Below are positions 1 to 64,000 of a stretch of 64,000 nucleotides of DNA, in pieces. The first letter of the stretch is position 1. Each line of letters opens with the position of its first letter. The stretch covers positions 9,379,122-9,443,121 of the forward strand of contig NC_087377.1 in assembly GCF_963675165.1 (NCBI RefSeq), read 5' to 3'. Below the pieces are notes generated by a model, which worked only from the letters and a program-made list of their open reading frames with translations, was not told where the DNA came from and made no database searches. Origin of the DNA: Halichondria panicea (taxonomy: Eukaryota; Porifera; Demospongiae; Suberitida; Halichondriidae). Made by a program: the position numbers and the translations under genes.

Positions 1-935
1 TGCCATAGCGCTGCGTTTGCAGCATAGATAGCCTTCACACAACAATATCTTGATTTAAATAGTGGCAGATTTTGATGTTAAAGTTTCTTTGTCGAATAAA
101 AGCGAGCAAAAGCTAAACTTGCCCGTTGGCAGCTGCTAACTACACGCGGCCTTTATTCGAGATACCCTATGTTACATTGTGATTTTTCCACATGGGTTAC
201 TTACAGCTGACGTGATCCTGTACCAGAAACAATGGAACAGGGTCACTAAAGTAGAAAGCTAGAATTACTGCCTCTGCTGACTAGGTATTTGCAGCTGAAG
301 TGATCCCGTAACATGAATAAGGGCCAAGAAAGTAGAATTGTGACTGGTTGTTGACTGACTCTGGATCCTATACTCTAGCCTGGAAGGAGCCATACTTCTC
401 TTAGTCTAAGACTCCAGGCTTCTTTGCTGTGATCCCAGTCCACAGTGCATGTCTCATGTGACATACTCAATGTTTCAGCATCCCTACAGTCTGGTTTAGT
501 TTTATTGCTCTTGAGTTGCTGTGCTAGTCATACATGCTACATGCACTGCATTATCACTCTTCTGGTTTCTTTATTATCATGTCACCAGCCGAGGGTTTGC
601 ACTTTAGTGCTCTAGTTGTGGTCATGTAGCAAAGTGTGGCTTATTGTAAACAGAAGCCTTACTAAGTATATTGTCCCACGGTAGCATGTACACGCAGTGA
701 TTATCTAGTAGTAAATCAAGCTGTCTTCACTGATCATGGATCGTTATTTTTACCCGAGGTGCGCGTGGGTGGCCACATGTGTAGTCGTCCGTTGTTTGTG
801 ACAGGATAATCTACTCACCTGGGTGCCATAGCACTGCGTTTACAGCATGGATAGTCTTCAATATCTTAGTTTAAATAGTGGCAGATTTTGATGTTAAAGC
901 TTCTTTGTCGAATAAAAGCGAGCAAAAGCTAAGAA
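1..935. repeat. Two units of a dispersed repeat
   Basis: The first ~130 bases reappear at about 825-931 with few changes; both units end in a shared core, gtcgaataaaagcgagcaaa. The segment before the second unit (about 735-830, 'acccgagg...ggccac') recurs next to the same core at about 29,850-30,000, and in reverse orientation at about 15,560-15,715. This is therefore a multi-copy family whose copies hold the two blocks in the same order. I see no coding potential and no terminal repeats, so the element class is unknown. The rest of this stretch shows no gene. Confidence 0.6.
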
Positions 936-1734
936 GCTGTACATTCTCCTAGTTACGGGTGTGTATGTCCTGGACGGTCACAATATTTTGATCTCATGAT
1001 CACTAAATACGTATACATTATATTGCGCATGTGCTCAGGCAATGATGACAGTCACATACCATGCTATACGTATTTTGAGGGTATAAATGTTATCAAAGCA
1101 ATGGCAAGGATACTAATTGCACGAGGCGTAGCCGAGTGCTATTAACCTTGCCAGTGCTTGTTATAAATCCCTTATTGCACGAGTAGCCATACTATTGATT
1201 GTTAATCGTTTGTGATGCAGTTTTAAGGACTTTTTAGCTGCAGTTTCAGTAAAAGAATTAGCCACGTCCGTTATTCGAACGTGTAGTCGTCAAGGCAGTA
1301 ATTGCACGTCGTTAATGACGTTAATTACTGATACGCGATTGATTAATCCACTCTACGAATCACAGTGAATAATAGGACAACATGCATGCGATTAAGTACC
1401 TAATCAATAATTATAGTGGCCCCCATTACCGGCTTGGGTCACTTTGTTGGTCCATGTGCCAGTGAGGGTTGATAATTAATTAATCCAGAACGTCTTGTTA
1501 TAATTTCTATATCTGGCTAAACCCTAAGGTGGAAAATGTTTGCTATTATTATTTTTAATCATGTACCACAAAGTAAGTATGCATGCTACTCCTTAATACA
1601 CCCCATATCATTTCAAATGCAAAGGTAGAACTCTTTAAGTTTGTTTCCAAACCAAAAGTATATTTCCAACCTATTTACGTATTTACAGTGCATTTACCTT
1701 TAACCACTCCCTCCACACGCCCACACATGTGCAG
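936..1734. other. Non-coding stretch, nothing recognised
   Basis: AT-rich sequence with short palindromic words (for example around the 'attgcacga' repeats at about 1,117-1,180) but no open frame with coding character and no clear element ends. Confidence 0.5.
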
Positions 1735-2545
1735 GATGGGGAGCACTGGTTGAAGGATGAGCCAGTGGATAACTACATGAGGTGAGTTTGTACTACTGGA
1801 GAGGAAGTATAATGTGGCAAGATAGTCTGTGCTAAGTAAGTGACAGTGTGCATGTTAGTCGAATGGGAGTGCACAGTTTATGGTAAAGCTAATGTTAGCA
1901 AACAGTTATGCATGTATGTGAAGGGAGTGTCAATGTGTTTAGAGCCCTAATACTATTAGTTATACTAACTCTCAACTTCTTTATCCTGGTAACATCCAAT
2001 ACCATCAATATACATCAATGCATGGGCATGCACGTCGGAGGCATATATATACGTATAGTGTGTTTGTGTGTGGTCAGTGCATTATTGTTGGAAATGTTCT
2101 ATGGTTGCAATACAGATACAAGTAATAGCTTTGCTTTTAGTTATTTGATTCGTGGATTTGAAACAAAAAGCTTCTGTCTAGAGTTATGGCTTATATATTT
2201 GTGGCTAGTTCGTGTTTAGCAAACAATTTTGATTATACTAACTTCACTTTCACGTATAAAAATTGGTAATTTGCTCTCTGTACCAACTATTGGTGGCTGC
2301 AAAGTGAATAAATTAATAGTCAATCTTTTCCCACTCTTTTGCACCGTTCCCTGCATGCAAGCAAAAAGTGTTGTATTAATTTGTTCGGATCCATGTATAC
2401 CGATAGATCAGCACCCACGATACTTTCATTTTTATAGCGCCAACGAGTAGTCTATTCTAAATGTATATTTTTATACTCTTGAGTAGGGTTAATAATGTCC
2501 TTCATCCTGTACAGATACAGTCAGCTAAGTTTGAGAAAAAAGTGA
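1735..2545 (+). CDS. Possible last two exons of an upstream gene
   Basis: Two short open segments join in frame. Exon 1735-1781 follows a strong pyrimidine tract and cag; it reads DGEHWLKDEPVDNYM and ends at a gtgagt donor in phase 2. Exon 2515-2545 follows tacag, continues in that phase as RYSQLSLRKK and reaches TGA at 2543-2545. The splice signals are good and the residues look protein-like, but the piece is too short to assign to a family. If real, it is the 3' end of a + strand gene that starts left of the window. It could also be chance. Confidence 0.25.
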
Positions 2546-2819
2546 AGAGTCTCAAGATCGCTAAGAAAGTGCGCGAGTGTGTGTTGACTGTTTAGGAATA
2601 ATTATTATTAATTTTATGCTTGCCCATAATTACTTTTCAACTTAGTGAAGTTTTACACCTCAGATAAATTATTTGTCTCTGTATTGAATTGTGCACACAA
2701 CCTACGTACCCATATAGTGGGTTATTTTCGTATCAGTAGAGCACGTACAAATATTGAAACAGCAAATTTTTCTGGCATAATAATTATAGATGTAACGTCA
2801 CTATCCTGAGCTGTATGAA

Positions 2820-3145
2820 TACAGTAGACTCTCACTCTCTACAGTACGGCCATTTAGTATGGCACAGATTGTTAGCCAGATGTTTACTACACAAAACTTG
2901 CTGCGGCCACTCGCTATTCCATAAACCGGTTGGTTGTGTGATGTTTTGAGTGTGGTGTGGCAGACAAAATTGGATATGGAAAGTAATGATTCATTATCCT
3001 TGAAACAGAGCCGCAAAATTAGTCACTAGATTCGAGGTAGGGTTACTTTTAGCTGCGGCTATTTCTGAAATGCAGTCACCTCGCTATTTCAGCCAAGCTG
3101 TAAATACTGTCCCAAGGGTGGCCGGATTAACGAGAGTCTACTGTA
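2820..3145. mobile_element. MITE family 1 copy (TACAGTAGACTCT ends)
   Basis: Both ends are inverted repeats of the form TACAGTAGACTCTC...GAGAGTCTACTGTA, flanked by TA. The interior carries the family's 'gccac tcgctatt' and 'gcggctatttctgaaatgcag' segments. Other copies in this window are at 16,718-17,150, 34,367-34,865 and 50,084-50,457, with fragments near 57,250 and 57,745. TA target sites and these ends suggest a non-autonomous Tc1/mariner or pogo-type element; no transposase frame is present. Confidence 0.75.
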
Positions 3146-5398
3146 TTTAGTAAATAGATAGTTTGTACAAAACTACGGTACATGACCATGCAAGAATTAC
3201 ATGTACATTTACTTAAGCAATTAATTTTGGGTGTGATTAATCAACGCTGAGTTCCGTCCCAATAAAGGAAAGTGGTTGTGTGTCTATAATTCTTCGCAAT
3301 TTCTCCATTTCAATCGCCTATGTGCAGTGAAGTTGTATTGCATTGCAAAAAACGATATAGCGGGTTATTTTCGTATTGAAGAGCATCATACGGAAATTAA
3401 AACTACAAAAATTAGTCTACGGCAATTGATTCAACGTCGCTATCCTAAGCTGTACAAAATTAGTCAAAATTAATATTATATAATTGAGTCCCTGCGTAAT
3501 TATCATAATTTTATATCAGACTAAAAAACATTTTGCAAGGTGTAACATTGTTACGACAAGAAATTTAGCAACAGCTAATCCCTTAATATTCCTTCATTAT
3601 TATCTCATTTTTGGGTGAAATGTTGAGCGAGACTTTGCGATCTAACCTAAGCGTTCTTGCTTGCGTTCTGGCTATATAGGCCTTTCCAAATTAATTTTTT
3701 CTCTCAAATTGTCTACCCGATTGTTTTCTTATGAGCCGGTGTGACTCGTGCATGTAAGGGTACATCATACATGTACAACTCAATTTACAAGTCATTATCG
3801 TACTGTACCGTAAATTATAATAATAGTCATTAGATGAATAATTATTTTAGCCACTGCTATTTTCTGAAATGCAGCCACTTCGCTCGCTAAACTGCACTGA
3901 CCATGATTTAACGAGAGCATAAAATAAATATCACATAACGTTCTTGCCATAATAATATTATTTCACGCTTGCATATAATATTTCTAGCATTTAATAATTA
4001 TATACGTGTTATGTAGTAGCTAGGTTTACTGCTACACTATTGCTGTGCACACGGCTATCTTTATTGTCTTGGTTAAAAGATCATATATTATAGAGACTCA
4101 GGTGATTACAAAACATTGCATAATAAGTTGAACAATACAGCCGGCTGCGCAGAGCGCAATGCCCAACCGGATATGACTACAAAAATCAATAAGGTAAATA
4201 CCAGGTTAGGAATAAGTCCAAAACATTACAATACGGTAATACAAATCCCCCAAAATGTGGCTTAAAGCGGCACACCGGCCTCTAATAACGTGCAGTGCTA
4301 ATACCACCCAAATCCAGTATAAGTATTGTTCAAACCAACATAATTGGTCAAGCATAATATACTTCTATATCACTCAAAGCTGCAAAGCTATAACTACTAG
4401 AATTATGGTGAGTTATAATAATTATTAAACTACCATGCATGCATCGTATGCTACTATGTAGAATGGCTCTGCTAATTATAATTATATATAGCTCGACTTT
4501 CCTGCGGCCTGCATGGAATCAAGAATAGATCCATTTTTCTCTACTAGACTATTCGTGATATCTCCGTCTTGGTCTGCCGAAAATGCCGCATTGAATGGCA
4601 ATACGAACTCAACTACAACACGGCTATAGAATTGTTCTGCATGGCAATAATTATTATTTACTGTCAATGGGGGGGGAGGGGGGGGGGGGGTCGATAATTA
4701 TTTATAGTCTCATCGTCGTGATCGATACACCTTTAAAGCATGGATCGATTTATGTATATATATATATAATTGTGTTGGTACAATAAAATAATAAATGTAA
4801 GCAGGGTTTAAATATCACACAACTGATTTATAAATCTGAGCATTGATTTATGAACCATGCAGTCAAAAATTCCGAGAATGTCTCATGTTTTGTTGCTATC
4901 ACATTTTTCTGAACAAAAAAAGTATGTTGCAATCTGCACAAAACTTGCTAGAATTGGCTTGGGGACTGGGGAGATACAAAAAACGTGGAAATGAGCTAGA
5001 GAGCCCAATCTGTTATAATGTTTGAATATGTACATTTTTGTGAAATTTGCGAGTGTTCTGGAAAAGCACCAAAAAATATGGATTGCAATTTTTCACATTG
5101 CTCCATGGTGGATGAGGTTTACTTCTCCAATTATTTGTGGGGTTTTAGTGCAACCTAATCTAATCGCCGACTTTCTTGTTTCTACACTTTTTGGTGTTTC
5201 CCCATGCATCTAATTCTAGCAATTTTTTCACATTGCAATTATCAGTTAGATCTATACCTAAAAAACCATCATGTGATAAAATACTAGATATTCTCATATC
5301 TATATGATCCCAGTTTTTACTGATTTAAAATCCATCCCATGATTATGATTATTAACACCTATAATTATCAAGCTTAGAGGTAATTATATCATTGATAT
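3146..5398. other. Non-coding stretch
   Basis: No exon with splice support. Contents noticed: a degraded echo of MITE family 1 at about 3,845-3,920 ('gccactgc...aacgagag'), a G-rich run at about 4,668-4,690, and an A-rich segment at about 4,840-5,215 whose open frames have no splice or family support. Confidence 0.5.
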
Positions 5399-5541
5399 AG
5401 AGGATTTCAAGTTGGTTGGCAGAAGTTAAAAGTTAAAGTGCAGTCAACCACGACCACTAATTGGATTAGTGAAGTAAAACATACACAGTGTGAGATGGCT
5501 GCACTTCAACTCTTAACTTCTGCCAACCAACCTGAAATCTC
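5399..5541. repeat. Foldback repeat upstream of the adhesion gene
   Basis: Arms of about 43 bases (5399-5443 and 5499-5541, core ttggttggcagaagtta) are inverted copies around a ~55-base loop. It lies about 260 bases before the start codon of the next gene, so it may be a small TIR element in the promoter region. No transposase. Confidence 0.6.
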
Positions 5542-5798
5542 TGTAAACGTTCATGCAGATTAATTGAGACAAAATTAATGGCAGTGCACCCTACAGCTAC
5601 AACTGTTAAGTGTTTTTAAGCATTAAAATTGTGGTTTGTGGTCAACCTGGGCTGCGCATTCATGTGGTCAGTGGCTACCGGCATGCGGTTTATGGGATAG
5701 ATTTACATGTAGAGTTACAGGACCGGATTAGTGCACTGAAATTGCCTCCTCTGCTCTGGGATCTGGGCCAGGTGACTGATTCTACAACTTTGAGAACA

Positions 5799-8700
5799 AT
5801 GGAAGGTAAAAAGACAATCATCTTTTTGCTGTCATTTGTGACTTGTTCGCTGGCTATTCCACGGGAGGAGTTTTATTCCTTTGGACAAAATTCAGGGGAT
5901 ACGACTGTGCCCTCAAACGATGATGGATCAACTGAACAGATCACTCTACAGTTTGGCTCATTCTATTACTTCGAAAAGCAGTATACTAACCTGTTTGTAA
6001 GTTATTTGTGTTACCAACAGCGACACCATAATGCTAACCTTTTTCAAGTATGCAAGCTTAGTGTTAACCGTAGTTTATGCCAACTCATGTAGACTGAACT
6101 AGGTGTACAAAGAAAAGAAGCGCTTGTAGAATATAATTGTGGCGCTTATAAAAAGGTGTGTTTTTGATACCATAGCAGTCGGTTTTACTTAATTATTGAC
6201 TATACGCTGACACTTTCACCTTCAACAATTAAGTATCATTTGCTTGTTCATTGAAAATATGTTTGTGGTCTATAATATCTCATACCATCTGTATATTTTT
6301 TACTATCGATCTGCGTGCACTCCAATATACATATAATTATACTGATAGCAATGCGGGTCCCTCACAACTATTAATGCTCTATACATATTTTGCTACTCCA
6401 GGTGAACACAAATGGAGTTATCTCCTTTGATGCTGCAGTCTCAACTGTCACTCCTCAATCATTTCCGTTGTCCGGATTGTTTCTGATTGCCCCCTATTGG
6501 GCTGACGTGGATACAAATGGAACGGGTACTGTGTACTACAGGGAGACGCGAGATAACGATGTTCTAAAACGAGCTAGAAACGATGTAATGACGTCTTTTT
6601 CAAGAAGATTCCTTCCAATTTTTGTTTTCATTGCCACTTGGGATAGAGTTGGACACACTGACCAGGTAGGTATATATTGAAAAAGAGCGTGTTCTATATA
6701 ACAATAGTTGTTCTTAAACATAGATTGCAAGCGTGTGTATAGCATCATTACATGCAATTGCGATTCAACTTTGACGACACAGAAATTAATAGAGCACTTA
6801 AAAATAGTCTAACCTCGATATCTAGATTGCTTTCAGATGAAGTTGCTGGTTAGTAGCGTGTCTAGCAGGGAGCTCATCAGTGGGCTTGAGCACCCTCCTG
6901 GCCTGACATGCAGACAACTATTAAACTAATTTAGCTATCAGCATTAGCGCAGCTCTGTTTATAAACTATACACTTGCAACACTGCATGGTTTGTTATTAC
7001 TAAGTCGTGATCTCGCCCATTTCTATTGCAATCAGCAATCAGCAATAATGCTTGGGTTTTCTATGCGTAAAGATTCCAGTTCCAAACAAATAACAGTTCC
7101 AAAGAAATAAAACCCCAGACAATGCATGGATATATTCTGATAACTGACGCATGACCTCTTAGGTTTGACTCACAAAAATCATTACTGTTCGTAACATTTA
7201 TTTTAGTGTTCATTATATCACTTATGAGATAGGCATGACTGTGACATGCCCGTAAATGCATGCAGATGCAGCAGTTCAGTTGCTGTACAGCTCCTTCCTT
7301 TACAGCATGTGTGCAGGTCTCATTCTCGGACATTACCATGCAATTAGACTTACCAAGCATTTGAAACACAGCACCTTTATAGCTTATATGATTGGTTAAA
7401 ATTTACTATACAGTGCCTGTAACCTAGAGAGTAGAATACCACAAATGTGTGAGTAGTTATACTTAAGTGTATGGTTTGTCTCCTCCTCGCTTGTTTTGAT
7501 ACTCTTTGGTGCTTGCCCGCGGCCAATCCTATAGAAATTTTCAAGTGGTACCCAATTTCCTAGTAATTTTCATAGCAATTTTCACAGTGCAAAATGCCGT
7601 TTTTTTTACTTTTCACCCTTCTCCGACACAGATTGCAACATTTCAGTGTGTGCTTATGACAGATGGAACTTCCTCCTTTGTCAAGTTCTTATACGCTGAT
7701 GGTGAGATGCAATGGACAAAAGAAGATGCCTCAGGGAGAACCAATAGATTTCGGGGAACCCTTGCACAAGTTGGATTCAATGCTGGTGATGGGAAGAGGT
7801 TCTTTAGTGTGCCAGGCTCACTGACCAACAGAATCATGAATATTGATTCCACTACCAATGTGAACATACCGGGCGTATGGACATTTCAAGTCAACGGTGA
7901 TATTGCACGATGCTCTGACCCTGAGGACATGGAAAATAGTAAGCCTTTATATACACAAGTCCCACAAAACATTTTCAATGTGAAAAGTTGCTAAGATTGG
8001 CCGCGGGAACATCAAAGAGCGTGGAAACAAGAAATTCGGCGAGAGCATAACTCCAATCCATTACAACATACATTTTTTTGCTAGTTACATTTTTCGCTGG
8101 CATATAGTTTACTGGCAATACATAAGTTGCATAAGTTGTAATTTTATGCCTCAGGGCGTAACATATACGTCCAACCCCCAGAGGAGTGATATATACCCTT
8201 ACGTATTTTAGTCACGTGCAACAATGACTCTACTGTTGAATGTTGCACGTAACCAAGCCTACCTAATTGAGGTATATACTTGTGTCGTACCTCCTTTGCT
8301 CTGCGTCCACCCATAGCGAAGAGTTTAAGCTTGCAGCATGCAGCATGCTCAAATATCACGTAACGTGTTCGCAATTTTACAAAGTGCCCAAGAAGAGCAG
8401 TTTAGTGAGTAGCTATAGTTACACTCTACTTTTCGCTGGTACCAAAATACTCCCTAACAAATTATTGTGCATTTTACTTTCTTACAACGCATATGTATAA
8501 TTATGTGTGTGCATGAATGCAATACCAAGTAAATTCCCGGCTTTATCTGCCGTCATTTTCGATGTGTATAGATCATTATAATGATTGAACACACAGCTCC
8601 ACTTGTGATCACCCCAAGAGTTGGAAACATGCTTGGAGGAACTGCAGTCTCCATTACCAGCACATGTTTAGAGGAATTTGACAACATAACTTGTCAATAC

Positions 8701-11700
8701 GAAGGATTCGATACAGTGGATACCGATGTGGGGCTTTTAGAGCTAGATGGGAATCCAACTGTTGTGGCTGTTTGTGTGTCACCGGCATTTTTAGAACCTG
8801 GATCGAAAACTCTTCGTGTCGTTGTCACAAATAAGAATGGGACGGTGAAGTATGACATTGGCACTCGATTCTATGCAGGTACAAACAAAATGTCATGACT
8901 TGTAGCAATTATGTAGGCTATAATTATGTAGTAATTAAGTGCATATATAATTTACGTGAAGTGTTTTAGTTATGCATGTATAACCCTCGTCACCATACAT
9001 CCTTATCATTCTACATAATTATAATAAGTATAATAATTATGTTACACTGCATGCATGCATGTGGGGCTATTCATTTACAGTACACATTGAAGACAGTACT
9101 GAGGTACAGCACAATTTGAACACTCAAGTCGTTCTTCCTCAAACCGGAATCTTAATAACTTGGAATCCTTTTGATCTTCTTCCCTCTCATGCCGAAAACC
9201 CGTCCTTCTACACGGTCAATATCGTTCTTGTTGAGTTTGATATGAACACAGGAGAATGGGAAGATGTTGAGATACTAGCATCAGGTTTACCAAATATTGG
9301 GCAAGCAAAATTAATGTGGTAATCCCAATTCTCAGTGTGTGTACCAATAATAACATGGCTGTACGACCAATTGCAATTCAAGTTAGGATTGGAGAGTTTT
9401 CTGGAGATGTACAACGAAGAAGGCCGATTGTCCGGTTGTTGGTAAATAGAGTCACTCTGTGGACGCCAATTCTGTATTACATGAGTAGTAATGATCTCCG
9501 ATTAAGATGTGAAGCTTGGTGCAATGAGCAGCCCACAGATATCGGTAAAAACCTTCTTGATGAACTCCCCCCTTGTCCACCTAGGGTCACTCAAGCTAGG
9601 CTATTTAACAGTGGCTTTGTTGAGGATTCTGGAATAAATATCATTATAAACAGATACGTCTTTCACGTTGGATCGGAGACATGCTTCAGATCAAGAGAGG
9701 CAAGGTGGATGGATATTTTCAGTACCAGTTTTTTATATGGCAAAAACCATGCATGCAACTGCTTAGGAAAAGCAGGGTGGCTAACTAGTTAATGATGTTA
9801 CAGAGGAATTAGAGTGGTGTTTGCAACTTATTAATAATTATATATGGTCCTTTACTAAATATACACTATCATTATTATAGAGTACACTTTGTCACAACTA
9901 GTATTTTCTCTCCTATTATAGTCCCTCAGGTGCTGGACAGCAATGTTGTTATGAAAAAAGTGGAAACCTGTTGGTGGGTGCCCCAGGAGGAGGCTCAGTT
10001 GACAAAGTTTCCCCACAAAATTTTCTGGGCCATTTCCTAGAAGATGTCCTTCCTGCTTTTCTCTGCTGCTTTGGACCGCTTAGTAATTGTGATGCTTATT
10101 ATCAGAAGCGTCCTTCCGACAATGGAGAAGGATATAACCCACCCAATCCTGGTAAGTATAATCATAGATAAAGATCTAGAAATAACTTTTTCCTCCCTTG
10201 TACATGTATATATAGTGGTCCATATTGTTAGGTCTATAATTATTGTTAGATAGTGATGACTTAACGATGTATACAGTGTTTCCCATTATTATACGCAGCA
10301 TGTGTCTATGGAGATCCCCACATTGTGACTCTGGATGGATTTAAGTACACCTTTAACGGCAAGGGAGAGTACCTGATAGCTCAAGTGGATGACATCTTCT
10401 CATTTCAGGGACGAATGACCCAAGCTGTGAATCCTCAGGGAGACCCAGTTGGAGCTTCTGTCTTCTCCGCTGTTGCTATGAGCGACGGTTCTAGTATAAT
10501 CCAGTTTCAAATTGGTTTTTCCGATGACCCTGATGCTCTTATAAATGGAACATTTATCGATTTTACTGAAGTGTCTCTTCAACAGTTCAATGGAGTGGCT
10601 GTCGAAAAAGATGGAAATAAACTTTTTGCGAGATTCAATAGCGGAGCGTATATTGAAGTCAGAGAAGAGAATGGTTTCTTATCAATTCTGTTAGTGAGTT
10701 TTCCCATTTTATGGAAAGGACGAACCCAAGGGTTAATAGGAAACTACAATGGGGACACAGCTGATGACCTCACACCATGTACCGGGAATCCCCTTTCACT
10801 GGATGCGGACTTGAAGACCATCCATGAAATGTTTGGAGTCACGTGTGAGTATATTATAATGTAGCCACGAAAAAAATTATGATACTCTCTGCCCCCCCCC
10901 CCCAAATCTGGCATTAACTTTGTGTAGGTATAATATAGATCGTTATGCGGTTGAACTCAACGAAAATAGTACTACTTTTGTACTATTTTCGTTTGTTATT
11001 ATAATGTTACATGCAGGGAGTATTAACAGGCCACAAGACAGTCTTTTCACATATCCTGAGGGTGAGAGCTGGGCTAACTACACCTTCCCGAACTTTGAAC
11101 CGACATTCGAGGTAGTATTTTCTAATTCATCCTTAGAGCAGGAAGCAGATGACCTCTGTGGGGATGACTTTTTCTGTCGGTTTGATATAGCCACGACTGA
11201 AAACACCATGGTCGGACTCTTGACCCTGTATGTGATCCACCATGCCTCAACGGGGCTTGCATTGCCACAAATACCTGCAGCTGCTCCGTCAGCTACACTG
11301 GGGTCAGGTGTGACGCGTCCCTCGTGATGGATTGTGACGTTAGTCCATGTGAGAACAATGGAAGCTGTGCGTTACTAGCTGGATCCTACATTTGCACATG
11401 CCCCTTCAATTACAACGGAGTGAACTGTCAAAATCCAGGTATGTCAATATGGTATAGTCAGCTTCACAAGTTTTGCTGCACGCCTAGATCGGTAATTGTT
11501 CCTACGTATAGCCAAACGTTAAGCCACATCATAAAGTGCATGACCATACTAGCAAATTTCATTTAATGACGGATGTTTTGGGAAAATGTTCCACCATCTG
11601 GTCTGGTCGTCCTGGTCGCATTATCAGGGTTCATCTAGGATGAAAAGTTTTGGGGGGAAGGTTTGGGCGCGCGTAAGCGTACTAATAATGATGATGTTGT

Positions 11701-14043
11701 ACTTATAGTGATGATCTGATAATGTTATTATTCTTCAACATTTGGGGGGGGTTCACCTCTGCCCGGCCCCCTCCACTAGATGGACGTCATAAATTATATT
11801 CAGGGCAACTTCAATCTAAGTGGCATTCAATTGGGACAGTATAGAAATTAAGCTTGCGCATTAATAATTTTGTTCGACATGCCTAGCGTTTATATAGTTA
11901 GAAAATAATCGGCCTTGTGACAAGGCACTTGCAGTTGTCTTAGGCTGGTCACTGTTCATACTCTTAGTTAGGTTGATTTATGTTTCTTCTCCCTCATGCA
12001 GTTACAAATGTGTTCGTCGAGTAAATGACTCTGTAATTGGAGATCCACTGATGACCGTACCACTCTACCTCACCAACACCAGTGCACTACAGAACAATAT
12101 CAATCTCGGAGAAAATGAAGTTATCAACCTTTGCTTTGAAATCTATGGTCAAGCAGACGAATACTTTAACCTTGTGTCCGACTCCTGTATTAGTGTGAAT
12201 GCACATTACCAGCGAGCAAATCCACAACTCAGTTCCAATATCATAGATGAGATAACAGTTCGAGCAGCCGGACTTGACGGGATTTGTCGAAACATTTTAG
12301 TCCGTGTTGGAAACTGTCAAGCATCAATCGATGGATCTGTGCTTGATGAGACTTACACAAGTGCTGGAATATCTGTGAGAATGTATCGGAATCGTGTTCG
12401 AATCTCTGCCCCTAATTGTCAAGACCTTGATTTGGTGATGTGGGTGTTTTGTGAGCAGACAGAGCTGAGGGACCCTGAACTGGGAGAGCCCGATATCGTG
12501 GTCAATGTTAGTATGATTCACTTTATGATTGCTCGTGGACTCAATATTCGCGAATCGGCTCATGGTCTGCTGGGTAAGTGATATGGCTAAGTACCTTATA
12601 CTCTCATGTTAAGCTAAGCATTAATTCCATAATGATGTAGTGCATGCCATTGTGTACACTCAATCAGTTATATACGTAGCCCCATTGAATTTCGGCCATT
12701 TTACAGAGGTGGCCTAATTTGATGCTTTATACACTATCTGTCAATGTGGGAGTCGAGTGCCCTACCCTTATATTAAAAGTTGACCTTTCTTCAGGGGCCG
12801 TTATAACTAATTAAGGTCCATTTTATGGCTTTTGTCATGATATTCAGATTAATGACAGAACTGATGAGAACATGTGGCATACAATTTAGTACAAAAACAC
12901 AGTCCATCTTTTGGGTATGTCCCTTATTGTTACTATTATAAACGGGTACTAAATTTAGTGAATTTTAAATTATTTCCGCGCTAATCATAAAACGCATATG
13001 ACACAACATCCGCCAAAATTAGTACCTAAGGCCACAACAAGAGGTAGTTCTGTTTCTGGTCAGGTTGCTTTCCTGATTACGTGAGGCCAGGAGGGACAAC
13101 AGCAACTGAGCCACACATATTTGCAGTGTTATCACTTTTTTTATTTTTCACAGTTTGTCTTTAAAAAAGGTTTACAACACAAAAATAACATCTATAAATA
13201 ACATACAGGTAGAGGTATTTTAGGCTTTTGGTAAGCAGAACATTGAACTGAGAATTGTCTCTATATCAAACCTATATAATTATATACTGTCATTAGCTTG
13301 AGCCATTATACGTGCTCTGTAAGCTTATCAAAGCTAAAACGCAAACTGAGACCATAATTATAATTATTGTGTTAGCATAATAACATCTTTCATGCAAAAT
13401 ACAAGATACAAACACTATAACTTACTGAATATTGAAGTGCTGTATAGGTGCTGTACATGTAATTATTGCAACACCCACTCAACCTAAAGTGAGTGGGTGT
13501 GGTTTGCGCATGCGCATTAGGTGTGTTGCTGAAAAAACAGCCCAGTGAAATATTGAGCGGCGGATGGACCAGAAACAGAACTACCTCTTGTTGTGGCCTA
13601 ACAGAGAAAAATATCTGAAATTACTACCCGTCTATAATAGTAACCGGTAGAACATGGGTATGATTATACAGGCAGTGTACTACAGTGTTTACATCAAGTA
13701 CGTATTTGCTACAGGTCAGTTTTGGAATGTTCCCATTACCATTGAGCGCTACCTGGGCCCTCTCTCTGACGGTAGCACACGAGACGATACCTACATCCTG
13801 ACTGTCAACTATCCGAACACACCCCCTCGTCGTTTTGTGACCTTCCTGCACTCTTCAACGTGGGACAGACGAGGGAAGGAGTACTGTTTGTACGGGGGTA
13901 ACCGACAGGGTGGAGGAATATTTGAGATTGAATCACCGAATGATCCAGTTATCCAGGGACAATACAGAGACTACATTGTGGGGGAACAGTTCAGAGTTGA
14001 GTTTGCGTATACTCATTTTGATTCTTCACAATGTAGCCTATGA
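5799..14043 (+). CDS. Secreted NIDO-IPT-AMOP-VWD-EGF adhesion protein (MUC4/Mesh/SUSD2-like)
   Basis: Exons: 5799-5996, 6402-6665, 7632-7938, 8597-8878, 9081-9721, 9930-10151, 10299-10844, 11017-11438, 12002-12573 and 13715-14043. The first two introns are phase 0 and all later ones phase 1. The product would be about 1,261 aa. A signal peptide (residues 1-20) leads into NIDO (about 45-250, with VNTNGVISF and APYWADVD), IPT/TIG (257-350), an FN3-like segment, AMOP (about 440-600, with CEAWCNEQP and LLDELPPCP), VWD (about 640-820, with GDPHIVTLDG and GLIGNYNGD), two EGF modules (about 900-960) and a C-terminal ~300 aa that I do not recognise, ending FDSSQCSL. No membrane segment, so probably secreted. 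NIDO-AMOP-VWD is the known core of MUC4, insect Mesh and, in part, SUSD2. Three exons break frame, each by one missing base (about 9308, 11212 and 12019). So this is either a decayed gene or one with consensus errors. Confidence 0.85.
13027..13600. mobile_element. TIR element in last intron of adhesion gene
   Basis: About 35-base inverted ends (taaggccacaacaagaggta... and its reverse complement) bound ~575 bases with no open frame of note. It sits wholly within the 12,574-13,714 intron, so it should be removed with it. Non-autonomous DNA transposon; family not assigned. Confidence 0.7.
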
Positions 14044-14963
14044 ATACATGCCACAACTATAATTACACTGGTATGTTAACTTTGAACTTGGACACTTTAG
14101 ATGAATTATTATGCCTATGTGGTTTTATCTACATCTTTCAACTTGTGGTATTCATTAATTATTGTCCGTTATTGTAATGATCTTTCCGAGTCTGTTGTTT
14201 GCATCTAAAGTTATCACAGCAGAATTTTTGCTTACCGTAGTGCCAGAAATTATATGCAAACATAAAGTTATGCCTTTCGGCCAGTTTTAAGGCTATGAAA
14301 ACATCATGTGATTTATATAATAATTATACGATTTCCTCGATAAAACCCCGTGATTGATTTCAGGCCTCGAATAAAAGCCAATAGAATTGTGTGATACAAA
14401 CTTATACGAGAAGGTTCGCGCTTGCATAAATAGCATTAGGGTTAGCGGTATCTCGATTACATTTAGCCGCGAGATAATTGCAAAGGAGTATCCGGTAGAT
14501 ATGATGAACCAAATTCAAAATAAACTTGAGGGATTTAATGGCACTAATGCACCTATCAATACAAATCCCCACCCCCCTCTCGGGTTAAAGGGGGATTTGT
14601 CACTGAGGAGTTGCTCTCTTAACTTCAGTGGTGACGTCCCCGCTGGGTTACAGGCTGTCCGTATATGCCTTGGCATAATTTTGAGCAAAATAGGAATGGA
14701 TGAGAATAAGGCAAGAATATATCACGTTGTCAAGGTAACAAAGATGCAATAAAAATCATACAGTCCGTTTGATGCATCATTTGGTAAAGGGTTGTCGTGA
14801 TATAAAACATTTATGGACATGTGAAAAATTACTTAATTCAAGGCTGGAATATTGTTAGTATATCTAAAGAATAAGTGAGTAATTAAGTAGGCATCTTTTG
14901 GTAAATATTATATTTTTGTGTCATAAAGTTTTGCATATGACGCAAAAAAGTGGCTGAAGGAAA
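14044..14963. other. 3' flank of adhesion gene
   Basis: AT-rich. A possible AATAAA polyadenylation hexamer lies at 14,370, 327 bases after the stop codon. An open frame at 14,387-14,752 (121 codons) has no splice support or family resemblance, and I do not call it. Confidence 0.4.
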
Positions 14964-15258
14964 TACAGTAGAACCTCCATTATCCGGCCCTCCATTATCC
15001 GGAACCTCGATTATCCGGCTTGGCAGTTTTCTTGTTATCAGATCAGAAACTGGGCGTGTCCCTCAAACGCGCATGCGCGTTGCAGCTGTTACCATGGAGA
15101 CATGCCTACTTATCTTCTGCGCATTCGCAGACAACCATGTGGCACTGCTGTTTATCAATAAAGTGGGTGGATCAAGGCGTAGTTTATCTATTTGATTATC
15201 CGGCATATTCACTTATCCGGCCTGCTTCTGGTGTCCGGATAATCAAGGTTCTACTGTA
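14964..15258. mobile_element. MITE family 2 copy (CAGTAGAACCTC ends)
   Basis: Ends read TACAGTAGAACCTC(C/G)ATTA...TAATCAAGGTTCTACTGTA, with repeated 'attatccgg' words inside. A second copy in opposite orientation, with nearly the same interior, is at 36,189-36,452. TA flanks and the ends resemble pogo/Tigger-type elements. The open frames across the interior are shared by both copies but do not look like transposase. Confidence 0.75.
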
Positions 15259-15559
15259 TTAGTAACATAACACTAGCTGAGTAAAATAATTCTCGTGTGT
15301 CAGTTATGTGTATGTTGTACTTAACGTCTTAGATTGGCTATAGTTATTTTTGTTCACAGAAGGCACATGTTTTAAGACTAGAATCTAGAGCACTTAAAGT
15401 GCTAACCCTTGGCTGCATGTTGACATGAATAAATAGATCTATAAAAACCGGAAGAGTGTTCAGATAGAAGCAATAAACTACTAATTTAGAGTTAGTTGCA
15501 TATATATTATGTAGATCTACCTCGAAAAAGGGTCGCGTGTAGAGCTGGTCAACATGCAA

Positions 15560-15715
15560 GTTTTTCTTAGCTTTTGCTCGCTTTTATACCGAAATCTTCC
15601 ATTAATAACTTGTTGTGTGAAGGCTATAGTGAAAACGCAGTGCTATGGCATCCAGGTAAGCAGACTCAGAAATTACAAACAGACAAACAACCCACGCGCC
15701 TCGGGTAATAATTAT
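15560..15715 (-). repeat. Reverse copy of the 5' dispersed repeat
   Basis: The strings 'agcttttgctcgctttta', 'gcagtgctatggcatccaggtaag' and 'cgcgcctcgggtaa' are the reverse complement of the core and flanking block seen at 735-935 and 29,850-30,000. Confidence 0.6.
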
Positions 15716-15979
15716 TTATTGCATTCCATGCGTGTGACTTATTACAAGACGAGCTTACAGCATTGAGATGTATCCTTGAAAGAAACGCCAATTAGTGATA
15801 TTTGGGCCAAGTACATCTACGTATACAAAGCCTAGCTACCAACAAATTAACATAGGTGGTCCGTCCTTTGAAATACTCTACAAAGTTGCAATCCAACCAG
15901 GCCTATAAGGACTATGGTCGAGTGAGATAAACTTGGATTCTTATTCGTTTATAACTCATGCCAAACGCAACTCCTCATA

Positions 15980-17340
15980 GCAGTAAACGATTGGGCAAAA
16001 ACCATAAATGAAGGTCTTTCCACTCACACAGTGTTTTTAGAAGGCCTTTGATAGTGTCCCTCGTCAAGGACTTCTACTCAAAATTGAGAACCTAGGGATC
16101 AGAGGAAATGTGCTAAATTGGATTAAGGGATGTGTGTCTGACCGACAGCAACGAGTGGTTCTATAGATGGTGAAGCCTTAAACTGGGAACATGTCTTGCC
16201 AGGAGTACCCCAAAGGTCGATTCTGGGCTGTTGCTATTTATTCTATAATATTATGTCAATGACATTGGAACAAATGTAAAGTCAAGCATAAGACTATTCG
16301 CTGATGACTAACAACAAAGTGGAAGAAAGATCAGACTGTGTGGTGCTACAAAATGACATACACACGTACCCTACATCGTTGGACACAAGACTGGCAATTA
16401 AGCATGAATACTAGCAAATGCAAGACAATGGACTTAACTAACAAGCGCAAACCAATAATTATGTTTTGGCTATGTTCTTAACAACAACACCTTAGAATAA
16501 GTCAAGGCATACAAATACCTAGACGCAACCCTCACCGAGAAACTTTTGTGGTCTGAGCATGTAAACCAGGTAAAGACAAAGGCGAATAGAACACTTAATC
16601 TCCTACGATGTACCCTACATGGATGTAGCAAAATTAAAAAAATCAAAGTGTATAATGCCCTTGTTCGACCCCACCAAGAATCTTCTTGTGTGGTATGGAT
16701 CCCACACCAAAGGCAACTACAGTAGACTCTCGTTAATCCGGTCACCTTTGGGACCATGCAGCTTGGCCGGAATAGCGAGGTGGCTGCAGCTCAGGAAATA
16801 GCCGCGGCTTAAAAACGACCTTACCTCGAATCTAATGACTACTTTTGCAGTTCTTGTCTCGAGGATAATGTAGGATAATGAATCATTCTGTTCTCTATTT
16901 AAGTGTAATCCAATTTTATTTGCTAAACCACACCCAAAACGTCATATCCGGCCGTAATATACGTATAAAATTACATTGAAAACCTTGTTTGGGACAGCCA
17001 GCACTGGCCGGTTAACGGAATAGCGAGTGGCCGTACTTCAGGGTGAGTTTTGTGCAGTAAACATATAGCTAGCATTCCGTGCCAAGCCAAATAGCCGGTA
17101 TATCGAGGTGGTCGTACTTCAGGGAGCCGGAATAGCGAGAGTCTACTGTACTAGAAAATGTGTAGAAAAGAGCCTCAAGATGGATTGCTGCAAAATAGGA
17201 TAAAAATACGTATCAATGGTCTAAGTCGTACATGTAAATGTCTTGATGAACTAAAGTGGCAGTCCGTAAAAGATAGACATAATATGCTAATAATTATGCT
17301 GTCAGGTATACAATTGATACTAGATTGTCTAGGTTCTACA
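15980..17340 (+). mobile_element. Dead LINE, reverse transcriptase remnant
   Basis: Read in shifting + frames, the sequence keeps reverse-transcriptase landmarks in order: a block like FRKAFDSVPRQGLL (about 16,040), LGIRGNVLNWIKG (about 16,100), a worn (G)VPQ-S-LG block (about 16,200), a lost active-site region (about 16,300), then YKYL and LVRPHQE-like segments near 16,510-16,680. Stops and shifts are frequent, so it is inactive. It resumes after a nested MITE (16,718-17,150) with EKVQKRAS-like and later LINE 3' codons. It belongs to non-LTR elements of the Jockey/CR1/L2 type by motif order; the clade is not assignable by eye. Confidence 0.65.
16718..17150. mobile_element. MITE family 1 copy nested in dead LINE
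   Basis: TACAGTAGACTCTCG...CGAGAGTCTACTGTA ends with TA flanks. Reverse-transcriptase-like reading stops at its left end and resumes at its right end, so it inserted into the LINE after that landed. It contains internal 'aatagcgagtggccgta' and 'gccggtatatcgaggtgg' subrepeats. Confidence 0.75.
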
Positions 17341-18116
17341 TACAATATTTTTTTTTAATTCACCATTCTTGTGGAATTCCTTACCTAGTTTTAAGTACCA
17401 TGTTAAGAATTTTTCTTTTTAATTACTGTTCACTGTATTTGTTTATGTTTGTCTTATTATTGTTGTGGTTAGTATTTTTTGTTTCTGTTCTTTTTATTTT
17501 TTGTTCTTGTTTTTGTCTTATTTGTTGGGGAGTACAATTATAGGCCACATGTGCCTTCTGTACAACCCTTTCTCTCATTGAGAGATAAAATTATTTCATC
17601 TTCAATTCCATGTTTATTTTATATAATTATAATATACATTTATTATATTATATATACATTGTAAGTAGTCAGTCTACTTATGATACCATTATTTTAATGA
17701 CAAAGCATCTTTACATATTAAATATTCACTATCAACAGACAGCTAGGGTACAATGCTAGCGTGCATAAGCAGTATACGTTCCAATTATTAGGTATACTAT
17801 ACGTATGCAGAGTAACTATTATTCATTCTAGTTGCTAAAGAGGATGCAAAAAGTTCAAAGTCCATAATTAATGACTGCTGCACGGTGCAGCTCCTTTCAG
17901 CCTCTTGTCTCACTCTTGCAGCTACTAATAGCTAGTGCAGCGCTACCTACTAGGCAACAGATTTTGCCACGCACAAGTCTAAAAAGACAGCAATGGCCTT
18001 CAGAGTAATATAACTAAAGCTCGAGAACGAAGTTTTATTTTTGCAAATTCACAAAATTGGCCTATAAAAGTTCTTCCCCAAACTTCATTAATAGTGTGCA
18101 GCTGTAGCAGTCTACA

Positions 18117-18118
<2 letters not shown>
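17341..18118. other. Non-coding stretch
   Basis: T-rich then AT-rich sequence with no exon that I can support. A segment near 17,850-18,060 (gactgctgcacggtgcag, ...tttgcaaattcacaaaattggcctata) recurs in part near 19,120-19,200 and 26,900-27,250, so it belongs to another dispersed repeat. Confidence 0.4.
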
Positions 18119-18199
<81 letters not shown>

Positions 18200-18225
18200 C
18201 ACACACACACACACACATACACACA
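18119..18225. repeat. Interrupted CA microsatellite
   Basis: About 50 CA units with single-base interruptions near 18,163 and 18,197. The TG-rich reading frames across it are artefacts. Confidence 0.95.
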
Positions 18226-18689
18226 CTACCGTACCTCACTTGCACATGCGCAAACCGAGGCATAATTATATAGTGCTTGTTATACGACACAATAATTATA
18301 TGATTTCATCTTATCAATCAATACACAAACCTGGCTGCTAATCAACCATGCATATAATCTTCCCACCAAAATTATCGAGGCTACTTTTGTGGTATAATTT
18401 GGTAACCACAGCCATAATTCACTTCCGGTAGTATTATGTATATAAAATTGCGGCCGCAACCAATTAACAAAAATTGTGATTTGCACATCATAACAAAGAG
18501 TGACAAGTTAAGGCCTAGCCGGAATACTGAGAGTTCACAGACTGCAAAGGTTGGTTAGGTATATGTACATGATTGTGAGCTATGAGTTAGGCTGATTCTG
18601 TACAATGCATTTGCATTTAATGGGTCCACTCATCATTCAGTGATAAATATACTTGCTGGGTGGGGGTGTAAGTATTAACTTTTAGCTCA

Positions 18690-18910
18690 TACCGTACGGG
18701 TAGAAAATTTCAAGGTGTTTTTAATTTCGCGTTTTTCGTGGGTGGCTGCAGAACACGAAAATTAAAACCCATGGAAGGCTTCGTATACGCATGCGAGATA
18801 GTGCCACACCCTAACTCCACGAAATTTACTACCCGCGAAATTTTCCAAATAAGACAGAATATTGAATTGCACGAAAATTTACACCCTCGAAATTTTCCAC
18901 CTGTACAGTA
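18690..18910. mobile_element. MITE family 3 copy, diverged
   Basis: Starts TACCGTACGGGTAGAAAATT and ends with the inverted form ...AATTTTCCACCTGTACAGTA. The interior carries paired 'cgtgggtggctgcag' and 'cacgaaattt' words, as in the other family 3 copies. Confidence 0.55.
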
Positions 18911-20509
18911 CAAGTGCTTAATTGCAATTAGTACACTGCGAACTATGTTGCAATCATCATTAAGTGAGGACGACTAAAGTTAGGCCACGTCCATAATGCT
19001 CAAAATTGGTAGAATAATTATTAGTACATTGCAATCAAGAAAAGAGTTGGTTGGAAATTTACGTGGTATTTCCAGCTTGTGAGTCATTATTTTCACCACA
19101 ATCTGTAGTTGCAAATCCACAAAATTGAAAACATTATACTAGAAGCCAATAGAAGCTCTTACTTTCACTTTCGCAGTGATCCTTGAGCAGCTGGCAGGAG
19201 TCTTTCTGTAAAGACTCTATAATTATGCATTCAACTGTCGGTCATTAGGAAGTTAGGGACACAGGACTATATGAATTGTACAAGTCTGCTTGAAATTAAA
19301 AGAATTTCTGGCCAGAAAAATAATATAAAGCTCTTTTTAATGCGCCAGGGTTTAAATAATAGTAATAATGTTCTTGCTAGGTTATACATTATATTTTTGC
19401 CGTGGGTGCATGTATTTTCTTAACCTGAACACCTTTATACCGTAGGATTAAAATTATAGGAAAATGATTAAAGTGATTCAATGCTAAGAATTGTTTATTT
19501 TTCAGTGTTTTGGAATCTGTGTAAGCAATGGATTCCACTGTAAATGTTTTGATTACTTTACAAGAAAGTTTAGTAGATGGGGTGGGCACTGGGTATGCAC
19601 ATCGATAGGCCTTGCTGAATTGGTTGTGTACCTGCTAGCATAATCCGCCAATGCCTATACATGTTGATATAATTATTAGGGATAGTGACAAGGGGTCCGG
19701 GAAATGTTGAACAAATTAACTATATATATCTCAATCATCACCTCTCTATTACAATTGATAATCACTTACCTCACTCAAATATATCTCAATGCATGGTAGG
19801 GTGCAGAGGCCTGACGCAAGCTAAGCAGGTATAGACGTTCGTTGTTTTTCATCATGATCACGACGAAATCTGGCTAGGTTGTCCATCATCACGATAACAG
19901 GAGAACCTTAACCTGAGTCATGCCAGTGTCAGCGTATACAAAGTTGCATCATGATTAATTGAGGGATATATAATAATGTACATAAAACGTGTACAGAACA
20001 ACTCACCACACTAACACTTACCATATAATTTATGGGGTCTGCATGAAAAGAGCATGCATATGCTGGTGCTCATTTAATAGGAGCATCTAACAATGTTGAT
20101 CTTTACCCATTAATACCTGCTACAATAATTTAACTTTTGACTCTGAATGATCTTTACCTATAACATATAATATAAAGCCATGCCTATCCTCAACCCAGCA
20201 TGCAGAGATGATCCATGGAAATTGACATTCGATAACATTTTAACATCCCACAGGACTGTTATAAATCAGTAAATAAAGTGTCTACTCTGCATGACGGTAC
20301 AAAAACACCCATACTAGTGATGAGAGGTTATAAAGGAGGGTTAGGGGATGACTGTGTTCACATGTAATTTTATTTTCAGCATCTCGTGCTTATTACTACA
20401 ACGCTAACTAGCTACACTATACACACCTACAATCAAGTTAAATATAATCTAGCAACAGAGTTACTCTTTTGTTCGTTTCTTAATTAAATCGATGTTCTCT
20501 TGTTTACAG
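18911..20509. other. Non-coding stretch
   Basis: No exon supported. Simple AT-rich sequence with short shared words to the repeats at 17.9 and 27 kb. Confidence 0.5.
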
Positions 20510-20642
20510 CTGAGAGGTGTTGCCATGATCCACGCTGGAATACTCCACCGGATGTTCTTTTGGATATTCTCCGGGTTGTTGGGGTGCCTGTCGACCACTG
20601 CCTGGCTTTGGACGTTTGCTGCTCAGATCAATATCGGCATAG
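20510..20642 (+). CDS. Orphan exon, unrecognised
   Basis: A 133-base segment between tttacag and gtcagc, open in phase 1-in, phase 2-out. It reads ERCCHDPRWNTPPDVLLDIL, then RVVGVPVDHCLALDVCCSDQ. It is locally GC-richer than its flanks and rich in Cys and Asp, which looks like coding sequence. Another frame is also open but reads less naturally. I found no partner exon in correct phase within several kb. It may belong to a gene with long introns or be a relic; no family assigned. Confidence 0.3.
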
Positions 20643-23561
<2,919 letters not shown>

Positions 23562-26500
23562 TTATACTAAACAAGGCTCTCCACTCACCCCCTCGCTGGC
23601 TGGTGGAACCACATCTGGACCTCCCTTCTTCTTGGAAGACCTCTTGGGCTTGTCCACCACGGCATAAGTGTCTCCGGAGGCAGCGGTCTCATGTTCAATC
23701 GTGTTGGGGTCCTGGTAGGGAAAACAAAACAGTTAGTGCAAAGTAAGAAGTGGTCAGAGTAACACACGCCTGGTAATACTAAAGCAGTATTCAAATCGGT
23801 TCAAGAAACAACGCTGTAGTTACTGGGGTTTAAACTTGCAGCGAGGACATGTACTTTAATACACGTGCCTGATACAGAGCTTCTGGTGGAGTTGGCTTTG
23901 GTTTTGTGTTCTTCTTGCCCTTTCTATCGACCATGGCATACTGGTCTTCAGTGCCTGGGGCTGGCTGGTGCTCAATGGTATTGGGGTCAGCATACAGGGA
24001 GTCAGGTGGTGGGGGAGATGAGGTGCTTTGACTGTAACAATCACCACAACTCTTAAACAGACATACAGTAGTTACAATTGTACTACTCACGTTAGTTTTT
24101 CAGCATCTCTTGGCTTTGACTTGCTACCCGAATCTAAAGAACAGAATTAAGATATAGTTACTTGCACAAGGAAGAGAACTAAACACAAACCAAGATGATG
24201 TTAATCGTACATTATTATTAAATTGACTTACTACTGTTACTTTTACCTCGTTTGCAGCAACAAATGTAGAAGAGCACTCCCAGACCGAAACAAAACAAAA
24301 ACCCAAGGAGAACAACAGCCAAAATTGCCCAACATTTCTCTGTAATGAAATAGCAACACAATCTTAATTAATCAATTCACTTACTTTCTGCAAGTCCGTT
24401 GAGGAGAAAGGGCAAGTATCGAGCTGTCAGCAATCCACAGACAATTCCAATTGCACAAGCCAGTGTCAGTATTATAAGAATAATCACCACAATCAGCCAA
24501 ACAGCCACTGCAGAAAAGCAATCACCACAATACTCAACGCATAGAGTATACACGCAACTTACATGATGTGCATGATCTCAATCTAGCTGGTTCCCAAGTT
24601 CCATTAATGCATGTGATTTGAGGAGAACTTAACTCAAAGATAGCCGAGGTGCAGCTCAGAGTAGCAGTGGTGATGTGAGATACGTTGCCATTAGTAACCT
24701 CCCCATCCAGCTGCATGGACACTCCACTGCCAATGAATGATGAGAGGGCGGTCACGGGGCATGTGTTAAAGTTGAGATTAGTCTGAGCGTCAATTATAAT
24801 CCCATTATACATCAGAGTTGCACGATAACACAGGTTAGTGGATGAAGTCACGGGTGCACAAGCCGACCGAGGCATCAGTTGTATGGTGGATGTGCTGAAA
24901 TCTGACAGAACCAAGTCTCGACAAACACCATTTCCTTGTTCAAACCGAACAATGAAGTTTCCACTTTGCTCAGAAGCACAGTTTTGACCGAGAGAGAATG
25001 TGAGGCAATTCATTGTGTCCAGTGTACTCTCATCAACAACAAAGGGAGTAACTATATAAGATAAAGTAGAGGTAGCATAACAGAAGTTGTCCTCACATTT
25101 ATAGAGCTAGTTTACCAACAACTCCTTCAGATACTTCACGACTAGAATTAGCCGCATTAGTCACGGTCACAGTGAAAGTGTACACATCATTTTCCACTGT
25201 GTCTGTGAGCTGGTAGGATGAATCAGGAACAAACTCTGCATTGCCACTACGCCCGGGTGAAGTGTAGGTTATGGATGGTGTACCAATTCGGGGGGAAGTC
25301 AACTGAACTGCCGGGTCACTGCTGCTTTGAACCTGTGATGTGTTCACAATGTGATAGATAGTCTTTATATGTTAGATCATTCACTTACTCCCTCTATAAA
25401 GCGCCATGATCCACTGATAGGCAATGATGGATTGGAACAGCCAACAAATCCAGTCAACTGAGTCAGTACAAGGGCTGATAAAAATTATTGATTGTAAAGA
25501 AATGCAAACTCTGCATGCATGGTGTTCCACTCACATCTTATGTTAAACATCACAGAAACATTAGTGCTGTTCAACACTCCTGGACAAACAGCACTGGTAG
25601 CCACTACACTGACAGTGTGAGACTTGGTGTAGCTCAGCCCAGTCACAGTGATGTTGTTGTCAGTGACAACCACTGAGCCACTGCCTTCAGCCACACTGGC
25701 AGAAATAGTGACCACTGTCCCGAAGGTCCCACTACTGCTGGCCAAGAATGCAAATTGTCCAGTAGTTGAATCGGCCACAGAGTATTCCATACTGTTAACA
25801 GTTGGAGTGGAAGGTGAACCTGGAAAAAAACGGTTAATCTTTACGCCACATTATTTTTTTATGCTACATGAAAGCACCGGCACCAAAGCTTTGAGTACAC
25901 ACATGTGCAATTGATTATTAGCAAGGGAATGGTGCAAAAAAGGGGACCATGATTATTGCTGAAAAGGATGCTAAACGTTCGAAGTCTCACTCTGGCATCT
26001 ACCAATAGCCCAGGTTTCTAAATAGACCAGTTGCATGTAAGCGATGGAATGTGCTGAGCTGGTAATTACCTTGTGACGTCACGGCTGGATGCCATCGTGG
26101 GCGTTAGATCTATGCACAAGTCATTGTAAAATTCATGAGTTGAGACTTTACATGTGCACTGTGCGCATCCTATTCAATGCATCCCAGTGTAAACAATTTC
26201 TGCTGAATCTGCATTTCTCTATGTGCAAGTTGGTCTTTGTTAAGAGTGTACAGTTCTAGAGATAGAGAACAAAAAGGCAATAATTATGACTAGACATAAA
26301 TATATGTTCCAAGGGAAACACTAAGACAAGAGACAACTATCTCCTTTCACAGACTTCCTAGAGACCCAAGCAAGAGAGCTGAATGGCTAAAGCTACTCCA
26401 GCTAGCTCCAGGAAGATTTTTTCATGCCAGGTTCACAAGTATACACTTTTCTTCCTCAGCTGGAGAAGCTCTAGCCATTCAGCTCTCTTGCTTGGGTTTC

Positions 26501-28108
26501 AGGAAGTCTGTGAAAGGAGATAGTTGTCTCTTGTCCTTGTGTTCTCACAAAACATGCATTTAAGTCCACACAAATTTGCCTCTTTTGTCTCTATCTCTAG
26601 AACTGAACACTCTTTTGACTTGCAACAAAGACTAACTTGCACGTGGAGAACTGCAGATTCAGCAGAAATTGTTTCTACTGGGATACATTGAATAGCATGC
26701 GCACAGTGCACCTGTAAAGTATCAATTTATGAATTTTACAATGACTTGTCTAACTCCCACGCCGGCATCCAGCCGTGACGTCACAGCAATTAAAAGCTGA
26801 TTAAATTCTTTAGCTCTTACTGGTCTATTACCAAGTATAGTAGAACACCCTATGTGGACAAGTTTTGCTAAACACTATTTTCAAAAGGCTGCAATGGCAA
26901 GTCGATAACAAAGTTTTTGTGCAAATCCACAAACTTAATTCCAAGAAAACATGACTAGAAACCTATAATGAAAGCACAGCGTGTGCTGATGCCTCGGTAG
27001 ACGTAATAATAATTAAAAAATTATAGCTAATACACACATGATAAACATTTTTGCATCTAGCTATTTAATAATCACAGGGAAACTCAAAGAGTGGGAAATG
27101 ATCATTGTTGATAAAAAGGATGCCAAAAACTAAAATTGCTGCTATTAGTATAGAGCCTTGCAGCTTTCTTCTGACTCTTGCAGATCCCCAAAATAAAAAT
27201 CCAAGAAAACATTACTAGAAGCCTATAGAAACTCTTACCAGCAGTTCATTGATCCTTGAGCAGCTGTAGCAATACACGGACACACACACACACAAACCAT
27301 ATACCGTATAGCGTGTAATTTTCGTGGGGCAAAATATTCGTGGTTTTTGTGGTTGGAGGTCTGACCACAAATATTTTACGCACGAATGAAGCGACCTTGC
27401 CTACCTTTACCTGCAGTGCAAGCTCCAACCACGAAAATATTACCCACGAAATGTCCGAAAATTACCTGCTATTATAATACGGTAACTCACTTGGGCATGC
27501 GCACACAAAGGCATAATATAATCGCTGTTACATTTCAAATATAGGCAAGTAGCTAGTCATCTCACCGATAACTTGTATAGTGAAGTTCCCGACTTGAGGA
27601 TCAGATGAAGAACCACCAGCAAAACAAGTCACCACAGCACCATTCAGTGACTCCTCAGCTGGCAACACAAGAGTAGACATCCTTGGTTGCTCATTGGCAG
27701 CAGTGACCATATTAACAGAGAGTGCGAACAATCCACTGCACATGGTAGTGCTTGGGTTTGTATTATGTACAACAACAGTAGCACACATTACGGGACCACT
27801 GACACCCCAACGAGTCTGATCATCAACATCATCATGAGAGCAGGTGAGGCTGACTGTAGTGCCTGGACAAACTTGGAGGGTCGACCCATCAATCACAGTG
27901 CCATTACTGAGGGTTAAACTGCTTACAGCATCTATATCACAATTGTTTGATGACAATGGAATATGTGTATAGCATAGCTATAATTAATTATACTTACCTG
28001 TTTCTTTCTGATAAAGACCTAACAACAAAACCAAGAAAATCTGCAAGACAAAGATACAAAGGAGCGTTGCAAGGTTATGTCACTTACACATATATGTACA
28101 AGCCTCAT
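23562..28108 (-). CDS. Receptor R1: Ig/FN3/sushi-like receptor, two TM exons, long tyrosine tail
   Basis: Minus-strand exons in order: 28108-28088, 28040-27998, 27931-27566, 25819-25535, 25474-25389, 25332-25116, 25051-24563, 24507-24385, 24339-24247, 24133-24091, 24031-23869 and 23711 onward. All join in phase with no lesion. Signal peptide MRLVHICIFLVLLLGLYQ is split over two exons. The ectodomain has one Ig-like exon (SLTCSHDD...VVTCFAGG), FN3-like exons and a 163-codon exon ending in a sushi-like C..C..W..C block. Two exons then encode hydrophobic segments (WLIVVIILIILTLACAIGIV; ILAVVLLGFLFCFGLGVLFY). The tail repeats a module, LYADPNTIEH...YAMV then YQDPNTIEH...YAVV, on separate exons joined by a GC donor (CAG|gcacgt). 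The last exon either runs to TAA at 23562 (about 692 aa) or splices at gtgagt after 23589. Ligand unknown; surface receptor by architecture. Confidence 0.85.
26021..26830. mobile_element. Large foldback element in R1 intron
   Basis: Two arms of about 380-400 bases (26,021-26,425 and 26,445-26,830), nearly full-length inverted copies around a ~20-base loop. Ends read aatagaccag...ctggtctatt; both arms contain 'gacgtcac' and 'ctatctcctttcacagactt'. No open frame of note. It sits in the R1 intron between the Ig exon and the first FN3 exon. If transcribed it would form a very long hairpin. Confidence 0.8.
27302..27484. mobile_element. MITE family 3 copy in R1 intron
   Basis: Ends TACCGTATAGCGTGTAATTT and its inverse near 27,484. 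The interior has paired 'cgtgg...ccacg' words. Very similar to the copies at 34,946-35,156 and 54,887-55,097. Confidence 0.75.
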
Positions 28109-28627
28109 TCTTCCAGTATTAGATTCACTCCTTGATCCTCTCGTAAAATGTAGTGAACTAGACTATAAACTTCTGGTTAATGTTTATCGGGGTTAACAAA
28201 CTTAGTTTGGGGGTTATATATACGAAATTTCTAGGTTAATCCCCACGAAATTAATTTTTGGTGAGTTGATGTATCGTGGACTTCTAATAATTATATGCAT
28301 AATAATATTATAGAGAGCAAAACAATTCTCATGTTAGCCCTCTTGTTAAAAAGTAAGCCTCGATTAAAACCGCGGAGATACACGGATGGTACTTCGAGGG
28401 TACTTCCGTTTCCAATCCCTACTCTATCTATATCTATGGTGAGAGCGACTTTGCTGAAAGCTATTAAAAGTTCCGAAAAAAACTGTGTAGAAGTTGAACG
28501 TACCTTCACCTATCATGAAAGTAAACTGCTTTGTGCTACTGAGCTCATGAGTTGTATAATTATAGTTATAGGTCTAGTTACATGCACTTGATAATTATTA
28601 AACAAGTTTGTTTTCCCTTCTCAATAG
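28109..28627. promoter_or_regulatory. Shared upstream region of divergent R1 and R2
   Basis: The only sequence (about 520 bases) between the R1 start codon and the first R2 exon, so it must hold both 5' UTRs and promoters, or an R2 first exon not found. AT-rich, with no TATA box in a position I can defend. Inference from gene orientation only. Confidence 0.35.
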
Positions 28628-31600
28628 GTTCTCTTTATGGTAACTGCGTGTTCAATAATATTAATACCGCCATATGTATGTAAGTGACTCGGTATATTAA
28701 ATAGGAGATTGCTATACGTATACATCCCTAATTATCTGCGTGCAGATGGTGTGAGCAGTTTAGAAGTCGGTAGCAGTGGTGGCACTGTGATCGATGGGTC
28801 GACCCTCCAAGTTTGTCCAGGCACTACAGTCAGCCTCACCTGTTCTCATGATGATGTTGATGATCAGACTCGTTGGAGTTTCAGTGGTCCCGTAGTGTGT
28901 GCTACTGTTGTTGTACATAATACAAACCCAAGCACTACCATGTGCGGTGAATTGTTCACACTCTCTATTAATATGGTCACTGCTGCCAATGAGCAACCAA
29001 GGATGTCTACTCTTGTGTTGCTAGCTGATGAGTCACTGAATGGTGCTGTGGTGACTTGTTTTGCTGGTGGTTCTTCATCTGATCCTCAAGTCGGGAACTT
29101 CACTATACAAGTTATCGGTGAGATGTCACTATATAAATTATACCTACTATAAAAAAATATTATTGTACGGTTTGCAATGTGAAAAATTGCTAGGATCGGC
29201 CAAAGACAAAAACAAAAACACAAAAAAGCCTGGAACCAAGAAATCCGGCAAGTGCATGCATAACTCATTCACATTCGCAAAATGTTCCAGTTGTTTGCTG
29301 GTAGTTTCTCCATGCTTTTGGTCTGGCCAATCCTAGCACATTGTGACAGATTATCATTGACCATGTTGAGTGGTTTTGATGATGATGTTCCCTATATAAT
29401 ACTAGTCTCGCAAGACACGTCACACCCCTTCACTCGAAGAAGGGTCTGGCAACAGTGTGCATGCACGTGAAGGTGTCTCAGTGGGATTTAATCATTCTGC
29501 CACACCCGTTTTATACTGGGCGTGGTAGCTTAGCTGCTCATCCTATCAGCATGCTAATCCATGACATCGTGTGGGTGTGGTTGTGAGTGGGTTGACGATG
29601 AAGTTAAAATTCTACAATCTGATTAGCGGCGCCAATGGCGCAGGGGACAACTCCACATGCACACTGTTGCCAGACCCTTCAAAGGGGCGTGCCTTGCGAG
29701 ACTACAGTGTTGAACACAGGCATACAGTGCGTGGAACCTCCGAATAAAGGACTTCTATCTTTTCGGAGGTTCATTTAAATTGCTATAAATAGTATATACA
29801 CCCTGTACATGTATAGTCTAGCTTGTATAGACACTACTTTTAGTTACCCGAGGCGCATGGGCGGCCACGGGTATAGTGTCGTTTAGTTTGTCTGTCTGTC
29901 TGTTTGTGATCTCTGAGCCTGCTTACCTGGATGCTACACTGCTACGTTTACTGTCGAATAAAAGTGAGCAAAAGCTAACTTGCACGTTGACTGCATGGTC
30001 TAGACTATATAGCTACACTGTAGCCTACAGGCGTCTTTTACATATTTACAGCTGAAATAATCTTGTACCAGGAACAATGGAAAAGTAAAGGTGGTTTATA
30101 GAATTTCATTGCTCATGTTACTTTTTACTTATAGCCAGCTTCTATGCTTCATATACTTTAAAGATCCGAGGGTTAATTAGCATTTCAGTGCTCTAGTTCA
30201 AGAAGCTAAGAAACTTACTGAAATCACAGATATGTATATAGATACCACCTCGGTATTGATTTTATTGGCCCTCTCATTATTTTGCTCCACTTAAGGAACT
30301 CACTTACGATTTGTGACTACTTCACGAAGTTTGTACTCGCTATAAAAATATATTCCAATGGAAAACAAGTTTGCTTCTGGTGTTCTCTCTACAAAGTACT
30401 AAATTTCTTAAGTGCATGCATGCATGCAGGTTTTCATTATGTTTGGACTGCCAATTAGAGTCATCATCAGGGTGGAGATGATCTGGATGATCTACTAATA
30501 ATTATATGGCGGTATTCAACATCGGCTTTCTACTCCTTACCACCTGCAGGCATATGATATATGAAGTGCGTACATACCACACAAATCATTGACATTGCTT
30601 ACATGCTGTAGGCAAATTAGTGAGAACTGGAGCATTTGGTACGGTCTTACATACCTCCCCAGCTCACACTGTATGGGACGGGACTTGAGCGATTTAACCA
30701 AACGATTCAAACTATGCTTGTTAAGTTTGTCGGTACAGAGAAGGATTGTCTTGAGTCGTGTGTATACGCCTACAACACATCGAAGCATGAATCCACCAAG
30801 CATTCTCCTTTTGAGGTTATGTTCTCCTGTATAAGGGTGCGTTATCGGTAGACATGATTAATTTTCCAAACTGCTCTGACGAATTGCAGCTTTCTTTCCT
30901 ACGGTGAAGCATGCTGAACATTGAGTACTACACAGTAAAATAAAACATTCTCAAAGCTCAAGCCAAGCAAAAAGAACAATATGACAGACAAGCCCGAAGT
31001 TTTCCATGCAAGTAGGCTCTATTGTCTTGAAGAAAGATTTTCTAAAAAAAAAAGCAAGTCCACGGCAAGTTGGATCTTAAATGGGTGGGTGGGTCCTTAC
31101 AAAATAATCAAATCGATTGCATGGCAGAGGACTGTATGGATTAGAACTTGTCGAAGACCCAACGAAGGTAGTGAGTCGAGTGAATGGTGTCCACCTCAAG
31201 CCATACCACATTCCTGAGAATCAACTTCTAGATTCAAGCTCCCTATAAGACCATCTCAAACAACAATTCAAATGAGACATCACTACCCTCGACAAGTCAG
31301 TCTCTTGCTGTGAACAATGAATTAAGTATCCGTTTCTCCATGCAGTGACGTCAAGGCAGGTCCCCTGAAATCTATAATTCCCATGTTCTTAATAGGTACA
31401 AGGTTCCATCTTAGGCATTCCTGGAACGTCCTATACCAAGAGTTCATTAGGAAGAGTATACGCAACTGTTACTCCACTTAAAACTGTAGTAGGCGTTTCT
31501 TCCAACCTACGTCACAACCACATGCTGTTGTATAACTGTGAAATCAAATTTGCGATGAATAACATAGTGACAAGAGTATGATAGAGAGAGAGTATCGAAC

Positions 31601-33395
31601 GTAGCTATACTGTGTATCAAATGTATGGGGAGAGTAACGTGACTTCTTGTATCTGCATTATCACTCTTGCAATATGCCAGATATTGGCTCAGTAGTAATT
31701 ATATATAGTGGGCCTCGACCACTATTATATATATTCATGCAATAACATATAATTTTTTGTAGTAACTATTATTATGTATTAATATATATACACATAGTAT
31801 ATTATAAGCTTATATTATATAACTGCCAGGTTCACCTTCCACTCCAACTGTTAACAGTATGGAATACTCTGTGGCCGATTCAAGTACCGGACGATCTACA
31901 TTCTTGGCCAGCAGTAGCGGGACCTTCGGGACAGCGGTCACTATTTCTGCCAGTGTGGTTGGAGGCAGTGGCTCAGTGGTTGTGACTGACAACATTATCA
32001 CTGTGACTGGATTAAGCTACACTGGCTCCCACGCAGTCAGAGTGGTGGCTGCCAGTACTATGTGTCCAAGACTGTTGAACAACACTAATGTTCCTGTGAT
32101 GTTCAACGTAAGATGTGAGTGGAATATCGTGCACACAGAGTTTGCATTTTCGCTTTACAACTGATAATTTTTCTCAGCCCTTGTACTGATTCAACCCACT
32201 GGATTCGTTGTGTGTTCGAATCCATCATTGCCAATCAGTGGATCATGGAGTATGATTAAAGGCGTAAGTGAATGATCTCGCATGAGTGTCATATTATGCG
32301 TATACACATCACAGGTTCAGAGCAGCAATAACCCAACAGTTCAGTTGACTCCTCCCCCAATTGGTAAACCGACCATAACCTTCACTTCTTCAGCAGGGGG
32401 TCTTAGTGGCAATGCAGTCTATATTCCTGATTCATCCTACCAGCTCACTGACACAGTGGAGAATGATGTGTACACTTTCACTGTAACCGTGACTAATGCG
32501 GCTGGACCCAGCAGGGAAATATCTGAAAGAGTTGTTGGTAAGCTCTTTATTTCTTTTGCTGTGATGAAAACCTCTATATGATACCCATCTTGCGTGTACA
32601 TGCACTGTATATAGTTACCCCGTTCATTGTTGATGAGAGTACACTGGAAACAATGGATTGCCTCACATGTTCTCTCGGTCAAAACTGTGTTTCTGAGCAA
32701 AGTGGAAACTTTGACATCCAGTTTGAAGAAGGATCTGGTGTATGTCGAGACTTGCTTCCATCAGATTTCAGCACATCCACCATACAACTGATGCCTCGGT
32801 CTGCTTGTGCACCCGTGGCTTCATCCACTAACCTGTGTTATCGTGCAACTCTGATGTATAATGGAATAGTAATCAGCACTTATGCTAATCGCGAATTTGC
32901 TGGGTGCCCCGTAAGTGTCTTTCCTTCTTTTCTGGCAGATGGTGTTTCCTACCAGCTTGATGGAGAAGTAACCACTGGCAACGTGTCTCACCTCACGACT
33001 GCTACTCTGAGCTGTACCGAAACTTTTACCTCTGTATCTGGAGCAGCTGTGGTGACATGTGTTGATGGTCAGTGGAACAACATGGGCATACGGTGGTGTT
33101 CTAGATCATTTGCAGGTAAACATTACAATGTTATAATTATATTATTATATAATTTTCAGAAACTACTGCCATATCTGTAATTGTGACTTTCCTGTTGACT
33201 CTGGTTCTTGGAGTATCCATTGGTGCATTTATTGTACCAGCAGTGAACAAGTGCAGGACGTCTGAGAAGGTAACTCTGCAAACTGAAACTGAAATGAGAC
33301 CACCACCTGTCGCAATATACGAGGACCCCGATGTCGTTAAACCTGACCCTCGTACTCAGGGGAATGCTGCTTATGGACATGTACAGTTCAGTTAG
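28628..33395 (+). CDS. Receptor R2: Ig/FN3/sushi-like receptor, single TM, short tyrosine tail
   Basis: Exons: 28628-28679 (leader; in-frame ATG at 28,637 gives MVTACSIILIPPYV), 28746-29117 (Ig), 31830-32114, 32178-32263 and 32315-32537 (FN3-like), 32615-33115 (sushi-like block at its end) and 33160-33395. All phases agree and there are no internal stops; about 581 aa. The Ig exon is almost the same as R1's. Unlike R1, R3 and R4 the last exon holds one membrane segment (AISVIVTFLLTLVLGVSIGA) and the whole tail, with IYEDP and AAYGHV tyrosines; the first pair is worn compared with R3/R4. The 2.7-kb intron after the Ig exon is full of transposon debris. An upstream exon carrying the true start is possible. 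Confidence 0.85.
29173..29349. mobile_element. Hairpin MITE family 4 copy in R2 intron
   Basis: Arms 'gcaatgtgaaaaattgctagga' and its inverse '...cctagcacattgtga' enclose 'agaaatccggcaagtgcataac'. Same family as the long hairpin at 42,743-43,247; separate half-arms flank the third adhesion-gene exon at about 7,485-7,560 and 7,978-8,070. Confidence 0.6.
29403..29704. mobile_element. TIR element in R2 intron
   Basis: Ends tagtctcgcaagac...gccttgcgagacta, with a longer inverted block containing 'ggtctggcaacagtgtgcatg'. About 300 bases, no open frame of note. Non-autonomous DNA element. Confidence 0.7.
29850..30000 (+). repeat. Copy of the 5' dispersed repeat
   Basis: Contains 'acccgaggcgc...gcggccacggg' followed by 'gtcgaataaaagtgagcaaa', the same order of blocks as at 735-935. 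It lies just upstream of the Ty3/gypsy remnant, so the family could be part of a long terminal repeat, but I cannot show that. Confidence 0.5.
30240..31217 (+). mobile_element. Ty3/gypsy integrase remnant in R2 intron
   Basis: Shifted + frames keep the integrase order: a HLGIDFIGP-like start (about 30,245), CDYFTKFV (about 30,317), FGLPIRVI (about 30,440), then LERFNQTIQTMLVKFVG and AYNTSKHESTKHSPFEVMF (30,680-30,830). A C-terminal tail region follows (KQKEQYDRQAR, WVGPYKI, VNGVHLKPYH; 30,960-31,215). Stops and shifts make it non-functional. No protease, reverse transcriptase or paired LTR is seen, so this is a fragment. Confidence 0.7.
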
Positions 33396-34186
33396 TTTCG
33401 AATCGAACAGTGAGTCATTAGCTGTCAGTATTAAATATCATTTTTACTCAGCTTGATAGGACCCAGTACAGAATTTTCCTCTCTTGATTAATTTACGTAT
33501 AGCAAAGTCTTCTGTTTAATTATGACTAACTTAGATGTTTTATAGTTCATTTGAGACTATTGTCGGAATGGCATGGCTGGTGTGCAGACACTATTTTATT
33601 AACTCTCCTGAGGTTTTTGTTAAACCTGAAAATCTATTAATTATGGATCAAGGTCGATCTACATTAGCTACGTAGTTGTTGAATGATAGTGTAAACAAAC
33701 TAGAATTATTACCTTGCAATTGCATTCAGTGTATACAGTATTGTTATTGTTTTTGCATTCTGACATGCTTTCAATGTGCATTGTGTTTGCATTCCTATAA
33801 GTACAGTATATATGCATGTGTGTGTATGAGCTGAAAGATCTCCAGTGTATTGTCCCATCTTTACCACATGACGACCTCTAGCTTACTCGCTAACTACTGG
33901 AGACCATTCGTGTTTGATAGTATAGATGCTCATACGGGCCATGTATACTGATTGACACATTCTCCAAATCCAGCCTTGTTCCTATGCCGATTTTTCTTTA
34001 GTAGAACGGAATTAAAATCGGCCTGGTGACGAGGCTATGCAAATTAGGCTATGGTAGATTTTGTTCAATTATTTTATTCTCACACGCAGTTTACATGGAA
34101 TTCATGATCCTTAGATATAGCTATACCTATATAAGCTATGTATTAAATTGTACATTAAGTATATACCCTTCAAGTGTCTCCTACAG
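33396..34186. other. 3' flank of receptor R2
   Basis: AT-rich, no exon supported. I see no clear polyadenylation signal that I would single out. Confidence 0.4.
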
Positions 34187-34253
34187 TATCAACGATGGGG
34201 AGGAGCTCATGGCCAACATACCTGAATCCCCTCCCACCTGTGGTACCATCAAG
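34187..34253 (+). CDS. Orphan exon, unrecognised
   Basis: A 67-base segment between ctacag and gtgagt, phase 2-in, phase 0-out. It reads INDGEELMANIPESPPTCGT then IK. Good splice signals and codon-like composition, but no partner exon was found nearby. It might belong with the SNF2-like exons 5 kb downstream on the same strand; there is no evidence for that beyond orientation. Confidence 0.25.
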
Positions 34254-34366
34254 GTGAGTGAGTTATAATTATGGACAAGCATTTTATCCAAAATCTGCAT
34301 GTTTGTAGGTGTCAAAGTTACTGTGTACCAAAAGTAGATAAGAAGAGAAGAGTGTCAAACTACCGA

Positions 34367-34865
34367 TACAATAGACTCTCGTTAATCCGGCCACTCTTGG
34401 GACAGTACAGCTTGGCCGGATTAGTGAGGTAGCTGCATTTCATAAGCTGTGCTATAATTATGGCCTAAAAAACTCCAAACACATAATTATAGTGGAAAGT
34501 GTATAGTACGCTAATTTGGCTCTGAAATTACGGATACCTTGATATACCAGTTGTTTTGTTTGGCACAAAACTCCCCCTGAAACGCGGCCACTCGCTATTC
34601 CACAGGTCACTTCAGCTGGCTACCCGAAACTGTGATTTTATACGTTTATTACCGCCGGATGTGACGCTTTGGGAGTGGTTTGGCATATTAAAATTTATTT
34701 ATTTATTGTAATTCTCGAGACAGAACCGCAAAATTAGTCATTAGATTAAGATTCGAGGTAGGTCTGCTATTTTAGGCCGCGGCTATTTTCTGAAATGCAG
34801 CTACCTCGCTCTTGCGGCCAAACTGCACTGTCCCAAGGTGACCGGATTAACAAGAGTCTACTGTA
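34367..34865. mobile_element. MITE family 1 copy
   Basis: TACAATAGACTCTCG...AAGAGTCTACTGTA ends with 'gttaatccggccac' and its inverse. Longer than the copy at 2,820 because internal subrepeats are retained. Confidence 0.75.
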
Positions 34866-34945
34866 CATATTTACAGTGCATTAATTTATAATTATGTGGG
34901 CACTAGTTTATGTACATGTGAAAAGTGCCCTATAGAAGGTACATG

Positions 34946-35156
34946 TACCGTATAGCGGGTAATTTTCGGGGGACAAAATATTCGTGGTTCAGCAATATTG
35001 AGACATTTCGTGGGTAATATTTTCGTGGTTTAGAGCTTGTACTGCAGGTAAAGGTAGGCAAGGTCGCTTCATTCGTGGGTAAAATATTCGTGGTCAGACC
35101 TCCAACCACGAAAACCACGAATATTTTGCCCCACGAAAATGACACGCTATACGGTA
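34946..35156. mobile_element. MITE family 3 copy
   Basis: Ends TACCGTATAGCGGGTAATTT and the inverse at 35,156. Nearly the same element as 54,887-55,097 but in opposite orientation, which suggests recent activity. Confidence 0.8.
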
Positions 35157-35744
35157 TTCAGTCTTAAGTATAATCCTTATATACATGTGTATAATTATAA
35201 GGATTATAATTATTTAATCTCAGGCACTTAGTATCCCTATAACAGTTACGTAACGAATAGTTTAAATAGGCCCGCAGCACAATCCTGATAGAACGAGTAC
35301 TCCACACCTGAAATCAGTCCATTGTATACACATTTTTTTCTCCCAATCATTATATGAACGTGTGCCTATTATTGATAATAAACTCCGATTATCCTTGAGT
35401 ATCCCAAGAATATAGAGCAATGTCATCAGTTTTTCATTTTTCGAATTTTATTGAGTTTTCGTCTACAGCTATCAATTAATGAATAACTGTCATAGTCAAT
35501 CAAATGGACCCAATGATTGTATGGACTCGATCGGATCGACAACACACTCTACCCAACTTGTACCACTGGCTATGTCGAAGGAAAAAATAAATGAATCGAC
35601 GTTATAAAAGAGTCGATGTTTACCAGTATTTGTATAATAGTAAGTCGACCTTTACTATACGATTTAATTTCAAGGACACAACAAAGAAATAATGTAGCTA
35701 TAGATTTGAATTCATACTCTAGATCTATCCTTTCAAAAGGTCAT

Positions 35745-35942
35745 TACCGTATAGTGGGTAATTTTCATGGGGTAAAAATTCGTTATTTTCGTGGGCAAAC
35801 TGACCTCCACGAAATGTTAACGTAGGCGTGGCTTACCGGAACGTATGAATGCAGTGCAGGCAACAACATTTTTACTCACGAAAACCACCGTTTTCCAGAT
35901 AAAAGAATTTTTTACCCCACGAAAATTACCCGCTATACGGTA
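35745..35942. mobile_element. MITE family 3 copy, variant interior
   Basis: Ends TACCGTATAGTGGGTAATTT...ATTACCCGCTATACGGTA. The interior differs from the 34.9-kb copy and resembles the copy at 48,692-48,917 ('ggggtaaaaattcgt', 'ataaaagaattttttacccc'), so at least two subfamilies exist. Confidence 0.75.
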
Positions 35943-36188
35943 ATGAATTAAGCACGTGCTCTATGTTTCTCATGGAGATCCAACCTGATGCTATTTATTT
36001 CATTGATGTACCTCAGATCGTTCATCATCTTGATCAGCTCTCTTAATTCTTCAGACAAAATAACAATAATCAATCTGTTGTACCCTGAGGTATACACCGG
36101 TAAGAAGCGAGAAATTCTAACTTAACCTTTTGACCTCTACACCACACCCATTTTGACCAACGTTTTTGAAACGCATGAAGTATGACTA

Positions 36189-36452
36189 TACAGTAGAACC
36201 TCGATTATCCGGACACCTTGGTTCCAGAAGCAGGCCGGATAAGTGAATATGCCGGATAATCGAATAGATAACCTACGCCTTGATCCACCCACTTTATTGA
36301 TAAACAGTAGTGCCATATGGTTGTCTGCGCATGCGCAGAAGATAAGCAGGCATGTCTCCATGGTAATAACTGCAACGCGCATGCGTATTTGAGGGACACG
36401 CCCATTTTCTGAAAAGAAAACTGCCAAGCCGGATAATCGAGGTTCTACTGTA
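36189..36452. mobile_element. MITE family 2 copy
   Basis: TACAGTAGAACCTCGATTAT...ATAATCGAGGTTCTACTGTA. Interior matches the copy at 14,964-15,258 in reverse, including 'catgtctccatggtaa' and 'cagcagtgccat'-like words. Confidence 0.75.
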
Positions 36453-37033
36453 GCAGTGTTTACAAGCCTTCAAAACATTGCTTAGACTAAGCGGTTCTTG
36501 TTCATTAAAAAAGGTTCTTAGAACTATTACCTTCAAACGATTAAAGTATAGTTTGAGTTATGCGTGTTAACTACTAACGCATTGGGTCCAAAGGTCAGGA
36601 ATGCCGTACGCAATAATTTTCTAGCGGTATTATCCTTGACTTTTTGACCCTGTCGAACCTCCTCTGCATGAACTATACCTATATACCCTACGTGTACTCA
36701 GTCTCTATATACATTCATTAATGGTTTTGTAATTAAGTGTATCTCCTTAGCAATACATAGAATAGGCTAGTCCACGCACGAACAGGTTTGCAATGTATGG
36801 AAACAAACGAGCAGGGAGATTCGTACATCAATCCATACAATGCTACATAGTTGTAATAATGGAATTGCATAGTGCCACACCTGTGATTATATATTGTAGA
36901 CTATAACATCCTACATTATATCAGCACATCGCATCTTAAATTGAAGTTTACTGCACAAAGTCTCATGATTGTAATCATTGTTACCTATACACAATAGCAA
37001 CTATAGAAAACCACTTTCATTTGCAATGACAGT

Positions 37034-37938
37034 TTATTTAGTACAAACAACACAATTAAGTTCTTTGTTCGGATCATATGGAGGACAAGGAAGGCCACCG
37101 CAACCAGCCTCAACATTGTGAAAGGCAAATCTTAATACATCAACACCTACATTTCCCGGAAGAGATTCTTGATCTTCATCAACACATTCGAATCTTCCTC
37201 GTCCGCGCCCTTGGGCATGATAAGTTGTCATTATGTATCCTCGATATTCCCGGGTCCAAGAAGCTGGGCAATTGGCTTTAGCTGGAATCATAACTTTTGC
37301 TGCTCTCGTTGTGACTACACACACAGCACAAGGAATATTATGATAGCTATGCCCTCCTAATGGTTGCGAATATTCTCCGCCAAAAATATATGCCTGGCCT
37401 TGAACACCTGGTATGCTGGGAAGAACGTACTCTGGGTCTTTTGGCATGCAGAGATAGTTTCCACCTCCTCCTTCGTGAAAAATGTGACTTCCACCAGCTA
37501 TTCCTGAGTAGAGCATCTCAGTTCCATAAATATTGGAACAGGTGCTCTTGCCCCAGCGCGTGTAGATGATACCTCCCCTTATGGGCCCAGGTGGACCACG
37601 TTCTCCAGTCTTTCCTATTGGTCCAGGGTCTCCATTTGTTCCAGGTAGCCCGTTTAAGCCGTCTCTATCCGGCACACCTGGTTGACCATCGCGACCATCT
37701 CTTCCTCTCAGAAGCTCCATTGAAATACATGTAGTATAGTTGTCGTGTTCTGTTGTTGTGTTGCTGTTTTCTTTCTTCAGAAGAACATTCCCTATAATAT
37801 ATATATATTATATATATAATTTAACTGTACCAAAACCTGTACATGTATATTTATATAAATTATAGTCTTACCATCAATGACAGGAATGAAAACAGTAATT
37901 GACACTGCAAGAACAATAATTGCATAGCAAATCTTCAT
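37034..37938 (-). CDS. Short-chain collagen-like protein with C-terminal cysteine domain
   Basis: Two exons on the minus strand: 37938-37872 (signal peptide MKICYAIIVLAVSITVFIPV) and 37791-37034, joined in phase 1; 274 aa. After a short linker there are about 14 Gly-X-Y triplets with one break (GVP-DRD-GLN), ending GPPGPIRGG. The rest (~175 aa) is the conserved globular region of sponge short-chain collagens: YTRWGKSTC, YSGIAGGSHIFHEGGGGNYL, ...PCAVCVVTTR, and C-rich LPCPPYDPN near the end. Known members are spongin-type short-chain collagens; the role would be extracellular matrix. Acceptor atag is preceded by an AT repeat, and no lesion is seen. The triple-helix length is short, so trimer stability is an open question. 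Confidence 0.9.
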
Positions 37939-39180
37939 AGCTTAAATGAAGTCTTATAAAAATTAATTTAATTATTGCTTCAGTCTTAGTTGCTATAAGA
38001 AAATTTCGCTTTTTATAATCCTACACCAGACCATATTTAGGGCTATACTTGTCGACTTTATAATTTAGTATGCCTTATATTTGCATGTGACTTATGTCAA
38101 TCCGAGTCAATCATGCAATTCATGCATGCAATGCAGCATCCACAATCTATTATTATAGTGCATGCATGCATGTACATATATGCATGTGAATAATTTGAGT
38201 CAGCAATGTTACAATAACAAGATGTGACAGCTTGTCGATCTGTGTAATCAGCAAGCTAAAAATGCATTTAGCATAGTAACACATCATGAACTAAACCTTC
38301 CCTAACCGTTTACCTAAGCGTTATAAACAGTATATACCCTGCACTGCGGCCACCAGAAATGTCTCAGACCGAGGCAAAAATTATCGTAAAGATAATTAAT
38401 TTTTTCACCCGTGCATGTTTGGGCAATTTGGTGGGGGTTCTTGAACACCTCCCTTAACCGAGATTGGATATAGCCAGAGTAATGTCATACAGGGGGAAGC
38501 TGGCTCAAACCCCCCCCCCCCCCCAATTTGCTACAGTTGTCTTTTTGTTAGTTTTCTAAAACTTTTCTAAAACGTACTTGCAACATGCCCCTTGCCTGTT
38601 TTGGGGTTTATATACACCCGAGAGGTTATGATTTTCGGGTAATCGAGGGTGTACGCTATACAGTTTGGTACCCACCTTGTCATGTCCTTATGCCTTATGT
38701 TGCATGCTTACTTTGGGGCTGCCGAAACGTCAAGGATCCCCTGCACATATACCATTATTTGAAAATGGGTAGGAATTTTAGTTGGGTTGGGTCACCAATG
38801 GGATAAAAGTGGCCAAAATTAAAGTCATGCAGTGGTGGGTGAGAGCTTGTTGCAAAAATCTGCAGGTGAGGTGAGGTAGCAGAGATTGAAATTTTAGAGA
38901 GAAAATCCTTCGGCAGGTAACGTACACAAGTGTACAAATTTCACCAAAAAACTAGTCGTACAAATTTGTACCCTTAGTGTATCGAAGGGTACTAATTTTG
39001 TACTCTGAATTTACAAAGTTAAATCTGCACACTCACAATGCACCTTAACATCATGCATAAATGTATCTTTATAGTTCGATCAAAACTTGTAGACCAGCAA
39101 GATATTCACAGGGACATTACTATCTATGCTGACACGAGCTGTACTAGTTAAACCAAACTGACATTGATGGGTATAATTAT
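37939..39180. other. Non-coding stretch with repeat debris
   Basis: Around 38,485-38,585 lies a reversed fragment (poly-C run, 'aatttgctaca', 'ttctaaaacttttctaaaac') that matches parts of the TIR element and poly-G neighbour at about 44,230-44,440. A block at 38,640-38,940 recurs in part, inverted, at about 56,020-56,380. No exon supported. Confidence 0.45.
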
Positions 39181-39507
39181 ATGGGGGACCTGAACTACGA
39201 GGCCTGGCTGGCAGCTGATATAAGGTAAAGATGTGTTTGATGGTACGAATGGGTCGATCTACTTGGAGTCAAACACAGAGTAAAAAATGAACAGTTCAAC
39301 ACGCATGACTCTTATCACACTCCTTAATGTGTATTATGTAGGTCTTTGTACCGCATACTGAGCACCCTCTCCACTACAGGTGATGAGCTCAGTAAGAGAA
39401 TTGACGTGATGGTAGACCTTCGTAAGGTCACCAACCACCCCCTACTCCTGAGACACCATTACACTGACGACACCCTACAAATTAATGTGTTGACTCGACT
39501 CATACAT
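39181..39507 (+). CDS. SNF2-type helicase fragment (SMARCAD1-like)
   Basis: Exon 39181-39224 begins with ATG (MGDLNYEAWLAADI) and ends at gtaaag in phase 2. Exon 39342 to about 39507 continues in phase (SLYRILSTLSTT..., then IDVMVDLRKVTNHPLLLRHH). The segment LRKVTNHPLLLRHHYT closely resembles the stretch just after the first helicase lobe in SMARCAD1-type SNF2 ATPases; that match is from memory of the family. No ATP-binding or DEAH exon lies upstream and no second lobe downstream. The fragment ends about 550 bases before the segmental duplication. Either a relic or part of a gene with unseen exons; the right end is uncertain. Confidence 0.45.
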
Positions 39508-40586
39508 GTGAAATGTCTACTGTACAACGTATATACATGCAAGATTATAATCTGTAGAACATACATGCATGCATGCACATGTACATGTATAATACTGATC
39601 CATGCATGGACAAGCAATTGCACAATTCAATAATTAGCGCATGCAGCCGCTGCATGTGGTGTGTAGGCAACCAATGACAACGGCGGCATGGTGGAGGAGT
39701 ATAATGATCCTAATGGACGGACCTCTGCAGTGCATGACTAAAATTCTTAATTTCTTGCTATAACTGGTGCAGAGCCATGCAATCAAAAGAGCTTTACATA
39801 ATTATGTTTACTGTATGTCTGTCTGTGTAATTCTATATACCTGGATAACTCTAACATAAAATTTATTGGAAGCAGATTGTAATTGTCAACATGGCCCGAA
39901 AAACAGCAAGCCAGCAAACTTAGAAGCTTGCACTTTGATTGATATAGCTAGCCAACTGTGTACATGTGTATATAATTTGAGGCATTTAATTCACTTCTAT
40001 GCTGATACTGCTGTGATATCAAACAACGGTAATTCTTTATAATGATGATCATGCTATTCTGAAATGAAGGGAGCAATGATTACGAGCCACGAGTTTAAAC
40101 CACATTATTGTAGAACCGAAAAATTTGACAAATTTTACTGAAATTTTAAATCGCCAAATTAAGTGGACATTGTCATTGCTGTACTATATAGCCACGCCTG
40201 AGACGCCAAATTAAAAAGCGCCAAGTTGGTTCAAATGGGTTATTCTCCAAATATAATAATAATATACCCGCCAGTTACACGGTATACACACTGGGCATCA
40301 CAATATTCTTGGTAATTAGGTACAACATTTGTTCACTAAAGCCAAGGCCGTGAAGGTTCACTCCTTCCTAATATTGCCCTGTGCAGGTGTTTGAGACCCA
40401 CAAATGTAACGTTTATATCTGTACTCGCAATTTGTGTACATTTTAAGACTATAGAGTTTTATACCTATGAACTAGCTTGTAGTGATAATAATATATAGTG
40501 CATGAATATACACAGGGAGGATAAAAAAAAACATAACTAATTATTTTTACTCTAAAACACCATAATTCATTGTATGACGCTTGGAG

Positions 40587-43500
40587 CTAATGAAACTGCA
40601 CGTGTCCATAAGCGAGGTTTCCCTGAGTGTGGGGGTCTGGTTTAATGTCCTCGTATACTGGTCCTCTCTGTTCAAGTGGAGCTTGTAATTGTTGAACATG
40701 GCTGTACGCAATGTTTTCTTGAGCCAGGGGGTCTAATATCTCTTCGTATATCACAGGTGGCGGTGAACTCATTTCAGTTCCAGTTAATTTCTCAGACCTC
40801 CTGCAATTATGCAAAGGCAATCATCACATGCTAACAAAAAAGTTATTGAATTACAATGCTTAAACAAGTATAGTCAAATGCGTGGGCAGGAATAATTATG
40901 GTCTAATCAGTAAGGCTTCTGTTGACAAACATGGAGATAAATAACAGTTGACTGTATACATTGAACACCACGCACAGGACAGTGAGAACACTCACAAGTA
41001 CTTAGTTAACCATAGATAGAGATTGAAAACAGAAGTGGTGCACGTGATCATTTAACATTAGTTCTACACAGAGGCCTCGAAAACTATCTCCTATTGTTTG
41101 CCGGGTAACTTGCTCGAAATAATTATGTTTCCTCGAGACATTATCCCCTCAGCAATTTATAACACACCTATTCTGTGAGCCATGTGTGGTACTAGCTAAT
41201 GACTGACCACACCCAGTAGACACGCTTCAAAGTGCTATTTAGGGTATTTATTGCTATAACGTGTAAGCGTGCAGGATAACTTCTGAAATAGGTATAGATC
41301 TTTAACTAACCAATCTGAACCTAGATCCCCATCTGGTATCTTGGGTAGCAAGCTACCTCAGGAATAGATCACAATATGTCATAATAAATGGAAAGTCATC
41401 AAAATTAATATCTCGGAGGTTGTGTCAGGAGTTCCCCAGGGTTCGGTGCTGGGACCTCTTCTTTTCCTAATCTATATAAATGACATCGATCTACATCAAA
41501 ATGAAGGAAGTCTCTTGCTCTATGCTGATGATCTTCTTCTTTACCATCCTATTCAATCTCCTGAAGATTATCTAAAATTGCAAGGAGATATTGATCAACT
41601 CCAAGCATGGTCTGAAAGAAATGTACTCTTGTTTAACCAAAGCAAGTGTAAATACATGACTATATCAAGAAAATTCAGCCCACCACTTCCCAACATGTGT
41701 CTCAATATCAGTGGACGTCCCCTACTTAAAGTTGACCACTACAAGTACCTTGGAGTGTGGATCTCTCACGACCTCTCATGGTCAAAACACATAGAAGGAA
41801 TGTGCAGAAATGCCTGCAAGCAGGTTGGTATAATTTACCGACAGTTCTATGGCCACTCGTCACTAGAATGTTTAAGACAACTCTACATCTCACTTGTGAG
41901 ATCAAAACTGGAATATGCTGCCCCTGTTTGGGATCCACACCAAAAAACAAATTCTCACAAAATAGAAAAAGTACAAAAGTTTGCCCTTAAAATCTGCACA
42001 AAACTTTGGAATAGGGACTACGACTCCCTATTAGATACTGTGGACCTACCGTCCCTTTCCACAAGAAGATTGTACCTGAAACTATCATACCTTTACCAGG
42101 TAATAAATGGGAACTTTAAATTCCCTGATCCACCACTGGAAAGAAGAGTATGCCCTCTCAATTTAAGAAGCACAAAAAATATACAGTTTGAAAGACCAAT
42201 TTGCAGAACAAATGCATATGCGAACTCTTTTTTCCCAAAAGCAATATCTGTATGGAATGAATTACCACTGGAGCTGCAGGAAAGTACATCGATTTTGTCA
42301 TTTAAGAGAAATGTACTCTGTCACTTGCATTAGTATAATATTAGTCTTTATTTTTAATTTGTACTCGCTATTGTAAATAATATTATATACAGGGCACACA
42401 TTAGGTTAGCATAATATGCTAACCGGCTGTGACATCGATCGGTACATGTATACACAAACAGTCCCTAGTCCTTTTCTCCAACTTCTCTCCATTCTCAACT
42501 CAGGTATGCTACTGGCTAGATCTACCATAGGCCTCCATGTTTTTGCACTTTGAAGTATACACTCTAGTATTTAACATGCATAGATAAATGAACACTGTAA
42601 TAAGAATTATTGGTTCAGTCTGCATGGCCTGTCTTCTCTTCTCTTCTTGAACTTCTCTTGCTTCTTGACATTCCTCTTAGGCATTTTACATTTCATTATT
42701 GAAGAGTATAAAAATACTGCTGTACTGAAAAAGAAAGGGAATCAAACTAAAAAAACATTTGCAATGTGAACGTTGCTAGGATTGCCAGGAAAAGAAAAGC
42801 GCGAAAAAGCGAAGAAACAAGAAATTCGGCGAGTGCATAACTCCAATCCGTTACAACGCCATGAACATGTACAGTCGAGTGGCCTACTGTTGATAATGAT
42901 TTTAGAATCAAAATACAAGTTGGGTAAAAAATGAACCCCGAATAACTGAATTCACAATCATCCACCCACACATCCAACACTTGCATGTTTGCTTAACACT
43001 GTAAGGGAAAACATCACAAACATTATATAGCTTGCAAAAAATTCACTATAATTATATGATAAAAATTTACTGAAGGATTGGCCAGGAAAAGCACAAAACG
43101 AAAAAAAATTGAAACAGTACATGTGAATGAAGTTGTAACGGATTGGAGTTATGCACTCGCCGAATTTCTTGTTTCTTCGCTTTTTCGCGCTTTTCTTTTC
43201 CTGGCAATCCTAGCAACGTTCACATTGCAAATGTTTTTTTTAGTTTGATGCTACTAGTGTATCCATGCATTTTGCAGAATTATTATAAATAAAAAAAATA
43301 AAAAAAATAAAAAAAAATAAAAAAAACTAGAAGTAAGCTGCACAGAATGAGCACATTTGCTAGTGATGTGCAGAAGTATGCATCAGCTTGGCTACCTCGC
43401 AAAGCCACTCTCATTACAGATAAGGCTGCTTAAGACAGCCTCAATTGAACCGCAGGTAAGAGCAGATGTTCATTCAAAGGTACTTTTGTTTCTAATGCCT

Positions 43501-46500
43501 TATCTCTGGCATAACAATCAATAAAGCTGATATAACAAGGCCACTGCAAATGAGACAGACCGTAGTTTCCCGCGGTGAATGTTTTTGTGGTTGTTATAAT
43601 TATGATGAAATCGAATGATATTCATGGTATTGAATAATGATCCAGCGAACACATACAATTCACAGAAGTCTCTAATTAAAGTATACACCCTCATTTGGAG
43701 TGCATGGCCTAACTATATAAATTATATTCAGGATGTCATACAGGATTTTAAAGTAGGGGGGGGGTCTAAAAGTTACCAGAAGATTTCAACTGAATATACC
43801 TTGTTAGCATAATATATAGCTGGCTATGCTCAGTACAGTAGCGGTAAAAAAAAAGTAACCGTTCCGTTTACGTAGTACGTCCGTAGTACGCTGGTACGTT
43901 GCAAAATAAACGCTAAAAGTACGCTCAAGCTACGCTACATACCGTTGTGTTTTTTCAACCGTTGTTAAATTTTTTCTTCGGCCACACCCATGCAGCTCTG
44001 CACGCAGCTAGCTAGCTAGAACTTTTGCAGCAGTTAGCTGTTAGCTAGCTAGCTAGCGTTTTCTAACCTTGAGATAGGACTCCATAGAGACTGCATCCTT
44101 TTTAATGAGAAAGTTAAAGAACCTGTGAATGGTGCGTTTTATGTCTTTGTTGTAGATCAAGAGCTAGACTTACAGCTAGACATGGCCATAGTATAGCTAA
44201 GTAACTAGTCTAGCTACGACAGTACTAGGATTGTCTTTTTGTTAGTTTTCTAAAACTTTTCTAAACGTACTTGCAACGTGCAACGGTAATTAGCAACAGT
44301 ACGGTAAATTCAACGCTTTTGATACGGTGTCAAAACGGAAACGCTTCGAACGTACTACGTAAACGGAACGGGTACTTTTTTTTACCGCTACTGTAGCAAA
44401 TTGGGGGGGGGGGTTTGAGCCAGCTTCCCCCTGTATGACATTACTCTGGCTATATTCAAGCACAGCACTATCCCCAGACAGGAATACAGAGAATCTGCAG
44501 TTCTGTATAATCAAAAAATGTTGCTCTAACAATTTGGTTGGTCAGACATGGGGGAAGAGTCTAGCTCAAGACTATAAAATCACGCACTGGTCTCAAGACT
44601 CCCTCTCACTAACTCACCCCTTTGGATCTTCATCTTCGACTGATCCTTCATACTTTTTCTTCTGAGTTTCTATAAGTATACAGTGAAGAGGATTATGATA
44701 AAATTGTAATATAGCAGCTTACCTCTCTGACTATAATTATATAGTTTACTAGGCGTAAATAAGATTATCTACCCTCACCCCTAAATTCTACCCTCTATAT
44801 ATGCACCCCTATAAGAACCAAAAACAAAATTCCTTAAGAGTTAAGCTAGAGTATTAGCTATGCAGACCAGCAATTGTATCAGTATACACAACGTACCTTT
44901 CTTGTTCTTCACACAGCAGTAGCCAATGAGAATACCAATTCCAAAGCCAAACACGATTATAAGAAGAATGACCAACAGTAGAGTGCCACACTTTCCTACA
45001 ATGAACATATACAAGTACATGCACCAATCTATAGGGTTGATTAACAATTGACTTACTTCGTCGAATTCCTTGTACACATATCCCACAAAAATGAGTGAGC
45101 AATATTCCCACAATAATTCCAATAGCAAAGGAGAGGACAACCGCACTTATACTGACAACTATAACCAAACTTGGATTGTCTGGTGGTATAACAAAATAAC
45201 CTGAGCGAAACACTCCCACCACCTTAAATAACAGTACTCCTTGGGTCAAGTAAATGGAATAACAATAAGTTAAATTAGGTTGTAGAGATGTCAAGATAAC
45301 TTCCAGAGTATCCCCAGCCATGCCGTTATTAGCTGACATCACAGTGTTGGCATCAGTGTTAGGCGTTATTCCGTAGGTCACTGTCAAACCGGTCGAGCCT
45401 CGGAAACCACTGGACAGATTAGCAGTCACATTAGCATTGGAGTCTATTACAACAACTGTCAGAGTCGCTAATGAAGATAATATATTGAATGGCACTGCAA
45501 AAAAATAGTCAGTAGTTAAACTGCATGGATGGACAATATGAAACTCACGCTGGGAGGATGTTATCACTGATTGACCACCTCCAATTCCATTGGACACGGT
45601 AATAGTCACAGTGAAATTATTGCTGGGAGGATTATCACTAGTGAAGTTAGTCAGGTACTGGCACAGGGTAGCATTGCAGTTGCCTGTGAGAACCATTTGC
45701 GGATCACTGACGATTCGTACAGAGTAAGTAACTGCAGGAGAAAAACCAGGAGCAACCTCGACAGGACTCTGCATGTGCATGGAAAAGTGTTTGTAACATA
45801 CCGACAAATGCAGAGACAATTGCTTACCACTGTTGGAAATGCGACCATGATAGAGTCGAGGCTGTCATCAGAATACACTGCCAGCACACTGACATCACCA
45901 GCAGCAGGGGGAGATGGTTCTATGGAGAAATGTGAGTTACAATGCCACACTCACCCTATAGCTCTCACTCACCCATTAAGTTTAGCATTACAAGAGTGCT
46001 GAAGCTTCCAGCCTGACCACCACACAAGTCAGAGTTGGCCCTGACCATAACTGAGCAGCTCTGTGGAGCAGTCCAACCAGAACAAACTCCTGACGTACTG
46101 GAACTGACTGAACAAGAGCCTCCACAATCTGAGACGACATCATATGAGAAGGAGGTTCCACAGTTCTGGTTGGCTCTGTCCAAGTTACAGTGAATGTGGA
46201 CACACCAACCTCTGTCACCGTCACGTTAGTGGGTGGTGGGGGTGGACCTGTGGGGGTTAAAGGTTTAGACTGTTGTCACACTGTGATGCTGTTTACCTGC
46301 TACTCGCAAGGAATCAGTGCCAATCATAGCAGTGATATCTCTTGTACACCCTATAGTTTGTCCATCCATGTTGGCACTGATAGTGACTGACAGTTCTGAT
46401 GTGTAGCAAGGTTCTGCTCCACTAGTGTCAACTGAAGTACCACTACCGATAATAGCTCCACTTGTACAATCTCCTACAGCAGTCCCTCCAGAGAATAGAG

Positions 46501-47469
46501 CATGACCTAATACTATTGCATTGTTGGATCCAGAACAGTCAAAGGCAGTTCCTGACCACACTGTAATACCTCCACCGACCACATTACATGTGTAGGTCTC
46601 TACATCACCAGGGCAGAAACACTGTCTTCCATTGGGAAGAGTGGGTGGGACTAAGATGTCTGTGGCTCCATCACCTACAGATTTATGACAGTCTCATAAT
46701 CCGTCTCCACTGTTTTTATCACACTTAACTAATAATATCGTACTTCTTTGAAATAAGGTGGCCCATACATTTTCGAATGCAGTACACAAAAAGGAGTTTA
46801 TTTGCAATTCATTTTCTATAAGTAATTGCTATGTAGGACAAATATCATAGGTATGACCAATGGCGTATACAGAGAAGAGGGCATGCAACTCACCCTATTC
46901 TCAGAATCATCTGACTTCGTATTGAGCTATTTTAGAAGTGCCCACAAAAACGCCCTGGATGGACTAGGACTGGTCATGACACTTCTCTAAAATAATACTG
47001 CCCTGTAATACTGGCTAGCTAGCAAAGGCAGCTAGCTCTGGTACACGCCCATAATTAGAACTCGTAAATAACACCGCCCACTTGTTCACGTCCGTATACT
47101 GGATTCTATTTTTAGTATATCCGGTCTCTGATACGAAGTCGGATGAGTACGTACGGCACATAGTGAGTTGCATGCCCTCTTCTCTGTATACGCCCTTGGT
47201 ATGACCATGCAGATATAATTGTGACGTACGAAACTTGAACACACATGCACACAACAAATAAACATGGAGTCCAAGCTTACCTGACTTAATAAGCAGAGTC
47301 CCTAACAGTATTAAGCAGGTAACAACGATCTGTGAATTGACAAGAGTGAGTCGAGTAGATCTCAAGCACTGACATTATTTAATACTTCTACCAGCTATAG
47401 ATCGAGATACAAGGTTACTATTTATTGGCCAGGTACTGAGGTAGTAGTGGTCTTTACCTTTGCTCTCAT
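40587..47469 (-). CDS. Receptor R3: Ig/FN3 receptor with two TM segments and tandem ITAM-like tail
   Basis: Minus exons: 47469-47458, 47329-47281, 46674-46297, 46247-45973, 45919-45828, 45768-45549, 45494-45057, 44995-44897, 44669-44618 and 40800-40587; about 609 aa if one base is allowed for. Signal peptide MRAKIVVTCLILLGTLL is split between exons 1 and 2 as in R1/R4. An Ig-like exon (CFCPGDVETYTC...WSGTAFDC) and FN3-like exons follow. Exon 7 ends in a membrane segment (SLVIVVSISAVVLSFAIGII); exon 8, 99 bases and symmetric phase 1, holds a second (LLLVILLIIVFGFGIGILIG). The tail has VIYEEI-x8-IAYSHV and VYEDI-x9-LAYGHV. Exon 4 lacks one base near 46,155 relative to R5, which breaks the frame between TWTEPT and NCGTSF. 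Not shown whether this is real. Exon 10 is 3.8 kb away because of inserted elements. Confidence 0.8.
41309..43325 (+). mobile_element. 5'-truncated LINE with reverse transcriptase, inserted after the duplication
   Basis: Copy B has an unbroken site at 59,666-59,670 (aacta). In copy A this base string flanks the insert on both sides (41,304-41,308 and about 43,325-43,329), giving a 4-6 base target duplication. Coding: about 41,343-41,400 reads WVASYLRNRSQYVIINGK, then shifts frame to 41,401-42,333 with SGVPQGSVLGPLLFLIYIND, YADDLLLY (catalytic YxDD), YLGVWISHDLSWSKH and a LEYAAPVWDPH block. The 5' half (endonuclease) is missing. A ~1-kb 3' region holds a nested hairpin element and ends in repeated TAAAAAAA units. 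Motif order fits Jockey/CR1/L2-like non-LTR elements. It lies in the last intron of R3, antisense to it. Confidence 0.9.
42743..43247. mobile_element. Long-armed hairpin MITE (family 4) inside the LINE
   Basis: Arms of about 115-120 bases, nearly perfect inverses, share the core aatttcttgtttcttcgc / gcgaagaaacaagaaattcg and ends caaactaaaaaaacatttgc. Loop about 270 bases, which itself holds another worn arm at about 43,070-43,110. Being in the LINE 3' region, it either inserted into the LINE's parent or afterwards. Confidence 0.8.
43836..44393. mobile_element. TIR element shared by both duplication copies
   Basis: Ends CAGTAGCGGTAAAAAAAAAG and the inverse ...TTTTTACCGCTACTG with TA flanks; inner arms share 'ccgttccgtttacgtagtac'. 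The copy B partner is at 60,190-60,754, so insertion predates the duplication. No transposase. Lies in the last intron of R3 and is followed by a poly-G run. Confidence 0.8.
46858..47198. mobile_element. TIR element with 7-9 base target duplication, copy A only
   Basis: About 340 bases bounded by ~33-base inverted ends (ggcgtatacagagaagaggg and inverse). The flanks repeat GTATGAC(CA) at 46,851 and 47,199. Copy B reads straight across the site near 63,240. A 9-base duplication would fit Mutator-like elements, 7-8 bases would fit other families; the end base is ambiguous because of shared CA. Confidence 0.75.
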
Positions 47470-48691
47470 TGCGACATTTAGATCTAACATAGGGCCAGGC
47501 AAAGTAAGTTACTGTACTGTACCAGCTAGTATAGTCTACTACTGGACTGGACTTTGACCTGACTCGACTATTGCAACACCATTTACATTCCTTTCCCTCA
47601 TAACAAAACCATGACAAATGATTCAGTGTAAACAATGATTATGAAACATAAACACATACCACATATGTACAAAAACACCTACGACTGTTGTTTATAGGCT
47701 TAAACCAAGAGTTCATTAGGAAGAGTACGCAACTCCAATAGACTGTACACAAAAAGCATTCCTCCAATCTTACGTCACAGATACTGGCTGTAGTAACCGC
47801 AACTAGCAGGAAAGGCAATGATAGTAACTATGTTATTCATTGCCTTTCCTACTGGCAGTTGTAAATAAATAACATTAGTGATAATTATCACAATCATCAC
47901 TATGTTATTCATTGCAAGTTTGATTTCACAGTTTATACAACAGCATGTAGTTGCAACGTAAGATTGGAGAAACGCCCCCTCAAAACAATTAAATGGCCGC
48001 GGTAAATCTGATCGTGATAATGTAGCGCAATCAATAGCCAATTAATTGTTGGCAAGTAACGAATGCCCCACTGTCTCAAGATAGAAATTGAAATCGTGGT
48101 GAAGATGCCACGTAAAAATTGTAAGACAAAAAGACCTCGTTGAGCTTTACTGGAGGCTTATATAATTATTGCAAATTATCGATGTTCTGGCTTAAGAGTA
48201 AACAGACAATTTATACGTAGCTGATATAATACTATAAATTATTTTGTGACTGTGTAGCTGGAGTTTTGGATAGGGATTGGTGGATTATGCTCGAGATATT
48301 GCTATTCTTTTATGCTCAAGTTAACAGCCTATTATTCTTTTCAAATTGCCTATTATTCCCACATTATTCCTCCAGACCCCGTGTCGTTGCACAAGTAACA
48401 TCAAACTATTATAAATAATGCATGGCCACATGACTCTATCTCTATAACACTATAATATAGAATGCCAAGGAGATAAGTAGTCTGTAGCCACCAGTACTTC
48501 CGTCAGGCCTATAAACAATTCGTACTGACCAGTATTCAAAACCTGCCTATTATTCTTATAAAGGTGCCTAGTGTGCCAGCATAATTCTCACCCAAAAAAA
48601 TGCCCTATTATGCTCAAAATTATGCCAGCATAATCTACCGTGGCCAAACCCTAGTTTTGGAGAATGCAGAACAACATGGATGTCCAGGCAC

Positions 48692-48917
48692 TACTGGTAG
48701 TTTAGCAGGTAATTTTCGTGGGGTAAAAAATTCGTTGAACTTGGAACAGTGGTGATTTTTGTGAGCACAAATTTTGGTTTGCTTCCTTACATGCACTGTA
48801 TTGCATGCGTTCCGGATAAACCACACCTATACGTTTTGGTGGGTAAAATTTCGTTTAGCTTGCTCATGAAGAAAATAATAAATTTTTTACCCCACGAAAT
48901 TTACGTGTTATACAGTA
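48692..48917. mobile_element. MITE family 3 copy, variant interior
   Basis: Worn ends (tagcaggtaattttcg and inverse acgtgttatacagta). The interior matches the 35,745 subfamily ('ggggtaaaaaattcgt'). Confidence 0.65.
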
Positions 48918-50083
48918 TAATTATTGTGCATTTGCTCTACTTTGATGTAAGTCCTAATATTGAAAGTGAGCCTCACTATTTTCATCCATAATTGGGCTAA
49001 ATTGTTTGTGTCCATCGTCTTCACATGCACACTTTATACACTATAGCCTCGACTCCAGGCCACAGGCCTTGTGAAGGAGGCACCAGACCATCATCTAGAA
49101 TTTCTAACTCCTCTGAGCTATAGAGTTATCCTTGATAATTTATTAATAATTTAACACTATTCCCTTGCACTGTTAAAACAGGGGCGTAAACAATTCAGGG
49201 AGGGTGTAAACAAAATTTAGCTCCCTCAAAATTACTGCAATACAGGGGGGTAAAGAAAAAATTTAGATGTCTCATATAATACCCGCTTGTACCCTATAAG
49301 TCCTATACTGAAGTGAGCCTCACTATATTTTTATCTATAGGGCTAAGTCAATCGTCTTCACATGCGCACTTTATATATATACCATATAGAATTTCTACCT
49401 CTTTTGAGCTATAATTTATAGTTATCCTTAATTGATCTTGCATGCACTGTTAAAACAGGGACGTAAATAATTCCAAAAACCCCTTCTATATACTGAGTAA
49501 ATCTGGTGCTGGTGTAATAATAGTGAGCACGGGGTGTAAATAATCTCACGTACTGCACGTGTATATACTGTTTTCTGACTCGTAAGTTTTCTAGTTCTGC
49601 ATGGTCGATGTCTTTTTCAGTTTCAGAAACAGACAGAAAGTTTCAACACCAAGTTATTGTATACGCTTTCCCATTAGTTTCCTCATGTAAAAGCAGTGCT
49701 AGCTAGCACATTGTCTGCTAGAAGGAATTAGTTAAATGAGGTTTTCACCCGTTGTACTGAACAGCCATTGAAGAGAGTGCTTCCCTGTAGTCCGGAACAT
49801 AATGAATTACTGTTGCGGTGACATTGATTATAAGCTCTCAGTACAGCTCAGACTAGTATAGCAGCTAGTATATCATACATCATCAGAAAATACGGAGGGG
49901 GCGTATTTTTGGGCAGGTACGGTAATTTTATTGTAGGATACATGAATATACACTGTAAAAATTGATACGTGATTATCTCACAATTTATGCATGGTTACTA
50001 CACTGTAAAACTGGATTTCACACACTATGTATGTACTTATAACAACACAATTACAAGAACTGTACAGGGCAGATCGTTGAATA

Positions 50084-50457
50084 TACAGAGGACTCTTGTT
50101 AATCTGGTCACCCTTGAGACAGTGCAGTTTGGCTGCAATAGCGAGGTGGCTGCATTTCAGAAAATAGCCACGGCTAAAAAACAGTCCTGCCTTGAATAAT
50201 ATGTAGTTCTCTCTCTCTCGATTAATTATTCTCTCTATTTAAGTCTTCCAAACCACACCCAAAACGTCATATCCGGCCATAATAAACGTATAAAATTAAA
50301 AACCTAGTTTGGGGCAGACAGAACTGACCATTACACAGAATAGCGAGTGGCCGCATTTCAGGGCGAGTTTTGCAGTAATGATCAAACTAGCAAACAAAAC
50401 GACCATATATTGAGGTGAACGTACTTCAGAGAGCCAGATTAGCGAAAGTCTACTGTA
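50084..50457. mobile_element. MITE family 1 copy
   Basis: Worn ends TACAGAGGACTCTTG...AAAGTCTACTGTA with 'gttaatctggtcaccc' and the interior 'aatagcgagtggccgca' block. Immediately followed by another TIR element at 50,488. Confidence 0.7.
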
Positions 50458-50487
50458 CAACATAATAGTTCTACAATAATTATTATT

Positions 50488-51035
50488 TACAGTACTTTTC
50501 AAGTAGGTTGAATCATTCAAAGTTGAATGTTGAAGTGAGTACTCACTCCACTAAACCACAAAACAAAGCTGATCATGATTATGATCTACCCACAAGCTTC
50601 ATGTACAAATGTATGTGTATCTTTGGCTTGAACTTCTCCTAAGTAAGTGCCTAGATTTTCACAAAGAGTATCTGTAGCACTGTTACAGATTCAACATAGG
50701 ATGAGGACCATGCATGCCTTTGCTACTTTGGCTCGACATCTCCACTTCTCCCGAACAAATGCTCTATTCTTTTACAGTACTTTTGCTGATGTACATATTT
50801 CTCTTACTTGGTTTGTGTAGCAACTAGCAACACTCTGCACCTCAAGTCATTTGAATATGCATCTAGATGAACACCCACACATGTAGTCAGTGCTGTGTAT
50901 TATCATGCATGGGCATCATCACACTGACAGGCTGTGACAGCCACTTACAGTTGTATCAGCTTTGTGGTTTAGTGGTGTGAGTACTCACTTCAACATTCAA
51001 CTTTGAATGATTCAACCTACTTGAAAAGTACTGTA
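50488..51035. mobile_element. TIR element with ~75-base arms
   Basis: TA-flanked ends CAGTACTTTTCAAGTAGGTT and a near-perfect inverse at 51,034. Identity continues for about 58 bases and then with small gaps through 'ccactaaaccacaaa'. Interior has no transposase. Arms this similar suggest a young insertion. Confidence 0.8.
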
Positions 51036-52493
51036 TTATACAATCTACTATAAAAATTAGATCGACAACAACAAATCCACAAAATTAAAATTTACACAAT
51101 TTGATATAACAAGAATATAAGGCAGTTTCAAGTTACTCTTGTGTAAGGCATCCTATAAATCACAGCCAACTGCGCTGCGACTGCATTGAGAATTTATAGA
51201 TGAATTATGTCTGAGCAGTTTAATAGACATGTTTCGATGCTGCTATGGGGATACAACACACAAACAGGGCTGGGGGCATAGATATATAAACACACGGCGG
51301 GCCTGGGGTGGAGTCCACTAGATCTAGCTTGATAGATCTAGTTCCATAAATTAACAAATGGGGACTTGTGAATTTGGGTGATTGCATATTACAGCCTATG
51401 CCATGTTCTACTGAATAGATCTAAAAACTGGCTAACCTTTAGCACATGCTGTTGTTTGGGATCAGAACAGTCTACTGGCAGTCTAAGAGTCGAGTTGCAG
51501 AGAAGAAGACTGCATTTGTGTGTGTGCGCACACATGGCAAGGGGAGGCTCTGGATCACATGATTAATTTTTCTGCAATGCAGTTGCAGCTGCTCTTCTAT
51601 TTCTTTTGAGATCAAGTCCTTAGAAAATTCTTCAGATCGTGCTGTCCTTTGCACTTTGAGCTCCAAAGGAGAGCAGAAGTCTCAAGTCATCAATACCAAA
51701 AGTAAGAGTGAACTACTGTAGACGTCTATATAGAGGGAAATTTTGCATCGATTTAAAGCGACCCTCCATTGGCCAAATATGCGACACCCTCGATCTTTTC
51801 CCATTTTCTGACCTCTAAAAGTAGTGTGCTGCATTGACAATTATTTTTTTATGTAACGTCCTAAATAGAGGTCAAACCATAGCCTTGATTCCAAGCCGTA
51901 AGAAACAATGTAATTTAAGTGGCCAAAAATCAAGGATAGTAGAGTAACCTACCTCCAATTAGATGCGACCCTCTAAATATGCGACACCAGGACTTCGGGT
52001 GGGTGTGGTTTCTTGGCATTGAAATGCAAATACAGTCTTATAATCACAGCGCCACTCTAATAGAAGCGCCAAGTTCACAAAATAATTTTAATTTTATTCC
52101 AATTAAACACCAAGTAAATTCTGGAATTATTTTTTGCTGGGGTATGATTTCTGCTCTCACTTTGTAAGAATGTATAGACTGCATGGGGGACGATAGAACA
52201 ACTTGATGTATTTTACATGTACATGCATGTATGCATGCAGCGACTGCTCAATAGTTCTATTCATAGTGATGATCATCTTTGCCATCATTCTGTGCTACTG
52301 GGACAAAACAAGAAGTAAGTGATTTTTTCTCACTTCTAGGTTGTGTGGAATTACAGAACTGAAAGTATCATCATGAAATTGAATTTGTTTATGCTGACTC
52401 AGAACATTCTTGTGTACCCAATGTTTACATAGCTAAATCTCACATCAATAATCTTCTACAACTGAGACAAGCACCTTGTGATCTACTGGAAGA

Positions 52494-55400
52494 ATGAGGA
52501 TTGTACCTTCATATGTAAGAGATGTAACAAAAGCTCTGTGTTAAGTTTTGTTTTCTCCCAGATTTTCTTGGTTGTGTTGAACCTTCACCAAAAAGGCACA
52601 AGTAAGTTAATTACTAACTGGTAAAAGTCCAGAAGCAAGGTACATATAATAGTTTAAATCAGTTGTGATGCAGATGCTGTGAGCAGTTTAGCAGTCAGTA
52701 GCGGTGGTGGCACTGTGATTGATGGGGCCCTCCAATTGTGTCCAGGCACTACCGTCAGCCTCACCTGTTCTCATGACAGCACTAGCGATCTGACTCGTTG
52801 GGAAATTGGTGCTCCCATAGAGTGTACTGCCATTGCTCCCCACACTACCAACCCAAGCATTGCTCTGTGTGGAAATTCAACCATTAATATGGTCAGTGCT
52901 ATGAATCAACCCACAAGGATGTCTACTCTTATATTGGCAGTCACTGAGTCACTGAATGGTACTGTGGTGACTTGTTATGCTGGTGGTTCTACATCTGATC
53001 CTCAAGCTGGGAACTTAACTATACAAGTTATTGGTGAGATACTATTCTATCGTATAGCGAGTAATTTTCGTGTACATTATCAGGAGTACATTAAGGATAG
53101 TAAGCAACTACTATACACCGTATAGCGGGTATATTTCGAGGGTATAAACCCCGGACAGAGTCAGACAACAATGGGTTTGTATGGGCTGTATAGTAGTTGC
53201 TTACTCTCCTTCATGTGCTGCTGATACCATAATTATAGTGCTCAAGAACCCTCAGAAGAAATTTTCACGTTTGTTGTGTGTAATTGTAATTATTATATGC
53301 GTTTTAATGCTACTCACCAACAGCTTTTTGGAGTTTCTCCTAGTTTTAATTTTTTTCGTTAACTGCCCTCGAAAAAATTGTGACATTTTGCACCTCACAA
53401 ACATTTCCTGCTATACTCGTACACGAAATGGTGCATCAAACGGAATCAGTAATACTTCCTTTTGTCACCCAGGTCCTCCTTCCACTCCAACTGTTGACAG
53501 TATGGAATATTCAGTGGGCGACTCAACTACCGGACGATTCAGACTCTTGGTCAGCAGTAGCGGAAGGTTTAGGACAGAGGTCGCTATTTCTGCCGGTGTG
53601 GTTGGAGGCAGTGGCACAGTGGAAGTGACCGACAACAACATCACTGTGACTGGATTAAGCTACACTGGGTCTCACACTGTCAGTGTAGTGGCTACCAGTG
53701 CTGTGTGTCCAGGAGTGCTGAACAGCATCACTGTCGTTCCTGTGGTGTTCAACATAGCATGTGAGTGGAACACCAAAGTTGATATTTTTTAATTTATAAT
53801 TAATACTTTTTCTCAGCCCTTGTACTGACTCAACCCACTGGATCCGTTGTCTGTTCCAATCCGTCATTGCCAATCAGTGGGTCATGGAGTGCGATGGAGG
53901 GAGTAAGTGAATGATTACTTACATGAAATAGTAGAACTGTCTAATTATTCATAAATTATATACGTCACATGCAGGTGCAGACCAGCTTTGACCCAGCAGT
54001 TCAGTTGACTCCTCCCCCAATTGATACACCGATCATAACCTACACTTTAGCCGGGCGTAATGACAGTGCAGTATTTGTTCCTGATTCATCCTACATGTAC
54101 CAGCTCTCAGGGATGAACACAGTGGAGAATGATGTGTACACTTTCACTGTGACTGTGACTAATGCAGCTGGACCCAGCAGTCAAGTATCTGAAGGAGTTG
54201 TTGGTAAGCTTTAAAAATCTTGTGATGAGAACTTCTGTTATGTTAACTGTATATACTCTACCCTGTAGTTACTCCATTTGTTGTTGATGAGAGTACGCTG
54301 GAAACAATGAATTGCCTCACCTTCTCTCTCGGTCAAAACTGTGCTTCTGAGCCAAGTGGGAACTTCATCGTTCGGTTTGAACAAGGAAATGGTGTTTGTC
54401 GAGACTTGGTTCTGTCAGATTTCAGCATATCCACCATACAACTGATGCCTCGGTCGGCTTGTGCACCCGTGGCTTCATCCACTAACCTTTGTTATCGTGC
54501 AACTCTGATGTATAATGGGATAATAATTGATACTCAGACTAATCTCAACTTTAACACATGCCCTGTGAGTGCCCTCTCGTCAGTCATGGGCAGTGGAGTG
54601 TCTATGCAGCTGGACGGGGAAGTTACTAATGGCACTGTGTCTCACATCACCACTGCTACTCTGAGCTGCACCTCGGCTATCTATGATTTGATTGGTTTAC
54701 CTCAAATCACATGCATTGATGGAACTTGGGAAACAGATGGATTGAGATCATGCACATGTAAGTTGCATGTATTAATCTTAGCGCTAGAACAGTCTATTTT
54801 TTGGTAGCTCTAATTGTGTGCCTCCAAGCTATTTATTGCTGCAATTTGAATGTGCCCATTACTCTAAATGAAGCACCACCTAAAGCTACCGTATAGCGTG
54901 TAATTTTCGTGGGGCAAAATATTCGTGGTTTTCGTGGTTGGAGGTCTGACCACGAATATTTTACCCACGAATGAAACGACCTTGCCTACCTTTACCTGCA
55001 AGTGCAAACAGCAACCACGAAAATATTACCCACGAAATATCTCAATATTGCTGAACCACAAATATTTTGTCCCCCGAAAATTACCCGCTATACGGTATAG
55101 GTATAACATAATACATGTGTGTATAAAAACCCTGTTTTATTTGTGATGGCACCTTTATTATTACGGATCATTGAGCATTGTACATGTATTTACACTTTTC
55201 TGCAGTGGCTGTTTGGCTGATTGTGGTGATTATTCTTATAATACTGGCACTAGCTTGTGCAATTGGAATTGTCTGTGGATTACTAACAGCTCGATGCCTG
55301 CCCTCTCTTCTCAACGGACTTGTAGAAAGTAAGTGAATTTAAATTTATAGTTCGGAACTATAACTCTCATATTTATTTTCAGAGAAATGTTGGGCAACTT

Positions 55401-55843
55401 TGGTGATTATTCTCCTTGTCTTCTTGTTCTGTTTTGGTGTCGGGGTGCTCTTTTACATTTGTTGCTGTAAACAAGGTAAAAAGAACAGTTTTTGCTCCTA
55501 GGTAGTAGGAGGTGGATGCTTACAAACGATATTGTATCACTGATGCATGCTGACATGTGCATGCTTATGCATGTACTTCCTTTTGAAACATCATGCACTG
55601 TAAACGTACAATCATATAGATTACAAATCGAAGTCGGACACAGTTCCCGCTGAAACAGGACTCAGTCTGCCAGTTACGATATACGAAGAACTAGAAGACA
55701 TACCAGACCCCCACACTCAGCGCAACCTCATTTATGACCGTGTTCAACAGTCAGCTGACCCAAGAAGACCAATATACGAGGACATTAAACCAGACCCCCA
55801 CACTCAGGGGAACGTTGCTTATGGACATGTGCAATTCAATTAG
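52494..55843 (+). CDS. Receptor R4: complete Ig/FN3/sushi-like receptor with two TM exons and four-tyrosine tail
   Basis: Ten exons join without a lesion: 52494-52514, 52562-52601, 52674-53033, 53473-53760, 53817-53902, 53975-54203, 54269-54757, 55206-55328, 55383-55475 and 55620-55843; 650 aa. Signal peptide MRIVPSYIFLVVLNL; Ig-like domain at 21-140 (LTCSHDS...VVTCYAGG); FN3-like segments 141-341; a 163-residue exon with a C-terminal sushi-like block (LSCTSA...ITCIDGTW...C). Hydrophobic segments follow in exon 8 (VWLIVVIILIILALACAIGI) and exon 9 (TLVIILLVFLFCFGVGVLFY, then CCCK). Exons 8 (123 bases) and 9 (93 bases) are both symmetric phase 1. Tail tyrosines: IYEEL, LIYDRV, IYEDI and VAYGHV. 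The ectodomain is R1-like, the tail R3-like. Best-supported full model in the cluster. Ligand and partners unknown; a cell-surface receptor signalling through SH2 proteins is inferred. Confidence 0.9.
54887..55097. mobile_element. MITE family 3 copy in R4 intron
   Basis: Ends TACCGTATAGCGTGTAATTT and the inverse ...ACCCGCTATACGGTA. It lies just upstream of the first membrane exon of R4 and is close to identical in reverse to 34,946-35,156. Confidence 0.8.
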
Positions 55844-56780
55844 TTTCATAAACTGTGAGTCCTTTGATTACTGTCCATTGTTTTTGATGACTTTAATTTT
55901 CTTGTTTACACGTTTTTAGCAGTCTGTACAATTCATGAATTCTTACTTTGCATATTTTAAGTGTTTGAGTGGAGAGCTTAACCATTTACCTGCCAAATGA
56001 TTCTCGCTAAAATTTCAATCTCTGCTATATACCTAGCCCGATTCACATGCACATTTCTGCAACAAGCTGTCACCCATGCACTGACCTCAATTTTGGACCC
56101 TTTTTTCCCCATTGGTAACCTAATTTAGCCACACCCAATACCGTTTAGTGAAACCCCTCCCCTTTTCTACATAATGGCCGGAAAGTGCAGGGATTTCTTA
56201 ATGTTTTCGATAGCCTCTTGAAACTGCAGGACAACGTACACTTGTCAGGATATGATGAGGTTGGTACCAAACTGTAGCGTATACACCCTCGGCTATACAT
56301 GCAAATGATGTCTCAAGGGTGCTGAACCAACCCTTAAGATTCCCCCCATATAAGTTTGGGTGAGGGGTACGCCAAAACACGGGCGGGGCTTTACTACGTG
56401 CGTCGATTTTAGTAACTTCGTGTGCTCTCTGTGACATTTGATGACTCAATATTGAGTCAATAGCAGGTAAAGATAATCACTATTGAAACATATACACTGC
56501 GATGTGATTGTTAGTATTGAATATACCATCTACTATGCAGTCAAAACTACTGAATGCAAACATAAAATTATACACACTAAACAAATGCTAACATGCAAGT
56601 AATCATAAAGAAAGTGGCTATCTGTCCGGTAACTGGCTTCACTATTGTCTGGAATCCCTCATTGCGCATGTGTATGACCTTAATTTGAACTGACCGCGTT
56701 ATATCGTAGTTAGCCTTTCCTCACGAGTGGTTCTACTGTAGACACAAGATACCTAGACTCTAGTTAATTATTTGTGTGAT

Positions 56781-56967
56781 TACGGTATAGCTGGTTATTT
56801 TCGAGGATTGACGAAAATTTAGTGCCTCGAAAATACATCCGGTACCTCTCTACTGTAGGGGTGTGGCCATTTGAACGTCTATCCTCGAAAATAAAATCCT
56901 CGAAATGTTTAAAATTGGGCAATCCGCAAAAATGTTGTGCCTCAAAAATAACCCGATATATACGGTA
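56781..56967. mobile_element. MITE family 3 relative
   Basis: Ends TACGGTATAGCTGGTTATTT and inverse AAAATAACCCGATATATACGGTA region; the interior uses 'ctcgaaaat' where other copies have 'cacgaaaat', so this is a distinct subfamily. Confidence 0.6.
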
Positions 56968-57001
56968 TTATATTTGGACACATACTCACCAATTGATAAA
57001 T

Positions 57002-57735
57002 CGATGACAGTTAAAATATAGGCTCTTTGCCTTTTTTTAAAATCTTCAGCTCGTTTGTAGGAGACAGATTCCGTAACATTATGACTGATTAATGACACCT
57101 CAATAACAACTTTTAAACATTAACAATCTTTACCTGGTACAAGGAGAGTGTGATGATATTATATTTAAATGATGATCCAGTCATAGTTTATTGGTGTAGT
57201 GATGTCAGCTCCAGGTGTCTTGCGTGAATACACAAATTCTTATGTTGTTAATTTGGTCACCCTTGAAGTTTGGCCGCAATATATAGCGAGGTGACTGCAT
57301 GCATTTCAGAAAATAGTCGCGGCTAAATATAGCGGTGCCTCAGTGCCTCAAATCTAATAACTGATTTTGCCGCTCTTTCTTAAATTTAATGTTTTGTGTT
57401 CTACAGCTCAGTAATGTAGAATTAACGCACTTTTTAATAACCCGATATATACGGTATTTTACATACTCACCAAAATGATTAATCGATGACAGTTAAAATA
57501 TAGGCTTCTTTGCCTTTTTTTTTAATCTTCAGCTTGTTTGTAGGAGACAGATTCCGTTAGCACTGATTAATGACACCTCAATAACAGCTTTTAAACATTA
57601 ATGATCTTTACCTAATACACCGGTACAAAGAGAGTGTGATGATATTATACTTAAATGATGATCCAGTCATAGTTTATTGGTGTAGTGATGTAAGCTCCAG
57701 GTGTCTTGCGTGAATACACAAATTCTTATGTTGTA
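57002..57735. repeat. Tandem duplication, period about 480 bases
   Basis: Segment 57,002-57,246 ('cgatgacagttaaaatatag' to 'acaaattcttatgttg') recurs at 57,484-57,735 in the same orientation with few changes. The spacer holds worn MITE family 1 sequence. No coding function seen. Confidence 0.8.
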
Positions 57736-58950
57736 AATTCTCATTAATTCGGTCACCTTTGAAGTTTGGCCGCAAGAATTTATGAAAACACGTAACTATA
57801 AAACCCTTCATGTTTATCATGTTATTCAGACAACAATAATTATACACTTCCTAAGTAAACTTGAATGTTAGCTTTCATAAGAAAATTAATGCAACCATAA
57901 ACATACGCCACGCATGCATAGCAAATTCCTGATCGAACGAGGAAAGCCATGCAGTATGCACGTTAATTCTTTTCTGCTATTTAAATTCAGAACTTTGAGC
58001 CCCAGGTCGTAAGGAAACCGCTCCCAATATGTAATCATCATCTATATACACTAATTTTTGGGCAGCATGCAGTTATACCTATTACATAATTACACAGTGC
58101 ATGGCTGCATGGGGGAATTTGGTTCAACAACACTTGAGATTATAGATCGATGTGTATACATTGCAATAGTGGTCTTCAAAAGGTAAATGCTGTAATAATT
58201 TATTTACAGATGTATATACAAAATGTAAGACGTTGAATGCCTTCCATGCAGACTCTGCTACCACACATAGCGAAAGGGATACTGAGAAAATTTGACGAAT
58301 GTTTTAATTTGGCGATTTGGCAAATTATACTGAAAATCGCTGAATCAATAAAGGGAGCAATGATTACGAGTCATGAGTTAAAAATTACAATTCTAAGAAA
58401 ACAGATGAAGGGAAGGTCTTATCATATCCTAAATCTACCACATTATTGTAGAACCGAAAAATTTGGTGGGTGTTTTAATTTGGCAAATTTTACGAAATTT
58501 TAAATCGCCAAATTAAAGTTTTCCAGTGGACACCCGCGTCAATGCTGTACTATAGCCACGCCTGAGACGCCAAATTAAAAAGCGCCAAGTTGGTTCAAAT
58601 GGCTTATTCTCCAAATATAATATACCCCCCAGTTACACGGTATGCACACTGGGCATTAGGTCGAACACAATATTCTAGGTGCTACATTTGTTCACTAAAG
58701 CCAAGGCCGTGAAGGTACACACTTTTCCTAATATTGTCCTGTGCAGGTGTTCGAGACCCACAAATGTAACGTTTATATCTGTACTCAGTCGCAATTTGTG
58801 TACATTTTTAAGACTAGAGTTTGATACCTATGAACTAGCTTGTAGTGATAATAATTACTATATAGTGCATGAATATACACAGGGAGGATAAAAAAAAACT
58901 GACACTAATTTTACTCTAAAACACCATAATTCATTGTATGCCGCTTGGAG

Positions 58951-61900
58951 CTAATGAAACTGCACGTGTCCATAAGCGAGGTTTCCCTGAGTGTGGGGGT
59001 CTGGTTTAATGTCCTCGTATACTGGTCCTCTCCGTTCAAGTGGAGCTTGTAATTGTTGAACATGGCTGTACGCAATGTTTTCTTGAGCCAGGGAGTCTAA
59101 TATCTCTTCGTATATCACAGGTGGCGGTGAACTCATTTCAGTTCCAGTTAATTTCTCAGACCTCCTGCAATTATGCAAAGGCAATCATCACATGCTAACA
59201 AAAAGTTGTTGAATTACAATGCTTAAACAAGTATAGTCAAATGCGTGGGCAGGAATATGGTCTAATCAGTAAGGCTTCTGTTGACAAACATGGAGATAAA
59301 TAACAGCTGACTGTATACATTGAACACCACACACAGGACAGTGAGGACACTCACAAGTACTTAGTTAACCATAGATAAAGGAAGAGAGAGATTGAAAACA
59401 GAAGTGGTGCACGTGATTATTTACCATTAGTTCTACACAGAGGCCCCGAAAACTATCTCCTATTGTTTGCCGGGTAACTTGCTCGAAATAATTATGTTTC
59501 CTCGAGACATCATCCCCTCAGCAATTTATAACACACCTATTCTGTGAGCCATGTCTGGTACTAGCTAATGACTGACCACACCCAGTAGACATGCTTCAAA
59601 GTGGGTATTTTATTGCTATAACGTGCAAGCGTGCAGGATAACTTCTGAAATAGGTATAGATCTTTAACTAGAAGTAAGCTGCACAGAATGAGCACATTTG
59701 CTAGTGATGTGCAGAAGTATGCATCAGCTTGGCTACCTCGCAAAGCCACTCTCATTACAGATAAGGCTGCTTAAGACAGCCTCAATTGAACCGCAGGGAA
59801 GAGCAGATGTTCATTCAAGGGTACTTTTGTTTCTAATGCCTTATCTCTGGCATAACAATCAATAAAGCTGATATAACAAGGTCACTGCAAATGATACAGA
59901 CCGTAGTTTCCCGCCGTGAATGTTTTTGTGGTTGTTATATGAAATTCATCGATGAATCGAATGATATTCATGGTATTGAATAATGATCCAGCGAACACAT
60001 ACAATTCACAGAAGTCTCTGATTAAAGTATAAACCCTCATTCGAGTGCATGGCCTAACTATATAAATTATATTCAGGGTGTCATACAGGATTTTAAAGTA
60101 GGGGGGGGGGGTCTAAAAGTTATCAGAAGATTTCAACTGTATTTTCAATATACCTTGTGAGCATAATATATAGCTGGCTATGCTCAGTACAGTAGCGGGA
60201 AAAAAAAGTACCCGTTCCGTTTACGTAGTACGTCCTTAGTACGCTGGTACGTTGCAAAATAAACGCTAAAAGTATGCTCAAGCTACGCTACATACCGTTG
60301 TGTTTTTTTAACCGTTGTTAAATTTTCCTTCGGCCACACCCATGCAGCTCTGCACGCAGCTTGCTAGCTAGAACTTTTGCAGCAGTTAGCTGTTAGATAT
60401 TATAGCTAGCTAGCTAGCGTTTTCTAACCTTGAGATAAAACTTCATAGAGACTGCATCCTTTTTGATGAGAAAGTTAAAGAACCTGTGAATGGTGCGTTT
60501 TATGTCTTTGTTGTAGATCTAGAGCTAGACTACAGCTAGACATAGCCATAGTATAGCTAAGTAACTAGTCTAACTACGACAGTACTAGGATTGTCTTTTT
60601 GTTCGTTTTCTAAAACTTTTCTAAAACGTACTCGCAACGTGCAACGGTAATTAGCAACGGTACGGTAAATTCAACGCTTTTGATACGGTGTCAAAACGGA
60701 AACGCTTCGAACGTACTACGTAAACGGAACGGGTACTTTTTTTTACCGCTACTGTAGCAAATTGGGGGGGGGGGGGGGTTTGAGCCAGCTTCCCCCTGTA
60801 TGACACTACTCTGGCTATATTCAAGCACAGCACTATCCCCAGACAGGAATACAGAGAATCTGCAGTTCTGTATAACCAGAAAAATGTGGCTCTAACAATT
60901 TGGTTGGTCAGACATGGGGGAAGAGTCTGGCTCAAGACTATAAAATCATGCACTGGTCTCAAGACTCACTCTCACTAACTCACCCCTTTGGATCTTCATC
61001 TTCGACTGATCTTCATACTTTTTCTTCTGAGTTTCTATAAGTATACAGTGAAGAGGATTATGATAAAATCGTAATATAGCAGCTTACCTCTCTGACTATA
61101 TATAGTTTACTAGGCGTAAATAAGATTATCTACCCTCACCCCTAAATTCTACCCTCTATGCACCCCTATAAGAACCAAAAACAAAATTCCTTAAGAGTTA
61201 AGCTAGAGTATTAGCTATGCAGACAAGCAATTGTGTCAGTATACACAACGTACCTTTCTTGTTCTTCACACAGCAGTAGCCAATGAGAATACCAATTCCA
61301 AAGCCAAACACGATTATAAGAAGAATGACCAACAGTAGAGTGCCACACTTTCCTACAATGAACATATACAAATACATACACCAATCTATAGGGTTGATTA
61401 ACAATTGACTTACTTCGTCGAATTCCTTGTACACATATCCCACAAAAATGAGTGAGCAATATTCCCACAATAATTCCAATAGCAAAGGAGAGGACAACCG
61501 CACTTATACTGACAACTATAACCAAACTTGGATTGTCTGGTGGTATAACAAAATCACCTGAGCGGAACATTCCCACCACCTTAAATAATAGTTCTCCTTG
61601 GTTGAAGTACATGTAAATGGAATAACAATAAGTTGAGTTAGGTTGTAGAGATGTCAGGACAACTTTCAGAGTATCCCCAGCCATGCCATTATTAGCTGAC
61701 ATCACAGTGTTGGCATCACAGTTAGGCGTTATTCCGTACGTCACTGTCAAACCGGTCGAGCCTTGGAAACCACTGGACAGATGAGCTGACACATTTAGCA
61801 TTCGAATCTATTACAACAACTGTCAGAGTCACTAGTGAAGAGATAGCGATTGGCACTGCAAAAAAATACTCAGTAGTTAAACTGCATGGATGAACAATAT

Positions 61901-63507
61901 TAAACTCACCTTGAAAGGGTGCATTCACTGATTGACCACCTCCAATTCCATTGGACAAGGTAACAGACACAGTAAAGGGGTTGCTGGGACGATTATCATC
62001 AATAGGGAAATTAGTCTGGTACTGACACAGGGTAGCATTGCAGTTGCCTGTGAGAACCACTGGTGGACCACCGATGGTTCGTACAGAGTAAGTAACTGCA
62101 GGAGACAAACCAGGAGCAACCCCGACAGGACTCTGCATGTGCGGCATGGTAATAATTATACTGAAGAATGCTACCAAGTTAGAGAGATACTTACCACTGT
62201 TGGGAACGTGACAGTGATAGAGTCGAGGCGGTCACCAGAATACACTGCCAGCACACTGACATCACCAGCAGGAGGGGGAGATGGTTCTATTGAGAAATGT
62301 ATATGAGTCACATTGCCTATAGCTCTTACTCACCCATTAAGTTTAGCATTACAGGAGCGCTGAAGCTTCCAGTCTGACCACCACACAAGTCAGAGTTGGC
62401 CCTGACCATAACTGAGCAGCTCTGTGGAGCAATCCAACCAGAGCATATTCCTGACGTGTTGGAACTGACTGAACAAGAGCCTCCACAGTCAGAGACGACA
62501 TCATATGAGAAGGAGGTTCCACAGTTGCTGGTTGGCTCCGTCCAAGTTATAGAGAATGTGGACACACCAACCTCTGTCACTATCACATTAGTGGGGGGTG
62601 GGGGTGAACCTGTGGGGGGTTAAAGGTCAGTAGACCGTTGTCACACTATGATGCTGCTTACCTGCTACTCGCAATGAATCAGTACCAATCAGAGTAGAGA
62701 TATCTCTTGTACATACAACAGTTTGTCCATCCATGTTGACACTGATATTAACTGACAGTTGTGATGTGTAGCAAGTTCCTGCTCCACTAGTGTCCACTGA
62801 AGTACCATTACCGATAATAGCTCCACTTGTACAATCTCCATTAGCAATCCCTCCAGAGTACAGAGAATGAAGTAATTGTATCAAATTGGTTGGGGGACAG
62901 TCAAAGGCAGTTCCTAACCACACTGTAACAGCTCCACCGACCACAGTACATGTGTAGGTCTCCACATCACCAGGGCAGAAACACTGTCTTCCATTGGGAA
63001 GAGTGGGGGGGGACTAAGATGTCAGTGGCTCCATCACCTAGATTTACAGTGACAGTAGCTTGTATCACAGTATATGCCATGTTAGCACTTAAATAGGGTC
63101 CTATTACAGCAGAAACTATTCTACTTCTTCTTTGAAATAATGGGGGCCCATACGTTTTCGAATGCAGTACACAAAAAAGGAGTTTATTTGTTTTAAAATA
63201 CAATTCATGTTCTGTAAGTATTGCTGCGATAAACATCATAGGTATAGATGATCATGCAGATATAATTATGACGTACGAAACTTGAACACAAGTTAAAACA
63301 TGGAGTCAAGTCCAAGCTTACCTGACTTAAGCAGAGTCCCTAACAGTATTAAGCAGGTAACAACGATCTGTGAATTGACAAGAGTGAGTCGAGTAGATCT
63401 CAAGCACTGACATTATTTAATACTTCTACCAGCTATAGATTGAGATACAAGGTTACTATTTATTGGCCAGGTACTGAGGTAGTAGTGGCCTTTACCTTTG
63501 CTCTCAT
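58951..63507 (-). pseudogene. Receptor R5: paralogue of R3 with three frame lesions
   Basis: Exons correspond one to one with R3: 63507-63496, 63367-63322, 63037-62662, 62609-62334, 62286-62195, 62132-61910, 61855-61414, 61352-61254, 61034-60984 and 59164-58951. The domain order is the same, including two membrane segments and the tail VIYEEI...IAYSHV / VYEDI...LAYGHV. Relative to R3 there is one extra base in a run of eight G (63,005-63,012), which shifts the Ig-like exon; one extra A near 61,798, which shifts the exon carrying TM1; and one missing base near 61,012 in the juxtamembrane exon. Exon 4, broken in R3, is intact here. Splice sites are all kept and the last exon is nearly the same as R3's, so decay would be very recent. 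Consensus error is the main alternative to a pseudogene. Confidence 0.7.
60190..60754. mobile_element. TIR element, copy B partner
   Basis: Same ends (CAGTAGCGG...CCGCTACTG) and position within the last receptor intron as 43,836-44,393; followed by a poly-G run of different length. Confidence 0.8.
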
Positions 63508-64000
63508 TGCGACATTTAGATCTAACATAGGGCCAGGCAAAGTAAGTTACTGTACTGTACCAGCTAGTATAGTGTACTATACTACTACTGGACTGGACTT
63601 TGACCTGACTATTGCAACACCATTTACATTCCTTTCCCTCATAACAAAACCATGACAAATGATTGTAAACAATGATTATGAAACATAAACACATACCACA
63701 TGTACTTGTACTAGTACCTCGTAGCTACATTACAAAAACACCTATGACTGTTGTTTATAGGCTTAAACCAAGAGTTCATTAGGAAGAGTACGCAACTCCA
63801 ATAGACTGTACACAAAAAGCATTCCTCCAATCTTACGTCACAGATACTGGCTGTAGTAACCGCAACTAGCAGGAAAGGCAATGAATAAAATTAGTAACTA
63901 TGTTATTCACTACTGGCAGTTGTAAATGGTGATAATTATCACAATCATCACTATGTTATTCATTGCAAGTTTGATTTCACAGTTTATACAATAGCATGTG

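Follow-up and report, generated by a model that had tools for sequence, protein, structure and literature searches.

A conserved pair of transmembrane exons in a receptor gene cluster poses a topology puzzle and may form a splicing switch

Twelve readable genes of a receptor-like family, in two subfamilies, encode two adjoining transmembrane segments (TM1 and TM2) ahead of a tyrosine-containing tail, and both TM2 and the tail are under purifying selection. The topology puzzle that an earlier note had raised for the genes R1, R3, R4 and R5 holds family-wide, as TM1 directly precedes TM2 in all 14 TM2 copies found in the host genome. New here are this family-wide occurrence and the exclusion, in one subfamily, of one splice option, the either/or use of the two TM exons. 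Our leading reading, which we hold tentatively, is that TM1 is an obligatory membrane anchor and TM2 an optional exon, together forming a splicing switch. Transcripts without TM2 would encode a one-span receptor with a cytosolic tail, and transcripts with TM2 a non-signalling hairpin of two spans whose tail lies outside the cell, which could serve as a decoy or dominant negative. We infer the existence of both transcript forms, their topology and the function of each. In its fullest version, a conserved optional TM2 exon of 31-33 residues would flip the tail outside to make silent surface decoys, across two subfamilies of a single cluster and in as many as 12 genes; this we regard as possible, although somewhat doubtful.

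Gene models and the locus

The window, i.e. the whole stretch of 64,000 nucleotides that was analysed (G000:C1:9379122-9443121), was compared with the host genome, a 131-Mb assembly of 39 contigs. Compact introns and the gene content hint that the host may be a sponge. The R genes of the window look like a tandem multigene cluster of type I-like receptors, whose tyrosine tails are SH2-type and whose ectodomains are putatively Ig-like, FN3-like and sushi-like (Table 1). Spliced translation gave an open protein of 650 residues for R4 (10 exons, GT-AG introns), 684 residues for R1 (12 exons found so far, one GC donor, the 3' end provisional) and 574 residues for R2 (7 exons, the first uncertain). 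The ectodomain names are based on reading of the sequence and on weak profile matches, all below the curated cut-offs: Pfam fn3 in R4 (E 0.032) and in an R3 exon frame (E 0.00048), and Pfam Sushi in R2 (E 0.014) and in four of 11 relatives of R4 exon 7 (best E 0.0013), R4 itself giving none. Pfam Ig had no match in R1, R2 or R4. A PDB search returned one match (E 0.021), taken as chance, and in the prokaryote contig set 13 stretches matched a pattern, none of which was confirmed as a relative. Among the titles listed in literature searches none deals with the present family, which is not proof of absence. A TM-like stretch at 52248-52313 was considered as a part of R4 and rejected, as it has no good relative elsewhere in the window and the start exons 52494-52514 and 52562-52601 fit better.

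Signal peptides were read by eye in R1 (MRLVHICIFLVLLLGLYQKETD), R4 (MRIVPSYIFLVVLNLHQKGTN) and R3 (MRAKIVVTCLILLGTLLIKSG). The full-length models of R1 and R4 contain a signal peptide, two strong hydrophobic segments 17 residues apart, and then the tyrosine tail, with best 19-residue Kyte-Doolittle means of 3.52 (TM1) and 3.01 (TM2) in R4, and of 3.38 and 2.85 in R1. Hydrophobicity and inspection by eye thus bear out the two segments and signal peptide reported earlier for R1 and R4, and the exon coordinates, lengths and phases given for the TM pairs of R1, R3, R4 and R5 proved correct (R3 and R5 by eye). The emphasis then placed on the symmetry of the TM exons carries little weight: the phases check, but 7 of 9 introns in R4 and 7 of 11 in R1 are phase 1, so that symmetric exons are ordinary here and uninformative. 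Candidate phosphorylation sites in the tails are YEEL, YDRV, YEDI and YGHV in R4, and YAMV and YAVV in R1. A type I receptor with a tyrosine tail is expected to have an odd number of spans; the full-length R1 and R4 models have two, whereas an odd number is found in R2 (a single hydrophobic segment, best 19-residue mean 2.63), in 12 other genes as far as read, and in the R4 model with TM2 skipped.

Table 1. Features of the R genes, in window coordinates
Feature	Position	Strand	Remarks
R4 exons 1-2, signal peptide MRIVPSYIFLVVLNLHQKGTN	52494..52601 (52494-52514, 52562-52601)	+	by eye
R4 ectodomain, exons 3-7, Ig-like/FN3-like/sushi-like	52674..54757	+	last base of exon 7 is T, phase 1
R4 exon 8, TM1 AVWLIVVIILIILALACAIGIVCGLL	55206..55328	+	123 nt, phase 1-1
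R4 intron 8	55329..55382	+	54 nt; retention gives a stop after Ser-Lys
R4 exon 9, TM2 WATLVIILLVFLFCFGVGVLFYIC	55383..55475	+	93 nt, phase 1-1, donor gtaaaa
R4 exon 10, tyrosine tail	55620..55843	+	YEEL, YDRV, YEDI, YGHV and stop
R1 TM1 exon	24385..24507	-	
R1 TM2 exon	24247..24339	-	45-nt intron from TM1
R1 tail exons	23589..24133 (24133-24091, 24031-23869, 23711-23589)	-	YADP, YAMV, YQDP, YAVV
R3 TM1	45057..45177	-	fused to preceding FN3-like exon; start approximate, by eye
R3 TM2 exon	44897..44995	-	99 nt
R3 tail exon match, R4-type	40590..40745 (G000:C1:9419711-9419866)	-	roughly 4 kb past TM2; placed by its strand and order
R5 TM2 exon	61254..61352	-	99 nt
R5 tail exon match, R4-type	58954..59109 (G000:C1:9438075-9438230)	-	roughly 2 kb past TM2; placed by its strand and order
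R2 last exon, single TM and tail together	33160..33395	+	tail end homologous to that of R4

Transmembrane pairs and tails across the host genome

Searches of the host genome, the counts of which are lower bounds, identified at least seven copies each of the TM1 and the TM2 exon of the R4-type, and at least seven of each of the R3-type. Twelve pairs are readable, namely R4, R1, A9608, A9652, A9471 and A9588 (R4-type) and R3, R5, B9104, B9241, B9614 and B9011 (R3-type), and two are decayed (A10035 and the C13 copy); in A9471, A9588 and the B genes the upstream exons were read in part. The TM2 segments of the two subfamilies are clearly homologous (z 9.3), the TM1 segments weakly so (z 2.4). An origin of TM1 and TM2 by tandem exon duplication was considered and is not established: the within-gene similarity reaches z 1.9 to 2.6 against composition shuffles, and the DNA identity is at chance in all 12 copies.

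Several of these genes show defects. The sushi-like exons of A9608 and A9652 are broken, and A9652 has lost the usual TM1 acceptor, an alternative being present in frame 9 nt upstream. R3 carries a 1-nt frameshift in its 275-nt FN3-like exon and R5 an apparent frameshift near 61795 (from open reading frames), and the two may be pseudogenes or contain assembly errors. In both, TM1 and the FN3-like exon form a single exon, and a GT resembling a donor remains in its coding frame. Since the other four R3-type copies (B9104, B9241, B9614 and B9011) apparently have TM1 on an exon with its own acceptor (by eye), the fusion in R3 and R5 looks derived, and the GT suggests a deletion that took out the exon in between.

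Downstream of the TM pair, each of the 12 genes has a tail-exon match in the same orientation. An R1-type tail follows the pair in R1, A9471, A9588, B9104 and B9241, and an R4-type tail in R4, A9608, A9652, R3, R5, B9614 and B9011, the last four of R3-type subfamily lying 2 to 4 kb off and being assigned by order. The same tails also occur behind a single span. The R1-type tail exon has 11 well-matching copies and a weak one at A10035 (3 further of the 15 matches are the second tail exon); five of the 11 lie behind a TM pair and six behind an apparent single TM. As other hydrophobic stretches occur between TM and tail in one-span genes, we searched for hydrophobic exons of phase 1-1 bounded by plausible splice sites; a single TM region passed in each of the six genes, with the reservation that the scan can miss exons, since as a control it recovered the whole TM pair in R1 and B9104 and TM2 alone in A9588, where TM1 has a GC donor.

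The R4-type tail exon has at least 37 matches, on one chromosome, eight of which were read up to about 1 kb upstream. A clear single TM precedes the tail in two (L086 and L087, of which L086 alone passes the phase 1-1 scan), another hydrophobic stretch lies 166-218 nt upstream in three (L081, L083, L085), a weak stretch only is found some 700 nt upstream in two (L080, L084), and L082 has no hydrophobic stretch within the sequence read. In R2 and four R2-like genes (L005, L008, L009, L013), TM and tail are in one exon. In total, 13 one-span and 12 two-span genes carry these two tail types, which strengthens the earlier view of R2 as the one-TM form of the family. If every span crosses the membrane and every exon is always used, homologous tails would therefore lie on opposite sides of the membrane. 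Thirty-five comparisons of the span of the one-TM relatives with TM1 and TM2 singled out neither as its ancestor.

Selection was estimated from pooled pN/pS, using 15 pairs of six genes in each subfamily for TM2; as such pairs are non-independent, Fisher tests were made on disjoint pairs. In the R4-type, pN/pS was 0.55 for TM1 and 0.33 for TM2 (six genes, A9608 and A9652 with their broken sushi-like exons among them) and 0.39 for the sushi-like exon (five genes), and in the R3-type 0.99 for TM1 and 0.20 for TM2 (six genes) and 0.65 for the FN3-like exon (four genes). For three pairings of R4, R1, A9471 and A9588, the Fisher test gave p 2.9e-5, 0.0063 and 0.00037 for TM2, and 0.019, 0.18 and 0.029 for TM1; two R3-type pairings, with the frameshifted R3 included, gave 0.011 and 0.010 for TM2, and 0.18 and 0.55 for TM1. 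In both subfamilies, TM2 is hence under purifying selection no weaker than that on TM1, which implies that it is translated and not a mere leftover. The tails of two-span genes have a pN/pS of 0.18 in the first tail exon (R1, A9471, A9588, B9104, B9241) and 0.13 in the second (four genes; not found in A9471), compared with 0.69 in one-span R1-type tails, which form a less diverged set (pS 0.086 vs 0.221 in two-span tails). Three tyrosines of the first R1-type tail exon are kept in all 11 genes, five two-span and six one-span. TM2 and tail are each translated and constrained, not necessarily within one molecule.

Splice options and the side of the tail

In R4-type genes the last base of exon 7 is T and the first two of the TM2 exon are AG or AA, and skipping of TM1 creates a stop codon at the junction in all six (TAG in five, TAA in one). 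Skipping of TM2 instead gives AAT or AAC at the junction, an Asn codon, in 6/6 genes and keeps the frame, as the earlier note had stated. In this subfamily, TM2 skipping is therefore the sole simple exon choice by which a one-span protein with an inside tail would arise. We claim no selection for the TM1-skip stop, as one ancestral arrangement together with a conserved Lys codon explains it, and the stop rule is not universal, since the corresponding junction is open in B9104 (C/GA = Arg, by eye). Omission of both TM exons also keeps the frame in R4, with a predicted soluble product.

The intron between TM1 and TM2 measures 43-67 nt in all 12 readable copies, while the introns flanking the pair in the six R4-type genes measure 55-448 and 113-419 nt. 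G is missing from position +5 of the TM2 donor in 6/6 R4-type genes, compared with none of eight other donors in R4, one of 11 in R1 and one of six in R2. We considered this weak donor as a mark of optional use and rejected it, as the same is seen in five of six one-span genes with an R1-type tail, which have no other anchor than this TM exon; the missing G seems to mark the last TM exon as such and not an optional one, and this match slightly lowered our confidence in the switch. In R3-type genes the mean conservation is 63% in the first 60 nt after TM2 and 29% in the next 60, which may stem from gene conversion, the TM2 DNA itself being 96% identical; the TM2 flanks of R4-type genes are not conserved (46% and 37%). 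Pairing between introns 8 and 9 that would loop out exon 9 gave no consistent signal in four genes (z 1.7, -2.4, 0.4, -1.1).

Hydrophobicity and charges were the basis for judging topology. Between the spans, the loop carries three basic and one acidic residue in both R4 and R1, and the 15 residues after TM2 have three basic and two acidic in R4, and five basic and two acidic in R1, so that the charge rule does not decide the orientation. TM1 is followed by Arg and TM2 by Cys-Cys with Lys/Arg, and both stretches look cytosolic, as would be seen for alternative type I stops. TM2 is more conserved than TM1 and has a Gly-rich core (GVGV-like, GIGILIG-like); in R4 its summed biological-scale score is -4.49, with no Pro or charge inside. 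No N-glycosylation sequon occurs in the 78 (R4) or 114 (R1) tail residues, which is not significant alone.

An optional TM2 fits best with these results, since TM2 and tail are each constrained and the same tail stands behind one span: both would be used, in separate molecules. The contrast between the two skip junctions in R4-type genes, the purifying selection on TM2 and tail, the conserved flank in R3-type genes and the cytosolic-looking residues after each TM all speak for such a switch, and PTHR delta-e14 offers a precedent, as outlined in PMC3179322, for a tail moved outside by a change in TM number. Against it stand the short intron 8, which favours its being spliced out as one unit, the unconserved R4-type flanks without consistent intron pairing, and the constant company of TM1 and TM2, as a functional hairpin would show. 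Moreover, exon skipping makes up 1.8% and intron retention 45% of the alternative splicing events reported for the sponge Amphimedon in the figures drawn from PMC4432959, and this rarity of skipping counts against a switch as well.

The main rival, which we consider rather unlikely though a serious contender, is that both segments are always included but just one of them spans the membrane completely, with TM2 (or TM1 and TM2 as a unit) being an embedded hairpin or re-entrant segment; the tail would then always be cytosolic and there would be no switch. The invariable pairing in two subfamilies, the higher conservation and Gly-rich core of TM2, the strong selection on the tail, the cytosolic-looking residues after TM2 and the rarity of exon skipping in a sponge (PMC4432959, in the part cited) would all be accommodated, but the hydrophobicity of TM2 is that of an ordinary span (3.01 and the above score in R4), with neither Pro nor a charge inside it. 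If TM2 is optional, the side of the tail, and hence signalling, would be set by one splice choice, a form of control seldom considered for type I immune receptors; if it is constitutive, the proteins break the usual topology rule yet keep a constrained tail.

A constitutive two-span protein with its tail permanently outside, which is what the order of exons most simply suggests if the signal peptide is cleaved, appears improbable, as two-span tails keep their tyrosines under stronger constraint than the less diverged one-span set; the lack of sequons in the tails points the same way, albeit not significantly. Equally improbable is that intron retention, instead of exon skipping, is the regulated event, yielding tail-less receptors from either intron. 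Retention of intron 8 would give TM1, Ser-Lys and a stop in 6/6 R4-type genes (translated for R4), this stop being located in the donor stretch, which reads A/GTAAGTGA or A/GCAAGTGA. Retention of intron 9 would give both spans, with a stop no more than about 20 codons on (by eye). In Amphimedon, retained introns are the commonest form of alternative splicing (PMC4432959). Stops shortly past a donor are common by chance, however, R3-type genes have none at that place, and retention by itself leaves unexplained how the tail would be inside with TM2 kept. That the TM pair is a relic in decaying genes is very unlikely, for in spite of the frameshifts in R3 and probably R5, the broken sushi-like exons and the two decayed copies, R1 and R4 are open throughout the parts read and TM2 and tail are under selection. 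Least likely of all is an either/or use of the TM exons after the manner of exon 17 in Drosophila Dscam1, suggested by two adjoining phase 1-1 TM exons with weak similarity and by the open junction in B9104, but refuted as a simple exon choice in R4-type genes by the junction stop of the TM2-only form, at odds with a TM1 that cannot be skipped as an exon in R3 and R5, and lacking an established TM1-TM2 homology.

Comparison with known receptor systems

The cluster resembles allorecognition loci, where the question is how signals are turned on or off, and its genes have the look of receptors broadly of the kinds that follow. The fester and uncle fester genes of the fuhc allorecognition locus of Botryllus schlosseri likewise form a cluster and encode a signal peptide, Ig and sushi domains (putative in the R genes), more than one TM and a tail, and alternative splicing has been reported for fester; compared by description, they differ in having three TMs, an odd number that leaves the tail inside, and no known signalling domain in the account used from PMC12065747, whereas the R genes have two TMs and tyrosine motifs. 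Botryllus FcoR, the fester co-receptors, a large family, has a comparable signal peptide, TM and long tail, as well as the Ig and sushi domains that are putative in the R genes, the tail with ITIM, hemITAM or Y-x-x-I/L/V motifs, but unlike R1 and R4 it has one TM, and no TM pair is described in the same portion of PMC12065747. Drosophila Dscam1 is an Ig/FN3 receptor with two alternative TM exons at exon 17, which are mutually exclusive according to the part of PMC1397879 consulted, while the TM2-only form of R4-type genes meets a stop. In human PTHR delta-e14, as described in the excerpted text of PMC3179322, in-frame skipping of a TM exon alters the TM parity and places the C-terminus outside, with a dominant-negative effect; that receptor has seven spans, and skipping there expels the tail, while in the R genes it would bring the tail in.

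Coding integrity and membrane-span exons

The receptor genes R3 and R5, both of the R3-type subfamily with two consecutive membrane-span exons before the tyrosine tail, differ in how their reading frames are broken: R3 carries a frameshift, and R5, judging by its open reading frames, seems to have another at a different place. Either the two genes are pseudogenes, or errors in the assembly lie behind the frameshifts. In the R3-type genes the first span (TM1) has a pooled pN/pS of 0.99, i.e. its amino acids change as fast as its silent sites, and the adjoining second span (TM2) is almost frozen. GC takes the place of GT at two splice donors of R4-type genes, namely that of the R1 tail exon and that of the TM1 exon of A9588 (AAA/gcaagt; locus L003).

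Features located in the window
Feature	Position	Strand	Details
Exon of a separate gene	10265-10864	+	von Willebrand type D domain, E 3.5e-14
R1 tail exon donor	23869/23868	-	CAG/gcacgt
Reverse transcriptase ORF	41368-42333	+	RVT_1, E 4.9e-15
R3 FN3-like exon	45973-46247	-	one single-base frameshift
Isolated TM-like open stretch	52248-52313	+	SIVLFIVMIIFAIILCYWDKTR
Inverted-repeat-like element, R4 intron 7	54896-55100		ends TACGGTATA-like, by eye
R5 frameshift	~61795	-	apparent

Neighbouring elements

The reverse transcriptase frame lies between the TM2 exon and the tail exon match of R3. The TM-like stretch is situated directly upstream of R4, and no good relative of it was found elsewhere in the window. 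The von Willebrand type D exon belongs to a separate gene, which probably extends over about 5.6-12.6 kb as judged by open reading frames.

The receptor cluster on C1

In searches of the host genome, the R4-type tail exon gave at least 37 matches within 8.6-10.9 Mb of C1. The R1-type tail occurs there in 11 well-matching copies, and the window (9.379-9.443 Mb) also falls inside this region. This stretch is a large receptor cluster in which ectodomains, TM exons and tails are shuffled.
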